DNA of 64,000 nt, from assembly GCF_001425825.1 (NCBI RefSeq), contig NZ_LMDM01000023.1:118213-182212 (forward strand), read 5' to 3'. The first letter of the stretch is position 1, and each line of letters starts with the position of its first letter. The notes under the pieces were generated by a model, which had not been told where the DNA came from, made no database searches, and saw nothing but the letters and a program-made list of their open reading frames with translations. Position numbers and translations under genes: made by a program. Below are positions 1 through 64,000 of this stretch, in pieces. This DNA is from Rhizobacter sp. Root1238. GTDB lineage: Bacteria; Pseudomonadota; Gammaproteobacteria; Burkholderiales; Burkholderiaceae_C.

Positions 1-22
1 GGGGGGCCGAGGACTTCCCTCC

Positions 23-146
23 GCTGGCTGGCTTCGTGGCCCGTCGCCGAAACTCCCTCCGCTCACTTCGTTCGCTGTGGTCAAACAGTCGGCGACAGTC
101 AGTTCACGAAGCGTGCTGACGCACGCGGGCCACGAAGCCAGCCAGC
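23..146. repeat. Inverted-repeat element, copy A
   Basis: Perfect 21-base inverted arms lie at 23-43 and 126-146, with a shorter inner pair (43-50 and 89-96). The core at 38-118 (81 bases) recurs as an inverted copy at 386-466 with six mismatches by my count. No protein with family character is encoded here. The whole stretch 1-612 holds only such repeats, apart from a perfect 8-bp stem with a 4-base loop at 248-267. The element resembles a dispersed intergenic repeat, but I cannot name its family. Confidence 0.7.
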
Positions 147-362
147 TCCGGCGCCCCCTCCTTATTGGCGCGCCACAGCCTCCCCGCACGCGCCTTCTGC
201 CACCGCCCTGCCTTGGGAAGGTGACAAGCGAACAAGTGAAGATTGATCCCCGGGTTCGGACCCGGGGCGCCATGCGTGTTTTGTACGCATCGAGCCACCG
301 CTTCGGCAAAGGCGCGGGCGGGGGGTGTGGGGAGCGCCAATCAGGACGGGGCGCCGGAGCCG

Positions 363-477
363 TCTGCTTTCATGGACCGCGCGCGCAGCGCGCTTCGTCA
401 ACTGACTGTCGTCGACTGTTTGACCACAGCGAACGCAGTGAGCGGCGGGAGTTTCGACGACGGGCCATGAAAGCAGA
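363..477. repeat. Inverted-repeat element, copy B (inverted relative to copy A)
   Basis: Outer arms at 363-375 and 465-477 are a perfect 13-base inverted repeat that differs from the arms of copy A. The core 386-466 is the reverse complement of 38-118 with about six differences in 81 bases. The flank 306-362 is also a diverged inverted copy of roughly 144-205. Related cores inside different arms suggest independent copies of one repeat family rather than a single recent duplication. Confidence 0.7.
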
Positions 478-514
478 TGGCGCAGGGCAGTCAGCATCCC
501 GCCAGGGATGATGA

Positions 515-557
515 CCGCCCCGTCCGGCGCGCCCCACACCCCCCGCCCGCGCCTTTG
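515..557. repeat. Third, partial copy of the flank repeat
   Basis: This segment matches the reverse complement of 306-357 apart from a small deletion, and so lies in the same orientation as the flank of copy A (about 144-190). A 6-bp hairpin (stems 495-500 and 505-510) stands just upstream. An upstream extension of the next gene would translate this repeat, which argues for the later start at 613. Confidence 0.6.
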
Positions 558-612
558 CTCGCTCCCATGCCAGCCCTATGACAAACTGGCGACAGTTTTG
601 AAGTCAGAGACG

Positions 613-3099
613 ATGCTGAGAACACTGCTCGAGGGATACGCCGTCCACGAAGGCCGCTACGACGAGTTGCTCGCCGCGGCCGGTGAACCGCGCCCTCATT
701 GGGAAGCCTTCCTGAAGACCCTGGCCCAGCGCCAGGGCCCCGACATCGGCGACACCTTGTCGCTGATGGAACGCGAGATCCGCGAGAACGGCATCACCTA
801 CAACGTCTACGCCGACCCGCAGGGCGCCGACCGCCCGTGGGAGGTCGACCCGTTGCCGCTGCTGATCTCGCCGGCCGAATGGGACGAGATCGAGGCCGGC
901 ATCGCGCAGCGCGCCGAGCTGCTGAACCGCGTGCTGACCGACCTCTACGGCCCGCAGGAGCTGCTGCGCAACGGCAGCGTGCCGCCGTCGGTGGTGTTCG
1001 GCCACAGCGGCTTCCTGCACCAGGTGCAGGGCATCCGCCCGGCCGGCGGCGTGCACCTGTTCCAGTACGCGGCCGACCTGGCGCGCTCGCCCGACGGCCG
1101 CTGGTGGGTCGTCAACGACCGCACGCAGGCGCCTTCGGGCGCCGGCTATGCGCTGGAGAACCGGCTGGTCGTCTCGCGGGTGTTCCCGCAGATGTTCCGC
1201 GACCTGCACGTGCAGCACCTGGCCTCGTTCTTCTCGAACCTGCGCGAATCGCTGCTGCGGCTGGCCCCGAAGGGCGACGGTCCGCCGCTGATCGGCCTGC
1301 TGACGCCAGGGCCGTACAACGAAACCTACTTCGAGCATGCGCTGCTGGCGCGCTACCTCGGTTTCGCACTCGTCGAGGGCAGCGACCTGACGGTGCGCGA
1401 CGGCCGCGTCTGGATGAAGACCGTCGACGGCCTGAAGCGGGTGCACGCGCTGCTGCGCCGCCAGGACGACGACTACTGCGACCCGCTCGAGTTGCGCTCC
1501 GATTCGGCGCTCGGCGTGGCCGGCCTCACCGACTGCGCGCGCCGCGGCACCGTGCTGCTGGCCAATGCGCTCGGCTCCGGCGTGCTCGAATCCGGCGCGC
1601 TGCTCGGCTACCTGCCGCAGCTCAGCGAACAGCTGCTCGGCGAACCGCTGCTGCTGCCGTCGGTCGCCACCTGGTGGCTGGGCGAGCCGGCGGCCTTCGA
1701 CGACGCCTGGAAGCGCATCGACCACCTGATCATCAAGCCGCTCGACCGCTCGGCCGGCGAGCCGGCGGTGTTCGGCGCCGACCTGTCGGCCGACGAGCGC
1801 CTGCTGCTGCGCGCCCGCGTGGCGGCGCGCCCGCAGCGCTATGTGGCGCAGGAATGGGTGCACGTGTCGCAGGCGCCGGTGCTGGAGCGCGAGCAGCGCG
1901 CGCAAGGTGCCGCAGCGCGCCACAGCGAGCACCTGAGCGCGCGCACCGTCGGGCTGCGGGTGTTCGCGGTCGCCACGCCGAACGGCTACCGCGTGATGCC
2001 CGGCGGCCTGACCCGCGTGGCCGGCGACGAAGACGACCGCGTGATCGGCATGCAGCGCGGCGGGCGCTCGAAGGACACCTGGGTGCTGTCCGACCGGCCG
2101 GTCAACGCGTCGTTCTCGCTGCTGACGCGCACCGTGACGCCGACCGACCTGGCCACGACCAAGGGCAACGTGCCGTCGCGCACCGCCGAGAACCTGTTCT
2201 GGTTCGGCCGCTACGGCGAGCGCTGCGATGCCTCGGCTCGCCTGCTGCGCGTTGCGGTGGCCGGCGTGCTCGGCAATGTCGACGCGCGTGCCGACGACCC
2301 GGAAGACGGCCTGACACCGACGCTCGCGCTCGCGCGCCGCATGGGCCTGATCGACGCGTCGGACGACGTCGGCACCGAGTTGCTGCGCGCCGCGACCCAT
2401 CCGGACGAGGGCTTGAGCATGCGGCTTCGCCAGCTGCTGCGCGTCGCGTTCAGCCTGCGCGACCGCATGTCGGCCGACAACTGGCGCACGCTGAACCAGC
2501 TGATCGCCGACCCGGTGTTCCAGCGCGGCGGCTCGCTGGCGCTGGCGCTGGCCTGGCTCGACCGCGCGGTCACGTCGATGATGACGCTGTCGGGCTTCGT
2601 GCTCGACGGCATGACGCGCAGCACCTCGTGGCGCTTCCTGTCGATCGGGCGGCGCATCGAGCGCCTGTCGACGCTGTGCCAGACGCTGAAGGTCGCCACC
2701 CGCGAGGGCCGCAGCAGCGGGCTCGACTGGCTGCTGGAGCTGACCGATTCCACCGTGACCTTCCGCTCGCGCTACCTGGTGGCGCCGGAATGGCTGCCGG
2801 TGCTCGACCTGCTGCTGCGCGACGACACCAACCCGCGCTCGGTCGCGTTCCAGGTGAAGGGGCTGGTGGAGTACGTCGAGAAGCTCGAGCGCACGCACGG
2901 CCGTTTCGCGAGCGACGTGCTCGGGCCGGCGCAGGCGGCGCTGCTGGCACTCGGCGCGCACGACCTGCACCCCGAGAGCGAGGCGCTGGCCGCCGTCATC
3001 GACCAGCTGCAGCGTGCCGCGTACACGGTGTCGGACGAGCTGACGCTGAAGTTCTTCTCGCACGCCGCGTCGCGCAGCGTGCTGTCCTTGGTAGCTTGA
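613..3099 (+). CDS. Fused circularly permuted ATP-grasp / alpha-E domain protein
   Basis: The 828-residue protein joins a circularly permuted ATP-grasp type 2 region (DUF404/DUF407, roughly residues 50-460) to an alpha-E (DUF403) helical domain (from about residue 515). The alpha-E entry signature NLFWFGRYGERCDASARL is clear. In many bacteria these are two adjacent genes. The ATP-grasp fold predicts ATP-dependent formation of an amide or peptide-like bond; the substrate is not known to me. The next gene, a transglutaminase-like protein, overlaps by ATGA, and this trio of domains is a common conserved neighbourhood. I chose ATG 613 because the longer frame from 508 translates the upstream repeat and has no family character. 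Confidence 0.9.
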   Translation: MLRTLLEGYAVHEGRYDELLAAAGEPRPHWEAFLKTLAQRQGPDIGDTLSLMEREIRENGITYNVYADPQGADRPWEVDPLPLLISPAEWDEIEAGIAQRAELLNRVLTDLYGPQELLRNGSVPPSVVFGHSGFLHQVQGIRPAGGVHLFQYAADLARSPDGRWWVVNDRTQAPSGAGYALENRLVVSRVFPQMFRDLHVQHLASFFSNLRESLLRLAPKGDGPPLIGLLTPGPYNETYFEHALLARYLGFALVEGSDLTVRDGRVWMKTVDGLKRVHALLRRQDDDYCDPLELRSDSALGVAGLTDCARRGTVLLANALGSGVLESGALLGYLPQLSEQLLGEPLLLPSVATWWLGEPAAFDDAWKRIDHLIIKPLDRSAGEPAVFGADLSADERLLLRARVAARPQRYVAQEWVHVSQAPVLEREQRAQGAAARHSEHLSARTVGLRVFAVATPNGYRVMPGGLTRVAGDEDDRVIGMQRGGRSKDTWVLSDRPVNASFSLLTRTVTPTDLATTKGNVPSRTAENLFWFGRYGERCDASARLLRVAVAGVLGNVDARADDPEDGLTPTLALARRMGLIDASDDVGTELLRAATHPDEGLSMRLRQLLRVAFSLRDRMSADNWRTLNQLIADPVFQRGGSLALALAWLDRAVTSMMTLSGFVLDGMTRSTSWRFLSIGRRIERLSTLCQTLKVATREGRSSGLDWLLELTDSTVTFRSRYLVAPEWLPVLDLLLRDDTNPRSVAFQVKGLVEYVEKLERTHGRFASDVLGPAQAALLALGAHDLHPESEALAAVIDQLQRAAYTVSDELTLKFFSHAASRSVLSLVA

Positions 3100-3977
3100 T
3101 GAGCGGCGTTCGCTATACCGTCGAGCACGAAACCCGCTACGCGTACGCGGCGCCGGTGTCGCAGTCGTGGCAACTGGCCCGGCTCGCGCCGCGCGACCTG
3201 CCATGGCAGAAGCTGCTGTCGCATTCGCTGCAGATCGACCCGCCGCCCGACGAGCGCCACGACGCGCCGGACAGCTTCGGCAACAGCGTCACGCATTTCG
3301 GGCTGCACGGCGCGCACCGGCTGCTGCGGGTGCGCATGGCCTGCAGCGTCGAGGTCGGCACGCGGCCGGTGTGGGCGTCGGCCGCGCAGCCGTGGGAACA
3401 GGTGCGCGATGCGGTCCGCAACACGCCGACGCTCGGCGCACTGGAGCCGGCCTGCATGTGCGAGCCGACGGTGCTGGTGCCGCTGTCCGAGGGGGCGCGG
3501 CTGTATGCGCGCGGCGCGCTGGCGCCGGGCCGCGACTGGTTCGAGGCGCTGTCGGCGCTGACGCAGGCGATCCATGACGACTTCGAATTCGAGGCCGGTG
3601 CAACCACGGTGAGCACCTCGGTCGACGAGGTGCTGTACCAGCGGCGCGGCGTCTGCCAGGACTTCGCGCACCTGATGATCGCCTGCCTGCGCGGGCACGG
3701 GCTGCCGGCGCGCTACGTGTCGGGCTACCTGCTGACCGACCCGCCGCCGGGGCAGCCGCGGCTGCTCGGCGTCGACGCGTCGCACGCCTGGGTGGCGGCG
3801 TACTCGCCGGCGCACGGCTGGGTCGAGTTCGACCCCACCAACAACCAGCTGGCCGACGAGCGCTACATCACGCTCGCCTGGGGCGCCGATTTCGCCGACG
3901 TGGTGCCGCTGCGCGGCGTGATCCTGGGCGGTGGCGAGCAGCAGCTCGAGGTGTCGGTGAGCGTGACGCCGGCCTGA
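3099..3977 (+). CDS. Transglutaminase-like cysteine peptidase family protein
   Basis: The protein is 292 residues. Its N-terminal beta-rich region (MSGVRYTVEHETRYAYAAPV) is typical of bacterial transglutaminase-like proteins. The catalytic core follows: Cys in RRGVCQDFAHLM, His in DASHAWVAAY and Asp in WVEFDPTNN, so the triad is complete. The family is thought to hydrolyse or rearrange amide bonds. The start overlaps the upstream stop (ATGA), so translation is probably coupled with the ATP-grasp/alpha-E gene, and the two products likely act on the same peptide or amide substrate. No signal peptide is visible, so a cytoplasmic location is inferred. Confidence 0.92.
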   Translation: MSGVRYTVEHETRYAYAAPVSQSWQLARLAPRDLPWQKLLSHSLQIDPPPDERHDAPDSFGNSVTHFGLHGAHRLLRVRMACSVEVGTRPVWASAAQPWEQVRDAVRNTPTLGALEPACMCEPTVLVPLSEGARLYARGALAPGRDWFEALSALTQAIHDDFEFEAGATTVSTSVDEVLYQRRGVCQDFAHLMIACLRGHGLPARYVSGYLLTDPPPGQPRLLGVDASHAWVAAYSPAHGWVEFDPTNNQLADERYITLAWGADFADVVPLRGVILGGGEQQLEVSVSVTPA

Positions 3978-4115
3978 CGCGGGTTTCCGTCCGGTTCATC
4001 TGGACAGCGAACGAATTCCCCGGCGGTGGCCACTCAGCATCCATCGCCCCCGCGGTGTGATTGACGATCGAATCGAGGTCGATCGGGGGCCGTTTGAGCT
4101 TGAGGGGACTTGCTC

Positions 4116-7100
4116 ATGTCCGGTCCAGGTTTCGTCGGGAAATTCCATTCGCACGGTGGTCTGCCTGGAGTGGCCCCGCAGTGTTCGCGTCAGACGCAGG
4201 GGTCGAAATCCTCGAGCGTTCTTGACCCTGGAGCGCTGAAGGCGCGTGCCGAGGAAGCCATCGTCGCGCTGGAAACGCTGGCCGGCGCGGCGATCTCGGC
4301 CAAGGTGGACCGCCTCGCCGAGAAGCTGCTGGGCAAGGGCCTGGTGACTCGGGCACCCGACGACGAAAGCTACCTGCCGGGGTGGTCGGTACCGCGGTCG
4401 ATTCGCTATGCCGAGGCACGGAATGCGCCAGCCCGGGGCTGGAGGCGGGCCGAATTCGGAATCCGCCGCGCGCTGAACCGTCCTCGTGTCCGGGGCAGCA
4501 AGGCATTCAAGAGCGGCGGCGACGCCAGAACGCTGGTCTCGACCGTGACGGGCTCTTCCGCGGCGGTGTGGGCCAACAGCCTGCTGTTCCGTACCGGATT
4601 GAACGTGGCGACGTCATCGGCCGGCCCCGGCTTCGAAGCGCCTGCCGGGGGCCTGGAAGCGCTCGGGATCGCAGGCGGCGTGGCGGCCGGCTGTTCGCTG
4701 TTGGACGGCCTGGACATGTTCAACACCTTCCTCGACATGGTCGACGAGCAGGATCGCTGGAAGGTCGAGGTCGTCGTTTTTCATCGGCACTTCAAGCAGT
4801 ACCTCGATGACCGCAAGACGGGAAGTCAGTCGAGCCCCGAAGTCGTTCACGGTTTCCGGCGTTGCCAGGCAGCACTCTCTCGTTGCGCGCTGTTCGACAA
4901 GCCAACGCGCCAGGCCTGGAGGCGCTGCTGCGCCGCTGCGCTGCGAGACACGGGCCTGTCGAGCGTCACCGCGCTGCTGGGCGTCGCCGGCATGGGCATG
5001 AAAATACACGCGGGCGCCGATCTTGCGTCGCTGGGCCTGGGTACGGCCGGCATGGCGCTCGGTGCAGCGGCCTTGCCGTTCTCGATCGCGTGCGCCGGGA
5101 TCGACATCGGGGTCGGGCTCGGGGAAATCGGCTTTCGCAAGAAGGAGTACCGCAGCTGCAGGGCCAAGTGCTTGCAGATCCAGCGGCAGATCGACCGCTT
5201 GACAACGCCGGCTGCGGGTCATGAGCGCACGGCCGACCAGGGGCAGCTGGTCGATGTGCTGAAAGGCGCGCTGAAGCGGCAGCGGCGCCTGATGAAGCAG
5301 GCGCGGTACGAGAAGCGCTTCGGGATCGCGCGGGTTGCCAAGGGCGTGGCGAATGCGGCCGTGACCGCACCGCTGGCCACCGCCGCGGTGGTCGCCGGGG
5401 CCGTGGCGGCGGCGGCCGTGGCGTGGCCGATCGGGCTGGTCGCCGGGCTGGTGGGTGGGGTCGTGACCGGGGGGTACCTGGCAAGCTATGTCACGAAAGC
5501 GGCGACGCGGCAGGAGATGCGCGGAAGATCACGCAGCGAACAGTACGACGCCACCATCCTGGCTGCCACCACCTCGGCCGAGGACCGCACCCGTCTCTTT
5601 GCGGAACAGGCGACCTTGTCGGTCGCGGGAACCGAGGGGTACTGGACAGGCGGGCGGGACGCCTTTGCCGGCCGGTACATCCACACCGTCACTCCCGAGA
5701 CCCAGGTGGTGGCGGCCCTGGACGAATTCGCCGGCCTGCTGGCGCGCCGGCCCACCAACGGCCATCCCGATGCCGAGGTCGAGACGCAGATCCAGGACTT
5801 CCTCGCCATCGCGGACATCGATGCGACGCTGCTCAACGACATCGAGCGGATGATCCGGTCGCGTTCCGACGAACTGCGCGCGCAAGGCGAACATCCGCGC
5901 GACATCGAATGGCATGAGTTGACGGCCCGGCGCGAGCAGTACGCCGCCGCTTTCGGCTTGCCGGCGACAGCACCGAAGCTGCCGATCGGTGCGCTGTTGC
6001 CGAGCTTCCATGCCGCCTGCTGGATCGCGCGCCTGGGCGAGAGCGTGGACCCCGAGGCCGGGAAGTTCGCGAGTCTCCTCGACCGTCACCTGATGGGAGA
6101 GCAGGTCGACCTGCACGCGATGAACGAATGGCTGGAACGCAACGGCCATCTCGCGACATCGTCCGCCTTGACGAAACAGCAGATGCAGTCCGCGGCCGAG
6201 CGCCTGTTCCGCAGTGTGCCGCCGGCACTCTTCATGGATCACATGAACGCGCTGACGAGCGCGATCACCAAGGAGACCGCCAACGGCGAGGCCTTCAGGT
6301 GGCAGGACGACAGCCCGGTGCTTCGCGACCTGACAGCGTTTCGCGAGTTCGCGCGGGACCAATGGATCCCCGGGCATCAAGCGCTGTCGCGCATCGTCGC
6401 TCATCCCGCCGTTGGCGCGGGCGGTGTTGCGAAAGGGGTCCGGGCATGCACGACCGAGGAACTGTCGGCCGCGTTGCAGCATCTTGCGTCAGGGTGCTCG
6501 ATGCCGCCATGCGCGGATCCGCCCATCGACCGCGACGCATTGTCCGAGGAGCTGCGCGGCGAATGGGCGCGCCGTTTCGCCGTCGATACCCCGCGCCGGC
6601 GACGCCGCACCGCGGCCGCACTGGCCCGGCATTGCGCGACGCATGGCAAGTTCCGGGGCAACGCGTGGACGAGCGACGGGCGGGGCGGATTCTCCTGTGA
6701 CCTGGGTGGGTGCAAGAGCGGGGTCATCCGCGCCAGCGCACTGGCGAAGTGGGTGAGGCGCGGCGACTGGAACGATCCGTTGCCCGTCGAGATACGAAGC
6801 CTTGCGCCGGCCTTGGCCCTGCGTTGGCTGACCAACGAGACCGGCAGCGGCGTGGATGAACGCTTCCTCGGCGAGGCAGGTGTCGCCCCGACGCTGAAGG
6901 CCCTGCGGATGTCGTTCGAGATGTCGGCATACCACCCGGGAATGAGACTGCACGACCGCGTGGTCTCGCGCGATGGCATCGCCCCTCACCACGAGGGCGC
7001 CGCCGGGCCCAGCCAATTCCGGTCGCTGGAAGAGGCCATGGGGCCGGCCCGTCGTGCGGCGCTTGGCGACCTGTTCTCGCGGTCGACCCGACCGTGGACC

Positions 7101-7256
7101 TTGCTCGAAAGGACGCTCGATGGTGCACAGCAGTGGCAATCCGAGGTGGCGGGCAAGCAGGTCGTGTATCCCAGCTTCGAGGCCGCCGTGCAGGCCTGCT
7201 GCGATCAACAAGGCGTCGAGGCCGTTCGCGTCGTTTTCCTGACCAATCCGACCTGA
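4116..7256 (+). CDS. Large unrecognised protein with hydrophobic Gly/Ala segments
   Basis: I do not recognise this 1046-residue protein. ATG 4116 is preferred over TTG 4110 because GAGGGGA sits 7 bases upstream. Three Gly/Ala-rich hydrophobic stretches are visible, near residues 175-205, 285-335 and 405-460; the last is followed by GGYLASYVTKAATRQ. The rest is charged and mostly helical in character. There is no N-terminal signal peptide. A large soluble protein with internal amphipathic or hydrophobic hairpins recalls secreted effectors or membrane-inserting toxins, but no catalytic motif or secretion genes are seen here. It stands alone between unrelated genes, with 138 bases upstream and 43 downstream, and its codon use looks slightly less GC-rich than its neighbours. 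Confidence 0.75.
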   Translation: MSGPGFVGKFHSHGGLPGVAPQCSRQTQGSKSSSVLDPGALKARAEEAIVALETLAGAAISAKVDRLAEKLLGKGLVTRAPDDESYLPGWSVPRSIRYAEARNAPARGWRRAEFGIRRALNRPRVRGSKAFKSGGDARTLVSTVTGSSAAVWANSLLFRTGLNVATSSAGPGFEAPAGGLEALGIAGGVAAGCSLLDGLDMFNTFLDMVDEQDRWKVEVVVFHRHFKQYLDDRKTGSQSSPEVVHGFRRCQAALSRCALFDKPTRQAWRRCCAAALRDTGLSSVTALLGVAGMGMKIHAGADLASLGLGTAGMALGAAALPFSIACAGIDIGVGLGEIGFRKKEYRSCRAKCLQIQRQIDRLTTPAAGHERTADQGQLVDVLKGALKRQRRLMKQARYEKRFGIARVAKGVANAAVTAPLATAAVVAGAVAAAAVAWPIGLVAGLVGGVVTGGYLASYVTKAATRQEMRGRSRSEQYDATILAATTSAEDRTRLFAEQATLSVAGTEGYWTGGRDAFAGRYIHTVTPETQVVAALDEFAGLLARRPTNGHPDAEVETQIQDFLAIADIDATLLNDIERMIRSRSDELRAQGEHPRDIEWHELTARREQYAAAFGLPATAPKLPIGALLPSFHAACWIARLGESVDPEAGKFASLLDRHLMGEQVDLHAMNEWLERNGHLATSSALTKQQMQSAAERLFRSVPPALFMDHMNALTSAITKETANGEAFRWQDDSPVLRDLTAFREFARDQWIPGHQALSRIVAHPAVGAGGVAKGVRACTTEELSAALQHLASGCSMPPCADPPIDRDALSEELRGEWARRFAVDTPRRRRRTAAALARHCATHGKFRGNAWTSDGRGGFSCDLGGCKSGVIRASALAKWVRRGDWNDPLPVEIRSLAPALALRWLTNETGSGVDERFLGEAGVAPTLKALRMSFEMSAYHPGMRLHDRVVSRDGIAPHHEGAAGPSQFRSLEEAMGPARRAALGDLFSRSTRPWTLLERTLDGAQQWQSEVAGKQVVYPSFEAAVQACCDQQGVEAVRVVFLTNPT

Positions 7257-7299
7257 GTCCGCAGGCTCCTACAATCCGGGCCCCACTCCCGTTGTGCCC

Positions 7300-8250
7300 A
7301 TGTTCAAGAACGCGCTCCTCTACCGCATCGACCAATGGACCCCACCCCCGCTGGATGAGGTCGAAGACCGGCTGGCCACCAGCCGCTTCACCGCCTGCGG
7401 CGCGACGCAGCCCGAATCCGCCGGCTGGCTGCAGCCGCGCGGTGACAAGGAGGGCGCACTGATCGAGAACGTCGGCGGCCAGCTGGTGCTGCGCCTCGGG
7501 GTCGAGCGCAAGGCGGTGCCGTCGTCGGTCGTGAAGGCCGAGCTCGAAGCCCGGCTCGACCGCATCGAGGCCGAGACCGGCCGTCGCCCGAAAGGCAAGC
7601 TCGCCAAGGAGCTGAAAGAGGAGATCGTGCAGGACCTGCTGCCGCGTGCCTTCCCGAAGCGCTCCGCGACGCTGGTCTGGATCGACGTGCGCGCCGGCTT
7701 CGTCGTGATCGACGCGGCCAGCATGGCCAAGGCCGATCGCGTCGTCACGATGCTGGTCGAGCTGCTCGGCGGCGGCATCCGGCTCAGCCTCGCGCAGAGC
7801 GCGATCTCGCCGGCCACCGCGATGGCCGAATGGCTGACCAGCAAGGAAGCGCCGGCCGGATTCACGATCGACCGCGAATGCGAGCTGAAGCAGCCCGACA
7901 GCGAGAAGGCCACCGTCAAGTACGCCCGCCACACGCTCGACATCGACGAGGTCGGCCAGCACATCGTGCAAGGCAAGCTGCCGACCCAGCTCGCGATGAC
8001 CTGGTCGTCGCGGGTGTCGTTCGTGCTCAGCGATGCGATGACCATCAAGAAGCTGAAGCTGCTCGACGTGGTGCTCGAAGGCGCGTCGACCGCCACCAAG
8101 GATGAAGACCACTTCGACGCCGACGTCGCGCTGGTCACCGGCGAGCTGCAGCAGCTGATTCCCGCGCTGATCGAGGCGCTGGGCGGCGAGCTGAACCGCG
8201 ACGCCGTCACCGGTGCCGCGGCACCGGCGCCCCAGCCGCTGGCGGCTTGA
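7300..8250 (+). CDS. rdgC: Recombination-associated protein RdgC
   Basis: The 316-residue product matches RdgC in length and layout: the opening MFKNALLYRI, the central stretch around RRPKGKLAKELKEEIVQDLLPRAFPK, and the C-terminal LITPAL-type region (here LQQLIPALIEALGGEL). RdgC forms a ring-shaped dimer on double-stranded DNA and limits RecA loading; it acts on the nucleoid. ATG 7300 gives the family N-terminus, so the in-frame GTG at 7294 is rejected. The gene is monocistronic and convergent with the next gene, with only 25 bases between stops. Confidence 0.95.
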   Translation: MFKNALLYRIDQWTPPPLDEVEDRLATSRFTACGATQPESAGWLQPRGDKEGALIENVGGQLVLRLGVERKAVPSSVVKAELEARLDRIEAETGRRPKGKLAKELKEEIVQDLLPRAFPKRSATLVWIDVRAGFVVIDAASMAKADRVVTMLVELLGGGIRLSLAQSAISPATAMAEWLTSKEAPAGFTIDRECELKQPDSEKATVKYARHTLDIDEVGQHIVQGKLPTQLAMTWSSRVSFVLSDAMTIKKLKLLDVVLEGASTATKDEDHFDADVALVTGELQQLIPALIEALGGELNRDAVTGAAAPAPQPLAA

Positions 8251-8260
8251 GGGGCACCGG

Positions 8261-8275
8261 CGCGGCCCGGCCGCG
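8261..8275. terminator. Weak GC hairpin between convergent genes
   Basis: A perfect 6-bp stem with a 3-base loop lies between the stop codons of rdgC and the convergent secreted-protein gene. There is no T-run on either side, so intrinsic termination is uncertain. Confidence 0.3.
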
Positions 8276-8911
8276 TCACTGCTTGCAGCGCTCCGCGTAA
8301 CTCGCTTCCGAGCGCTGCAGGTCGGCACGCTCGCCGTCGCTCATCGTCGCGGTCTGCCGCCGCTTCGCGGCCAGGATGCGCAGCAGCTCGTTGCACTGGT
8401 CGCTCGCGATGCGCGCCTGCTGCTGCTGTTGCTGGCTGGCCGACTGCGCCGCCCGCTTGGTGTCGCGCTCGTTGCGCCGGTCTTCCGCGACCCGCTGGCG
8501 TGCCGCCGCGTCGTCCTCCGAGCACTTCTGCCGGTATTCCTCGTGCAGGCCGCCGATCACGTCGCCGCGCACGCCGCGCGACGGGCCGGTGCGGATCGCC
8601 TCGGCGATGTCAGCGCAGGCCGAGCTCAGGTAGCCGACGTGTTCGGCGGCCTTCGGTGCGCGCTGCACGTAGGTGCCCGACGGCTGGGGGTAGGTGGGGC
8701 TCGGTGCCGTGCCGATGGTGCCGAGCGTCGAGCCGGCACCGCTGGTGCACGGCCGGTCGGACAAGTAGGTCGAGTTGCCCGACTTGCATCGGTACATCGA
8801 TTGCGCCGACGCGGCCGGCGCCGCCACCAGCGCTGCGGCTGCGATGCAGCTCATCGACGCCATGGCGCTCAACAGGCCCTGCGCGACACGGGCTGTGGTC
8901 GATCTCTTCAC
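8276..8911 (-). CDS. Secreted small protein with a DUF4124-like motif
   Basis: The 211-residue protein begins with a Sec signal peptide (basic start, hydrophobic stretch through ALVAAPAASA, cleavage before QSMYRC). The mature start MYRCKSGNSTYLSDRPC resembles the DUF4124 pattern, with Cys pairs that could form a disulfide in the periplasm. The rest is charged and helical, with a Gln run (SQQQQQQARIASDQCNELL) and probable coiled coil. Function is unknown. A Shine-Dalgarno GGAGGGG precedes ATG 8911. The gene lies 67 bases downstream of the LysR gene on the same strand, so readthrough from that gene is possible. Confidence 0.8.
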   Translation of the reverse strand: MKRSTTARVAQGLLSAMASMSCIAAAALVAAPAASAQSMYRCKSGNSTYLSDRPCTSGAGSTLGTIGTAPSPTYPQPSGTYVQRAPKAAEHVGYLSSACADIAEAIRTGPSRGVRGDVIGGLHEEYRQKCSEDDAAARQRVAEDRRNERDTKRAAQSASQQQQQQARIASDQCNELLRILAAKRRQTATMSDGERADLQRSEASYAERCKQ

Positions 8912-8978
8912 GTTCCGCCCCTCCGGTTGTTCTTGGGTGGGGAGGGATTCTGCTGCAGCCGTGCCGTCCGTCCATCCC

Positions 8979-9845
8979 TCAGGCGGGTGAACGGCGCAAG
9001 GTATTCACGATCTGGGCCTGCATCGCGTCCGCGGCCGCGTCGCCGTGGCTGGCCTTGCTGCGCAGCACCGCGACCTCCATGTCCGGCAGCGGCGGCAGCT
9101 GGTGCCGCGCGTCGAGGACCTGCAGGCCCGCCGGCACGCTGCAGCGCGTGAGTGCCGCGACCGCCAGCCCGCCCTCGACCGCGGCCAGCTGCCCGACCAG
9201 GCTCTGGCTGTGGGTCACGGTGCGGTGCCGGCGCCGCTGAGTCGCCAGCGCGGCGAGCACCGCCTGGCGCGCCAGGCTGCCGGCCTCGTACATCGCGAGC
9301 GGCAGCGGCTCGCGCCGCCACGCCTCGTGCTGCGCCGCGCCGACCCACACCATCGGCTCGCGGAACAGCAGCGTGCCTCGCTGCGGCCGGTCGCGCGTGA
9401 CGATCGCGACGTCGATCTCGCCGCGCTGCACCTGCGGGATCAGCTGCGTCGACTGCGCGCACGACAGCGTGATCTCGACCAGGCCGTGGCGGCTCGCGAA
9501 GGTGCGCAGCACCGGTGCCAGGTAGGCCACCGCGTAGTCGTCGGGCACGCCCAGCCGGACATGGCCGCTGACGCGGGTGTCGCTCAGCGCGCCCAGCGCC
9601 TCGGCATGCAACTCCAGCAGCCGGCGCGCATAGCCGAGCAGTTCGTGGCCGGTGGGCGTCAGCGCCAGGTGGCGCGGGCCGCGGGTCAGCACCGGCCGGC
9701 CGACGGCGTCTTCGAGCTTGCGGATCTGCATGCTCAGCGCCGATTGCGAGCGGTGCACCTGCGGCGCGGCCGCCGTCAGCGAACCGGCATCGACCACGGC
9801 GACGAAGGCGCGCAGCCAGTCGAGCTGGAGATCGGGGGAGGTCAT
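8979..9845 (-). CDS. LysR-family transcriptional regulator
   Basis: The 288-residue protein has the standard LysR layout: an N-terminal winged HTH (residues 6-65, SLTAAAPQVHRSQSALSMQI then KLEDAVGRPVL) and a periplasmic-binding-like effector domain from about residue 90 (VRLGVPDDYAVAYLAP). It is divergent from the EamA transporter gene, with 51 bases between starts, the classical arrangement in which the regulator controls the divergent gene. By analogy the exporter substrate or a related metabolite could be the inducer; that is inference. Confidence 0.93.
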   Translation of the reverse strand: MTSPDLQLDWLRAFVAVVDAGSLTAAAPQVHRSQSALSMQIRKLEDAVGRPVLTRGPRHLALTPTGHELLGYARRLLELHAEALGALSDTRVSGHVRLGVPDDYAVAYLAPVLRTFASRHGLVEITLSCAQSTQLIPQVQRGEIDVAIVTRDRPQRGTLLFREPMVWVGAAQHEAWRREPLPLAMYEAGSLARQAVLAALATQRRRHRTVTHSQSLVGQLAAVEGGLAVAALTRCSVPAGLQVLDARHQLPPLPDMEVAVLRSKASHGDAAADAMQAQIVNTLRRSPA

Positions 9846-9896
9846 GCGCGGGTCCTTTCAGATCGTGCCGGAAATCGAATGGTAGCCAGCTGAACT
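9846..9896. promoter_or_regulatory. Divergent LysR / EamA promoter region
   Basis: The 51 bases between the two divergent starts must carry both promoters and any LysR operator if ATG 9897 is the true start of the transporter. No convincing T-N11-A palindrome stands out. If the transporter starts at the internal ATG 9939, the region grows to 93 bases. Confidence 0.4.
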
Positions 9897-10853
9897 ATGC
9901 GCTTTACGGGATGGCCGGCCACGCCGACGATTCGCGCGATGAACTCCTCCACCGCCATGCGGGCCGCGTCCACCGCCTCGTCGACCGAGCGCGGCGTGCT
10001 GCTGATGACCGCCGGCGGCCTGCTGCTCGGCACGCTCGGCGTGTTCGTCGAAGAGGCCGGCCAGCATCCGCTGATGGCGGTGTGCTTCCGCTGCGCGTTC
10101 GGCGGCCTGGCGCTGCTCGCCTGGGGCGCGGCCACCGGTCGCCTGCACGAACTGCGGCTCGCGCCGCGTGCGCTGGCGGCGGCACTCGCCTGCGGTGTAT
10201 TGATGGTGTCGAACTGGGCGCTGTTCTTCGCGGCCATCGAGCGCACGTCGATCGGCGTCGCGACGGTGGTGTTCCACGTGCAGCCGCTGTGGGTGATGGG
10301 CTTCGGCGCATGGTGGCTGCACGAGCGCATCGGCGCGCGGCGCTGGGTGGCCGTCGCGCTGGCCTTGCTGGGGTTGGCGCTGGCCAGCGGGCTGGCCGGG
10401 CCAGACGGCCATCGGCAAGGCGATGCCGGTTCGGCGCGCTACCTTGCCGGCCTGGCGATGTGCCTCGGCGGCTCGCTCAGCTACGCGGCGGTCACGCTGA
10501 TCGCGAAGCTGGCGCGCGGGGCGTCGTCGTTCGCGCTGGCGACCTGGCAGTGCGCGGTCGGCGTCGTGCTGACGGCCTGGTGGCCGCTATCGCAGGGCTG
10601 GCCCGCGCAGCCCGCGGCCTGGGGCTGGCTGGCCGGGCTGGGCGTGATCCACACCGGCCTGGCGTATGTGCTGCTGTACGCCGGCATGGCGCGCCTGCCG
10701 ACCGGTCGCATCGCGCTGCTGCAGTTCGTCTACCCGTTCGCCGCGGTCGGCGTCGACTGGCTGGTGTACGGCCGCAGCCTGACGGCCTGGCAGTCGGTGG
10801 GCATGCTGCTGATGGGCGCGGCGCTGTGGGGCGCGCGAAGACGGATGGAATAA
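9897..10853 (+). CDS. EamA/DMT-family transporter
   Basis: The 318-residue protein has about ten hydrophobic helices arranged as two EamA repeats (about residues 35-160 and 185-315). The first opens at LLMTAGGLLLGTLGVFVEEA, and the second ends with VYPFAAVGVDWLVYGRSLTAW. The drug/metabolite transporter superfamily exports amino acids, nucleotides or other small metabolites across the inner membrane. The start is ambiguous: ATG 9897 adds a polar 25-residue leader, and ATG 9939 (MNSSTAMRAAS) would still keep all helices. The divergent LysR gene is its probable regulator. Confidence 0.9.
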   Translation: MRFTGWPATPTIRAMNSSTAMRAASTASSTERGVLLMTAGGLLLGTLGVFVEEAGQHPLMAVCFRCAFGGLALLAWGAATGRLHELRLAPRALAAALACGVLMVSNWALFFAAIERTSIGVATVVFHVQPLWVMGFGAWWLHERIGARRWVAVALALLGLALASGLAGPDGHRQGDAGSARYLAGLAMCLGGSLSYAAVTLIAKLARGASSFALATWQCAVGVVLTAWWPLSQGWPAQPAAWGWLAGLGVIHTGLAYVLLYAGMARLPTGRIALLQFVYPFAAVGVDWLVYGRSLTAWQSVGMLLMGAALWGARRRME

Positions 10854-10911
10854 ATCGGGGCGGGCGGCGTCCACCCCATGACGGCACATGCCTTCATGCT
10901 CAGGACACCCG

Positions 10912-11343
10912 ATGCCATTGACACTTCCGCAGGACCAGCGCCGACACGGCTGGTCGAGCCTGCCCGTCGCCGCGCTGGCGGGCGCCGCCGCCGCGTTCCT
11001 GGCGCTGGACTCTTCGACCGCTCCGCTGCGCACGGCGGCGGCCTCCGCCTTCATGACGATCTGCTCGACGGGCGGATCGACGCGGGCCGGCTTCGCGGCG
11101 GCCAACGATGCCGCGATGGCGAAGATGATGGCGGGGATGGCCGTCGCCCCGTCCGGCGACGTCGACCGCGATTTCGCCGCGATGATGATCCCGCACCACC
11201 AGGGTGCGATCGACATGGCGCAGGCCGAGTTGCGCTACGGCAGCAACGAGCAGCTGCGCCGCATCGCGCAGGGAATCGTCGTGGAACAGCAGCAGGAGAT
11301 CGCCGCGATGCGCCTCGCGCTGGGCAAGGCGCTGCAACCATGA
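10912..11343 (+). CDS. DUF305 protein (His-rich ferritin-like)
   Basis: The 143-residue protein carries the DUF305 core: DRDFAAMMIPHHQGAIDMA near residues 85-103, with paired His at about 95-96, and a C-terminal helix VEQQQEIAAMR. One N-terminal hydrophobic segment (PVAALAGAAAAFLALD) makes it exported or membrane anchored. DUF305 proteins are four-helix, ferritin-like proteins often found with copper or metal genes; no enzymatic role is established. ATG 10912 has AGGACA a few bases upstream and is preferred over 10888. It overlaps the next gene by ATGA and is the first gene of the 10912-14188 operon. Confidence 0.88.
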   Translation: MPLTLPQDQRRHGWSSLPVAALAGAAAAFLALDSSTAPLRTAAASAFMTICSTGGSTRAGFAAANDAAMAKMMAGMAVAPSGDVDRDFAAMMIPHHQGAIDMAQAELRYGSNEQLRRIAQGIVVEQQQEIAAMRLALGKALQP

Positions 11344-12821
11344 CACCAGGCCATCTTCGCCGCTTCTTGTGGGGCAGCGCCCTTTGCGCCGCGGCTGCCG
11401 TCGCCTGCGCGGGCCAGGCACCGGGGGCGGCCTCCGACGCCGACATCGCGATCAGCCACCGCGACCGCGTCTACGCGGCCGAGCAGTTCTCCAACACCGT
11501 GTCCGTCACCGACCCGGTCGACAACAAGCTGCTCGGCGTCATTCGCCTGGGCGATCCGTCGCCGGGGAACTTCAGCCCGCTGTACCGCGGCCAGGTGCTG
11601 GTGCACGGCATGGGCTTCTCGCCCGACCACCGCACGCTCGCCGTCGTGTCGATCGGGTCGAACTCGGTGAGCTTCATCGACACCGCCAGCAACGCGGTCA
11701 GGCACACCACCTACCTGGGCCGCTCGCCGCACGAGGCCTTCTACACGCCCGACGGCAAGGAACTGTGGGTCACCGTTCGCGGCGAGAACTACGTGTCGGT
11801 GATCGATGCCGGCAGCTTCGAAGAGAAGACCCGCATCATCACGCCCGCCGGCCCGGGGATGCAGATCTTCTCGCCGGACGGCCGCTACGGCTACATCTGC
11901 TCGTCGTTCAATCCCGAGACCGTCGTCGTCGCGGTCGCGACGCACCAGATCGTCGGCCGCGTCAGGCAGGACAGCCCGTTCTGCCCCAACATCGCCGCGA
12001 CACCGGATGGCCGGCAGGTGTGGCTCACGCTCAAGGACATCGGCCGCACGATGGTGTTCGACGCGAAGCCGCCGTTCGCGGTGCTGAAGTCGTTCGACAC
12101 CGGGCCGCTGACCAACCATGTGAACTTCGCGCGCACCGCGAAGGGCACGTTCGCGTACCTGACGATCGGTGGGTTGAACGTCGTGAAGGTGTTCCGCACC
12201 GACGACTTCTCGCCGGTGGCGACGATCCCGGTGGGCGCGCTGCCGCACGGCCTCTGGCCGTCCGGCGACGGCAGGCGCCTCTATGTCGGGCTGGAGAATG
12301 CCGACGCGCTCGCGGCGATCGACACCGCGACGAACACGGTCGTCGCCCAGGTGCCGATCGGGCAGGCGCCGCAGGCGATCGCCTATGTGCCGAACGCGGT
12401 GCCGGCCGGATCGGGCGATGGGACCCAGGGCCTGCAGCCGATCGGCCTCGCCGGCCAGGTCGCGCACCTGTCGCTGGTCGCGCCGCAGGACGGCAAGGCG
12501 CTGGCCGGCCCGAGTGCGCCGACCAGCGTGGCGCTGTTCGACCAGGGCCTGCTGCAGGTGCTGCAGGCCTCGGCGAGCGGGCTCGAGCCGCGCCGTCCGT
12601 ATGTGCTCGCGCTGGCCGACCGGCCCGACGGCAGCGGCACGCTGCAGCCGCTGGCGAACTTCATGACCAACCCGGCCGGTGCCGCCGTCGTCAATGCGAT
12701 CGGGCCGATCCGCCAGCAGGTGCAAGGTGCCGGCAGTGCGAACGACCCGCGGCGCTACCTGGTGATCGCGCCGCAGGTGGCCGGCAAGCCGGGCGATCCG
12801 GTGCAGGTGCAGGCGCCGTAG
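11340..12821 (+). CDS. Secreted YVTN/YncE-type beta-propeller protein
   Basis: The 493-residue protein has an N-terminal signal peptide (GSALCAAAAVACAGQAPGAA). Blade-like repeats of about 40-45 residues follow, for example YAAEQFSNTVSVTDPVDNKL, GENYVSVIDAGSFEEKTRII and YVGLENADALAAIDTATNTV. These are typical of YVTN/YncE seven-bladed propellers, which are periplasmic binding or scaffold proteins. A separate C-terminal domain (from about residue 385, QVAHLSLVAPQDGKALAGPS) resembles a small beta domain and not a blade. The start overlaps the DUF305 stop, and the sigma factor gene follows after 21 bases. Confidence 0.88.
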   Translation: MTPGHLRRFLWGSALCAAAAVACAGQAPGAASDADIAISHRDRVYAAEQFSNTVSVTDPVDNKLLGVIRLGDPSPGNFSPLYRGQVLVHGMGFSPDHRTLAVVSIGSNSVSFIDTASNAVRHTTYLGRSPHEAFYTPDGKELWVTVRGENYVSVIDAGSFEEKTRIITPAGPGMQIFSPDGRYGYICSSFNPETVVVAVATHQIVGRVRQDSPFCPNIAATPDGRQVWLTLKDIGRTMVFDAKPPFAVLKSFDTGPLTNHVNFARTAKGTFAYLTIGGLNVVKVFRTDDFSPVATIPVGALPHGLWPSGDGRRLYVGLENADALAAIDTATNTVVAQVPIGQAPQAIAYVPNAVPAGSGDGTQGLQPIGLAGQVAHLSLVAPQDGKALAGPSAPTSVALFDQGLLQVLQASASGLEPRRPYVLALADRPDGSGTLQPLANFMTNPAGAAVVNAIGPIRQQVQGAGSANDPRRYLVIAPQVAGKPGDPVQVQAP

Positions 12822-12842
12822 CACGCACTGCCGGCTCCCCCC

Positions 12843-13394
12843 ATGAACGACCTGCTCCTGCTCGTCGAGCCGATGATCCCCGCGCTGCGTCGCTACGCGC
12901 GGGCCTTGCTGCGCGATCGAGACCTGTCCGACGACCTCGTCCAGGACTGCCTCGAGCGGGTCATCAGCCACTGGAGCCAGCGGCAGGATGCGGGCAACAC
13001 GCGCCAGTGGGTGTTCGCCATCCTTCACAACCTGGCCATGCAGCGGTTCCGGCAGCAGTCGCGGCGCGGCGTGCAGGTGGCGATCGAGGACGTGGCCGAA
13101 GTCGAGATGAGCACGCCCGCGCCCCAGGAGCACCGCATCCGGCATCACGAGCTGATGCGCGCACTGGGCCAGTTGCCGGAAGAACAACGCAGCGTGCTGC
13201 TGCTGGTGTCGGTGGAGGACCTGTCCTATGCCGAGGTCGCCAGCACGCTGTCGATCCCGGTCGGCACCGTGATGTCGCGCCTGGCACGCGCGCGCCAGAA
13301 GCTGCATCGCCTGCTCGACGGAGAGCCCGCGCCGGCACCCGCCTCGACCGGCAGTGCCCCGTCCGCCGCCCCCACCCTGCGGAGGCTCAAATGA
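12843..13394 (+). CDS. ECF-type RNA polymerase sigma factor
   Basis: The 183-residue protein has sigma region 2 (residues 12-75, RYARALLRDRDLSDDLVQD then TRQWVFAILHNLAMQRFRQ) and region 4 (about 105-155, LGQLPEEQRSVLLLVSVEDL and the HTH SYAEVASTLSIPVGTVMSRL). The length fits group 4/ECF factors. It overlaps its anti-sigma gene by ATGA. The position downstream of DUF305 and the propeller suggests that it controls this operon in response to an envelope or metal signal (inference). Confidence 0.93.
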   Translation: MNDLLLLVEPMIPALRRYARALLRDRDLSDDLVQDCLERVISHWSQRQDAGNTRQWVFAILHNLAMQRFRQQSRRGVQVAIEDVAEVEMSTPAPQEHRIRHHELMRALGQLPEEQRSVLLLVSVEDLSYAEVASTLSIPVGTVMSRLARARQKLHRLLDGEPAPAPASTGSAPSAAPTLRRLK

Positions 13395-14188
13395 GCAACG
13401 ACCCCTCGGCCACCCGGCCGATCCTCGAAGAAGACCTGCACGCCTACGTGGACGATGCCCTCGATGCGTCCCGCCGTCGCGAGGTGCAGGCCTATCTCGA
13501 CCTCCATCCCGACGCCGCGCGCGAGGTGGAAGCCCATGCCGCGCAGCGGCAGGAACTGCGCGCGCTGCTCGCGCCGATCTCGGACGAACCGGTTCCCCCC
13601 TCGTTGAACCTCGAACGGCTCGTCGACGAACGGCACGCACGAGCGCGCTGGCCGTGGGGCATGGCGGCTGCGGTGCTGCTCGCGCTGGGTGTCGGCGGCG
13701 GGGCCGGCTGGTCGCTGCGCGGCGGGAGGCCGTCAGCCGATGCGGGGATCGTCGCGGTGGCGCGGGAGGCGACCGCCAGCTACGAGGTGTATGCATCGGA
13801 CCTGCAGCGCCCGGTCGAGATGGGGCCGAGCCAGCGGGCGGAACTGGTGAGCTGGGTCTCCGCACGGCTCGGCCGCCAGGTCGCGGTGCCGGACCTCGCG
13901 GCCTCGGGCTACCGCTTCATCGGCGGGCGCCTCGTCGCGACCGGGCATGGCCCGGCCGGGCTCTTCATGTACGACGACCCGCGCGGCACGCGTCTCGCGC
14001 TGCTCGTGCGGCCGATGGCGGTCGAGAAGGACACGCCGATGATGGAGCACATCGACGGGCGCTTCGCGGGCTATGCCTGGGCCGACCAGGGCTTGGGCTA
14101 TGGCGTCGTCGGAACCCGGCACGCCGAGGCGCTCCATGGCCTGGCGGACGAGATGCGCCGACAGATCGGTGTCGATCTGAAAAGCTAG
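13391..14188 (+). CDS. Anti-sigma factor, single-pass membrane protein
   Basis: The 265-residue protein has a cytoplasmic N-terminal part (LEEDLHAYVDDALDASRRRE) of the RsiW/ChrR-like anti-sigma fold, one transmembrane helix at about residues 83-100 (MAAAVLLALGVGGGAGWSL), and a periplasmic C-terminal domain of about 160 residues. The zinc-binding HxxxCxxC motif is absent, so it belongs to the zinc-independent kind. Translation is coupled to the ECF sigma gene by ATGA. Its stop overlaps the stop of the convergent transpeptidase gene by 4 bases (CTAG), leaving no room for a terminator between them. Confidence 0.88.
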   Translation: MSNDPSATRPILEEDLHAYVDDALDASRRREVQAYLDLHPDAAREVEAHAAQRQELRALLAPISDEPVPPSLNLERLVDERHARARWPWGMAAAVLLALGVGGGAGWSLRGGRPSADAGIVAVAREATASYEVYASDLQRPVEMGPSQRAELVSWVSARLGRQVAVPDLAASGYRFIGGRLVATGHGPAGLFMYDDPRGTRLALLVRPMAVEKDTPMMEHIDGRFAGYAWADQGLGYGVVGTRHAEALHGLADEMRRQIGVDLKS

Positions 14189-14820
14189 AGCCCCTGGGCC
14201 TCGAAGAAGCCGCGCACCGGCTGGTCCTCCGGCAGCACGTAGACCACGGCGCGCGCATGCCCGAGCATCGGGGCCACGACCTGCTCGTAGAAGGCCACCG
14301 GCACGACCACGCAACCGAGCGAGATCCGGTTGTCGGCCGGCGAGGCCGATGCGAGCCGTTGCGCACGGCGCTCGGCCGCCGGGGCGGGGCGCAGCCGGTG
14401 GATCGCGAGCGAGGCCGCGTAGTCGAGCCAGACGATGTCCTCGCCATGCAGGTTGCGGCCCGGTTGCGATTCGAAGCGGCCGGCCGGCGTCGTGCGCTCG
14501 AACGGGCGCAGGCTCGCGGGCGTGCGGTGCGCGATGTCGGCGATCGCGGTGTCGCCGGGCGCGAGGCCCAGCAGTGCCGGGCTGCTGCCGATCAAATGCC
14601 CGTCCGCCGCGTGGATGTGCACCTGGCCGCCCTTTTTGTCGACCACCGCGAACGGCTTGCCCTGGTTGTCGTGGCTGTCGAGGATCCAGTGCGTGACCAG
14701 CCGCGCTTCGGGCGATGCCGTGGCAGCGTCGGATGTCGAAGCTGCCGCACACGCGCCGATGCCCCAGATCGACAAACCGGCAAAGATTGCCGATCGCACT
14801 GCTTTACCTGCAAATCGCAT
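14185..14820 (-). CDS. L,D-transpeptidase-like (YkuD fold) exported protein, copy 1
   Basis: The 211-residue protein starts with a signal peptide (MRFAGKAVRSAIFAGLSIWG, then IGACAAAS). The YkuD-type catalytic region is visible: His in SLAIHRLRPA and Cys170 in RISLGCVVVP. Such enzymes cross-link peptidoglycan or attach proteins to it in the periplasm. It is strongly similar along its length to the divergent gene at 14996-15748. Shared blocks include GSSPALLG/GSAPALLG, TPAGRF..PGRN, GEDIVW.DY and ERRAQRLAS. ATG 14820 is chosen because it gives a clean signal peptide; ATG 14856 is possible. Confidence 0.88.
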   Translation of the reverse strand: MRFAGKAVRSAIFAGLSIWGIGACAAASTSDAATASPEARLVTHWILDSHDNQGKPFAVVDKKGGQVHIHAADGHLIGSSPALLGLAPGDTAIADIAHRTPASLRPFERTTPAGRFESQPGRNLHGEDIVWLDYAASLAIHRLRPAPAAERRAQRLASASPADNRISLGCVVVPVAFYEQVVAPMLGHARAVVYVLPEDQPVRGFFEAQGL

Positions 14821-14995
14821 GGCGGGTCTCGGTCGCGGGTCGTGGGGGTGCGCCATCGTAGGGAAGCCGTCGCCCGGCCGAGCGCCGAAAAGCGCGGCGG
14901 ATTCAACGCAAATCGATGCGGCTTCAAGCCCGTCGCGCACCGGCGCGTGCTATCCCACAGCCGGTGACAGGCATGCCGATTGCCTTTTGAAGGGC

Positions 14996-15748
14996 ATGAA
15001 GCCAACGCCGGTGCTGGAGTGGGTCAACGCGGGCCTGATGGGGGTCGCCACGATCGCGCTGAGCCTGATTGCGCAACCGCTGTCGCCGGGCCATCCGGAG
15101 CGGTTGGCGCACAACGCGCGGCACGCGGCGCCGGCGTACGTGGCGAGGTCGCTGGATTTCGGCAAGCTCGCGGCCTCGGCCGACGTGCGGCGCCTCGGCG
15201 ACTGGGTCGTCAGCCGCGCCGACAACCGCGGGCTGCCGTTCGTGCTGATCGACAAGCCGCGCGCGCAGGTGTTCGCGTTCGATGCAGCCGGGCGCCTGCT
15301 CGGCTCGGCGCCCGCGCTGCTCGGCGCGGCACGCGGCGACGATTCGGTGCCCGGCATCGGCGAGCGCGCGATCGCCGACATCAGGCCATCCGAGCGCATC
15401 ACGCCGGCCGGGCGTTTCGTCGGGCGGCCCGGCCGCAACGCCAACGGCGAGGACATCGTCTGGGTCGACTACGACGCCGCGGTGTCGATGCACCGCGTGC
15501 GCACCACCAACCCGCGCGAGCGGCGCGCGCAGCGCCTCGCGTCGCCGGGTGTCGACGACAACCGCATCAGCTACGGCTGCATCAACCTGCCGCCGGCGTT
15601 CTACGACGGCGTGATCAGCCCGCTGTTCAGCCGCGGCCGCGCGATGGTGTACCTCGTGCCCGACCGCCGCACGCTGGCCGACGTGTTCGGCATGCCCGAC
15701 CTGCAGCCTTCCGCGACGCGCATCGCGCAGTCGTCGACCTTCAACTGA
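14996..15748 (+). CDS. L,D-transpeptidase-like (YkuD fold) exported protein, copy 2
   Basis: This 250-residue protein is a paralogue of the divergent neighbour. The catalytic His is in VSMHRVRTTN and Cys195 is in RISYGCINLPPAFY; SxGCxxxP matches the family motif better than copy 1 does. The N-terminus has a hydrophobic segment (GLMGVATIALSLIAQPL) that could be a signal peptide or anchor. The C-terminal tail of about 40 residues (TLADVFGMPDLQPS onward) is partly unique to this copy. The 175 bases between the two start codons must hold both promoters. A strong hairpin terminator follows. Confidence 0.88.
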   Translation: MKPTPVLEWVNAGLMGVATIALSLIAQPLSPGHPERLAHNARHAAPAYVARSLDFGKLAASADVRRLGDWVVSRADNRGLPFVLIDKPRAQVFAFDAAGRLLGSAPALLGAARGDDSVPGIGERAIADIRPSERITPAGRFVGRPGRNANGEDIVWVDYDAAVSMHRVRTTNPRERRAQRLASPGVDDNRISYGCINLPPAFYDGVISPLFSRGRAMVYLVPDRRTLADVFGMPDLQPSATRIAQSSTFN

Positions 15749-15761
15749 CCGGCAACGAAAA

Positions 15762-15791
15762 GGGCCCGGCAGGCACTGACCTGCCGGGCCC
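15762..15791 (-). terminator. Strong hairpin terminator between convergent genes
   Basis: A perfect 12-bp stem (15762-15773 with 15780-15791) encloses a 6-base loop. Reading the minus strand, the stem is followed by TTTT at 15761-15758, so it is a good intrinsic terminator for the secreted Ser/Thr-rich protein gene. On the plus strand the T-run is weak, but the hairpin probably also ends the transpeptidase transcript. Confidence 0.85.
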
Positions 15792-15812
15792 TCAGGTCCC
15801 TTGTCGCGACGC

Positions 15813-16160
15813 TCAATTGCGGTCGGCGCGCGGTGCCAGCGGATCGCTGGAGATCGTGGTCGACGAATCGCTGTTGTCGAGTCGCGTCGTCGGGTTCGCG
15901 TTGTTCGAGTTGTTCGGGCTGACCTGGGTGTCCTGGTTGGTCGGCTGCGCGGTCATGTTCTGGTTCGTCGGCGTCGTGGTCTCGGTGGTCGAGGTGGCCG
16001 GGCCGTTCGGCTGGTTCTGATCGGCACTCGCCGAGCTCGGTGCCGAGGTGTTGCCGGACGACGTGCTCGACGACGAGGTCGATTGGGCCGACGACAGCGA
16101 AACCACGGCCGCCAGTGCGGCAGCGGACACGAGGGTCAGGGTGGTGGACAGCTTTGTCAT
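15813..16160 (-). CDS. Secreted Ser/Thr/Asn/Gln-rich low-complexity protein
   Basis: The 115-residue protein has a signal peptide (MTKLSTTLTLVSAAALAAVV, cleavage after SLSSA). The mature part is almost entirely Ser, Thr, Asn, Gln, Pro and Ala (QSTSSSSTSSGNTSAPSS, PTNQNMTAQPTNQDTQ), with no Cys and few aromatic or large hydrophobic residues. It is predicted to be disordered. I recognise no family. AAAGGAG lies 8 bases before ATG 16160, so the start is firm and the gene looks expressed. It is divergent from the POTRA outer-membrane gene across 253 bases. Confidence 0.8.
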   Translation of the reverse strand: MTKLSTTLTLVSAAALAAVVSLSSAQSTSSSSTSSGNTSAPSSASADQNQPNGPATSTTETTTPTNQNMTAQPTNQDTQVSPNNSNNANPTTRLDNSDSSTTISSDPLAPRADRN

Positions 16161-16413
16161 GGTGTGACTCCTTTGCAGGTGTTGGAAGAGGTGACGCGCC
16201 GGCCCCGCCGGGCGCATCCCGCTCTTTGGCCCGAAGACCCAAAGGCGCGGTAACGGAAGGTGGCAATTGGTGTGCCTTGCAGAGGGGCGGCGCTGTCCGG
16301 CGACATGCTGGCGCGCCTGTCGGATCGGGCAGGCACGCCGCCTGCCTGAGGATGGCTACCATGCCTGCACGGTCGGGACGACGCGGGCGAGCAGTTCAAC
16401 CGAAAGGAAATCG

Positions 16414-18168
16414 ATGGGATGGCGTGTGAGCTCGTGCGCAGCAGGCTGGACTTTCGCGCTGGGGACGGCCCTCGTGCCGACCTGCGTTGCCGCACAGGAC
16501 GCGACCCCGGGTGAGCCGCGTGCCGCCGATCCGCCGGCGGCAGCCGCCTCCGAGCCCGCGGCGGACGATGGCCCGCCGCGCCCGAAGGCGCCCGAACTCG
16601 AGAAGCCGCGTCCTGCCGAGGTGCCGGACGACGCGGCGCTGGTCGCGGCCGGTGCGCGCGTCGGCGAGGTCCGCTTCCAGCGGCTCAACCTGTTCGACAC
16701 GCGCCTGCCGGAGGAAGACAGGCTGCTGTTCCGGTGGGCCAACAAGCTGCACCTGCTGACGCGCGAATCGGTGGTCGCCTCGCACCTGCTGTTCAGGCCG
16801 GGCGAGCCCTACGATCCGCGGCTGCTGCGCGAGTCGGAGCGCATCCTGCGCAGCGAGTCGTACTTCCGCGATGCGCACATCCGGCCGGTCGCGCTGCACG
16901 ACGGCATCGTCGACCTCGAGGTGGTGACGCAGGACGTCTGGACGCTGAACCCCGGCGTGTCGCTCGGCCGCTCGGGCGGCAAGAACAGCAGCGGCTTCAG
17001 CCTCGAGGATGCCAACCTGCTCGGGCTCGGCAAGGAACTCGGCTTCTCGTTCAAGTCCGAGGTCGACCGCACCAGCAAGACGCTCAGCTACCACGACAAC
17101 CACGTGCTCGACAGCTGGTGGGACCTGCAGGGGCAGTACTCCGACAACAGCGACGGCCACGTGCACGAGCTGATCGTCAAGCGGCCCTTCTATGCACTCG
17201 ACACCCCGTGGACCGCCGGCGCGCAGGTGCGCGACGAGGAACGCGTCGACTCCGTCTACGACCGCGGCGACGTGATCCGGCAGCTGGACGTCCGCGACCG
17301 GGCGCTGTCGGCGTTCGGCGGCTGGTCGGCCGGGCTGCAGGACGGCTGGGTGACGCGCTGGACCGCCGGGCTGTCGCTCGAGGAACACCGCGCGACGCTC
17401 GCGGTGCCGCCGAACGATCCGGTGCCGCCCGGCACCGAACGCAAGCTGGTGTACCCGTGGATCGGCTTCGAGCTGGTCCAGGACGCCTTCAGCGAGGTGC
17501 GCAACCAGGACCAGATCGGCAAGACCGAGGACGTCTCGCTCGGCTGGCACATCAAGGGCAAGCTCGGCTATTCGCTGCCCGGCCTGGGCGCGGACCGCCG
17601 CGCGACGGTCTTCGCGGGCAACGCCAGCGTGGGGCATGCGCTGACGCCGCGGCAGACGCTGCTGCTCGCCGGCTCGGCGGTCGGCTACGTCGAGGACGGC
17701 GCATTGCAGAACACGCTGGTCAAGGCCGAGAGCCGCTACTACCTGAAGCAATCGGCCCGCCGCACCTTCTTCATGGGCCTGTCGGCGCAGCGCGGCGTGC
17801 GGCTCGACGACGGCCAGCAGGTGCTGCTGGGCGGCGACAACGGCCTGCGCGGCTACCCGCTGCGCTACCAGAGCGGCGACGGCCGCTGGCTGTTCACCAC
17901 CGAGCAGCGCGTGTTCACGAACTGGTATCCGTTCCGGCTCTTCAACGTCGGCGGCGCGGTGTTCTACGACATGGGCCGCACCTGGGGGCAGGGCGCGGTG
18001 CCGGATTCGTCGCACAAGCTGCTGAAGGACGTCGGCTTCGGGCTGCGGCTGGGCAACAGCCGCACCTCGCTCGGCAACGTGATCCACATCGACGTCGCGT
18101 TCCCGCTGGACGGCGACAGCTCGATCAAGAAGGCGCAGTTCGTCGTCGAGGTCAAGGAAAGCTTCTGA
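16414..18168 (+). CDS. Omp85-superfamily outer-membrane protein with POTRA region
   Basis: The 584-residue protein has a signal peptide ending near VAAQDA, then a Pro/Ala linker. A POTRA-like region follows (about residues 75-175, VGEVRFQRLNLFDTRLPEED, then RLLRESERILRSESYFRDAH). The C-terminal beta-barrel carries the LRGYPLRY motif, equivalent to the Omp85 (V/I)RG(F/Y) signature, and ends in Phe as outer-membrane proteins do. BamA, TamA and two-partner secretion TpsB proteins share this architecture. It is shorter than BamA, and no TpsA exoprotein gene is nearby. ATG 16414 has AAAGGAAA just upstream and yields the signal peptide; a longer frame from 16267 does not. Confidence 0.85.
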   Translation: MGWRVSSCAAGWTFALGTALVPTCVAAQDATPGEPRAADPPAAAASEPAADDGPPRPKAPELEKPRPAEVPDDAALVAAGARVGEVRFQRLNLFDTRLPEEDRLLFRWANKLHLLTRESVVASHLLFRPGEPYDPRLLRESERILRSESYFRDAHIRPVALHDGIVDLEVVTQDVWTLNPGVSLGRSGGKNSSGFSLEDANLLGLGKELGFSFKSEVDRTSKTLSYHDNHVLDSWWDLQGQYSDNSDGHVHELIVKRPFYALDTPWTAGAQVRDEERVDSVYDRGDVIRQLDVRDRALSAFGGWSAGLQDGWVTRWTAGLSLEEHRATLAVPPNDPVPPGTERKLVYPWIGFELVQDAFSEVRNQDQIGKTEDVSLGWHIKGKLGYSLPGLGADRRATVFAGNASVGHALTPRQTLLLAGSAVGYVEDGALQNTLVKAESRYYLKQSARRTFFMGLSAQRGVRLDDGQQVLLGGDNGLRGYPLRYQSGDGRWLFTTEQRVFTNWYPFRLFNVGGAVFYDMGRTWGQGAVPDSSHKLLKDVGFGLRLGNSRTSLGNVIHIDVAFPLDGDSSIKKAQFVVEVKESF

Positions 18169-18198
18169 GGCCGTGCGGAGGGTCGTCGACGATCCCCT

Positions 18199-19644
18199 TC
18201 ATGTCGGCCAGGCGTGCTCCTCGGTGCGGGCGGGCTGGTGCAGCGGGATGCGGGCGACGACCTCGCAGCCGCCGTCCGGCCCCGGCCCGAACTCGAACGC
18301 ACCGCCGACCATCGCCGCGCGTTCGCGCATGTTGCGCAGGCCGCTCGCCTCGGCACGCACCGGCTGCGGGCCGATGCCGTTGTCGGCGATGCGCAGCACA
18401 TAGAGTCCGCGGAACTCGCAGCCGGTGATCGAGACGCGCGTGGCCTGCGCATGCCGCAGCGCATTGGTCGTCGCCTCCTGGACGATGCGGAACAGCTGGT
18501 TCGCGCGGTCGCTCTCCAGCTGCTCGTCGTCGTCGATCTCGGCGCTGATCTCCAGCTGCCCCGGCAGGCTCAGCCGTTCGGCGAAGTGCGACACGGCCGC
18601 GCCGAAGCCCAGGTCGTCGAGCAGCGGCGGCCGCAGCGCGCCCGCGATGCGCTGCGCGGTGCCGATCGATTCGTCGAGCAGGCCGGTCAGCCGGGCCAGC
18701 TGGTCCGGCGGCAGCCCGGGGTGGTCGCGCGCCATCTGCTGCACCACCTGCCGGGTGCCGGTGACGACCTGGCCGAACTGGTCGTGCACCTCGCGCGCCA
18801 GCCGCCGGCGCTCGGCCTCGATGCCGTCGTCCAGCTGCTTCGCGAACGACTGCAGCCGGTCACGCTCGGAGCGCACCTCTTCGGTGCGGTCGTCGACGAT
18901 GCTCTCGAGCATCCGGCTGAAGCGCCGCAGCGAGTCCTCGGCGCAGTCGCGGCGGCGGCGCTCGCCGGCCAGCAGCCACACCGCGCCGACCATCATCACG
19001 CCGCCGCCGGCCGCCAGCGCGACGATCAGCGCCGCGCTGCGCGCCTGCAGCCGCGCGGCGTCGGCGTCGCGCGCGGCGACGCGTTCGCGCTGCGCGGCGC
19101 CCAGCGTGTCGAACTCGGCGCGGATCGCATCCATCGCGAGCTGGCCGTCGCGGTCGGTGTCGAGATCGGTGTCGCCGGCGGCTGCATCCGCGTCGCCGCT
19201 GCGGCGCCTCAGCACATGGGCGTCGGCGATCGCGATGCGGCGCCGCACCAGGTCGTCGATTCGTTGGCGGGCGGCACGGAAATCCCCGCTCGCGGCCGAC
19301 GGCCCGGACAGGTGCTGCACCAGGTCGGCATAGGTGTCAGGGAACTTCGCCTTGCCGCGTTCGTAGGGCGCCAGGCTGTCGACATTGCCGCTCAGCAGGT
19401 AGCCGCGCTGGCCGCTCTCGATGTCCAGCAACAGCGTCATTGCCTTGTCGATCAGCGCGAGCGCCTGTTCGTCGGTCCGGCGTTCCTGGGCACGGGCCGC
19501 CAGTTGCTGCAGTCCGCGGCAACCGACGCCGGCGGCCAGGCCGAACGCGAGCGTGCCGGCCAGGATCAGCCCCAGCGCCGGGCGCGCGGTGCGCCACCAC
19601 GGCGGGGCCGTGCGGGCGGATGATGCCAACTCAGGATTCAGCAA
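18199..19644 (-). CDS. Orphan sensor histidine kinase (CHASE3 / HisKA_3)
   Basis: The 481-residue protein has an N-terminal transmembrane helix (LGLILAGTLAFGLAAGVG), a CHASE3-like periplasmic sensor (AMTLLLDIESGQRGYLLSGN), a second helix (IVALAAGGGVMMVGAVWLLA), a coiled coil, a HisKA_3 phosphoacceptor with His287 in LAREVHDQFGQ, and a HATPase_c domain (QEATTNALRHAQA, DNGIG, GLRNMRERA). This is the NarX/DegS-like class that normally signals to a LuxR-type response regulator. No such regulator is adjacent, so its partner lies elsewhere. It diverges from the 19842 gene across 197 bases. Confidence 0.9.
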   Translation of the reverse strand: MLNPELASSARTAPPWWRTARPALGLILAGTLAFGLAAGVGCRGLQQLAARAQERRTDEQALALIDKAMTLLLDIESGQRGYLLSGNVDSLAPYERGKAKFPDTYADLVQHLSGPSAASGDFRAARQRIDDLVRRRIAIADAHVLRRRSGDADAAAGDTDLDTDRDGQLAMDAIRAEFDTLGAAQRERVAARDADAARLQARSAALIVALAAGGGVMMVGAVWLLAGERRRRDCAEDSLRRFSRMLESIVDDRTEEVRSERDRLQSFAKQLDDGIEAERRRLAREVHDQFGQVVTGTRQVVQQMARDHPGLPPDQLARLTGLLDESIGTAQRIAGALRPPLLDDLGFGAAVSHFAERLSLPGQLEISAEIDDDEQLESDRANQLFRIVQEATTNALRHAQATRVSITGCEFRGLYVLRIADNGIGPQPVRAEASGLRNMRERAAMVGGAFEFGPGPDGGCEVVARIPLHQPARTEEHAWPT

Positions 19645-19841
19645 GTGCCAGACCTCCCCGGCAGGGCGTGTGGCGGCTCATGTTATGCGCCGCCGGCCGA
19701 TTCCGGTACCGGTTCCAACCCATCCGACACCTTGAGGATGACAGCGCGGCGACAACTCCCCCACAGTCGCGCCCATGGCGTGTAGCAAAGTGTGTCAGAC
19801 AGGCGCGTTTGCGGTTAGATTTCCCGCAGGGGGAAGTTTGA

Positions 19842-22800
19842 ATGCGCAGTGCGCGAGCACAGGATCTGCCGCCGTTCCACGTGACGGCGCGCCTGGACGA
19901 ATCCGGATCATGCGACGTCTTCGTGACCGATGGGCGGTCGGTGGGCCGCCATGCCCGATCGCGGCCGGAGCTGCCGGCCTTGCGCCGGCTGTCGCAAGCC
20001 GCCGCTGACGGCGACCTGCACGCGAGCCGCACGTTGTTCGCGCAGCTGTTCCCGGGCGTCGTCGGTGCCACGCTGCGCGGCAGCGAGCCGCGCCGCATCA
20101 ACCTGCAGCTCGATGCCGCCCTGCACGGCCTGCACTGGGAGCTGGCCAGCGACGGCCACGGCCTGCTCGGCGAGCGCTGGCGCGTCGCGCGCCACCTGCT
20201 GGTCGACGACGATCGGCTCGCGGGCGCCGGGGTCGACATCGACCCCGACACCGACCTCGCCGCGACCGTGCGGCGCGTGCCGCGGCGCGGCCCGCTGCGG
20301 GTGCTGCGGCTGGGCGATGCGGCAGGGCCGGCCGGTGCGGCGTCCCCCGCGCTGCCGGCACTCGACAGCCCGACCGTCGTCTCGACCACGCTGGCGCGCG
20401 ACGCCGTGGCCGCCGACGCGGTCCCCGGGCTGCTGGCCGAGCACGACGTGATCTGCCTGGCCGCCGGCGTGCCGCACGAGCTGCTGGCCGGCGTGAGCTG
20501 GCTGCGCCCACCGAAGCTGTTCGTGGTCGGCCCGGCGCCCGAGTCGCAGGTGGCGCGGCTCGCGCAGCGGCTGGCGGCGCTCGGGGCGAGCCTGCTGGTC
20601 GCGCCGTCGGTGGACGCGGAGCGCGGCGACGACGGGCCGGGCTGGTTCGCCACGCTGTGCGAACGGCTGGCGCAGGCCCAGCCGATCGCCGAGGCGGTGC
20701 GCGCGGCGCGCGGCTTGCATGACGAACGCGGCGCCGCATGGCTGCAGCTGTACGGCGATGGCGATGCGGTGCTGGTGCTGCCCGATGCGCGGGCGTCGGC
20801 CGGCAACGATGCGCGCCAGGTCACCTCGCTGTCGTTCGACTTCGTCGATTCCACCGGCTGGCTGCACCGCCTGGGCAGCGAGCGCTACGCCAGCCTGCTG
20901 GCCGAGTTCCACCAGCGTTCCATCGCGCAGATCGAGCGCCACGGCGGCGTCGCCGACGACCCGCAGGGCGACGACGGCGTGATGTCGTACTTCGGCTACC
21001 CGTCTGCCAGCGAGCGCAGCGCCGAGCAGGCGGTGGCGGCGGGCCTGGCGATCGTGCAGTCGGTGGCCGGCATGTCGACGCCGGTGCAGGTGCGTGTCGG
21101 CATCGCGACCGGGCGCGTCTCGGTGATGGCCGGCCAGCCGGTCGGCGTGTCGATCCACCTGGCCGCACGGCTGCAGAGCCGGGCGGCACCCGGCACGGTG
21201 ATGGTGTCGGACATGACGCTCGCGCTGGTGCAGCACCGCTTCACGGTGCAGCCGCTCGAGAGCACGCTGGCGCTGAAGGGCATCGAGGGCGCGCAGCGTG
21301 CCGGCGTGGTGCTGCACGACCGCAAGGAGCACCGGCTTGACGCGCTGCCGCGGCTCACCCCCTTCGTCGGCCGCGACGCCGAGCTGGCGGCGCTGCTGCA
21401 CCACTGGGGCGCGCTGCAGGCCGGCGCGCTGCGCGTGGTGCAGCTGCGCGGCGATGCCGGCATCGGCAAGTCGCGGCTGGTGCGCGAGTTCCGCCACGGG
21501 CTGAAGGCCCGCGGTGCGCTGTCGTTCGAATGCCGCTGCCTGCCCGACCATGCGAGCAGCGCCTTCCATGCGGTGATCGATGCGATGCACCACTGGATGG
21601 GCGTGCGCGACGACGACGACGAGGCCACGCGCCGGCGCAAGCTCGCCGACGCGATGCCGCCGGGCATGGACCCGGCGCAGGCGCTGCCGGTGGTGGCCGC
21701 GCTGCTGTCGCTGCCGGGCGAGCCGCTGGCCGGCACGCCGGAGCGGCTGCGCGAACGCACGCTGGCGACGCTGGTCGAGTGGTTCCAGCGCAGTGCGCAG
21801 GCGCGGCCGCTGTGCCTGGTGGTCGAAGACCTGCACTGGGTCGACCCGTCGACGCGCGAGTTCCTCGGCCGGCTGCTGGCCGGCAGCGGCGAGGTGCCGA
21901 TGCTGGTGCTGCTGACCGAGCGCACCGGTCCCGACGAGACCGCCGCGCCGTGGCAGCCGCCGGTCGTGCACGAGACGCTCGAGCTGCACGGCCTGCGTCC
22001 CGACGAATCGCGCCGGCTGCTGAAGCAGGCCTGCGGCGAGTCGCTGCTGCCGGCGGGCGTGGTGCGGCTGCTCGCCGGCCGCTCCGACGGCGTGCCGCTG
22101 TTCCTCGAGGAATCGGCACGCATGATGGTCGAGCAGAGCGCGACGCTCGACGAGATGCTGCCGCAGTCGCTCGACGTGCCGGGCAGCCTGCAGGACCTGC
22201 TGATGGCGCGCCTCGACCGGCTCGGCCCGGCGCGTGCGATCGCGCAGTTCGGCGCGGTGCTCGGGCGCGAGTTCCCGGTCGCGCTGCTGCAGCAGGTGCT
22301 GGCGCACGGCGGGCGCCCGATGACGCCGCAGGAGCTGACGGCCCAGCTCGATGCGATCGAGCAGTCCGGCCTGCTGGCGAGTGTCGGGGGCACCGACGGC
22401 AGCGGCGAACGGCGCTGCGCCTTCAAGCACGCACTCGTGCGCGACATCGCCTACCAGTCGCTGTGGACGCGCGACCGCCAGCTGGTGCACCGTGCGGTCG
22501 CCGCGGTGCTGCGCGACTCGTGGCCCGAGCTGGCGCAGCGCCAGCCCGAGCTGCTGGCCCACCACCAGACCGAGGCCGGCCTCGCTGCCGAGGCGCTCGG
22601 GCAGTGGGAGGTCGCCGCGCGGCTGGCGGCTTCGCGTTCGGCGCACGACGAAGCGATCCAGCACCTGCAGCGCGCGCTCGCGCTGCTCGACAACCAGCCG
22701 CCGGCGCACGAGCGCCGCGCCATCGAGCTGCGCCTGCAGCTGCTGCTCGCGTCGCGCTACATCGCCACCGAAGGCTACGGCGCGCCGCCGGTCGAGCGCG

Positions 22801-23882
22801 CGTATGCGCGGGCCGAGCAGCTGGGCGACGAGCTCGGCGACGCAGGCGCCCGGCTGAAGGCGCAGCTCGGGCTCGAGGGCTACCACTTCATGCGCGCCGA
22901 TTTCCCGCGGGCCCACGAGATCGCGCGGCGCGCCGAGGCGCTGGCCGAGCAGAGCGGCGACACGATGGCGCGGCTGCAGGTGCGCTGGGCGACCGCCAAC
23001 ATCCTGTTCCACGAGGGCCACGGGCTGGCCGCGGTGCAGCGCATGGACGAATGCCTGGCGGTGTACCGGCCCGAGCACCACCGCCGCGCCGCGGTGCAGG
23101 ACCCGGGCGTGATGTGCCTGTGCTACTCGGCCTGGGGCCAGTGGGAGCTCGGCCATCCGGACGACGCACTGGCGCGCATCGAGCGCGTGCAGCAGCTCGC
23201 GCGCACGCTCGACCACAAGTTCAGCCTCGGCGAGGCCTTCGGCTTCGCGGCCAACGTGCACCGCTACCGCGGCGAGCAGGGGCAGGCGCTGGCCTGTGCC
23301 GAGCAGGCCATTGCGATCTGCGACGAAGGCGGCTTCGCGGTGTGGCTGGCGCATGCGCACGTGATGCGCGGCTGGCTGCAGTGCGAGCGCGGGCTGCACG
23401 ACGAAGGCGTGGCCGAGATGCGCGAGGGCCTGGCGCTGTGGGCGCGCAGCGGCGCCGTCGTCACGCGGCCGCTGTACCTGACGCTGCTGGCCGAGGGCCT
23501 CGCGCGCGGCGGCGACCTGGCGCAGGCCCTGGCGCGGCTCGACGAGGCGATGGGCATCGTGCAGGCGCATGGCGAGCGCTACTACGAGGCCGAGGTGCGC
23601 CGGCTGATCGCCGAGCTGACGCTGCGGCGCGACGGCCTCTTGCTGCCGGCGGCGCGCCGCGCAGCCGAGCAGGGCCTGCAGGCGGCGCATGCGCTCGCGA
23701 TGCAGCAGCACAAGCGCGGCTTCGCGCTGCGCAGCGCCACCAGCCTGGCGCGGCTGTGGCACGAAGACGGCCGCACGCGCGAGGCGCTGCAGCTGCTGAA
23801 GCCGGCCTTTGCGTCGTTCACCGAAGGGCTGGACACGCTCGACCTGCGGCAGGCGCGCGAGCTGCTGCGATCCATGAGTTGA
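19842..23882 (+). CDS. CHAT-like / class III cyclase homology / STAND ATPase / TPR protein
   Basis: The 1346-residue protein is a multidomain sensor. Residues 1-320 resemble a CHAT (caspase-like) region, with ALHGLHWELASDGHGLLGE and HDVICLAAGVPHELL, though I see no clear His-Cys dyad. Residues about 325-490 form a class III nucleotidyl cyclase homology domain: metal Asp in SLSFDFVDSTGW, a second Asp in QGDDGVMSYFGYP, and IHLAARLQ where the usual NxxxR has His for Asn. Residues about 505-800 are an AAA/STAND ATPase with Walker A RGDAGIGKSRLV and Walker B LCLVVEDLHWVD. The remainder is helical TPR-like repeats. The His substitution and the lack of a clear adenine-binding Lys suggest weak or absent cyclase activity. 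It leads a four-gene block with P450, DyP peroxidase and patatin. Confidence 0.85.
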   Translation: MRSARAQDLPPFHVTARLDESGSCDVFVTDGRSVGRHARSRPELPALRRLSQAAADGDLHASRTLFAQLFPGVVGATLRGSEPRRINLQLDAALHGLHWELASDGHGLLGERWRVARHLLVDDDRLAGAGVDIDPDTDLAATVRRVPRRGPLRVLRLGDAAGPAGAASPALPALDSPTVVSTTLARDAVAADAVPGLLAEHDVICLAAGVPHELLAGVSWLRPPKLFVVGPAPESQVARLAQRLAALGASLLVAPSVDAERGDDGPGWFATLCERLAQAQPIAEAVRAARGLHDERGAAWLQLYGDGDAVLVLPDARASAGNDARQVTSLSFDFVDSTGWLHRLGSERYASLLAEFHQRSIAQIERHGGVADDPQGDDGVMSYFGYPSASERSAEQAVAAGLAIVQSVAGMSTPVQVRVGIATGRVSVMAGQPVGVSIHLAARLQSRAAPGTVMVSDMTLALVQHRFTVQPLESTLALKGIEGAQRAGVVLHDRKEHRLDALPRLTPFVGRDAELAALLHHWGALQAGALRVVQLRGDAGIGKSRLVREFRHGLKARGALSFECRCLPDHASSAFHAVIDAMHHWMGVRDDDDEATRRRKLADAMPPGMDPAQALPVVAALLSLPGEPLAGTPERLRERTLATLVEWFQRSAQARPLCLVVEDLHWVDPSTREFLGRLLAGSGEVPMLVLLTERTGPDETAAPWQPPVVHETLELHGLRPDESRRLLKQACGESLLPAGVVRLLAGRSDGVPLFLEESARMMVEQSATLDEMLPQSLDVPGSLQDLLMARLDRLGPARAIAQFGAVLGREFPVALLQQVLAHGGRPMTPQELTAQLDAIEQSGLLASVGGTDGSGERRCAFKHALVRDIAYQSLWTRDRQLVHRAVAAVLRDSWPELAQRQPELLAHHQTEAGLAAEALGQWEVAARLAASRSAHDEAIQHLQRALALLDNQPPAHERRAIELRLQLLLASRYIATEGYGAPPVERAYARAEQLGDELGDAGARLKAQLGLEGYHFMRADFPRAHEIARRAEALAEQSGDTMARLQVRWATANILFHEGHGLAAVQRMDECLAVYRPEHHRRAAVQDPGVMCLCYSAWGQWELGHPDDALARIERVQQLARTLDHKFSLGEAFGFAANVHRYRGEQGQALACAEQAIAICDEGGFAVWLAHAHVMRGWLQCERGLHDEGVAEMREGLALWARSGAVVTRPLYLTLLAEGLARGGDLAQALARLDEAMGIVQAHGERYYEAEVRRLIAELTLRRDGLLLPAARRAAEQGLQAAHALAMQQHKRGFALRSATSLARLWHEDGRTREALQLLKPAFASFTEGLDTLDLRQARELLRSMS

Positions 23883-23912
23883 GCTTTTGACGCGGCGACG
23901 CGGGGAGGCGGT

Positions 23913-25838
23913 ATGACGACCGACAAGAAGTTCCGGCCTGGAGCGGTCGAGAAAGATCTGCCGACCTGGTTCGACGGCACGAAGACCGACTACGTGCGCA
24001 ATCGCATGCTGTTCGACTGGCTGTGCGATTGGCGAGACCTGCGGCCGCACGATCCGCAGAGCCTGCCGGCGCAGCGCGATGCGCTGTTCGAGGCGCTGCG
24101 AAAGCGGCCAGGCTGGCGCGGCATGCTGACCTTCCCGAGCCGTGCCATCCGCCATGTGAACGAGTACGAGCCGGAGAACGGCCTGCCGCGCGACCCGACG
24201 TCCGGGCACAAGGATGTGCACCTGCTGATGGACGCGGAGGACATCCAGGCCGTGCTGCGCAACGAGGAAGAATGCTTTGGCAACGAGGCCTACAACAAGC
24301 TCGGCTCGGGCACTTTCCTGCTGGGGTTGGACGACGAGACGCTGCGCAAGCGACAGCGCACCGCCGCCGCGGAGGCGCTGCACTACACCGATCCGGACAC
24401 GGTTCCAAAGCTGGCTGCGCTGGCGGTCATGGAGGCCGAGCCGATCTCGCTGCGCGCACCGTCCTTCGACCTCGCGGAATTCTCCGAGCAGGCGGCGCTG
24501 CGCTTCTGCAGCCGCCTGTTCGGCTTCGCGACCGGCGACTACCCGTTGCTGGAGAAGGCATTGCGAGGGGCGTACATGGCACTCACGCATCAGATCCTCG
24601 GTCGGCATTTCGTCAGCGATCCCGCGGTGGTGGCTGCTGCGCGCGATCCGATGGCCGGACTGTTCATGCGTGCCTGCGAGCTGATCGACGAATACCAGCG
24701 TGACCCGGATGACGATCCGGAAAAGTTGCCGACCGGCGTGGACCTGCGCAACGACCTGGTGCCCGGGTTCAAACCGGCGATGCGGCGCCTGGCCCGCGAT
24801 GCGGGCGACCTGAGCGGCGAAGAACTCGGCGTCATCGTCGTCGGCGTGATGGCGGGCGTGGTGGGCAACGTGCAGGCAGCGGTGTGCTCGGCGTTGCATG
24901 AGTTCTTTCGCAACGGGCTGGTCGAGCCGCTGAGCAACAAGCTGCGCGACAAGAAGGATCCGCTGGACCTGTGGCCGTGGATCGCAGAGGCGTTGCGCCT
25001 GAACCCGCCGGCTGCCTACCTGCCCAGGCGGGTGAAGCGGGACATCAAGCTGCGCGGCAACCTGGAACTCAAGGCGGGCGACGAATGCGTGCTCGCGATC
25101 GTCGCGGCGCTGCGTGCAGCCCCCGGGGGCTTCGTGGGTGCTTTCGACAAGCACGACAAGAGCAAGATCCTGACGCCGCCGCCGAAGCATGCCCATCCGC
25201 TTGTCTTCGGCCTGGACAGCGGTCCGTCGCGGCACGGCATGCATTCGTGCATCGGCAACCTGCTTGCGCGGCCGCTGATCAGCGCGATCGTGCGCCGCGT
25301 GCTGTTGCTGCGCGGATTGGCCGAGACGCTCGACCCCGAAAACGGCACGGTGGCGGGGCTGGAGCGGCGCTGGGGCTTCACCTGCAAGCGCTATCCGCTG
25401 AGCTGCCGCCTCGACCGCCAACATGCGCTGAACGTGTCGATGCGCGTGAAGACGCCGATCGCCGTGCACGCCGAGGCGTTGAAGGCCGTGATCCGCGCCG
25501 GCGCGCCGCGCATCGAGTGGGCGCTGCGCGAATCGCGGCACATCCATTTCGCGTGGTTCGAGTTCATCGAGAACGACAACCGGCTGGTGCTGCACACGGT
25601 GTACGACGGGCTGTTCGAGTCGTACATCGAGCACTTCGCGCTGGCGGTGGGCGAGTTGTTCGACAAGATCTTCGAACACATCGAGGACGCACCGCCGATG
25701 CCGGTGAGCAAGTACCCCGGCGCCTTCATCGACCTGATCCGGCGCAACGACCGGCCGGTGGCGGCGGGCTACTTCTTCAGCGCTTACCCGTCGGCCGAGA
25801 CGGCGCAGATCCGGCGAGCAATGGAGATCGAGCCATGA
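23913..25838 (+). CDS. Cytochrome P450-like haem protein with C-terminal extension
   Basis: The 641-residue protein is longer than a usual bacterial P450 (about 400-450). The K-helix ExxR is E359-R362 (EALRLNPPAAYLPRR). The haem-binding loop is GMHSCIG with Cys446, inside FGLDSGPSRHGMHSCIG. The I-helix region (about 305-320, GVIVVGVMAGVVGN) lacks the acid-Thr pair used for O2 activation, as in P450s that act on peroxides. Residues about 480-641 form an extra domain (HIHFAWFEFIENDNRLVLHT, then YDGLFESYIEHFALAVGE) of unknown role. It starts 30 bases after the STAND gene and overlaps the DyP gene by ATGA. The substrate is inferred to be a lipid or lipid hydroperoxide from the neighbours. Confidence 0.85.
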   Translation: MTTDKKFRPGAVEKDLPTWFDGTKTDYVRNRMLFDWLCDWRDLRPHDPQSLPAQRDALFEALRKRPGWRGMLTFPSRAIRHVNEYEPENGLPRDPTSGHKDVHLLMDAEDIQAVLRNEEECFGNEAYNKLGSGTFLLGLDDETLRKRQRTAAAEALHYTDPDTVPKLAALAVMEAEPISLRAPSFDLAEFSEQAALRFCSRLFGFATGDYPLLEKALRGAYMALTHQILGRHFVSDPAVVAAARDPMAGLFMRACELIDEYQRDPDDDPEKLPTGVDLRNDLVPGFKPAMRRLARDAGDLSGEELGVIVVGVMAGVVGNVQAAVCSALHEFFRNGLVEPLSNKLRDKKDPLDLWPWIAEALRLNPPAAYLPRRVKRDIKLRGNLELKAGDECVLAIVAALRAAPGGFVGAFDKHDKSKILTPPPKHAHPLVFGLDSGPSRHGMHSCIGNLLARPLISAIVRRVLLLRGLAETLDPENGTVAGLERRWGFTCKRYPLSCRLDRQHALNVSMRVKTPIAVHAEALKAVIRAGAPRIEWALRESRHIHFAWFEFIENDNRLVLHTVYDGLFESYIEHFALAVGELFDKIFEHIEDAPPMPVSKYPGAFIDLIRRNDRPVAAGYFFSAYPSAETAQIRRAMEIEP

Positions 25839-27319
25839 AAAGCCCTTCGCGCAAGCCCGCCACGTCGAGCACGCCGTGGGGCGATCACTTCGACCATGTG
25901 CAGCGCATCGTGCTGTGCGCGCCGAAACAACTGGGAGTGCAGCACTTGCTGCTCAAGTTCAACGGCAAGGGCTCGCTGGCGCGCAAGTTCCTCGGCGCGC
26001 TGAGCAAGGACGTGACTTACACGTCGCGTGCGCGCGATCCCGAGTCGGATCCCCAACTCAGCGTCGGCTTCACCTACCGCGGGTTGGAAGCGCTGGGCCT
26101 GCCTTGCCATGTGCAACTGGTGCTGCAGAAGCTCGCACCGTCGTTCCACCTCGGCGCACCGGTGCAGGCTGCCACGCGGTTGGGCGACACGGGATCGAGT
26201 GCACCGGATCGCTGGGACGGCGACTTTCAGCTTGAAGCGCTGCACGCCGTGGTCAGCCTTCACTACACGGACGATGCGGCGGCTGCCAAGCTGGTGGAGC
26301 GCGTGCGCAGACTGGCCGGCGAGTTACAAGTGCGAGTGGCCGAGAAGCCTTTGCGGGGTGAGAACTTCACGCATGGCAAGACGGACGAGCGCTGGGTGCA
26401 CTTCGGCTATCGCGACGGCCTGTCGAAGGTCGGTATCCGTGGCTGGTCGGATGATCCGAACCGGACGAGGAAGCTGTTGCCGGTCTCGATGCACAACCCC
26501 GGCGAGTTCCTGCTCGGCCACCCGGACGACGGCGGTGCGAACCCCTGGGCATTGGCCGCGCAGCCGCAGGCGGTCAGGTCGTTCTTCTGCGAGGCGAGCT
26601 TTGGCGTACTGCGGCAGATGGAGCAGGACGAGCCGGCGTTCCGCGGCTACCTGGAGGAGCAAGCCAGGCAGATCGTCAAAGGCAGCGGCGGTGCGATCAA
26701 GGAAACCTCGGCGATCGAACTCGTGCGGGCCAAGCTGTGTGGCCGCTTTCGGGACGGTCGGCGCATCCATCCGGAGACGCAGGAACCTGTCGGCGAGCCC
26801 GAAGATGATTTCGGCTACGCGAGCGATCTGGAAGGCAAGGGCTGCCCGTTCGGCTCGCACATCCGGCGGATGAATCCCCGCGGCGGGGAGATTGCGCACC
26901 AGCTGCGGCATCGCCCGTTGATGCGTCGTGGCGCGCCGTACGGGAGAACCTGGGAGGAAGACAAGTCGGCCGATGCCGAGCGCGGCCTGCTCGGCCTGTT
27001 CTTCTGCAGCAGCATCGAGAACCAGTTCGAGCACCTGCTGGGCGAATGGGCCGACCGGGTGCCGATGGGCAACCTCGACGAGGGCAACGCGAAGGATCCA
27101 CTGGCTTCGCACCATGAGGATCCCGATGCGCGCTTCGTGCTGCCCGGTGACGCGGCGCAGCGCGGCGGCGTGACGGAGTTCAAGGGCCTGAAGCCGTTCG
27201 TGCGCACGCGCGGCACGGCCTACCTGCTGTACCCGACGAGCGACGGCCTGGAGCAGCTCGCGACCGAGGACGACGGCCACCTGTGGATCGACGAGGTGGA
27301 CCGGGAAGCCTTTCGATGA
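25835..27319 (+). CDS. DyP-type haem peroxidase
   Basis: The 494-residue protein fits the longer DyP-type peroxidases. The distal Asp194 sits in the GxxDG motif (HFGYRDGLSKVGIRG). The probable proximal haem His342 is in CPFGSHIRRMNPRG, followed by the Arg-rich RPLMRRGAPYGR. No Tat signal peptide is visible, so it is cytoplasmic or held by partners. DyP enzymes use hydrogen peroxide to oxidise dyes, phenolics and other bulky substrates. ATGA overlaps at both ends tie its translation to the P450 and the patatin gene, so it probably works on the same substrate pool. Confidence 0.92.
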   Translation: MKSPSRKPATSSTPWGDHFDHVQRIVLCAPKQLGVQHLLLKFNGKGSLARKFLGALSKDVTYTSRARDPESDPQLSVGFTYRGLEALGLPCHVQLVLQKLAPSFHLGAPVQAATRLGDTGSSAPDRWDGDFQLEALHAVVSLHYTDDAAAAKLVERVRRLAGELQVRVAEKPLRGENFTHGKTDERWVHFGYRDGLSKVGIRGWSDDPNRTRKLLPVSMHNPGEFLLGHPDDGGANPWALAAQPQAVRSFFCEASFGVLRQMEQDEPAFRGYLEEQARQIVKGSGGAIKETSAIELVRAKLCGRFRDGRRIHPETQEPVGEPEDDFGYASDLEGKGCPFGSHIRRMNPRGGEIAHQLRHRPLMRRGAPYGRTWEEDKSADAERGLLGLFFCSSIENQFEHLLGEWADRVPMGNLDEGNAKDPLASHHEDPDARFVLPGDAAQRGGVTEFKGLKPFVRTRGTAYLLYPTSDGLEQLATEDDGHLWIDEVDREAFR

Positions 27320-29322
27320 CGGCGCCGCTGGACACCGGCGAGGATGTCGTCGAGCTGCCCGAGCCGCTGACCGAGCGCCCGCCCGACGACCGCTTCTGCG
27401 ACCTGGTGCTGACCGGCGGCGTTGCGAGCGGTGTCGTCTACCCCTGGGCGATCCTCGAGATCGCGCGGGCGTTCCGGTTCAAGAGCATCGGCGGGACGTC
27501 GGTGGGCGCGATGGCGGCGGCGCTCGCGGCGGCCGCGGAGTACGGGCGGCGCAACGGCCACGACGACGGCTTCGAGGTGCTGCGGCGAGCGCCGGGCGAT
27601 CTGGCGAAGCCGGGGCCGCGCGGGCTGCGCACGACGATGCTGTCGCTGTTCCAGCCGGCACCGCGGGGGCAGCGCTTGTTCGACCTGTTCGTCGGGGCGG
27701 TGGACATCTATGGCGAGGCGCGCCGCAGCCGCGTGCCACGCTGGCTGCGGCTGGGGTGGCCGGTCTTGCGCAGCTACCGCAAGCCGGCGCTGTGGGGCGG
27801 CGCGTTGGGGTTGCTGATCGCGGCCGATTGCGCGCTGATCCCGCCTTTCAGCTGGGGCAGCCTGCTCGGCTTCGCGCTGGCGATCCCGATCTGCGTCGTC
27901 GGTGCGGTGATCTGGTTCGGCCTCAAGCCCGACCTGATCGACGGCCTGGTGAAGAACGACCTCGGCCTGTGCCGCGGCAAGATGCAAGCGGGCCGCGACC
28001 CGAAGACCGACCCCGGTCTCGTCGAATGGCTGGACAAGGGCATCCAGCTCGCCGCCGGCCTCGGCCGCGAGGATGCGCCGCTGACCTTCCGCGACCTGTG
28101 GTCGGCCCCGCTTTCGCCGGGCGCGCCGCGCGTGGCGGTGCGCGATGGCGACGACCGCCGGCTGCGCTCGATCAACCTGGAACTGATCACGACCAACGTG
28201 ACGCACGGCCGGCCCTACCGCTTGCCGCTGCAGGACGAGACCGACCGCGTGTACTTCGAGCCCCGGGCGCTCAGGCTGTTCTTCCCCGACCGCGTGGTCG
28301 ACGCGATGGTGAAGGTGGCGCGGCCCTATGCGCCGTCGAGCGCCTTCGACCCACCGGCTGGTGAGGCAGCGCAGAGCGTGGGCCTGCTGGAGTTGCCGCG
28401 CGGCGACCTGCCGATCGTCGTCGCGGCGCGCCTGAGCCTGAGCTTTCCGCTGCTGTTCTCGGCGGTGCCGCTGTGGGCGGTCGACCACGAGATGCCGCGC
28501 AAGGATCGGGTGCTGAAGCGCTGCTGGTTCTCCGACGGCGGGCTGTGCTCGAACTTCCCGATCCACCTGTTCGATGCGGCCGTGCCGCGCTGGCCGACCT
28601 TCGGGCTGTGGCTGGGCCAGCGCAATCCGTTCCGGCGCAACGTGTTCGTGTGGCTGCCCGAGACGCACCTGCAAGGCAGCCGCGACAGCTGGCAGCGCTT
28701 CGACCCGACCGACCCCGGCACGCCGGTGCAGGCGCGCGAGCGGGCCGACAAGCCGCTGGGTTTCCTGGCGGGCTTCCTGCTGGCCGCCGGCCTGACCGCG
28801 AAGGACTGGCAGGACCGCAGCGCGATGCGCCTGGCGACCGCGCGCAACCGGGTTGCGCGGCTTGCGCTGCGGCCGGGCGAGGGCGAGCTGCACATCGGCA
28901 TGCCGCGCAAGCGCATCCTGCGGATGGCGCGCCGCTATGGCACCGCCAGCGGTCGCTTGTTCGTCGAGCGCTATGCCGATGCCCCCGGCCAGCGCGCGAC
29001 GCGGGCCTGGCGCGAGCAGCGCTGGGTGCGGCTGCAGGCGTTGCTGGTGGGGCTGCGCGGGTGGCTGGCGGGTGCGACGTCGGCGGCGGCGAGCCAGGCG
29101 CACACGCTGCCGATGCGGCAGGCGATCGATGCGGCCGTGGACGTGCAGCCGCTGCGCGGCCAGGACGACGGTGCGCGCACCTTGGACGACGGCGAGGCCG
29201 AGCAGCTGCAGGCCCTGTTGGCCGGCATCGAGCAGCTGGAGGAACGGTTCCGCATCAACGATGCGAGGCAGCCGTACCAGCCGGTGCCGGCACCGGAGTT
29301 GCGGCTGCGCACGCCGGTGTGA
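27316..29322 (+). CDS. Patatin-like phospholipase with membrane segments
   Basis: The 668-residue protein carries the patatin dyad: nucleophile Ser62 in GGTSVGAMAA and Asp407 in WFSDGGLCSNFP. The oxyanion-hole loop is LTGGVASGVVYPW. Between them, at about residues 155-210, lie two hydrophobic helices (ALWGGALGLLIAADCALIPP and LLGFALAIPICVVGAVIW), placing the enzyme at the inner membrane. Patatins release free fatty acids from phospholipids. A long charged C-terminal region (about 480-668) has no family I recognise. It is last in the coupled run P450-DyP-patatin, so it could supply fatty acids to the two haem enzymes (inference). Confidence 0.9.
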   Translation: MTAPLDTGEDVVELPEPLTERPPDDRFCDLVLTGGVASGVVYPWAILEIARAFRFKSIGGTSVGAMAAALAAAAEYGRRNGHDDGFEVLRRAPGDLAKPGPRGLRTTMLSLFQPAPRGQRLFDLFVGAVDIYGEARRSRVPRWLRLGWPVLRSYRKPALWGGALGLLIAADCALIPPFSWGSLLGFALAIPICVVGAVIWFGLKPDLIDGLVKNDLGLCRGKMQAGRDPKTDPGLVEWLDKGIQLAAGLGREDAPLTFRDLWSAPLSPGAPRVAVRDGDDRRLRSINLELITTNVTHGRPYRLPLQDETDRVYFEPRALRLFFPDRVVDAMVKVARPYAPSSAFDPPAGEAAQSVGLLELPRGDLPIVVAARLSLSFPLLFSAVPLWAVDHEMPRKDRVLKRCWFSDGGLCSNFPIHLFDAAVPRWPTFGLWLGQRNPFRRNVFVWLPETHLQGSRDSWQRFDPTDPGTPVQARERADKPLGFLAGFLLAAGLTAKDWQDRSAMRLATARNRVARLALRPGEGELHIGMPRKRILRMARRYGTASGRLFVERYADAPGQRATRAWREQRWVRLQALLVGLRGWLAGATSAAASQAHTLPMRQAIDAAVDVQPLRGQDDGARTLDDGEAEQLQALLAGIEQLEERFRINDARQPYQPVPAPELRLRTPV

Positions 29323-29372
29323 TCGCTCGTGTGGCCAGGTACCGGCTCAGGCCGCAGCCCATCCCCGCGCTG

Positions 29373-30857
29373 CTACCCCGCCGCCCGCGCGAGCTGCGAC
29401 AGCCGCTTCACCAGCGGCTCGAAGCGCTCGGCCGGCGTGTTGCCGTAGCCGAGTACCAGGCCGTTGTCGTCCGCCGACGCCTGCATCGCGAAGCTCGACA
29501 ACGCGGCCGGCGCCATGCCGTGGTGCAGCGCTTCGGCGGCGATGCCGGCGTCGGGGTACCGGCCCGGCAGCCGCACCGTCAGGTGCAATCCGCAGTGCCC
29601 ACCGTCGATCGCATGCGGCACGCGCAGGTGGCGCGACAAGGCCTCGCGCAGCGCGGCCTGGCGCTGCCGGTACAGCCGGCGCATGCGGCCCAGGTGGCGG
29701 CCGAACGCGCCGCTCTCGATGAACCCGGCGAGCGCCAGCTGCTCATGGCGATGACCACCGCGCAGCAGCTGTTCGAGCGGCGCCCGCAGGCGCGCCGCGA
29801 GCGCCTCGGGCAGCACCAGGAAGCCGAGCCGCAACGACGGGAACATCGTCTTGCTGAAGGTGCCGACGTACAGCACCGGCGCCTGCGCCACCAGGCCCTG
29901 CATGGCGCCGATCGGCTCGCCGGCATGGCGGAACTCGCTGTCGTAGTCGTCCTCGATGATCCACGCGCCGTGGCGTTGCGCGTTGGCGATCAGCTCGAGC
30001 CGGCGCGCCGCGCTCATCACCGCGCCCGACGGATACTGGTGCGACGGCGTCGCGTAGATCAACCGCGGCGGCCGCGCGGCCCAGTCGGCGTCGCGCACGC
30101 ACAGCCCTTCGGCATCGACGCGCATCGGCACGATCTGCAGGTCGGCCGCATGCATCGCGGTGCGCGCGCCGCGGTAGCCCGGGTCCTCGACCCACGCGGT
30201 GTCGCCGGGGTTCGCCAGCAGCCGCGCGCACAGCGCCAGCGCCTCCATGGCGCCTTCGGTGACGACCACTTGCGCCGCCGTGCAGCGCACGCCGCGCGCG
30301 ACGCTCAGGTGGCGGGCGATCGCGTGGCGCAGCGCCGGCTCGCCGAACGGGTCGCCATAGCCCAGCACCGACGGCCCGGTGCCGCGCATCACGCGGTCCA
30401 GCGCACGCCGCCACTCGGCCAGCGGGAACTGGGCCAGCGCGGGCACGCCGGGGCGCAGCGCGACGTCGCCATCGGGGCGGACCGGTTCGACGCGGATCGC
30501 CGACAGCCGCCGCGCCACCGGGGGCGCCGCACTGCGCTGCGTGGCGACACGCTGCGTGGCGCCGTGGGGCGTGCGGATCGGCGCCAGGCGGGTCAGCGCC
30601 GCGACGCGGGTGCCCTGCCGGTCGGGCAGCAGGTAGCCCTCGGCCGCGAGCAGGTCGTACACGGTGGTCACCGTGTTGCGCGAGATGGCCAGCGCCTCGG
30701 CGAGTGCGCGCGAGCCCGGCAGCCGGCTGCCCGGCGCCAGGTGGGCGCCGAGGATCGCCTGCTTCAGGCGGTCGTGGAGCTGGCGTTGCAGCGAGGCAGG
30801 GCCGCGTTCGCGCGACAGCGGCGCATCGAGCAGGGACTGCGGCACGGAGCTGGTCAT
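29373..30857 (-). CDS. MocR/PdxR-type transcriptional regulator (GntR HTH plus aminotransferase domain)
   Basis: The 494-residue protein has an N-terminal GntR winged HTH (LKQAILGAHLAPGSRLPGSR, then ALAISRNTVTTVYDLLAAEG) and a C-terminal fold-type I aminotransferase domain. The PLP-binding Lys lies in VGTFSKTMFPSLRLGF, and EDDYDSEFR and ATPSHQYPSG are also family blocks. MocR/PdxR proteins sense PLP or amino compounds. It is divergent from a GNAT acetyltransferase gene, with 113 bases between starts, and probably controls that gene. ATG 30857 starts the family N-terminus; the upstream in-frame extension to 30968 covers the intergenic region and is rejected. Confidence 0.92.
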   Translation of the reverse strand: MTSSVPQSLLDAPLSRERGPASLQRQLHDRLKQAILGAHLAPGSRLPGSRALAEALAISRNTVTTVYDLLAAEGYLLPDRQGTRVAALTRLAPIRTPHGATQRVATQRSAAPPVARRLSAIRVEPVRPDGDVALRPGVPALAQFPLAEWRRALDRVMRGTGPSVLGYGDPFGEPALRHAIARHLSVARGVRCTAAQVVVTEGAMEALALCARLLANPGDTAWVEDPGYRGARTAMHAADLQIVPMRVDAEGLCVRDADWAARPPRLIYATPSHQYPSGAVMSAARRLELIANAQRHGAWIIEDDYDSEFRHAGEPIGAMQGLVAQAPVLYVGTFSKTMFPSLRLGFLVLPEALAARLRAPLEQLLRGGHRHEQLALAGFIESGAFGRHLGRMRRLYRQRQAALREALSRHLRVPHAIDGGHCGLHLTVRLPGRYPDAGIAAEALHHGMAPAALSSFAMQASADDNGLVLGYGNTPAERFEPLVKRLSQLARAAG

Positions 30858-30970
30858 CGTGGCACCATCGAATTGAGAATCCGTGGCGCTTTTCAAGGTG
30901 CCACACCGCAGGTAATGTAGGGCACCCTGGATTGCAGGGACACCTGAAAACCCCGGCAAGGACAACAACG
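30858..30970. promoter_or_regulatory. Divergent MocR / GNAT control region with imperfect inverted repeat
   Basis: TTTTCAAGGTG at 30890-30900 and CACCTGAAAA at 30941-30950 form an imperfect inverted repeat with its centre about halfway between the genes; GGGCACC and GGGACACC motifs lie between. This fits a MocR operator region, but the exact sites cannot be fixed by eye. Confidence 0.45.
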
Positions 30971-31558
30971 ATGACCTGGCTCACCCCCCTTAGCCTGCAA
31001 GGCTCGCACGCTTCGCTGGAGCCGCTGTCGCCCGACCACGAGCAGGACCTGATCGCCGCGGTGCGCGACGGCGAACTGTGGAACCTCTGGTACACCGCGG
31101 TCCCGGCGCCGCAGGCGATGCGGGCCGAGATCGAACGCCGCCTCGACCTGCAGCGCAAGGGCAGCATGGTGCCGTTCACGACGCGCGATGCCGCCGGCCG
31201 CGTCGTCGGCATGACGACCTTCATGAACATCGACGCGGCGAACCAGCGCGCCGAGATCGGCTCCACCTGGACCGCCGCGAGCGTGCAGCGCAGCGGCTTC
31301 AACACCGAGTGCAAGCTGCTGCTGCTGTCGCACGCCTTCGAGCACGACGCGATCGCGGTCGAGTTCCGCACCAACTTCTTCAACCAGCAGAGCCGCCGCG
31401 CGATCGAGCGGCTGGGCGCCAAGCTCGACGGCATCCTGCGCAGCCACCAGCGCATGCCCAACGGGCTGCTGCGCGACACCTGCGTCTACAGCATCACGCG
31501 GGCGGAGTGGCCGGCGGTGCAGGCGCACCTGCAGTGGCAGATGGACAAGCCGCGTTGA
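30971..31558 (+). CDS. GNAT-family N-acetyltransferase
   Basis: The 195-residue protein is of the RimJ/RimL-like GNAT type: HASLEPLSPDHEQDLIAAV at the start, acetyl-CoA-contacting strand region MTTFMNIDAANQRAEIGSTW, and the late motif FFNQQSRRAIERLGAKLDGI with Asn and the Arg-rich helix. It acetylates a small molecule or a protein N-terminus in the cytoplasm; the substrate is unknown. ATG 30971 is chosen because the upstream frame crosses the divergent promoter region. Control by the MocR-type neighbour is likely. Confidence 0.9.
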   Translation: MTWLTPLSLQGSHASLEPLSPDHEQDLIAAVRDGELWNLWYTAVPAPQAMRAEIERRLDLQRKGSMVPFTTRDAAGRVVGMTTFMNIDAANQRAEIGSTWTAASVQRSGFNTECKLLLLSHAFEHDAIAVEFRTNFFNQQSRRAIERLGAKLDGILRSHQRMPNGLLRDTCVYSITRAEWPAVQAHLQWQMDKPR

Positions 31559-31589
31559 CGAGTGGCGCGGGTGACAAGGCGGTGCGTGT

Positions 31590-33038
31590 TCAAACCTTGA
31601 TGAACAGCGCCTCCACGACCGCGGTCATCGTGCTGCCGGTCGTACAGTCTGCGAACGCTTCGCCCAATTCAATGGCCATGTCGGTGGGCCAGCTCGGGCC
31701 AGACCTGTTCCACAACTGGTGCACGGCCTTGCCTGCGGCCACGTGCAGTTTTCGGTTCCGCTCCAACGCGCGATCAATCGCGTCACTTTGATCTCCGGAG
31801 ATGCCCACGGCCCCGCGATCGACTTCAAGATGTTTCAGATTCCGGTTCTTGGTGATCGCGTTGACGAGGGAGCGACGAACATCTCCCGTGACGTTGAAGG
31901 CTTTGAGAGCCAGGGAAGTCAAGCGGCTCTCGCTGTGCTCCAACAGGGAAGTCAACGCATCGCACTCGGGTTGCGTGAAGCGGAGTGCCTCCAGCGACAC
32001 CGATCGCAGCCGGCAGTTGTTGATCCAGCCTCTGTGAGCGGGCTCCTGGCTGGAGCCGGACAGCGAAGTGAACGGGCGACACAACATTTCCAGGTGGTCA
32101 AGAGAAGCGTTCTTTTCCAACGCCTGGTTCAGGCAGTCGGCTTGAGCACGGCTCAACTCGTTTTCGTCTCCGAACGTGAGGCGTTTGAGGGTTGTGTTGT
32201 TCTCCAGGGCCTCGCAGAAGGCGGCAAACACTGTCTCCAGCGGTCGTTCCACCAAACCCATTCGCAGGTCGAGCAAGGCAGCGTTTTCCAGGACGGTTGT
32301 CATCGCCGACCAGCCCTTGTCCCCCCACTCGTTGTCGCCCAGATGCAGTTCTTCCAGGATTCGGTTGTTCGAGGCCGCCGTGCCGATCGCCTCGATGCCG
32401 GTTTCCTCCAGCCCGCACGACTCCAGTGCGAGGGTTTTGAGTGTCGAGTTCTGCTGAAGCATCAGTGCGATGGCCGATGCGGATTGCGGGCAGGTGTTGT
32501 CGCACAAGTGCAACGCGAGCACGCTTTTGTTGTCTGCCATTGCGGTGCAAACCTTCTGAACGTCTGCGTCCGGGAGCATGCAGTCGATCAACTTCAGTGA
32601 TGTCAAGCGGACTGTCTTTTTCAGCATGTCGGCCAGCGCATCCGCCATTGCAGGTTCCAGTTGCTGACCCGACAGATCGACGGCAACCGGGTGCGACCCG
32701 GCGACGGCCAACCATCGGAACAGCCCGATCAACGCCGTGCGATCCAGAACAGGCGACTCGGGCACATGCAGGTCGATGGCCGGCGCCGACGCCATGCGTG
32801 CCTCGACGACCCTTGGGCCTGATGGCGATGCGTTGCTCAGCTGATGACGGCTGAGCCAGTCCAGCCCCGCATGATCGTCCGTGCGCAGGCAGTTCAGCGT
32901 GGTCTCGTGCCATGCCTCTTGAGTGCAGGGCGTCGAAGGCATCAAGTGAGCGCAGCTCTTCGGCGGCGCACCGGGGAGGGAGATGCTGAGCGGAGCGGAT
33001 GCGCGACAGGACTGGGGCGAGGATTTTCCGACTGACAT
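31590..33038 (-). CDS. Leucine-rich repeat (RNI-type) protein
   Basis: The 482-residue protein is built of helix-strand leucine-rich repeats of about 28 residues, for example LTSLKLIDCMLPDADVQKVC, VLALHLCDNTCPQSASAIAL, LKTLALESCGLEETGIEAIG and LEELHLGDNEWGDKGWSAM. This is the ribonuclease-inhibitor type, a protein-protein interaction fold. No signal peptide or transmembrane helix is seen. DNA composition is clearly lower in GC than the neighbours: the 60 bases from 32521 contain 33 G+C, against 44 in the 60 bases from 34261. That supports recent acquisition. The start is uncertain; ATG 32942 or 32795 (preceded by GAGG) would also keep every repeat. LRR proteins of this type include type III effectors, but no secretion system is in the window. 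Confidence 0.8.
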   Translation of the reverse strand: MSVGKSSPQSCRASAPLSISLPGAPPKSCAHLMPSTPCTQEAWHETTLNCLRTDDHAGLDWLSRHQLSNASPSGPRVVEARMASAPAIDLHVPESPVLDRTALIGLFRWLAVAGSHPVAVDLSGQQLEPAMADALADMLKKTVRLTSLKLIDCMLPDADVQKVCTAMADNKSVLALHLCDNTCPQSASAIALMLQQNSTLKTLALESCGLEETGIEAIGTAASNNRILEELHLGDNEWGDKGWSAMTTVLENAALLDLRMGLVERPLETVFAAFCEALENNTTLKRLTFGDENELSRAQADCLNQALEKNASLDHLEMLCRPFTSLSGSSQEPAHRGWINNCRLRSVSLEALRFTQPECDALTSLLEHSESRLTSLALKAFNVTGDVRRSLVNAITKNRNLKHLEVDRGAVGISGDQSDAIDRALERNRKLHVAAGKAVHQLWNRSGPSWPTDMAIELGEAFADCTTGSTMTAVVEALFIKV

Positions 33039-33163
33039 GCCATGGCTCGATGAGGAAGGTGGCCTTGAGTGCCCGAGGCGATGCGCGCAGTTCCAACCGT
33101 CCGCAAGTGAGTTGCATCCGGTCCATGCGAGCTGGTAGTCCCGGCCGCACCGACAATCCCCGC

Positions 33164-35647
33164 ATGCCCTTGCCCTCCGACCCGCCCGCCGCCGTCCCGC
33201 TGCGCCCCCGACTGACCTTGCAGACCCTGACCCGCGGCGACGGCCTGCTCGGCATGCGCGCGATGAACGGCTTCGGCCCGCGCGGCCCGAAGCTGAGCGT
33301 CGCGCGCATCGAGTGGACCTACGAAGCCGCGCCCGGCCTGCACTGGGAAACGCCCGCGCCGACCAGCGTGCTCGGCAAGCGCCCTGCGCCGACCGAGCTG
33401 CTGCGCGGCGCGTGGAACGAGCGCGTGGTGCTCGAACGTGACCTGGCCGCCGAGGCCGATGCGATGGACCTGCTGTGGTCCACCGGCCTGCGGCCCTTGC
33501 CGATGCAGGCGCTGCAATGGCGCAGCGCCGAGGCCGGCGAGGGCCATCCGCAGCTGTGGACGCTGCCCGAAGAAGTGCAGTTCGGCGACTTCTGGCTCGA
33601 CCAGGTGCCGCGCCTGCAGGGCCTCGGCTGGTCGGTGGTGGTGGCGCCGGGCTTCGCGCACATGAGCGCGCCGGTGGAGCGCTGGCGCCTGCTGATCGAC
33701 CCGGTCACCGGGGCCGAGCAGGGGCGCGAGCTGGTCGACGCGCCGTCGCGCCACCAGCAGCCGCTCGCGTCGCTCGGCCAGCCGAAGCGCGAGGGCTCGT
33801 TCATGGTGAGCCTGGGGATCGAGGTCGACGGCGAGCCGGTCGACCTGGCACCGCTGCTGGTCGACCTGTTCAAGCGCCAGCCGCAATGGCTGGATGCGCA
33901 GCACGTGGCCGACATCCCCGACGACAAGATCGTGATGCTGCGCCGGGGCAAGGGCGGGCGCGGCATCGAGACGCCGGCCGGCCCGTTGAAGGCCATCGTC
34001 AGCGCGATGCTGGACCTGCTGACCGATCCGAAGCGGCAGGAAGGCCCGATGAAGCTGTCCAGCTGGGAGGCCCAGCGCATCGAGGCGCTGCGGCTGAGCC
34101 TGATGGACACGCAGGCCGCGCGCGCCGGCGAGCACGGCCGCTGGCAGCTGCAGGGCGATGCCGGCCTGACCGAGCTGACGCAGCGCCTGCGCGCGGCCGG
34201 CACGCCACCACCGGTGGAGTCGCCCGCCGGCCTCGGGCTCGAACTGCGCGCCTACCAGCGGCACGGCGTGGCCTGGCTGCAGTACCTGCGCGAGCAGCAC
34301 CTCGCCGGCATCCTGGCCGACGACATGGGCCTCGGCAAGACGGCCCAGGTGCTGGCCCACCTGCTGGTCGAGCAGCAGGCCGGGCGGCTCGACCTGCCGG
34401 CGCTGGTGGTGCTGCCGACCACGCTGATCGCGAACTGGCAGGCCGAGGCCGCGCGCATCGCGCCGGCGCTGCGCGTGCTGACGCTGCACGGCACCGACCG
34501 CGCGAAGCGCTTCGGCGATGCGGCCGGCCACGACCTGGTGCTGACGACCTACCCGCTGCTGTGGCGCGACATCGGCACGCTCGCGCAACAGCCGTGGCAC
34601 CTGGTGGTGCTCGACGAAGCGCAGATGGTGAAGAACGCCGCCAGCCGCGCGGCCACCGCGCTGCGCCGGCTGCAGTCGCGCCACCGGCTGTGCGTGACCG
34701 GAACGCCGCTGGAAAACCACCTCGGCGAGCTGTGGGCGCATTTCGATTTCCTGATGCCTGGCTTCCTCGGTGACACGCGCTCGTTCCAGAGAATCTGGCG
34801 CAAGCCGATCGAGACGCAGGGCGAGACCTTGCGCGCGCAACTGCTCGCGCAGCGCGTGCGGCCGTTCATCCTGCGCCGCCGCAAGGACGAGGTCGCGACC
34901 GAGCTGCAGCCGTTGACCGAGATCGTCCACCGCGTGCAGCTCGAAGGCCAGCAGCGTGCGCTGTACGAGAGCGTGCGCGTGGCCGCCGACGAGCTGGTGC
35001 GGCGGCTGCTGAAGCGCACCGGCTTCGGCGGCGCGCAGATCAGCATCCTCGATGCGCTGTTGAAGCTGCGGCAGGTGTGCTGCGACCCGTACCTGCTGAA
35101 GGGCACCGCGATGGCGCCGACGATGGAGCGCGCGAAGCTGGAGTGGCTGCGCGCGACGCTGCCCGAGCTGCTGGAGGAGGGGCGGCGCATCCTGGTGTTC
35201 TCGCAGTTCACCGAGATGCTCGGGCTGGTGGCCGACGAGCTGACCGCGCTGAACCTGCCGCACCTGGTGCTGACCGGCGAGACGCCGCCGGCCGAGCGCG
35301 GTGATGTGGTGCGGCGTTTCCAGCAGCGCGAGCTGCCGCTGATGCTGCTGAGCCTGAAGGCCGGCGGCGTCGGGCTGAACCTGACGGCGGCCGACACCGT
35401 GATCCACCTCGACCCGTGGTGGAACCCGGCGGTCGAGCAGCAGGCGACCGCGCGCGCGCACCGCATCGGCCAGGACCAGCCGGTGTTCGTCTACAAGCTG
35501 GTGGTGGAGGGCAGCATCGAGGAGCGCATGCTGGCGCTGCAGCAGCGCAAGGAGGCGCTGGCCGAAGGCGTGCTGGGCGTCGACGGCGAGGCGAGTGTGA
35601 AGTTCAGCGAGGCGGATTTGAAGGCGTTGCTGGCACCGCTGGCGTGA
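33164..35647 (+). CDS. SNF2/Rad54-family helicase (DEAD/DEAH ATPase)
   Basis: The 827-residue protein has an N-terminal family-specific region (to about residue 350) and then the two RecA-like lobes of a Swi2/Snf2 ATPase: Q-loop/motif Ia LRAYQRHGVAWLQYL, Walker A DDMGLGKTAQVLAHL, DEAQ box LVVLDEAQMVKN, motif III VTGTPLENHLGELW, motif V LLSLKAGGVGLNLTAAD, and motif VI ATARAHRIGQDQPV. Such proteins translocate on double-stranded DNA and remodel nucleoprotein complexes; some belong to defence islands. ATG 33164 fits the family start. A frame reaching 32999 crosses the LRR upstream region and is rejected. Confidence 0.92.
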   Translation: MPLPSDPPAAVPLRPRLTLQTLTRGDGLLGMRAMNGFGPRGPKLSVARIEWTYEAAPGLHWETPAPTSVLGKRPAPTELLRGAWNERVVLERDLAAEADAMDLLWSTGLRPLPMQALQWRSAEAGEGHPQLWTLPEEVQFGDFWLDQVPRLQGLGWSVVVAPGFAHMSAPVERWRLLIDPVTGAEQGRELVDAPSRHQQPLASLGQPKREGSFMVSLGIEVDGEPVDLAPLLVDLFKRQPQWLDAQHVADIPDDKIVMLRRGKGGRGIETPAGPLKAIVSAMLDLLTDPKRQEGPMKLSSWEAQRIEALRLSLMDTQAARAGEHGRWQLQGDAGLTELTQRLRAAGTPPPVESPAGLGLELRAYQRHGVAWLQYLREQHLAGILADDMGLGKTAQVLAHLLVEQQAGRLDLPALVVLPTTLIANWQAEAARIAPALRVLTLHGTDRAKRFGDAAGHDLVLTTYPLLWRDIGTLAQQPWHLVVLDEAQMVKNAASRAATALRRLQSRHRLCVTGTPLENHLGELWAHFDFLMPGFLGDTRSFQRIWRKPIETQGETLRAQLLAQRVRPFILRRRKDEVATELQPLTEIVHRVQLEGQQRALYESVRVAADELVRRLLKRTGFGGAQISILDALLKLRQVCCDPYLLKGTAMAPTMERAKLEWLRATLPELLEEGRRILVFSQFTEMLGLVADELTALNLPHLVLTGETPPAERGDVVRRFQQRELPLMLLSLKAGGVGLNLTAADTVIHLDPWWNPAVEQQATARAHRIGQDQPVFVYKLVVEGSIEERMLALQQRKEALAEGVLGVDGEASVKFSEADLKALLAPLA

Positions 35648-35715
35648 CCGAGCGACAGTTGCGCCAGCAGGGCGGTCGTTTCGCGAGTTTCGAGGGATTC
35701 GAGTACGATCGGGGC

Positions 35716-36201
35716 GTGAATTCCAAGTCCTCCGCCAACGCCCGCAGGTCCGCATCGCAGCGTTCGGCGTTGCCACCTCTGGGAGAGACGCAACTGGTGC
35801 TGCGCGTGTCCGTGCCGACCGACCGCCTGATCTCGATCATCGGACGGCACGTCCGTTTGACCCCCGCCACTCGGAGGGCGCTTCAGCGCGATCTGTCGGA
35901 CGCGCTGCAAGGCGCAGGAGCCGAACTCTCTGCGAGCTCAAGCACCACCGACGAAAGCGCCACGCGGCCGGACGACGTGCTGACCACCGAACAGGCCGCC
36001 AAGTTGCTGGGGGTGTCGCGTCCGTTCGTGGTTCGATTGATCGACGGCGGCGCCATTGCCTTGCATCAACGCGTCGGCAATCAGCGCCGGGTGCTCAGGA
36101 GCGAGGTCCTGGCGTGGCAATCCGCTGAACGCTTGCGCCAGGCCAAGGCATTGAAGCGACTCGCCGGTGATCTCGACGACGAGATATTCGGCGCGCCGTG
36201 A
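35716..36201 (+). CDS. HTH (excisionase-type) antitoxin partner of PIN toxin
   Basis: The 161-residue protein has a MerR/excisionase-like HTH (LTTEQAAKLLGVSRPFVVRL then GNQRRVLRSEVLAW, about residues 90-135) and an N-terminal beta-rich part. It is followed by a GTGA overlap with a PIN-domain gene, the usual antitoxin-toxin order. The start is GTG 35716; GTG 35644, overlapping the helicase stop as GTGA, is an open alternative that would add 24 residues. Upstream, TTTCGCGAG, TTTCGAGGG and ATTCGAGTA at about 35679-35705 look like repeated half-sites for self-regulation (inference). Confidence 0.85.
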   Translation: MNSKSSANARRSASQRSALPPLGETQLVLRVSVPTDRLISIIGRHVRLTPATRRALQRDLSDALQGAGAELSASSSTTDESATRPDDVLTTEQAAKLLGVSRPFVVRLIDGGAIALHQRVGNQRRVLRSEVLAWQSAERLRQAKALKRLAGDLDDEIFGAP

Positions 36202-36806
36202 ATCCCGTGGTGGCCGACGCAGACACGTTGTTCGCCGCAACGACGCGGGGGTTGTTCGTCTACCTGGACTACCAGGGTCTGCTCAGCTTGCATTGGTCTT
36301 CGCTGATCCTCGGGGAGATGAGCAGGGCCTTGGTCGACACCGGCAGGAAGAAGAACCTGGCCGACGCACGCGTTCTGGAGGACCGTCTCAACGAGGCGCT
36401 CCCGGCTGCAATGATCGACACACACGATGTCCAACGCCTGTTCGCCTTCGTGCAGACCGGCGTTCGCTCGACCAAAGACGTGCACGTCGCCGCGTGTGCC
36501 CGCTACCTGCTGCATGCAAAGGCGTACCCCGGTGTACGGCACGTTGCGCTCGTCACGCGCAATGTCCGCGACTTCAAGGTTCGGACTCTGCAAGCGATGG
36601 GTATCGAGGTGCGACGGCCGGATGACTTTCTCTCGCACCTGCTCTCGAGGTCCGAGCCCGACTTCATCTCGGCGTTTCGGCACTTCCGGCAGGACCTGAC
36701 GTCACAGCCTGATCCACAGGCCATGCTCCACGCCTTGCATCGTGATGGCCTCGAGCAGACAGTGAACTTGCTGTCGGTGGCGATGTCGTCGGGAGCGAGG
36801 CTGTGA
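36198..36806 (+). CDS. PIN-domain ribonuclease toxin
   Basis: The 202-residue protein keeps the acidic PIN residues: D7/D9 in VVADADTLF, E40 in ILGEMSRAL, D94 in RSTKDVHVAAC, and N122/D125 in VTRNVRDFK. PIN toxins are metal-dependent RNases neutralised by a DNA-binding antitoxin. The GTG start overlaps the antitoxin stop (GTGA). A C-terminal part of about 60 residues (SRSEPDFISAFRHFRQDL) is longer than in VapC and matches the family paired with excisionase-like antitoxins. Its last 143 bases overlap, antisense, the 3' end of the TIGR01777 gene. Confidence 0.88.
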   Translation: MNPVVADADTLFAATTRGLFVYLDYQGLLSLHWSSLILGEMSRALVDTGRKKNLADARVLEDRLNEALPAAMIDTHDVQRLFAFVQTGVRSTKDVHVAACARYLLHAKAYPGVRHVALVTRNVRDFKVRTLQAMGIEVRRPDDFLSHLLSRSEPDFISAFRHFRQDLTSQPDPQAMLHALHRDGLEQTVNLLSVAMSSGARL

Positions 36807-38274
36807 GCGGCGCTCCGGCACCTGCCAGATCGGCCAGCGCCGCAGCAAGCGCGGCAAACCTGAACCTGTAGCCCGCCGCCAGTGCCGCACGCGGCACCGC
36901 GTTCTGCCCGTCGAGCAGCAGTGTCGCCATCTCGCCCGCCAGCGCGCGCATCGGCGCCGCCGGCATGTGCAGCCGCACGCGGCGGCCGAACGAGGCCGCC
37001 ATTGCATCGGCGAACGCGGCTTGCGGCAGTGTTTCGGGCGCGACGCCATTCAACGCACCGTCGACGTCATCGCGGTCCATCGCGAAGCGGACCAGCCCGA
37101 CCGCGTCGTCCAGGTGGATCCACGGCGCAGCCTGCCGCCCGCTGCCAAGCACGGCGCCCAGCCCGAAGCGCGCGGCCAGTGCCAGCATCGGGTACGCACC
37201 ATCGCCGCGACCGAGCACCACGCCGAAACGCATCCGCACGACACGCACGCCGAGCGCTTCGGCACGCCGCGCCTCGTGCTCGATCGCGGTACACAGGTCG
37301 GACTGGAATTCGCCGGGGCGGGGCGCTGCGGCCTCGTCGAGCGGCTCGAACGTGCCCTCGGGCGATGCCCCATAGAACCCCACCGCCGATGCGCTGACCA
37401 TCACGCGCGGCGCCTGCTGCAGCCTTCGCATCAACCCGAGCAGCCCGGCCGTCACATCGACCCGGCTCGCCAGCAGCTCGCGGCGCCGCGCCGCCGTCCA
37501 CGGCATGCCGAGCACGCGCGCGCCGGCCAGGTGCACGACCGCATCGATGCGCGTCTCCGACGGAATCGCCTCCAGGCTGTCGACCACCCACACGCCCGGG
37601 CCGAAGCTCGCGCGTGCCTGCCGCAGGTCGCGCGACAACGCGATCACGCGGCCGCCGTCGCGCCGCAGCGAGGCCACCAGCGCGCTGCCGACGAAGCCGG
37701 TCGCGCCGGTGACGAGCACCGCCGGCTCGATCCGGTGCGAGGGCTGCGGCGTCACCGCGGGCACCGGCTGCACGCGGCCGAGCCGCCGCGCCGCCAGCGC
37801 ATTGCGCACGCTCCACGCCAGCACGCCGATGCCGTACAGCGTGAAAAGCCACGACACCCACGCATGCTCGCCCTGCGGCGTCACCACCAGCGCGCTCGGC
37901 TGCCGTGACCAGCCCCACAGCACCGGCGCGATCAGCGCGATGAAGGCGCCGTAGCTGATCGTCAGCAGCGTGTGCAGCAGCCGCTCGAACGGCGGCAGCG
38001 CCCGCGTGCGGTCTTCTTCGAGGAAATCCGCCAGCGTGATCACCACCTCGACGGCCAGCAGCCCGGCCATCGCCGCGGCGAACGCACCGCGCCATTCGAA
38101 CCAGCCCAGCCCGATGAAGACGATGCCGTAGATCGCCTCGCGAGCCGAATGCAACGCGAGCTCGTGGCGCGCCGACGCGCGCTGCGGCAGCCGCGCCTGC
38201 AGCTCGTGGTGCCACAGGTTGTCGAACGCGCCCATCACGGCCTGGACGGACAGCAGCAGAAAGATCGTGGTCAT
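36664..38274 (-). CDS. TIGR01777 NAD-dependent epimerase/dehydratase with membrane N-domain
   Basis: The 536-residue protein has an N-terminal membrane domain of about 165 residues with four hydrophobic helices (AIYGIVFIGLGWFEW, AMAGLLAVEVVITLADFL, LHTLLTISYGAFIALIAPVL). A Rossmann-fold SDR domain follows (VLVTGATGFVGSALVASL near residue 187), then the DUF1731-type end (AAPMRALAGEMATLLLDGQN). The SDR family usually stops near YRFRFAALAAALADL; here about 50 more residues of Ser/Thr/Pro-rich sequence run on to 36664 through the end of the PIN toxin gene. The natural stop may have been lost when the toxin-antitoxin module arrived. It lies 11 bases after the DUF4166 gene. Confidence 0.88.
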   Translation of the reverse strand: MTTIFLLLSVQAVMGAFDNLWHHELQARLPQRASARHELALHSAREAIYGIVFIGLGWFEWRGAFAAAMAGLLAVEVVITLADFLEEDRTRALPPFERLLHTLLTISYGAFIALIAPVLWGWSRQPSALVVTPQGEHAWVSWLFTLYGIGVLAWSVRNALAARRLGRVQPVPAVTPQPSHRIEPAVLVTGATGFVGSALVASLRRDGGRVIALSRDLRQARASFGPGVWVVDSLEAIPSETRIDAVVHLAGARVLGMPWTAARRRELLASRVDVTAGLLGLMRRLQQAPRVMVSASAVGFYGASPEGTFEPLDEAAAPRPGEFQSDLCTAIEHEARRAEALGVRVVRMRFGVVLGRGDGAYPMLALAARFGLGAVLGSGRQAAPWIHLDDAVGLVRFAMDRDDVDGALNGVAPETLPQAAFADAMAASFGRRVRLHMPAAPMRALAGEMATLLLDGQNAVPRAALAAGYRFRFAALAAALADLAGAGAPLTASLPTTSPPTASSLSARGHHDARRGAWPVDQAVTSGPAGSAETPR

Positions 38275-38285
38275 GGCAGGTCCTC

Positions 38286-38966
38286 TCAAACGTCGGTGCA
38301 GGGATCGGCGAACACGCCGGACTGGTGGAAGGTCTCGCCCCACAGCGGATGCACCATCGACAGCGTGAAGCGGAAGAAGCCATGGCCCAGGTCGGTGTGC
38401 ACGACGCGGCAGGTGCCCGGTGTCAGCAGCGTCGGCACCGGCACGCGCAGCCGGCCCCACACCAGCGAGAAGCCGCGGCTCTGGAAGACCAGCGAGCCGC
38501 GTTCCTCGAAGACGTCGAGCGCCATGCTCAGGCCGCCGTCGGTGCGCTCGATCAGGCGGCCATCGCGGTCGAGCTGCTTCGTCGAGCGCACGGTGCGCAC
38601 AGGGTCCGCACCGAGCATCGCGCTGCGGTGGAAGCCGCGCTCCCACACGACACCGCCGCGGCCGTCGTCGCTGACGCGCACCGTGGTCGTCACGCCGCTC
38701 GCCCGGATGCGCGTCAGCGGCCCGCCGAACAACCGTGTCGCCAGCGCATACAAGCCACCGATGCGCGAGCAGCCGAGTTCCATGTGGCCGATGTAAGTGG
38801 TGTCGGCGTGGGCACAGCCGAAGCGGCGTTGCACCGCGGCCGGCAGCCGGCTCCAGCCGGCGGGGCCGACCAGCGCGGCCAGGTCGAGCGGCGCGGCGCG
38901 CGACGGGCTGCTCGGTGCAGCGGCGCGGCGAAGGCGGGTGGCAAGCAGGGCGGTGAGGGCAGTCAT
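38286..38966 (-). CDS. DUF4166 domain protein
   Basis: The 226-residue protein matches DUF4166 in length and in blocks such as AAVQRRFGCAHADTTYIGHM, GVVWERGF and PLWGETFHQSGVF. The family often occurs beside or fused to TIGR01777-type oxidoreductases, as here (11-base gap, same strand). The molecular role is unknown. ATG 38966 is preferred over 38993. The divergent promoter region shared with the 39130 kinase gene is about 160 bases. Confidence 0.88.
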   Translation of the reverse strand: MTALTALLATRLRRAAAPSSPSRAAPLDLAALVGPAGWSRLPAAVQRRFGCAHADTTYIGHMELGCSRIGGLYALATRLFGGPLTRIRASGVTTTVRVSDDGRGGVVWERGFHRSAMLGADPVRTVRSTKQLDRDGRLIERTDGGLSMALDVFEERGSLVFQSRGFSLVWGRLRVPVPTLLTPGTCRVVHTDLGHGFFRFTLSMVHPLWGETFHQSGVFADPCTDV

Positions 38967-39129
38967 GGTGTTGTTCGAAGGTGGCTGACACACCTCTATC
39001 GCGAGAACCGGACCACCCTGCGTGACTCACGCAAGCCATTGATTTGATTGGACTTTGTGTTTCAACCTGCATACTTCGTATACAGTGCGCGAACCCCTGG
39101 TCGTCAACCTGGTTGACAGGTCTCCCCGC

Positions 39130-40940
39130 ATGCTGATCCACGCCACCCTGGCCTTTGCCCTGTTCGAAACCCTGGCGCTGGCCGGCGTGCTGCTGTGGTG
39201 GGCCGACCGGGTCGCGGGGGCGCGGCTGCTGGCCGCCTTCCTGACCGGCATCGCGATCTGGATCACCGGCAACGAGCTGCCGAACTGGTTCGGTCCCGGC
39301 GTCGAGCGCCTGACGATGGCGCTGCTCGCGACCGCGCCGCTCACCTCGTCGTTCTTCTTCCACTTCTGCGTGGTGTTCTGCCGCGTCGAGATCGGCCGCG
39401 CCGGCGTCGCGGCGGCCTACGCGCTGGGAGCGATCTCGACGATCGCGGCCGAGATCCTGGTGCCCGGCCACCTGGTCGCGCACCGCGACATCGGCTGGAT
39501 CGCGATCGCCGACCTCAGCGGCTGGATCGCCAGCATGGCCTGGGTGATCCTCGGCATCGGCGGCGTCTCGGTGCTGCTGCACACGCTGATGCGGGCGCGT
39601 CGCCCCGGGTTCAACCAGTATTTCAACCAGATCGCGGCCGTCACCGCCTCGTGCCTGTGGGGCATGCTGTGCCTCACCGGCTACGGCATCGCGGTGCTCG
39701 ACTGGCCGGTCTACCCGTTCCCGCTGCTCGGGCTGCCGTTCTATCCGCTGATCCTCGTGTACGGCATCCTGCGCTACGGCGTGTTCGTCGCGAACGCCTG
39801 GGCGCGCCGCGCGCTGGTGTGGGCGCTGCTGCTGGCGCTGGGCGCGGCGATCGTCGCGCTGACGCCGCTGCTGCCGATCGAGTCGCGCTGGATCGGCGGG
39901 CTCGCGGTCGCGGCCAGCTGCCTCGCGCTGAACGGGCCGGTGCGCCGCTTTGCCGAGCGGCTGGTGTACCCCGGCGGCGAGGTGTCGGTGGACGACCTGG
40001 GCGCCTGGCGGCGTGCACTGCAGGCCCCCGAGACGCCGCAGGCGCTGGCCGAGCGCGCGGCGTCGCTGCTGAGCCAGCGGATCGGCACGCGGGTGGAGGT
40101 GCACGTGGGCGAGTTGCCGGCCGCGCCGGCACAGGCGCCGTCGCTGGTGTGCATCGCGGGCAGCGAAGGCTGGACCACCACGCTGCACGGCTGGGAGGCC
40201 GCGCCGCCGGGCCCGCGCCAGGTGGCCGAGCTGTTCGGCAGCGTCGTCGCCGATGCGGCGGCCCGCGTCGAGCAGGCGCGCCAGATCGCCGAGCGCGAGC
40301 GCGAGCGGCAATTGCAGGCGCGGCTCGCCGAGCTGGGTTCGCTGGCGGCCACCGTCGCGCACGACATCCGCAACCCGCTGAACATCATCTCGATGGCGGT
40401 GGCCCTGGCGCCCGCCGAAACCCGGCGCGAGGTGGCCGACCAGGTCGCGCGCATCTCGCACCTGACGCGCGACCTGCTCGACTATGCGAAGCCCTGGAAG
40501 CTGAGCACCGCGCCGATCGACCTGGCAGCGCATGTGCGCACCGCGGCGCGCCGCCTGCCGGCATTGAGTCTCGGCCCGGGACTCGACGGCGAGCTGATCG
40601 TCGAGGCCGATGCGCGGCGCGTCGACCAGGCGCTGACCAACCTGGTCGAGAACGCCCGCACCGCGGCGGCCGATGCGCAGCAGGATGGCGCCGGTGTCCA
40701 CATCGATGCCGAGGCGATCGACGGCGCGCTGCTGCTGCACATCTGCGACAACGGCCCCGGCGTGCCGGCCGAGGTGCGCGAGCGGCTGTTCGAACCGTTC
40801 GCGTCGCGCAGCCCCGGCGGCACCGGGCTCGGTCTCGCGATCGTCGCGCGCGTGATGAGTGCGCACGGCGGCAGCGTCGCGCTGACCGAGCGCGCGCCGT
40901 GGCGCACCTGCTTCACGCTGAGCTTTCCCAGGACGACGAC

Positions 40941-40944
<4 letters not shown>
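39130..40944 (+). CDS. Membrane sensor histidine kinase
   Basis: The 604-residue protein has about seven N-terminal transmembrane helices, running from LAFALFETLALAGVLLWWA to ALLLALGAAIVALTPLL, then a GAF-like or linker segment and a coiled coil. HisKA has His411 in ATVAHDIRNPLNIIS. HATPase_c has the N box LVENARTAAADA, G1 DNGPGVP and G2 GTGLGLAIVARV. The N-terminal part resembles membrane 7TM sensor modules, and the signal is unknown. ATG 39130 starts just before the first helix; ATG 39055 is possible. The stop overlaps the next gene by ATGA, defining a two-component pair. Confidence 0.9.
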
Positions 40945-42335
<1,391 letters not shown>

Positions 42336-42946
42336 GCCCGGCGCCGAGTGCCGTCGCGGCGGCCCACGCGACGAAGAAGGCCAGCGCGGCATGCGTGGCA
42401 GTGCGGCCCTCGGTCAAGGTGTCGAGCACGGGTTGCATCAGGCGGACACAGGCGAGGACCACCAGCGTGCCGATGACGCCCCTCGTCCAGGCGGCCAGCC
42501 ATCGCTTCGGACTGCCGAGCGACCGATGGCCGATCCACGCGCCGATCAGGAAGAAGGCAGGGCAGACGCCGAAGAAGAACCCGCTGGCGCGAATGGCGAA
42601 GTCGTCCTCGCCTGCGGGGGCAGGGAAGTGTGGTGCGAGCCGTGTGGCATCGGACAGCATGACGGCCAGCAGGCAGAGTGCGAGACCTGCCAGTCCGGAG
42701 GCGAAAAGGACCATCACCCGCTTCATGAAATCGCCCAGAACAAGGTTCGCGATGCCCTTCGGAAATGAGGCGGGCGACTCTAGATCCTGAAATCGTTCGC
42801 GCGGCGAAGTCCGCGCATGAGAACGACACCACCCTGGGTGCACGGCCTTGGTGCGTCTCCTTCTTGGGGGAAATCGTTGCCACTGTCATCTGCAGGTGAT
42901 GCAATCAACGGCCGCTTGGCACTCAACCCACAGGAAGGACAACACG

Positions 42947-43789
42947 ATGAGCTCCCACACCCGAGGCGACAACACCATCACCACGAAGGACGGCGTCCGG
43001 ATCTTCTACAAGGACTGGGGCACCGGCCAGCCGATCGTCTTCTCGCACGGCTGGCCGCTGAGTTCCGACGACTGGGACACGCAGATGCTGTACTTCCTCT
43101 CGAAGGGCTACCGCGTGATCGCGCACGACCGCCGGGGCCACGGCCGCTCGACCCAGACCTGGGAGGGCAACGACATGGACCACTATGCCGACGACCTGGC
43201 CGCGCTGACCGACGCGCTGGACCTGCGCGACGCGATCCACGTCGGCCACTCCACCGGCGGTGGCGAGGTGGCGCGCTACCTGGGCCGCCACGGCAGCAAG
43301 CGCGTGGCCAAGGCCGTGCTGATCGGCGCGGTGCCGCCGGTGATGCTGAAGAGCGCGAGCAACCCGCAAGGCCTGCCGATGGAGGTGTTCGACGGCATCC
43401 GCGCCGGCGTGGCCGGCAACCGGGCCGAGTTCTACCGCGACATCACGCTGCCGTTCTACGGCTACAACCGGCCGGATGCGAAGGTCTCCGAAGGCATCCG
43501 CCAGCACTGGTGGCTGCAGGGCATGGCGGGCGGCATCAAGGCCCACCACGACTGCGTGAAGGCCTTCTCCGAAACCGACTTCACCGACGACCTGAAGAAG
43601 ATCGACGTGCCGACACTCGTGATGCACGGCGACGACGACCAGATCGTGCCGATCGCCGATTCGGCGCTGCTCGCGATCAAGCTGCTGAAGAAGGGCACGC
43701 TGAAGGTCTACCCGGGGCTGCCGCACGGCATGTGCACGACGCATGCCGACGTGATCAACCCCGACTTGTTGGCGTTCTTCAAGGACTGA
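42947..43789 (+). CDS. Alpha/beta hydrolase of the cofactor-free haloperoxidase type
   Basis: The 280-residue protein matches non-haem chloroperoxidase/esterase proteins in length and motifs: oxyanion region [25 protein letters not shown], nucleophile Ser102 in [15 protein letters not shown], Asp in [12 protein letters not shown] and His in [10 protein letters not shown]. Such enzymes hydrolyse esters and can form peracids that halogenate substrates. The N-terminal [16 protein letters not shown] is typical of the family. ATG 42947 has AGGAAGGA upstream. It appears monocistronic. Confidence 0.92.
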
Positions 43790-43794
43790 GATCC

Positions 43795-43826
43795 AGGCGG
43801 CGCGATTGCCGCCTCTGCGAGGCGGT
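43795..43826. terminator. Alternative GC hairpins between convergent genes
   Basis: AGGCGGC at 43795-43801 can pair with GCCGCCT at 43808-43814; the same GCCGCCT can instead pair with AGGCGG at 43820-43825. The two stems exclude each other. They lie in the 45-base gap between two convergent stops, so a bidirectional terminator is plausible, though there is no T-run. Confidence 0.4.
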
Positions 43827-43834
43827 AACCCGCG

Positions 43835-44788
43835 TCACGGCTTTGCAGCGGGCGCGATCTTGTACGGATGGGCCCGCTCGATGGCTCGCCAATCCATCGG
43901 CTCGGCCTCCTTGGCGGTGGTGGTCGAGGGGGTCGTGCGACGCAATTCAGCTTCGAGCGCCAGATCGAACGGCGACTTGGTTGGCTTTTTCTGCAACTCG
44001 CTCGCCAGCCCGACCCTGGATTTGTACAGCGTCAGCGGGTCCTTGGTGATCGGGGTCAGCTTGATGCTCGCATCGGCGCCGAGGCTGCGCGTTGCGGCGC
44101 TGTTGAGCAGGATGCTGCGCGTGCCGGTGGAATAGTCGGCCGCAGGCTTGTTCCATGGGGTCGCTTCGCCCGCGCTCGGCGAGCGGGGCGACAGCTCTGC
44201 GTCTCGCATGATCCGCGAGAAGCGCTCCAATCCCGGCTCCCTTGCTGCGGCGAGTTGCTTCAAGGCCGGGGCGGCCTGGTCGAACGGTCGCAGAGCAGCA
44301 AAGGGATTTCCCGCCCAGGAGGGCGCCGGGCCGATGACGGCGCGGGCCACCTGCGGGCTCGATTTCAACAGTTCGGCCAATGCGATGTCCAACGTCTTGT
44401 AGACGAACGCGATCGTTCCTCGGTTCGGCTGACAACCCGTCAGTGACAGCTCTTCGCTGACCGGCGCCTCGTAGCCGGGGACGCGGTCGGCACCAGGGGC
44501 GCGCACGATCAATGTGATCGGAGTGGCGTCGTCCGGATCGCAATCGAGCTTGCAGAACGCGAAGCCGGTGGTACTTGAATTGGAAGGACAGGCTTTCTCG
44601 ATCGGCGTATCGGACATCGCGATCGAGAACTTGCCGACGCTGCCGAATGGCAATGGGCTCCCGTTGGAAGAAACCTGCTTCATGACCGTCAGCTGGATCG
44701 ATGTCGACTTCGGCTTGGCCGCAGGCTGCGCTTGAGCCGATGCACCGATGAGCAGCGCCGTGCCAGCCAGCAGTTGGAGGTACGTCAT
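43835..44788 (-). CDS. Secreted protein of unknown function (operon partner 2)
   Basis: The 317-residue protein has a Sec signal peptide (MTYLQLLAGTALLIGASAQA, cleavage before QPAAK). The mature part has Cys-containing segments (EKACPSNSSTTGFAFCKLDC and LSLTGCQPN) that could form disulfides, a beta-rich first half, and a charged helical second half. I recognise no domain. Its start overlaps the stop of the upstream membrane protein by ATGA, so the two products are likely made together and may interact at the periplasmic face. Confidence 0.75.
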   Translation of the reverse strand: MTYLQLLAGTALLIGASAQAQPAAKPKSTSIQLTVMKQVSSNGSPLPFGSVGKFSIAMSDTPIEKACPSNSSTTGFAFCKLDCDPDDATPITLIVRAPGADRVPGYEAPVSEELSLTGCQPNRGTIAFVYKTLDIALAELLKSSPQVARAVIGPAPSWAGNPFAALRPFDQAAPALKQLAAAREPGLERFSRIMRDAELSPRSPSAGEATPWNKPAADYSTGTRSILLNSAATRSLGADASIKLTPITKDPLTLYKSRVGLASELQKKPTKSPFDLALEAELRRTTPSTTTAKEAEPMDWRAIERAHPYKIAPAAKP

Positions 44789-45588
44789 GGTTTGTCTCCC
44801 CATCGCTTGAAGGTCATGACCAGGAGGGTTCCGGCCAGCAGGATGGCGCAGTACGCGCCGAATCGTTGAAGCTTGTCGAGGCGGGCCATCACGTTGAACG
44901 GATTCGGCCCCTCGACGCGGCAAGTCGATGCCTTGGTGGCGTCTGCGATCGAGAACACGACGAGGCGCCCGGCCGCTGACCGACCTTTCGCCGGCTCGGA
45001 AAGCTCCGCGGTGAAGCGGTAGTCGAAATTCGCAGACGGGTAGGGCAAGCGAATGGTCATCGTCTCGGTGGGCTTCAGGATTGTCTGCGGCGCCTCGCAC
45101 AGCTTGCCGGGGCAGGTTTGCCCGGCCAACGGATGGAGGAGCAGGCTCGAGAAAGCCGTTGCGGGTTCGACGAGGATGCCGTCCCGAAACCTGAGCTTGT
45201 TGATCAACTCACCCCTTGTGCGGAACGTGAGGTCGATGGAGTCCGGCGTCTTGCCGGTCATGTAGCCGCGTACTTCGACTTGATTGACGGTTGCCGTGTC
45301 TGCGACCTCCAACACGAAGAGGCAGCCGCCGAAGACAGTCTCCACGGCTTCCTTGAGCCGTGTTTCACTCAACAGCGTCAGCGGTGCGACAAGTGCCAGC
45401 AGCAAGGCGCCGATGGCCCCTCGGCCATGGCGCCGCCAGAGCGACAGGAGCCGGCTTGGCCGCGGCGCTGCCTCAGCGGTTGGGTTGGTGCGCTGGGGCG
45501 CGGCGCGAGTTGCCCGCAGCAACGTACTTCTGCACGCATGAACAACCAGAACCGCACTGCGTTTCAATGGAAATCTCCCGCACGACAA
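44785..45588 (-). CDS. Membrane-anchored protein of unknown function (operon partner 1)
   Basis: The 267-residue protein has one transmembrane helix near residues 57-75 (GAIGALLLALVAPLTLLSET) and another at the C-terminus (GAYCAILLAGTLLVMTFKRW). Between them is a beta-rich domain with paired Cys residues (GQTCPGKLCEAPQTIL) that is probably periplasmic. No family is recognised. The start is uncertain: ATG 45588 gives a basic 50-residue leader. It overlaps the downstream secreted protein gene by ATGA and is divergent from the NTF2-like gene. The DNA is visibly less GC-rich than that of the core genes around it. Confidence 0.7.
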   Translation of the reverse strand: MSCGRFPLKRSAVLVVHACRSTLLRATRAAPQRTNPTAEAAPRPSRLLSLWRRHGRGAIGALLLALVAPLTLLSETRLKEAVETVFGGCLFVLEVADTATVNQVEVRGYMTGKTPDSIDLTFRTRGELINKLRFRDGILVEPATAFSSLLLHPLAGQTCPGKLCEAPQTILKPTETMTIRLPYPSANFDYRFTAELSEPAKGRSAAGRLVVFSIADATKASTCRVEGPNPFNVMARLDKLQRFGAYCAILLAGTLLVMTFKRWGDKP

Positions 45589-45758
45589 CGCGCGATTTTT
45601 GCGGAGCGGCGCCGGTGCAGCATGCTACGTATTGAGGATGCGCGCCTCCAGGCGGCCGGCTTCGGCACGATTGCGCCCGGCGCACAGGACCTTTGCGTTT
45701 GAGTTGTTGCCCGCTGTCGACCCGGCGCCAAAAATCGGGCATCGACTCCACCACTCGC

Positions 45759-46289
45759 ATGAACCGTCTGGCAACCACCTCTTCAGGCCGCAGCAGGCTT
45801 TCGCGCAAGGCGTTGCTGTGCGCCGTGGTGCTCGTGGCCCTCCATTCATCCCGAACGAGCGCCTTCATGACACCGGACGCCTGGAATTTCCCTTCTGCCG
45901 ACGAGCGGCAGCGCATCGACGCCGTGCTCGAGACCTACACCAGCAGCGTCTCGGCCGGCGACTCGCAACGCTTCGAGTCGCAATTGCTCGACTTGAAGAT
46001 TCCGTTCAGCGGGGTGTGGAGCGAACTGCCTGCTTCGGCGAACCTGGTCACCATCCAGGATTACGCCGGCTTCAGGAAATCCATCTTCGAAAGCGGCAAG
46101 CAGTTCAAGCAGCGCTTCAGCAACATCCGGATCGAGCAGGTCGGCAGCGTGGCGCAGGTCTCGCTCGACTACGAGACGGCATTGAAGGATGCAGCCTTCG
46201 ACGGCAAGGGCTGGAAGGTCCTTCACCTGCTGAAGGTCGATGGCCGTTGGAAGATCGCCAGCGAATTCTTCACCCGCTATCCGCGCTGA
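45759..46289 (+). CDS. Exported NTF2-like/SnoaL-type protein
   Basis: The 176-residue protein has a hydrophobic leader (RKALLCAVVLVALHSSRTSA) that is probably a signal peptide. The domain that follows is typical of the DUF4440/NTF2-like group: DERQRIDAVLETYTSSVSAG at the start and GWKVLHLLKVDGRWKIASEF at the end. These cone-shaped folds bind small molecules; some are enzymes. The start is set at ATG 45759, since the longer frame begins at a TTG without a ribosome site. The LysR gene begins 40 bases after its stop, so the two may share a transcript. Confidence 0.78.
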   Translation: MNRLATTSSGRSRLSRKALLCAVVLVALHSSRTSAFMTPDAWNFPSADERQRIDAVLETYTSSVSAGDSQRFESQLLDLKIPFSGVWSELPASANLVTIQDYAGFRKSIFESGKQFKQRFSNIRIEQVGSVAQVSLDYETALKDAAFDGKGWKVLHLLKVDGRWKIASEFFTRYPR

Positions 46290-46329
46290 TCTGCCGGGGC
46301 ACGGGCATCGGGCGGAGAATGCCCTGACG

Positions 46330-47217
46330 ATGCAGTTGTTCAATGAAATGGCCGCCTTCGCGCAGGTGGTGCGCTGCGGCGGCTTCTCTCAGGCCGCGCG
46401 CGCACTGGGCGTGGAGCCGTCGTCGATGAGCCGCAGCGTGGCGCGCCTCGAGAAATCGCTCGGTGCGCGGCTGCTGGTGCGCAACAGCCGCGCGCTGGCC
46501 TTGACCGAGATGGGCAGCCACATCCACGCGGAATGCGAGAAGCTGCTTGCCGCCGCGCGCAACGTGCAGGACCTGGCCGGCCACTACGGCAGCAGCGCCG
46601 CGGGCCTGCTGAAGCTGTCGGTGCCGGTCGCTTTCGGGCAGGTGTGGCTCGCACCCAGGTTGGCGGGCTTCATCGACGCGTTTCCGGACGTCGACCTGCA
46701 ACTGGTGTTCGACGACCGCCCGATCGACCTGATCGATGAACGGGTCGACGTCGCGGTGCGCATCACGACGGCACCGCCGCCCGGCTTTGCCGCGCTGCGG
46801 CTGTGTGCCGTGCCCTACCTGTTGATTGCGTCCCCCGGCTACATCGAGGCGCACGGCGCTCCGCAGCGGCCGGAAGAACTCACGGTGCATCGCTGCCTTC
46901 ACCTCGGTTTCGGCGCCTTCGGCCCGGCGTGGCCGTTCAAGCGCGGCGATGAAACCCTTGCCGTGACGGTCTCGGGTCGGTATTCGATCGGCAACAGCCT
47001 GGCGTTGGCCACGGCCGTGGCCAGCGGCGCAGGCATCGGGCTGGTTCCCGGGTTCAGTGCGGCGCAGGGCCTGGCCGACGGAACGCTGGTGCCCGTGTTG
47101 CCTGAATGGCAACTTGTCGACACCTATCAGCGTTCGGCCTACCTGATCTATGCCGCCGGGCCGCACCTGGCGCCGAAGATCCGGGCCTTGCTGGATTTCA
47201 TCGGTGCCGCCCTGTAG
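46330..47217 (+). CDS. LysR-family transcriptional regulator
   Basis: The 295-residue protein has an N-terminal HTH (MAAFAQVVRCGGFSQAARAL then VEPSSMSRSVARLEKSLG) and an effector domain of the CrgA/DsdC-like subgroup (LLKLSVPVAFGQVWLAPRL, ERVDVAVRI, LALATAVASGAGIGLVPGF). ATG 46330 gives the canonical start; the frame from 46240 overlaps the upstream gene. No divergent target is adjacent. The upstream NTF2-like gene or the downstream SGNH hydrolase gene could be targets, but this is inference. Confidence 0.93.
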   Translation: MQLFNEMAAFAQVVRCGGFSQAARALGVEPSSMSRSVARLEKSLGARLLVRNSRALALTEMGSHIHAECEKLLAAARNVQDLAGHYGSSAAGLLKLSVPVAFGQVWLAPRLAGFIDAFPDVDLQLVFDDRPIDLIDERVDVAVRITTAPPPGFAALRLCAVPYLLIASPGYIEAHGAPQRPEELTVHRCLHLGFGAFGPAWPFKRGDETLAVTVSGRYSIGNSLALATAVASGAGIGLVPGFSAAQGLADGTLVPVLPEWQLVDTYQRSAYLIYAAGPHLAPKIRALLDFIGAAL

Positions 47218-47291
47218 CGCCCCGGGTCACGGGGGGTCAACCGGGCCGGCCTGGAGTACACCAGAGGCTGCTGCGCCCACCAGGAGTCTCC

Positions 47292-48185
47292 ATGAGCACC
47301 GATTTCCGCGCCCAGATCATCGCCCCCGCTGCGGCCTATGGGCAGGGCGACACCGGGTTGTTCCCGTTCGACCTGTTCGATCGCCAGTGCCTCGCGCAGG
47401 GCGATTCGTGGTTCTCGATCGGCTCGATTCCGCCGGGCCTGACGAGCAACGTGCTGGCCGAGCTGTGGCTGTCGCACTCGGCGGTGATCGTCAACTGCGC
47501 GCGGCCGGGCAAGACGCTCGCGCACATGGCCGACACCTTGTCGGAGACGATGTTCCTGCGGCTGCTGCGCGGCCCGTCGTCGTTCCGCTGGGACGCGATC
47601 CTGCTGTCCGGCGGCGGCAACGACCTGATCGATGCCGCGTCGGTCGGCCCCGATGCGCCGCGCGATCGGCGCCTGCTGTTGCGCGCCGACGAGCGCGCGG
47701 CCCTGCCGGCCGACGCGGCGGGCTACCTCAGCGGCGACGGCTGGCACACCTTCGAGCAGCACCTGGGCGAGGTCTTCGCGCACTTCATCGACGAACGCGC
47801 GTCGGGGCAGAACTGGCACACGCCGACGCTGCTGCACAACTATGCGCCGCTGGTGCCGCGGGCGGCGGGCGCGGGGTTGATCAGCGGGCCGTGGCTGCAG
47901 CCGGCGTTCGCGGCCTTCGGCATCCCGCTCGACGACTGGGGCAGCGTGTCGGCCGAACTGATGCGGCGGCTCGACCGGCTGCTGCGCCAGCTGGTGGACG
48001 CGCACCGGGCGGCGGATCCGGCCGACACGCTGGTCGTCGTCGACACGCAAGCGGCCGGGCTGGTGCCCGCGGACCCGACGGCCGACGGCGTCTCGGGCGA
48101 CTGGCAGAACGAGATCCACCCGACGCGCGAGGGTTACAAGAAGTTGGCGGTGGCGTGGCGGGCGGCGTTGGACCCGTTGCTATGA
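47292..48185 (+). CDS. SGNH/GDSL-family hydrolase
   Basis: The 297-residue protein shows the SGNH blocks: nucleophile Ser in AQGDSWFSIGS (block I), GGGNDLIDAASV (block III, with the Asn of the oxyanion hole) and NEIHPTREGYKKLA with the catalytic His (block V, where Glu replaces the usual Asp). These enzymes are esterases or lipases. No signal peptide is seen, so a cytoplasmic role is likely. CAGGAG sits 6 bases before ATG 47292. The 3' end overlaps the convergent DUF1203 gene by 6 bases. Confidence 0.85.
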   Translation: MSTDFRAQIIAPAAAYGQGDTGLFPFDLFDRQCLAQGDSWFSIGSIPPGLTSNVLAELWLSHSAVIVNCARPGKTLAHMADTLSETMFLRLLRGPSSFRWDAILLSGGGNDLIDAASVGPDAPRDRRLLLRADERAALPADAAGYLSGDGWHTFEQHLGEVFAHFIDERASGQNWHTPTLLHNYAPLVPRAAGAGLISGPWLQPAFAAFGIPLDDWGSVSAELMRRLDRLLRQLVDAHRAADPADTLVVVDTQAAGLVPADPTADGVSGDWQNEIHPTREGYKKLAVAWRAALDPLL

Positions 48186-48665
48186 CTGCTGCGGCTCGGC
48201 GCGATCTACGCGGCATGCGAAGCAGCCGCGCTTCGCGAAATGCAGGTGGATGTAGGCGACCGCGGGATGGCCGAAGAGGCGTCGGATTTCGTCGGCGATC
48301 TCGGTGCCGTCGCGCACGCTGGCCTCGATGATCATGTCGGCGCGGTCGTAGGCGCGCACCGACAGCAGCCGCGTGCTCAGGTAGGGCGGCACCTGGTCGG
48401 CCGGTAGCACGCGCTGCAACGCGCCCCGCCGCACGAAGATCGGCCCCGACGCGCGATAGGGCGAGGCGGCAGGCTGGTGCTCGAACGGCAGCAGGAGCAA
48501 CTCGTCGCCTTGCGTGGCGTCTTCGAGGCTGATGCGGCACGGGTAGCCGGTGCTTTCAGCGGCGATGCAGCGCTGCGCGCCGTGGTGCGCGAGTGCGTCG
48601 TCGGACAGCTCGAACAGCGCGGCGAAGGGGGCGGCGGGCAGGGCTGCCAATTGGAAGTGGTGCAT
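48180..48665 (-). CDS. DUF1203 domain protein
   Basis: The 161-residue protein matches DUF1203 over its full length: the opening FQLAALPAAPFAALFELSDD, then GYPCRISLEDA, LLLLPFEHQPAASPYRASGP and a C-terminal HLHFAKRGCFACR. The function is unknown; the conserved Cys and His pattern suggests metal or cofactor binding (inference). It is convergent with the SGNH hydrolase and divergent from the cation transporter. Confidence 0.9.
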   Translation of the reverse strand: MHHFQLAALPAAPFAALFELSDDALAHHGAQRCIAAESTGYPCRISLEDATQGDELLLLPFEHQPAASPYRASGPIFVRRGALQRVLPADQVPPYLSTRLLSVRAYDRADMIIEASVRDGTEIADEIRRLFGHPAVAYIHLHFAKRGCFACRVDRAEPQQS

Positions 48666-48814
48666 GAGGGTGTCCGGTGGTGGAAAGACCCGCCATCGTC
48701 GCCGCCTGCCGGCGTGGGGGCTCGCCGGTTTCGGCCGTGGAATTCGGTGTGCCCTGCAGCAGGAATGCAGATTGCCCAGCCCCCGAAACCGACCTGCAGA
48801 ACGAGGAGGGCGCA

Positions 48815-49717
48815 GTGGCCGAGTCCCGCATCGCGATCTACGGTGCGATCGCCGCCAACGTGGCGATCGCGATCACCAAGTTCACCGTGGCCGGCATCAC
48901 CGGCAGCTCGGCGATGCTGTCCGAGGGCATCCACTCGGGTGTCGATACCTTCAACGGCGTGCTGCTGCTCGTCGGCTTGCGCCTGAGCCGCCGGCCGGCC
49001 ACCGAGGAGCATCCGTTCGGCCATGGCAAGGAGCTGTACTTCTGGAGCCTGATCGTCGCGGTGCTGATCTTCGGGTTGGGCGGCGGCATCTCGTTCTACG
49101 AGGGCGTGCAGCACGTGCGCGATCCGGTCCCGCTGAAGGACGCCGGCTGGAACTACGTGGTGCTGGCGCTGGCCTTCGTCTTCGAAGGCACGAGCTTCCT
49201 GGTGGCGCTGCAGCAGTTCCTGAAGGCGGCGGGCAAGACGCCGTTCTGGGAAGCCTTGCACCGCAGCAAGGACCCGACCACCTACACCGTGCTCGCCGAA
49301 GATTCGGCCGCGCTGATCGGCCTGCTGATCGCGGCGGCCGGCATCGCGCTGAGCCACCGGCTGGACATGCCGGTGCTCGACGGCGTGGCGTCGATGCTGA
49401 TCGGCGTGCTGCTGGCCGGCGTGGCGGTGCTGTTGATCGCGGAATCGCGAGGCCTGCTGATCGGCGAGGGCATCCGCCCGGAGACGGCGCGGGCGATCTG
49501 CAAGCTGGCGCTGGCGCACCCCGGTGTCAGCGGCGTCGGGCGGATCCTGTCGATGTACATCGGGCCCGACGACGTGCTGGTGACGATGGACCTGGATTTC
49601 GCGCCGGGGGTCAGCGCGGCCGATGCAGCGGCGGCCGCCGCGGCGCTGCAAGGGCAGGTGCGGGCGGCCTACCCGACGATCAAGCGCTTGTTCATCGAGG
49701 CGGCGGCGGTGACTTAG
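48815..49717 (+). CDS. Cation diffusion facilitator (CDF) transporter
   Basis: The 300-residue protein has six hydrophobic helices with CDF features: GSSAMLSEGIHSGVDTFNGV (HxxxD of the metal site), the loop EEHPFGHGKELYFW, helix V TVLAEDSAALIGLLIAAAGI, and a C-terminal cytoplasmic ferredoxin-like domain (HPGVSGVGRILSMYIGPDDV). CDF proteins exchange Zn, Fe, Mn or Co for protons across the inner membrane; the metal cannot be called here. GTG 48815 is chosen because GAGGAGGG lies directly upstream; the frame from 48677 has no family character. Confidence 0.92.
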   Translation: MAESRIAIYGAIAANVAIAITKFTVAGITGSSAMLSEGIHSGVDTFNGVLLLVGLRLSRRPATEEHPFGHGKELYFWSLIVAVLIFGLGGGISFYEGVQHVRDPVPLKDAGWNYVVLALAFVFEGTSFLVALQQFLKAAGKTPFWEALHRSKDPTTYTVLAEDSAALIGLLIAAAGIALSHRLDMPVLDGVASMLIGVLLAGVAVLLIAESRGLLIGEGIRPETARAICKLALAHPGVSGVGRILSMYIGPDDVLVTMDLDFAPGVSAADAAAAAAALQGQVRAAYPTIKRLFIEAAAVT

Positions 49718-49735
49718 GCGGCGATCGACCGGGCA

Positions 49736-52700
49736 TCATCGCGACAGGTTCTCGGGGGTCATCCCGAGTCGACCGACGATCCGGGCCTGCAGCTCCGGAC
49801 CGACGCGGCGAAATCCCATGAGCCTTGCAGCGGTTCGAACCAGGTCGGTGTGATCGCCTCCGCCGTTGTCGTTGCGCGCCATCTGCAAGGCCGCATCGAT
49901 CTCGATGGGCGAGATGACGTCCGGCTTCACGGTCGCACCGCTTTCCGCGCCGCGGTCGCGAACGGGTGGCGCTTCGGCCTGGGCTTGCGTGAACCAGAAG
50001 ATGCCGTCGGAGCGCAGTTCGGCATACCGCGTCAGGGCGCTCTCCAACGCCGCGCGCGTGGCCTCGAGGATGCGAGCGCCCGATCGCTCTTTGCCAAAGC
50101 TCGTCGCAATGCGCCGTGCGATTTCCTCGACATGGATCGGCCCTTCGGCTGTCACGATCCGCTGCGCGAGGTCGGCCAGCACCGAGGGACGGACCTCGTG
50201 GGGCTCCTGGCGGCCCTCCACCGGGAACACGGCGCGCTGGTAGGCCGGCATCTGGCGCTCGACGACGTCGGGAATCCGGATCGGCTCCGCCGCCGCCGCA
50301 CGATCCTCCGTCGGCTTCGGCCCGTTCCGGTTGGCGCCTTGAATGCGAACTCCCCCTTCGGCTGCATCGCGTGCCGCGGCCAGCGCGGCGCGCAGCCGCT
50401 CGATCTCCGCCTGCCGGTCATGGAACCAGTCCGTGCTCCAGATCCGATGGAAGCGCCAGCCGAGTTGCTCCAGCACGTCCTGGCGCAGCCGATCCCGCTC
50501 GCGCGCCCACAAGGCGCCGTGGTAGGTGGCGCCGTCGCATTCCACGGCGAGCAGGTAGGTCGATGGCTTGTCGGCATGGCGCACGCCGATGTCGATGCGA
50601 AAGCCCGGCGAGCCCACGTGGGGATCGGCGAGAAAGCCGCAACTGCGGATGACATCTGCCACGTCCGCCTCGAACGGCGAGTCCGCAGCCAGGCCGGTCG
50701 GAACGCCCACTTCGGCATGGCCATTCTTCGCGAACTCGAGAAAGCGCTTGAGGATGCGAGGGCCCTCGCCAGCCGCCCGGCTCACGTCGATGTCGCCCGG
50801 ATCGAATGACGCGAAGATCTCGCATCGGATGCGAGCCCGGGTGAACAGCACATTCAGGCGGCGCTCGCCCCCCTCGCCGTTCACCGGGCCGAAGGACATG
50901 CTGGACAGCCTGCCCCCGGCGATGGCCGGACCGTATCCCACGCTGATCAGGATCACATCGCGCTCGTCGCCTTGGACGTTCTCGATGTTCTTGATGAAAA
51001 CGTCCTCGTGCTGGCCTTCCCGCAGGAAGGCGTCGAGCGTCGAATCGCTGCGCCTGGCCAGCTCGAGCAGCTCGGTGATCAGGTTCCGTTGGGCGAAGGA
51101 AAAGGTGACGATGCCCAGCGACAGGCCTGGATGAGCGCGGGCGTGCTCGGCCACCCTGGCCACGATCGCTTCGCCTTCCTTGCGGTTGTGGCGCTTTCCT
51201 CCCTTGTCGTAGACGCCCGCCACGCGGGTGAAGCAGAGGCCGTAGGCGGCATCCTCCTGCAATGGCGAGGGCGGCAGCACGAGCCCGTTGTCGTAGAACT
51301 CGCGATTCGAGACCTCGATCAACGAGGGGTCCCGGGAGCGGTAGTGCCAGCGCAGCATGCGCGAGCCGAGGCCGCGCGCTTCGCACAAGCTCAGGATGCT
51401 TTCCATCGTGGCGAGCCTGGCGGCCCCACCGAGCAGGTCGGGCCCGAGATCCTCGTCGTCGCCCTCGTGCTCGTCTTCCTCGTCGGCGAGCACGCGATCG
51501 AAGAAGGAAGACGGAGGAAGTTGCTTCTTGTCGCCGACCACGATGATCTGCCCCGCGCGCGCGATCGCGCCGAGGGCATCCTCCGGGCGCACTTGCGACG
51601 CTTCGTCAATGACGAGCAGGTCGAACGAGAGCACGCCGGGCGGAAGGAACTGCGCCACCGAGATGGGGCTCATCAGCAGCACCGGCTTGATCCGCTGCAC
51701 GGCGGTGCCTGCCCGTTCGAACAGGCGCCGGATCGCCAGGTGGCCGCGCTTCTTGCCGATCTCGCCCCGGATGATCTTCATCTCGCCCTGTGCACCCTGC
51801 GGTACCTGCGCGAGGTGTCCGGCGAGGATGGCGGCCACGTTCTCGCCGAGGCGCTTGCGTTCGAGCGAGGCGAACGTCGCCACGAGATCATGGCGCCTTG
51901 TCCTGGCGATGTTCTTCAGCGCCGGCGAGCCGTCGAGCGCGAGCTTCCACAGGTGCTCGGCACGCGCGAACTGCAGTTCCACGGCTGCCGCCTCGCCGTC
52001 CAGTTCGCCTGAGCGCATCCTGTCGGCGAGCGCCGCCATCCCGGCCGTTTCGAGCGACTGGCGCAGGCGCGCCATCTGCACCCAGGATGCATACCGGCCC
52101 ACCGCTTCGGCCATCTGTCCGAAGCGTCGCGAGACGACGCCGAGGTCGGCGGTCTCGATGTCGTTCGCGCCCAGCGCCGCCGGGTCCAGGTCCAGCAGGC
52201 CATTGACCGTTCCGAGCGTCGATCGGCAGACCGGTTCCGCCTGGCGCAGGGCTTCGCGCATCGCTGTGGCGGCATCTGCGCGCTCCGCGAGCGCCAGCAT
52301 CCGTTCCGGCGCTGCGGCAACGGGCGATTCGCGAAGCCTCTCGCACCACCGGGCAACCGCCAGGAGCCGCGCGAACTGCGTCTGCTCCGCGCGCCAGGCG
52401 TCGCCAAGGACGCGGCTGCAATGCTCGCGATCCCCCTCCCACAACGCCTTCGCGGACTTGACAGCGCCCAGGCTGTCGACGAGCGCGACCCTGTCGGCGG
52501 CCAGTTTCGGCATCGGTCCTCGCAGCAGGCCACCGAGTTCGCGTGAGGCCCGCCGGTAGGCGCCGCCCCAGCGGGCGAAGAAGGATCGAGTGCCTGCGAC
52601 CAGAGGAGCCCGCAGGACGTCGAGCGGGTGCTCGAATGCCGCCTCGACGAACAGCGGCTGCGCTTCATCGCGCAAAGTTCGCCACGCCACCCCGGCCTGG

Positions 52701-54466
52701 AGCGCTTCGCGCAGCCGGGACAGGTCCGGCGACGTGAGCATGGCGTGCGCGATGCCCGGCGCGTCGGCAGGCAGGCCCTGCAGCCGCGCAAGCAGGTCTG
52801 CCACAGGGGCCGACGTGGCCAGCGCGATCGCTTCCGTCGCGCCCAGGGCTTCGATGGGCGTGTGCAGCGCCGCCGCCATCGCCGATGCCGCACGCTGCGC
52901 CTCGAGGAGCGTCGCGGGCAACCGCGCCAGGTCGACGGGCTGCAGGTCGAGATGGCGCGTGCCCTCGAACGGATGCTCGCCCGTCGGCCTTTCGATGACG
53001 AGACGCTCGTGGTGCTGCCTGATCGTGACGAGCAGCGCGGCTTCCTCCTCCCGCGTCATGGACGCGAGCGCCTGCCCATCAAGGCGCGGCGGTGGGGAGC
53101 CTGCCGCGACGAACCGGGACTGGCGGCCAATGACGCTGTAAGGCGTTTCTCCCGTCGCACCGATGGGCCGATGCAGCGCCTCGGCAATGTCGTTCAGGCG
53201 GTCACGCGTTTCCCGCAACGCGAGCGGATCGCCGGGAAGGTCGGGAATCGCACTCGATTGCGTCATCGTCCATGCGAGCTCCGCCAGGACGGACTTCTTG
53301 TTGGCGCTGCGGGAATGCAGTTCGAGGCAGATGTCGCGCAGGCCGACCTTCAACAGGCGGTCGTGCACGACCGAGAGCGCCGCCATCTTCTCGGCGAGAA
53401 AGAGCACGCGCTTTCCCTCCTTGGCCGCCGCGGCGATGATGTTGGTGATCGTCTGGCTCTTGCCGGTTCCGGGTGGGCCCTGCACCACGAGGTTGCGTCC
53501 CGAGCGAGCCTCCTCGATCACCTTGGTTTGCGACGCGTCGGCGTCGACAACGTGGAACAGCCGGTCCGGCGGCAGCAGGTCGTCGAGCCGATCGCCCGGC
53601 TGGAACAGCGGCACTTCGCTCTCGAAGCCTTCGTAGAGCAGCCCGCGGGTGAGCGCGTGATCGGCCAGTGCGCCGTCCGGCTACGCGTCCACGGCGAGAT
53701 CGAGGTACATGAGCAGCTTGTTGAAGCTGAAGAACCCGACCTGCATTCCGTTCCGGTCGATCTTCCATCGCTCACGCTGGGCGATCACGGCGTCGACCAG
53801 CGCGAAGTAATCGCTCGGCCGCCACTCTTCACCGATCTCGAGCTCCGGCAAGCCGATTCCGAAATCGTCCATCAGGCGCTGCTTCAGCGGGAGGTTCGTC
53901 ATGACGTCCTCTTCGCGCATGCGGACGTCATAGGTCGACGTGCGGGCGTTGCGGACGAGCTCGATCGGCAGCAGCACGAGGGGCGCCTCCCTCGGCACGT
54001 CCGAGGCCTCGTCCTCGAACCAGGTCAGGAAACCCATGGCGATGTAGAGAATGTTGACGCCGGACTCCTCCTCCGCCGTCTGCGCCTCGCGTGCCATCTT
54101 CAGCAGCTTCTTCTGCAGCGCCTCGGGGCCGAGGCGGGTATCGAGCTGCGCGTCGACGAAGCGCTCCTCGTCGGCACCCTCGTGGCCTGTCTCGGGAAAG
54201 GCGATCTCTGCGGTGTCCTTGTCGCCATCGCGCCCGATCGCGCGAAACTTCATCGCCTTGCCCGACGACAGGACCGAATGCACATCGTCGGAGCGTTCGT
54301 CGACGATGTTCAGCACGTTGCCGCGGGTGTTCGCCCGGTTGACGTGCACGAGGCGATTCCTCGTTCCGGTCTCGACCAGCCTTCGCCGCGTCTCGTCGAA
54401 GAGCCGGGATATCGCGCTCCGGGCCCCTTCGTCTTCGGGCCCCTGCGCTGTCGTCGATGTCGCCAT
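49736..54466 (-). pseudogene. DUF4011 / SF1 helicase / endonuclease / DUF3320 gene, broken by an in-frame amber codon
   Basis: Both halves are in the same frame and separated only by a TAG at 53683-53681. The first half (53681-54466, 261 residues, GGGAGA before ATG) is the DUF4011 region (ISRLFDETRRRLVETGTRNR, FFSFNKLLMYLDL). The second half (open from GTG 53614 to 49736, 1292 residues) has Walker A VVQGPPGTGKSQTITNIIA, Walker B LLVIDEASQVRPEDALG, a C-terminal helicase lobe (VQGDERDVILISVGYG, NVLFTRAR), a Vsr/MTES_1575-like endonuclease (FRIDIGVRH, LLAVECDGATYHG) and DUF3320. The intact protein would be about 1576 residues. These large helicase-nucleases are common in defence islands. The amber falls where relatives usually have Trp before Pro, so TGG to TAG is the simplest cause. 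Confidence 0.85.
53681..53683 (-). other. In-frame amber codon interrupting the helicase gene
   Basis: TAG (CTA on the plus strand) separates LLMYLDLAVDA from PDGALADHALTRGLLYEGF. Both sides keep the family alignment without any frame change, so one base substitution (or a base-call error) explains the break. A 23-residue stretch downstream of the stop is coding-like even though it precedes the next possible start. Confidence 0.9.
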
Positions 54467-54574
54467 GTGCTCGTCTCCCTCGCCACGGGCGCCACTGTGC
54501 GAGGCGTCCCGAAAGCACGCATTATTGGCTTTCCGCTGCGCCGGACCGCGGCTCAGCGAAGCATCGTGCCGGCT

Positions 54575-55225
54575 TCAGGCTTCCGCGTAGCCCGCCATGA
54601 ACACCCGCACCGCCTCCCGCAGCAGCGCCTTGTTCTCCGCGGCATCGGGCATCTCCAGCATCAGCAGCCCGCGGATGTGGCCGTCGCCGAGGAACATCGC
54701 GAGGAACAGGTCCGCGGCCTGCCGCGGGTGCCGCACCTTCAGCGTGCCGGCCGCGTCGGCGCGGCGCAGGTAGGTCGCCAGGTCGCCGATCAGCCGGTCG
54801 GCCCCCTGCCGGTAGAAGGCCCGGCAGGCCTCGGGCTGTACTCCCGCGGCGCCGTACAGCGAGCGGAACTGGCCCAGCGCCTCGTCCTCGCGCGCCAGCG
54901 CCAGGAACTGCTCGCCGATGGCCAGCAGCGCCTTCTTCGGCTGCTGCGGGTCCAGCGCTTCGGCGCCCGCCAAGCCGCCGACCACGCGCTCGGTGCGGTC
55001 GCGCACCTCCGCTTCGAAGAGCCCCTCCTTCGACCCGAAGTGGCTGTAGACGGTCATCTTCGAGACACCGGCCTCGGCGGCGATCGCGTCCACGCTGGCG
55101 CGCTCCAGGCCGTGTGCATGGAAGTGGCGGCGCGCCGCGTCCAGGATGCGCCGGTAGCGCTCCGGGTCGCGCGGCCTGCCGCGCGGCTTCGGTGCGGCAT
55201 TGGGGTCGGTTTCGTTCTTGGACAT
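54575..55225 (-). CDS. TetR-family repressor of the adjacent RND efflux operon
   Basis: The 216-residue protein has an N-terminal TetR HTH (ILDAARRHFHAHGLERASVD, then AIAAEAGVSKMTVYSHFGSK) and a ligand-binding C-terminal half with the TetR_C AefR/YcdC-like pattern (ADLFLAMFLGDGHIRGLLML). It is divergent from the outer-membrane factor gene across a 77-base region that holds two related palindromic sites, so it is the likely local repressor. ATG 55225 is chosen; ATG 55279 would lie within the operator region. Inducers are unknown. Confidence 0.92.
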   Translation of the reverse strand: MSKNETDPNAAPKPRGRPRDPERYRRILDAARRHFHAHGLERASVDAIAAEAGVSKMTVYSHFGSKEGLFEAEVRDRTERVVGGLAGAEALDPQQPKKALLAIGEQFLALAREDEALGQFRSLYGAAGVQPEACRAFYRQGADRLIGDLATYLRRADAAGTLKVRHPRQAADLFLAMFLGDGHIRGLLMLEMPDAAENKALLREAVRVFMAGYAEA

Positions 55226-55235
55226 CTTAGTTAAT

Positions 55236-55289
55236 GTACTTGACAGTCCAGTATAGTCTCGTACACTTACTGTACTCAATCGTCCAGTA
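55236..55289. promoter_or_regulatory. Tandem TetR operator candidates and efflux promoter
   Basis: GTACTTGACAGTCCAGTA (55236-55253) and GTACTCAATCGTCCAGTA (55272-55289) match at 14 of 18 positions and begin 36 bases apart. The first is a near-palindrome of the form TACTkGACnGTCmAGTA. Between them GTACA-CTTAC-TGTAC (55261-55275) is a perfect 5-bp inverted repeat. TTGACA (55240-55245) lies in the first site and TACACT (55262-55267) fits a -10 at 16 bases, so repressor binding would block the forward promoter. Confidence 0.7.
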
Positions 55290-55302
55290 AGTGAAGGCCC
55301 TC

Positions 55303-56799
55303 ATGACACCTCCCTCACATCGCAGCCTCGACCCCGGCGCCTGGGCGATCCGCCCGGTGGCGCTGGCGGCGTTGGTCTTCTCGTCGGTCCTGCTGTCGGC
55401 CTGCTCGGTGGCGCCGGTGCGGCCGCCGGTCCCGTCGGTGCCGCTGACCGCTGCCTTTGCGCGCGGCGTACCGGAGTCCGTCGACGGTCAGGCCCTGGAC
55501 GGCGCCTGGTGGGCCGGCTACGGCGACCCGGCGCTGACGGCGCTGGTCGAAGCGGCGCTGGCCACCAACCAGGATGTCGCCATCGCGCTGCAACGCGTCG
55601 CCCAGGCGCGTGCCGGCCACGAGGCGCAGGGCTCGCGCCTGTGGCCCACGGTGGGCCTGCAGGCCTCGGCCTCGCGCAGCGAGAGCGGCCTGCCCGACGC
55701 GGTCAAGCAGGGCGGCCAACCCGACACGCGCGCGCTGCGCGTTGGTGTCGACGTGGCGTGGGAGATCGACCTGGCCGGCGGCGTGCGCGCGGCGCGCGAC
55801 GCGGCGCAGGCCGATGCCGCGGCCGCCGAGGCCGGCGTGGGCGGCGCGCGCCTGCTGGTGGCCAGCGAGGTGGCGCGGCAGTACTTCGTGCTGCGCGGCG
55901 CCGAGGAGCGGCTGCGCATCGTGCAAGCGCTGGCCGAAGCCCAGCGCGAGACCGCCAGCCGCGTGGCCAGCCGCCAGCGCGAAGGCGAGGCCAGCGCCTT
56001 CGACCTGGACCGCGCGCGTGCCGAAGCCGATGCGCTCGACGCGCAAGTGCCGCCGTTGCGGATGCTGGCCGGTGTCACGCAGACCCGGCTCGCCGTGCTG
56101 CTCGGGCGCAACCCGTCGACGCGCGTCGTCGGCGAGGGCGCGGCGTTTGCGTGGCCTGCCGCGCGCGCCATCGGCACCGGCCAGCCGAGCGACCTGCTGA
56201 GGCGCCGCCCCGACCTGGTCGCCGCCGAAGCGCGCGTCGCGGCCGAGACGCTGCGCGGCGCCGAGGCGCGCGCCCAGTGGTGGCCCAAGCTCTTCCTGAG
56301 CGCGCTGTTCGGCCGTGAAGACCTGCGGCTGAACGCGATGGATCTCGCGCCGGTGCACTTCTCGAACGTCGCGCTGGCCTTTGCGACGCCGGTCTTCAAT
56401 GCCGGTCGCATCGATGCCGGCATCCGCATGCAGTCGGCGCGCGCCGAAGAGGCCTTGCTGGCCTGGCAGAAGACGGTGCTGGTGGCCGTGCAGGAGGTCG
56501 AGGACAGCCTGCTCGTGCGCGTCGAAGAGACGGAGCGCGCCGCTGCGTTGACCCGCACCGCCGACCACCGCCGCCGCTCGCTGCAACGCGCGCAGTCGCT
56601 GCAGCGCGAAGGCCAGATCGACCTGCTGGTGCTGCTGGACGTACAGCGTTCGGTGCTGGCCAGCGAACTCGCGCTGTCGGACAGCCGCCTCCAGCAGGCG
56701 CTGGCCGACGTCCAGCTCTACAAGGCACTGGGCGGGGGCTTCGCGCCGGCCCGCACCGGTGCTGCCCCCACTTCCGTTGCCGAGAGGACCCCCCTGTGA
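55303..56799 (+). CDS. TolC-family outer-membrane efflux lipoprotein
   Basis: The 498-residue protein is a NodT/OprM-type outer-membrane factor. The lipobox LLSAC has Cys34 as the lipidation site. DGAWWAGYGDPALTALVEAAL is the typical family start, and two OEP repeats follow (residues about 95-280 and 300-480) with the RRRPDLVAAEARVAAETLRG motif. It forms the outer-membrane channel of the tripartite pump. GAAGG lies 5 bases before ATG 55303, so the GTG at 55291 is rejected. The stop overlaps the adaptor start by GTGA. Confidence 0.93.
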   Translation: MTPPSHRSLDPGAWAIRPVALAALVFSSVLLSACSVAPVRPPVPSVPLTAAFARGVPESVDGQALDGAWWAGYGDPALTALVEAALATNQDVAIALQRVAQARAGHEAQGSRLWPTVGLQASASRSESGLPDAVKQGGQPDTRALRVGVDVAWEIDLAGGVRAARDAAQADAAAAEAGVGGARLLVASEVARQYFVLRGAEERLRIVQALAEAQRETASRVASRQREGEASAFDLDRARAEADALDAQVPPLRMLAGVTQTRLAVLLGRNPSTRVVGEGAAFAWPAARAIGTGQPSDLLRRRPDLVAAEARVAAETLRGAEARAQWWPKLFLSALFGREDLRLNAMDLAPVHFSNVALAFATPVFNAGRIDAGIRMQSARAEEALLAWQKTVLVAVQEVEDSLLVRVEETERAAALTRTADHRRRSLQRAQSLQREGQIDLLVLLDVQRSVLASELALSDSRLQQALADVQLYKALGGGFAPARTGAAPTSVAERTPL

Positions 56800-57932
56800 A
56801 CAAGACCCTTCCTGCCGTGTCGGCCGTCGCCGCAGCGGCCCTCGCCGCGATCGCGCTTGCCGGCTGCAGCGCCCCGCCGGCGCCTGCCGCCGTCGCCAAG
56901 CCGGTCTTCGTGACCACGGTCACCCCGACCGCGTCGGGACCGACGCGCGCCTTCACCGCCGTGGTCCATGCGCGCGTCGAGACCGAGCTGGGTTTTCGCA
57001 CCGGCGGCAAGGTGCTCGAGCGGTGGGTCGAGGTCGGCGATGTCGTGAAGGCCGGCCAGGCGCTCGCCAGCCTGGACCCGGGCGACTACCGGCTGGCCGT
57101 CGATGCCGCAGCCGCCCAGGTGCAGGCCGCGTCCATCGATGCGCAGCAGGCTGCGTCCGACGAGGCGCGCATGCGCCGCCTGCTGGCCGATGGCTCGGTG
57201 GGCAGCGCCGACCACGAGCGCCAGAAGGCGCGGGCCGATGCGGCCGCGGCCCGCCTCGACCAGGCGCGTCGCCAGCTCGACCTGGCGCGCAACCGCGAGG
57301 GCTACGCCACGCTGGTGGCGCCCTATGCCGGCGTCGTGACGGCGCTGCGCTTCGAGCGCGGCCAGGTCGTCGCCGAAGGCCAGCCGGTGCTGTCGCTGGC
57401 CCGCGACGGCGAGCGCGAGATCGTCGCCGACCTGCCGGAGGACTGGGTGGGCCGGGCGCGCACGCTGGCCGCGGTGGCCACACCCTGGCAGGACGCCAAG
57501 GCGCCGCTGCGGCTGGTGCTGCGCGAGCTCTCGCCGCTGGCCAGCGTGCAGGGCCGGACCTTCCGCGTGCGCTATGCCGCGTCCCCCGAATCGCGCGCGC
57601 AGGTCGCGGGGCTGCCGCTGGGCAGCACGATGCAGCTGACGCTGTCCGGCCCGGGCGCCGGCATGGCGGCGGCCACGCTGCCGGTCACCGCGCTGGTGAA
57701 GGCGAGCGGCTCCGCGGGCGTCTGGCTGCTGGATGCCAAGGGCTCGGGCCTGACCTTCCAGCCGGTGCAGGTGGTCGGCATGGACGACGCGTCGGTGCAG
57801 GTCACCGGCCTGGCCGCCGGCAGCCGGGTGGTCAGCGTCGGCGCGCAGAAGCTCGATGCCGGCCTCAAGGTGCGCGCCGTCGAACGCATGCCCGAAGCCG
57901 GGCCGGCCCCTCTTGCCAAGAGCAGCTCATGA
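56796..57932 (+). CDS. RND efflux periplasmic adaptor (HlyD/MFP family)
   Basis: The 378-residue protein has a lipoprotein signal (LAGCSAPP, Cys24). The barrel-sandwich/lipoyl halves are GFRTGGKVLERWVEVGDVVK and EGYATLVAPYAGVVTALRFE, with a helical hairpin of about 70 residues between them and a beta-barrel and membrane-proximal domain after them. It bridges the inner-membrane pump and the outer-membrane factor. The GTG start overlaps the upstream stop, and its own stop overlaps the pump start (ATGA), so the three proteins are translationally coupled. Confidence 0.93.
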   Translation: MNKTLPAVSAVAAAALAAIALAGCSAPPAPAAVAKPVFVTTVTPTASGPTRAFTAVVHARVETELGFRTGGKVLERWVEVGDVVKAGQALASLDPGDYRLAVDAAAAQVQAASIDAQQAASDEARMRRLLADGSVGSADHERQKARADAAAARLDQARRQLDLARNREGYATLVAPYAGVVTALRFERGQVVAEGQPVLSLARDGEREIVADLPEDWVGRARTLAAVATPWQDAKAPLRLVLRELSPLASVQGRTFRVRYAASPESRAQVAGLPLGSTMQLTLSGPGAGMAAATLPVTALVKASGSAGVWLLDAKGSGLTFQPVQVVGMDDASVQVTGLAAGSRVVSVGAQKLDAGLKVRAVERMPEAGPAPLAKSSS

Positions 57933-60900
57933 AACGCTTCAATCTGTCCGAATGGGCCGTCACGCACCAGCCGATGGTGCTGTTCCTGATCATCGCGACG
58001 CTCATCGTCGGCGTGCTGTCGTTCAGCCGGCTGGGTCGCCTGGAGGACCCCAACTTCGACGTGCCGCAGATGACGGCCATCGTCGTGTGGCCCGGCGCGA
58101 CCGCGCAGGACGTGCAGGACCAGGTGCTCAACCGCATCGAGCGCCGGCTGCAGGAGCTGGAGCACTTCGAGTACGTGCGCAGCTTTTCGCGCCAGGGCTA
58201 CGGCGGCATCACGCTGTGGATGAAGGGCGGCAGCAGCAAGGCGGAGCTCGACAACGCCTGGTACCAGGTGCGCAAGAAGATCGGCGACGTGCGCCAGGAG
58301 TTTCCCGAAGGCGTGCGCGGGCCGTTCTTCAACGACGAGTACAACGACCGCTACAGCGTGCTCTATGCGGTGAGCGCGCCCGAGCTGTCGATGGCCGAGC
58401 TGCTGGCGGTCACCGAAGACGTGAAACGGCGCATCCAGGCGGTGGACGGCGTCGGCAAGGTCGACGTGCTGGGCAAGCAGGCCGAGCGCGTGTACGTGGA
58501 GGTGTCGACGCGGCGGCTGGCCGCGCTCGGCCTCGCGCCGACCGCCGTGTTCGACGCGCTGGCGCGCCAGAACCTGGTGGCGCCGGCCGGTTCGGCCGAC
58601 GCGACGAACGACCGCGTGCAGGTGCGCGTGGACGGCGGACTGCGCAGCGCCGCGGACGTGTCCGACGTGACGCTGGAAGTCGGAGGTCGCCTGCTGCGGC
58701 TGGCCGACATCGCCACCGTGCGCACCGGCTGCGAGGACCCGCCGAGCCTGACCATCCGCCACAACGGCGTGCCGGTGCTGAGCATCGGCGTGACCATGCA
58801 GCCGAACGGCAACGTGCTGGACTTCGGACATGCGCTGGAGCAGCGCCTGGCGCAGGTGCGGCAGCAGCTGCCGGCGGGCGTCGAGATCCAGCAGTACGCC
58901 GACCAGCCGCGCGTGGTGGCGGAATCGGTCTGGGAGTTCGAGCGCTCGTTCCTGGAGGCGCTGGCCATCGTGCTGGCCGTGTCCTTCCTGTTCCTCGGCT
59001 GGCGCACCGGCATCGTGGTGGCCGCTTCGGTGCCGCTGGTGCTGGGCCTGGTGGCCGGCGTGATGTATGCGGCCGGCTGGAACCTCGACCGCATCTCGCT
59101 GGGGGCGCTGATCATCGCGCTCGGCCTGCTGGTGGACGACGCCATCATCGCCGTCGAGATGATGGTGGTGAAGCTGGAGGAAGGCTGGGATCGCCTGCGC
59201 GCGGCCACCTACGCCTACACCTCCACCGCGTTCCCGATGCTGACCGGCACGCTGGTCACCGCCGCGGGCTTCATGCCGGTGGGCTTCGCCAAGTCGATCG
59301 CCGGCCAGTACGCCGGCGGCATCTTCTGGGTGGTCGGCGCGGCGCTGATCCTGTCGTGGCTGGTGGCCGTGGTGTTCACGCCGTACCTCGGCGTGCTGCT
59401 GCTGCCGAAGAACCTGTCGACAGGCACGCACCACGACCCCTACGACCGGCCGGTCTACCGCTGGCTGCGTGGCGTCGTCGACCGGGCAGTGCACCACCGC
59501 GCGTGGGTGCTGGGCATCACGGTGCTGGTCTTCGGCGTGGCCGGCGCCGGCATGTTGCTGGTGCAGCAGCAGTTCTTCCCGACCGCGTCGCGGCCGGAAC
59601 TGCTGGTGGACCTGCGCCTGCGCGAGGGGGCGTCGTTCGCCGCCACCGAGCGCCAGGTGAAACTGCTCGAGGCGCGGCTTGCGAAGGACCCGGACATCGA
59701 GTTCTTCACCGCCTACACCGGGGGCGGCACGCCACGCTTCTACCTGTCGATCCAGCCCGAACTGCCGAACCCGGGTTTCGCGCAGTTCGTCGTCAAGACG
59801 GCCGGCATCGAGCAGCGCGAACGCGTGCGCGCCCGCCTGATGGCGCTGTTCGCCCAGGACGAGGCCCTGCCCGACGTCACGGCCCGCGTCACGCGCCTGG
59901 AGTTCGGTCCGCCGGTGGGCTTCCCGGTGCAGTTCCGCGTCATCGGCCCCGACAAGGCGCAGGTGCGCGAGATCGCCTACCGGGTGCGCGACGCCGTGCG
60001 CCAGAGCGCGCTGGTGCGCGATACGCAACTCGACTGGAACGAACAGGTCCGCTCGGTGCAGGTCCACGTCGACCAGGACAAGGCCCGGCTGCTCGGCCTG
60101 ACGAGCGCCGACGTGCAGGGCCTGGTGCAGACCACGCTGGCCGGCGCCAGCGTGACGCAGATCCGCCGCGGCGAGGAACTGGTGGACGTCGTCGTGCGCG
60201 CCACCTCCGACGAACGCAAGGGCATCGGCCAGCTCGGCGACCTGCAGGTGTTCGCGCGCAATGGCGTGACGGTGCCGCTGTCGCAGATCGCGCGCATCGA
60301 GCCCGGCTTCGAAGAACCGGTGCTGTGGCGGCGCAACCGCGACATGGCGCTCACCGTGCGCAGCGACGTCGTCGACGGCGTGCAGGGCCCGTATGCCACG
60401 GCGCAGATCCGCCCGTCGCTGCAGCCCATCGTCGACAGCCTGCCCACCGGCTACCGCATTGAAGACGGCGGCGCCACCGAGGAGAGCGACAAGGCCAACA
60501 AGGCGCTGTTCGCGGTGTTCCCGGCGATGTTCGCGGTGATGCTGACGCTGCTGATGATCCAGCTGCAGAGCTTCTCGCGGCTGTTCATGGTGTTCATGAC
60601 GGCGCCGCTGGCCTTGATCGGCGTGGTGCCGGCGCTGCTGCTGTTCCACGCGCCGTTCGGCTTCGTCGCGCTGCTCGGCGTGATCGCGCTGAGCGGCATG
60701 ATCATGCGCAACTCGATCATCCTGGTCGACCAGATCGACCAGGACATCGCACGCGGCGTGGCGCCCTGGAGCGCCATCGTCGACGCCACGGTGCGGCGCT
60801 CGCGTCCGGTGGTGCTGACGGCGGCCGCCGCGGTGCTGGCGATGATCCCGCTGACGCACAGCGTCTTCTGGGGCCCGATGGCCATCTCGATCATGGGCGG

Positions 60901-61051
60901 CCTGGTGGTGGCGACGGCGCTCACGCTCGTCTTCGTGCCGGCGCTGTACGCCGCCTGGTTCCGCATCCGGCGCGACAGCCCGGCGCAGGCACCCGCCGCT
61001 GCGCCGCTTGCGGTCGGCGCGCAGCCGGCGGGAGAGGCGTCCCATGCCTGA
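57929..61051 (+). CDS. RND-family efflux pump permease
   Basis: The 1040-residue protein has the expected twelve transmembrane helices in two repeats, with large periplasmic loops. TM1 begins near [18 protein letters not shown]. The proton-relay Asp pair is in [15 protein letters not shown]. The loop [20 protein letters not shown] and helix [19 protein letters not shown] close the second repeat. It belongs to the hydrophobe/amphiphile efflux group; substrates cannot be called. It is the third gene of the operon, and its last 8 bases overlap the second TetR gene. Confidence 0.95.
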
Positions 61052-61703
61052 GCGCGTGGGCCCCGCATGCCACCGACGCAAGCAGACGCGGCCCCGCGAA
61101 CTGCTCGACGCGGCCCTGGCCTTGTTCGTCGAGCGGGGCTTCGCGGCGGCGCGGGCCGAAGACATCGCCGCGCGGGCCGGCGTCTCGAAGGCCACGCTGT
61201 ACCTCTACTTCCGCAGCAAGGAAGACCTGCTGATGGCGCTGATGGCGGAGCGCTTCGCGTCCGGCATCACCATCGGCACGCAGGAGCACTCCGATGCCCG
61301 GGCCAGCCCCGACCTGCTGCGCGAGGTCCTGACCCGCTGGCGCTCGGCGCTGATGAAAAGCCATGCCGGCGGCATCTTCAAGCTGGTGCTCACCGAAACG
61401 CGCAGCTTCCCCGCGCTGGCGGAGTTCTGGTCGCAAGAGGTGATCGAGCCGGCGCGCCGCCGCGTGACCCACATCGTCGTCCGGGGGATCGAACGCGGCG
61501 AGTTCCGCCCGGTGGATCCCGACCTGGTGGTGCTCGCGCTGGTGCTGCCACTTCTCATCATGTGCCTGCACCGGCATGCCATCGGTCCGTGCGCGCCGGA
61601 AGACGCGCTCATGGACGCCCCCGATCTCTTCACCCGCCACCTCGAGTTCGTGCTCGAAGGTCTGACACAGCCCCGAGGAGACCCCCATGTCCGCAACGAT
61701 TGA
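61044..61703 (+). CDS. Second TetR-family regulator of the efflux operon
   Basis: The 219-residue protein has a TetR HTH ([20 protein letters not shown], then [20 protein letters not shown]) and a C-terminal TetR_C domain ([20 protein letters not shown]). ATG 61044 has GGAGAGG upstream and overlaps the pump stop by 8 bases, so it is translated with the pump. Being co-transcribed with the genes it may control, it could give feedback; the divergent TetR at 54575 is the other candidate. It overlaps the hydrolase gene by 17 bases. Confidence 0.92.
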
Positions 61704-62559
61704 CACCCCTTCCGGCATCTCGATCGCCGGCTTCAGCAGCCATGTTCTCGAACCGAGCGAACCAGGCCAGAGCCGGCTGCGCTACCTCCAGGGCGGAACG
61801 GGTGCACCGCTGGTGCTGCTGCACACCGTGCGCACGCAGGCCGAGCACTTCCGCCACCTCATTCCGCTGGTCCAGCAGCGGTACACCGTGTACGCGCTCG
61901 ACCTGCCGGGAATGGGCTATTCGGAGATCGTGCCCGGCGCGTCGTATCAGGAGCCCGCGATGCGCGCCGCAGTGAAGAGCCTGATCACGCGACTCGACCT
62001 GCGCGACGTGAGCTTGCTCGGCGAGTCGATGGGCGCGGTGCTCGCCCTCACGACCGCGGCCGATCTGCCCGAACGGATTCGGCGCGTCGTGGCCATCAAC
62101 CCCTATGACTACGCCGGCGGCATCGCGAGGTCCAGCTACCTGGCCCGCTTCATCGTGACCGGGGTCCTCGCGCCCGGCATCGGCCCGGTGCTCGCGGGAC
62201 TGGAACCCAGACCGATCATGCGCGCCGTGCTCAAGGGCGGCCTGGTCGACACCACGGCGCTGCGCGACGACTACCTGGACGAACTGCTCAAGGTGGGCCG
62301 CCGACCCGGCTACCCGATCGTCGCCCGCGCCGTGTACGCGAGCCTGCCCAGCCTCATCGCGGCGCGTTCGCGCTACCACGCGGCCGGCGTGCCGGTTCAC
62401 CTTCTCTATGGGGAGAAGGACTGGTCACGGGCCTCGGACAGGCAAGCCAACCAGCAGTTGCTTCCCGCCGCCGAGTTCACCGAGGTGCCCGGCGCCGGCC
62501 ACTTCCTCGCGCTGGAGCGACCCGACGTGCCGGCCAGGCTGTTGAACCGGGCCGCGTGA
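61687..62559 (+). CDS. Alpha/beta hydrolase
   Basis: The 290-residue protein has the fold markers: oxyanion-side [25 protein letters not shown], nucleophile Ser114 in [13 protein letters not shown], Asp in [11 protein letters not shown] and His in [13 protein letters not shown]. The substrate is unknown. GAGGAG lies 6 bases before ATG 61687. It overlaps the second TetR gene by 17 bases and so is the fifth gene of the efflux operon; it may modify or detoxify the exported compound (inference). Confidence 0.9.
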
Positions 62560-62575
62560 TGTGCCTGGGCGGCCG

Positions 62576-63562
62576 CTACCCGGCCGTCCGGGTTGCCGCG
62601 CCGAAGCTGGTGGGCTCTCCCTGCCAACCGGTGCGACGCAGGAACCCTTCCCACGTCAGCGCGTCCGGGTCGTTTCGCCGGCTCCAGGCCGTGTCGCGTT
62701 CCGGCGCGTAGTACCCGTGGTCGACCGCGTAGGTGACCATTCCCACGATCTCGCGCACGAGCCACGCGTCGGCACCGAACGCCGGGAAATGAACCAGCAA
62801 GTCGTCGCGCGCATAGGCCGACGCATAGTGCGCACGCCTGCCCGTCACGCGGACGAAGATGTCGACGATCTCGCGCGCCGTCAGCACCTCGCCGATCACC
62901 GGCAGGGTCTGCCCGTGGTATGCCTCGGGGTCGTCGAAATGCGCCAGCACCGCGGGACCGGTGGCGGTCAGCGGATCGACGAACGGCATGGGCGCATCCG
63001 GCGGCAGGTAGACGGCAAAGCTCAGGCTGCCGTCGGCTTGCGGCCGCGGCACGTAGTACTCGAGGAAGTTGCTGTAGAAGAAGGCGAGCTGGATGAAGGA
63101 GCTGCGCAGCGGCAGTGTGCGCAGGTGGGCCTCCACCAGGGCCTTCTCGGTGAAGTGCGGCGCCCACTGCGTGTCGCCGGTGCGGGCTTCGACGTTTTCG
63201 AGGCTGCTCCAGACGACGTGCTCCACGCCCGCCGCGAGCGCTGCATCGGCCAGCTCGATGCCCAGCGCCAGCTCGGGGCGGCCCGGCGGCGGCACGGGCG
63301 CCACCGGAGGCGTCATCAGGAACGCACCGTGCGAGCCGCGCATGGCCGCGGCGAGTTCGTCACGACGGCCGGCCTCCAGCGGCACGACGACGATCTCGGC
63401 GCCGCGCCGCGCCAGCTCGCGTATCGGCGCGCTGTCGGCGCTGCGCGCCAGCGCGCGCACGCGGTAGCGACCGCTGGCCAGCAGGGCAGCCGCCACGCTG
63501 CGGCCTTGCTTGCTGGCGGCGCCAGCGACGGTGATCAGGGGGAGCGACGAACGAGGGGACAC
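62576..63562 (-). CDS. NmrA-family NAD(P)-binding protein
   Basis: The 328-residue protein has a Rossmann start (LITVAGAASKQGRSVAAALL), then RALARSADSAPIRELARRGA and AALAAGVEHVVWSSLENVEA, typical of NmrA/HSCARG-like atypical short-chain dehydrogenases, which act as redox sensors or reductases. GTG 63562 is preceded on this strand by GGAGAAA at about 7 bases and is preferred over the longer frame from 63589. It is convergent with the hydrolase gene (16 bases apart) and divergent from a LysR gene across 104 bases. Confidence 0.88.
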   Translation of the reverse strand: MSPRSSLPLITVAGAASKQGRSVAAALLASGRYRVRALARSADSAPIRELARRGAEIVVVPLEAGRRDELAAAMRGSHGAFLMTPPVAPVPPPGRPELALGIELADAALAAGVEHVVWSSLENVEARTGDTQWAPHFTEKALVEAHLRTLPLRSSFIQLAFFYSNFLEYYVPRPQADGSLSFAVYLPPDAPMPFVDPLTATGPAVLAHFDDPEAYHGQTLPVIGEVLTAREIVDIFVRVTGRRAHYASAYARDDLLVHFPAFGADAWLVREIVGMVTYAVDHGYYAPERDTAWSRRNDPDALTWEGFLRRTGWQGEPTSFGAATRTAG

Positions 63563-63666
63563 GCGATTTCTCCAGACAGGCCCGCCCAATGCGCGCCGAT
63601 GGGTGCAGTCTGGGCGGAACGTGCCATCGCGTGAAATCGTCTTTCTACTGGCCTACCATCCGCCAC

Positions 63667-64000
63667 ATGGATACCAAGCGCCTGGACCTGAACCTGCTGG
63701 TCACCCTCGAAGCCCTGCTCGCGGAGCAGAACGTGACGCGCGCTGCCAGCCGCCTGCACCTGAGCCAGCCGGCGGTCAGCGCGCAGCTCGGGCGCCTGCG
63801 CGAGCTGTTCGGCGACCCGTTGCTGATTCCGGCGCAGCGCGGCATGACGCCCACCGCGAAGGCCGACGAGCTTCGGGCGCCGCTGCGCGATGCGCTGGAC
63901 CAGGTGCGCGCCACGGTGGGCCGGCATGGCCACTTCGATCCCGCGCGAGCCCGCCTGACGGTGGCCATCGCCTGCACCGACTACCTGCAGGCCGCGCTGG
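63667..64000 (+). CDS. LysR-family regulator, cut off by the window end
   Basis: ATG 63667 opens a frame that runs to the last base without a stop (111 complete codons). It encodes MDTKRLDLNLLVTLEALLAE, then the HTH NVTRAASRLHLSQPAVSAQL and LRELFGDPLLIPAQRGMTPT, a typical NodD/LysR-type N-terminus, and the first part of the effector domain (ARLTVAIACTDYLQ). It is divergent from the NmrA gene and is its probable regulator. The 3' part lies outside the window. Confidence 0.92.
   Translation, partial: MDTKRLDLNLLVTLEALLAEQNVTRAASRLHLSQPAVSAQLGRLRELFGDPLLIPAQRGMTPTAKADELRAPLRDALDQVRATVGRHGHFDPARARLTVAIACTDYLQAAL

Follow-up and report, generated by a model that had tools for sequence, protein, structure and literature searches.

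Our analysis reveals that four adjacent genes of Rhizobacter sp. Root1238, encoding a STAND-type regulator, a P450, a DyP-type peroxidase and a membrane patatin, are kept together as a linked unit, and the co-occurrence data place this set beyond chance. We tentatively read the block as a single functional unit for regulated lipid oxidation, an interpretation that we hold at a little short of an even chance; the chemistry, substrate and trigger that we infer for it are drawn from sequence. Within the window, that is, the whole 64,000-nucleotide stretch of DNA that was analysed, an ORF check returned the four same-strand genes (19842-29322, +) at the coordinates first described, and the layout given in the sequence-only reading was borne out by the ORFs, the 30-base spacing between the STAND and P450 genes, the two ATGA overlaps (P450/DyP and DyP/patatin genes) and the domain profiles. 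No ferredoxin or reductase gene lies within the four-gene block, whose features are as follows.

19842..23882 (+): gene for the STAND-type regulator, 1346 aa
STAND protein residues 1-318: CHAT-like N-terminus, remote
20799..21311 (+), STAND protein residues 320-490: class III cyclase-homology domain, with D333, D378 and His439
STAND protein residues 507-689: AAA_16 P-loop ATPase
STAND protein residues about 935-1346: TPR region
23913..25838 (+): gene for the P450-like haem-thiolate protein with a C-terminal domain, 641 aa
24852..24875 (+): I-helix motif A314-G-V-V-G-N319-V-Q321, without the acid-alcohol pair, Asn319 invariant
25230..25256 (+): haem-ligand loop H444-S-C446-I-G448, with H, C and G invariant in 19/19 block P450s
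25419..25835 (+): P450C, the ~130-residue C-terminal domain of the P450 protein, for which Pfam, NCBIfam and solved sequences gave no relative
25835..27319 (+): gene for the DyP-type peroxidase, 494 aa
27316..29322 (+): gene for the membrane patatin-like acyl hydrolase, 668 aa

The sequence-only reading had raised the question of whether the four genes occur together elsewhere, and the answer is clearly positive. Among the best 80 of 537 confirmed patatin relatives, to which these counts refer and around which some stretches were short, a DyP gene stands beside the patatin in 24 loci, made up of 19 that carry the full set of four in one fixed order and strand, 3 cut by contig ends and 2 of the fused type. 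The available stretches around the remaining 56 contained no P450 or DyP. In a patatin tree calculated without L067, L057, L106, L096 and L098, the block patatins lie on one side of a branch with an SH-aLRT of 97, and a DyP accompanies 24/24 of these versus 0/53 of the others. The pairwise identities of the four proteins are also correlated across 16 loci (r 0.90-0.94, with 0/2000 permutations as high), although species history may contribute in part to these correlated distances. The homologues are therefore co-conserved rather than scattered. In these comparisons L067, which is frameshifted, had only its pieces scored and was left out of protein alignments, and L016-L020, which coincide with L030, L029, L037, L039 and L046, were counted once. 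Fusions join several of the components: a P450C-DyP-P450 form occurs in L022, L062 and L064 (hhalign probability 95.8%, E 7.7e-9) and also in L156, a P450-P450C-DyP form of 1408-1527 aa occurs in L149, L150, L152-L154 and L162, and DyP is fused to patatin in one genome (L043). Fused-form P450s were scored apart from the 80-locus neighbourhood count. Among the recurring ORFs of the 56 patatin-alone loci, where near-identical Pseudomonas neighbourhoods predominate, no common partner gene was recognised by eye. At one of these loci, L085, a STAND/cyclase gene lies about 2.4 kb away on the opposite strand.

The regulator pairs an AAA_16/NACHT-type ATPase (AAA_16, E 2e-21, 77.5 bits; Walker A GDAGIGKS) with a repeat region whose TPR_12 match (E 8e-4, 20.1 bits) falls under the 30.1 cut-off in the Pfam scan, an arrangement that identifies it as a STAND regulator. 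Its Guanylate_cyc match (Pfam scan, E 1e-4) reaches 22.3 bits against a cut-off of 21.9. Within this domain the metal-binding D333 and D378 and the arginine R443 are invariant in 14/14 aligned sequences, but the catalytic Asn is replaced by His (His439 here) in 17/18 block sequences and by Val in one, which departs from the signature of an active class III nucleotidyl cyclase. These residues make it probable that the domain serves as a regulatory module, either without catalysis or in altered form, and the replacement weakens the case for one simple signalling route. The description of the N-terminus as CHAT-like holds at most as a remote kinship: 2/14 family members match CHAT (best E 5e-6), but the N-terminus of the window protein itself has no Pfam match and the alignment of 14 family members displays no conserved His-Cys pair. 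Profile comparison of this CHAT-like part with 8tl0 gave E 0.15, and the VIA rows for the CHAT-like and cyclase region were filled by cyclase matches. Over residues 348-1302 the protein scores 448.6 bits against TIGR03903, the TOMM system kinase/cyclase fusion, which it resembles in its cyclase-ATPase-TPR part; it differs in remaining under the 705.75-bit cut-off, and the Pfam scan shows no kinase domain in it.

The patatin protein matches Patatin PF01734 in the Pfam scan (E 7e-13, 49.7 bits), and Ser62 (GxSxG) and Asp407 (DGG), invariant in 9/9 aligned patatins, identify it as a patatin-like lipase; hydropathy places a hydrophobic stretch at residues 157-208. The peroxidase falls under the cut-offs of both of its profiles (DyP_N, Pfam scan, E 5e-5, 24.1 bits versus 27.5; Dyp superfamily model TIGR01413, E 9e-13, 48.2 bits versus 100.5), and it resembles solved DyPs, the best being 8re3 with E 3e-28. 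Together with these matches, the distal Asp D194 (GxxDG), proximal His H342 and distal Arg R364, present in 43/43 aligned DyPs of the block kind, assign it to the DyP superfamily. The natural substrates of DyP peroxidases are debated. DyPs are not known to act as dioxygenases, which counts against the lipid-oxidation reading, since some step would have to supply the initial O-O bond (or H2O2).

The block P450 matches the p450 family in the Pfam scan at E 1e-5 (24.9 bits versus a 22.8 cut-off) and combines a P450 fold with the haem-ligand Cys, which is kept in 19/19 block P450s and so rules out a haem-free P450 relative. An ExxR motif is present in 7/19 (the window and 6 others) and is not conserved across the group. 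The canonical monooxygenase I-helix signature (A/G)Gx(D/E)T is absent: the acid-alcohol pair occurs in 0/19 block P450s, with the acid in 0/19 and a Thr at the 318 position in 1/19 (L046), whereas the I-helix Asn (Asn319 here) is present in 19/19. None of 17 wider or fused P450s has an acid adjoining Thr at the pair site, and the four P450C-DyP-P450 forms carry D/E before G-N, a residue whose correspondence to the acid position is ambiguous. The distal-side Asn is shared with CYP8A1 and CYP74. No kinship of the block P450 with these enzymes came out among the matches covered: other P450s fill the best 60 of 325 matches in a PDB sequence profile search and, among the 50 VIA rows listed, bacterial P450s are the nearest solved folds and no CYP74 or CYP8A1 chain appears.

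Parts of one source (PMC13049297) place a distal axial Asn in PGIS, plant AOS and fungal LDS/EAS, and give the prostacyclin synthase (CYP8A1) motif as WATQGN287, whose G-N pair parallels G318-N319 of the block. In parts of another, CYP74 enzymes are described as working without O2 or redox partners (PMC10813956). A self-sufficient hydroperoxide/endoperoxide P450 of the PGIS, AOS, LDS or EAS type would be consistent with the axial-type Asn and with a block that carries no partner gene, as far as sequence motifs can indicate. The Asn is suggestive only, because it is dispensable in fungal LDS, and thromboxane synthase and some AOS do not have it, again according to parts of PMC13049297.

The P450C domain has no match in Pfam or NCBIfam and nothing convincing among solved sequences (best E 0.15); an origin as a duplicated DyP domain was ruled out by profile comparison (probability 0.1%). 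It is a new domain, found in 25/398 sampled Pseudomonadota genomes and, in 25/25 of these, fused to DyP or at most one gene away. It could serve as a marker in the search for further systems of this kind, of which many may exist. The link to lipid is not general to the P450C-DyP module, which may act on a non-lipid substrate, since many of its loci are without patatin and 8/20 wider stretches are without a recognised P450. One patatin-less locus, L147, lies one small gene from a GMC oxidoreductase (L148 appears similar by eye), and in Gloeothece a P450C-peroxidase pair adjoins TOMM genes.

In the lipid-oxidation system that we tentatively propose, a signal of some kind would act through the STAND/TPR protein and the membrane patatin would release acyl chains. 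The P450C domain may hold DyP and P450 together, and these two would form and rearrange lipid O-O bonds by hydroperoxide isomerase or peroxygenase chemistry without a redox partner, giving oxylipin-like products that might serve as signals or toxic lipids. Such a system would follow the logic of the fungal dioxygenase-P450 pair and of COX with prostacyclin synthase in animals, DyP standing in for the COX-like peroxidase. The earlier comparison with fungal peroxidase-P450 oxylipin synthases gains support from the P450-DyP fusions and from an I-helix Asn resembling that of several P450s that process hydroperoxides or endoperoxides. The sequence-only reading as a whole is partly supported, its lipid substrate for the haem pair, its STAND trigger and its defence role being hypothetical. 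Fungal LDS, EAS and AOS (Ppo enzymes) likewise combine, within a single polypeptide, a self-sufficient P450 with a haem enzyme of peroxidase type, and fungal LDS/EAS share the I-helix Asn and an HxC haem loop with the block P450 (parts of PMC13049297). Their partner, however, is a COX-like haem dioxygenase rather than a DyP, and only the block is bacterial, with the extra P450C domain and a linked patatin and STAND protein. The Pseudomonas aeruginosa oleate-diol synthase (PA2077/PA2078) is similar in that a bacterial haem enzyme oxygenates fatty acids to signals, yet its proteins, in the parts of the reports drawn on here, are related to di-haem cytochrome c peroxidases and carry CXXCH motifs, unlike the block P450 and DyP (PMC6377657, PMC4496055).

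A broader form of this proposal, which we regard as possible but with the balance clearly against it, is that the block is a bacterial counterpart of eicosanoid/oxylipin cascades, in which a sensor-gated membrane lipase would feed a DyP-P450 pair wired by the new domain. It would be a member of a large undescribed P450C-DyP family across Pseudomonadota, in which many systems have a P450 and control often lies with regulators of the cyclase-TPR, STAND-TPR or SARP-like TPR type; strain-to-strain exchange of the P450 and DyP segments would lead to strain-specific oxidised-lipid products. We found no earlier description of such a system in the open-access literature. Few cases of bacterial lipid-hormone-like chemistry are known; if true, this would mean that the logic of COX/prostacyclin synthase and of fungal oxylipin synthases had been put together independently a third time, and DyP peroxidases would gain a concrete genetic context.

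The main rival, which we consider unlikely, is membrane repair, in which the STAND protein would sense oxidative stress, the patatin would excise peroxidised acyl chains and the DyP/P450 would destroy hydroperoxides. The anatomy of the block fits this equally well, as do a P450 active site suited to O-O cleavage and a DyP that keeps the D, H and R of a peroxidase. Crp-type regulators near some block loci, 8 including two whose own protein seeded the model, and 6/23 versus 1/56 without those two, also favour repair. In our judgement, however, a 1300-residue STAND protein and a P450 would be unusual for housekeeping repair, and the block is patchy, occurring in 6/100 related genomes. Some of the 8 Crp-type genes are not adjacent (L041, 3.6 kb off) or are weak matches (L033, 63.7 bits). 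Specialised metabolism, an improbable account in our view, would have the haem pair oxidise a non-lipid small molecule or peptide, with the patatin as an esterase or acyltransferase on that compound. The patatin-less P450C-DyP locus near the GMC oxidoreductase and the Gloeothece pair beside TOMM genes speak for it, but the repeated unit is just four genes whose neighbours vary between loci (20 stretches by eye), and the patatin carries its hydrophobic stretch and forms a fusion with DyP in L043.

Patchiness is counted in favour of an anti-phage or conflict role, as is the finding that, among close relatives, the enzyme core has diverged far more than the sensor; here the STAND protein would sense an invader and activate a membrane-damaging patatin, and the haem enzymes would kill the cell by producing reactive lipid. 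Defence systems often contain STAND proteins and patatins, and the CBASS effector CapV is a patatin. We nevertheless find this role quite improbable. For the four proteins PADLOC yields nothing beyond a weak PycC match (E 0.0045); the block recalls Pycsar in its class III cyclase homology but departs from it in the replaced Asn, and it shares a patatin effector with CapV-bearing CBASS but has no CD-NTase among its four proteins in Pfam, NCBIfam and PADLOC profiles and so does not belong to CBASS. A PADLOC scan of 43 neighbour proteins (6 window genes and 37/116 predicted ones, many of the latter resembling antisense artefacts) matched 74 models, of which the 25 listed are all broad in type (SNF2 helicase, kinase-like, TIR/cNMP-binding effectors), and housekeeping families also occur among the neighbours; a defence island was rejected since such matches are too broad to count as support. 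Carriage by phage or prophage was likewise rejected, as no DyP relative occurs in 50,697 phage records and, of 68 viral-contig stretches that fit a pattern of the block P450, 0 were confirmed.

The SNF2 gene downstream of the block has relatives in 11/11 Rhizobacter-group genomes. In the 7 genomes covered that have no four-gene block at this place (G004 left out), none of the remaining flanking genes adjoined SNF2, bar one weak match of 28% identity, so that no clean insertion site can be demonstrated. Plasmid searches gave one weak match for the block P450, 22 records for the patatin and 128 records for the wider fusion, 9 of these over at least 80%. The four-gene block is found in a group of soil bacteria.

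The four genes of the block move as one unit. The sequence-only reading had placed a STAND sensor, a P450, a DyP peroxidase and a membrane patatin between 19842 and 29322, and open reading frames were found exactly there, on the forward strand, with a 30-base gap first and two ATGA overlaps after:

19842-23882, + strand, AAA_16/cyclase-homology/TPR (STAND) protein gene; open reading frame and profiles
23913-25838, + strand, P450 gene; open reading frame and profile
25835-27319, + strand, DyP-type peroxidase gene; open reading frame, both DyP models below their own cut-offs
27316-29322, + strand, patatin gene; open reading frame and profile

Against solved structures the peroxidase matches the DyP 8re3 (E 3e-28), and its D194, H342 and R364 are present in all 43 DyPs aligned from the block and its wider family. 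The patatin retains Ser62 and Asp407, invariant in 9/9 aligned sequences, and its residues 157-208 form a hydrophobic stretch. Among 100 related genomes the patatin is matched in 11, the own genome counted, and the stretches around these matches hold the complete block in the same gene order in six (the own genome, G005, G008, G015, G022 and G029); G002 has it in rearranged form. The co-occurrence elsewhere that had been proposed as a check was then found on a larger scale by a patatin-alignment scan of 84,980 species genomes. Of 537 confirmed relatives the best 80 were kept, and in 24 of these 80 family profiles place a DyP beside the patatin, namely 19 with all four genes ordered STAND, P450, DyP, patatin, three whose contig breaks off upstream of DyP, and two of a fused type. 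The 19 include two loci with an outer gene cut by a contig end (L061, L106) and the frameshifted L067 of Ramlibacter terrae, where the whole block is split over several reading frames through decay or sequencing errors. P450 and DyP were not found near the patatin in the available stretches, some of them short, of the other 56; L085, which is among these, carries a STAND/cyclase gene close by. A tree of 77 patatin rows is split without exception by a branch (SH-aLRT 97) into the 24 that belong to blocks (18 full, window included, three cut and three of the fused type) and the 53 in which the patatin is alone (Fisher p 2e-20). Across 16 loci the four proteins have median identities of 37-42%, and their pairwise identities correlate with r 0.90-0.94, part of which possibly comes from shared species history.

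The haem enzymes form a single protein of about 1,190 residues, ordered P450C-DyP-P450, in G002 (L022), Variovorax soli (L062) and Bradyrhizobium lablabi (L064), P450C being the last ~130 residues of the block P450 protein. In hhalign its C-terminal part aligns with the block P450s at 95.8% probability (E 7.7e-9) and the I-helix Asn is matched, while MAFFT puts the I-helix stretch elsewhere. As one open frame in Scleromatobacter (L043) encodes DyP and patatin together, each block enzyme is physically joined to another in some genome.

P450C had no convincing match in Pfam, NCBIfam or solved sequences. A profile built for it found the domain in 25/398 Pseudomonadota genomes, all of which were inspected (19 through 20 fetched stretches, four through short loci, plus the window and L024), and in every one a DyP adjoins P450C, is fused to it or sits one gene off (L157, L159, L160). 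Of the 20 stretches, 11 contain a recognisable P450 and a twelfth, L150, has one judging by kinship to L149, which leaves eight where none was recognised. Giant P450-P450C-DyP proteins of 1408-1527 residues occur in L149, L150, L152, L153, L154 and L162, with plasmid-borne relatives in Pararhizobium qamdonense and Novosphingobium aromaticivorans. Directly upstream lies a gene for a cyclase-domain protein in L149, L150, L152, L153 and Pararhizobium (Pfam shows TPR as well in the two scanned, L149 and L152), for a TPR protein in L154 and in L162, where it matches a HilA/EilA model (E 1e-10), and for an annotated SARP regulator in Novosphingobium. These giant proteins with their upstream regulator gene appear to be an undescribed wider family. 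We infer that the core is P450C-DyP, in many cases accompanied by a P450 and a TPR regulator, and that the patatin is the addition defining the block group.

Sequence comparison suggests that segments of this enzyme core have been exchanged and the sensor has not. The STAND genes of the window and G005 share 97% DNA identity at a dS of 0.09, against values in the core of 0.52 for both the P450 haem domain and DyP, 0.26 for P450C and 0.33 for the patatin; the flanking SNF2 and MocR-type genes give 0.13 and 0.31. Relative to G008 the P450 haem domain is distant (0.46) and DyP close (0.19). The diverged segment is:

24012-27319, P450 haem domain and DyP; dS about 0.5 versus 0.09 in the adjoining STAND gene (G005)

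Such exchange would fit product diversification or conflict, and would make it less likely that the sensor serves as receptor for a strain-specific product.

The most likely order of events begins with a signal that would throw the STAND/TPR switch, after which the patatin, judged by its family and catalytic residues, would free acyl chains. P450C may tether DyP to the P450, and the pair would make or rearrange O-O bonds without a redox partner, a chemistry suggested by the motifs, by the fusions and by the absence of any partner gene from the block. At the I-helix site, where canonical P450s carry their O2-activating acid-alcohol pair, none of 17 P450s of the wider and fused forms has an acid next to Thr; the site reads PT in 11/13 wider-form P450s other than the P450C-DyP-P450 type, and D/E precedes G-N in all four of that type. 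The oxidised lipids could be exported as signals or act as toxins. The main rival, repair of peroxidised membrane lipid, would use the same parts in another direction. Non-lipid metabolism and defence rank behind repair. PADLOC recognised none of the four proteins apart from a weak PycC match, and a neighbour protein matching DpdE models (E 1e-182) is taken to be the SNF2 helicase:

33164-35647, SNF2 helicase gene

This helicase has relatives in 11/11 Rhizobacter-group genomes and is therefore no mark of a defence island.

The individual parts are already known. No earlier account appears to exist of the system, of the fusion of P450 with DyP or of the P450C domain. Among the open-access PMC matches listed, no description of a DyP-P450 operon, a DyP-P450 fusion or the four-gene block was found.

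Similar sensor-like proteins of ~229 residues, compared by eye over their first residues, lie beside the block at L037:2211-2900, L043:383-1069 and L022:18880-19500, loci that also carry a Crp-type regulator. Such a regulator is also near the giant fusion in five loci (L149, L150, L152, L153, L164). L164 and L165 likewise have a giant P450-P450C-DyP protein whose gene directly follows a cyclase-domain or SARP-like/TPR gene, and P450 proteins in L045, L058 and L061 have two P450C domains. At L147:5697-10832 and L148:7115-12293 a P450C-DyP pair lies one small gene from a GMC-type oxidoreductase (by Pfam in L147, by eye in L148) and adjoins an unnamed protein of ~400 residues, a partner set different from that of the block. 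On a plasmid of the cyanobacterium Gloeothece verrucosa (L166, 6908-8950), a P450C protein and a DyP-type peroxidase stand beside TOMM peptide-modification genes.
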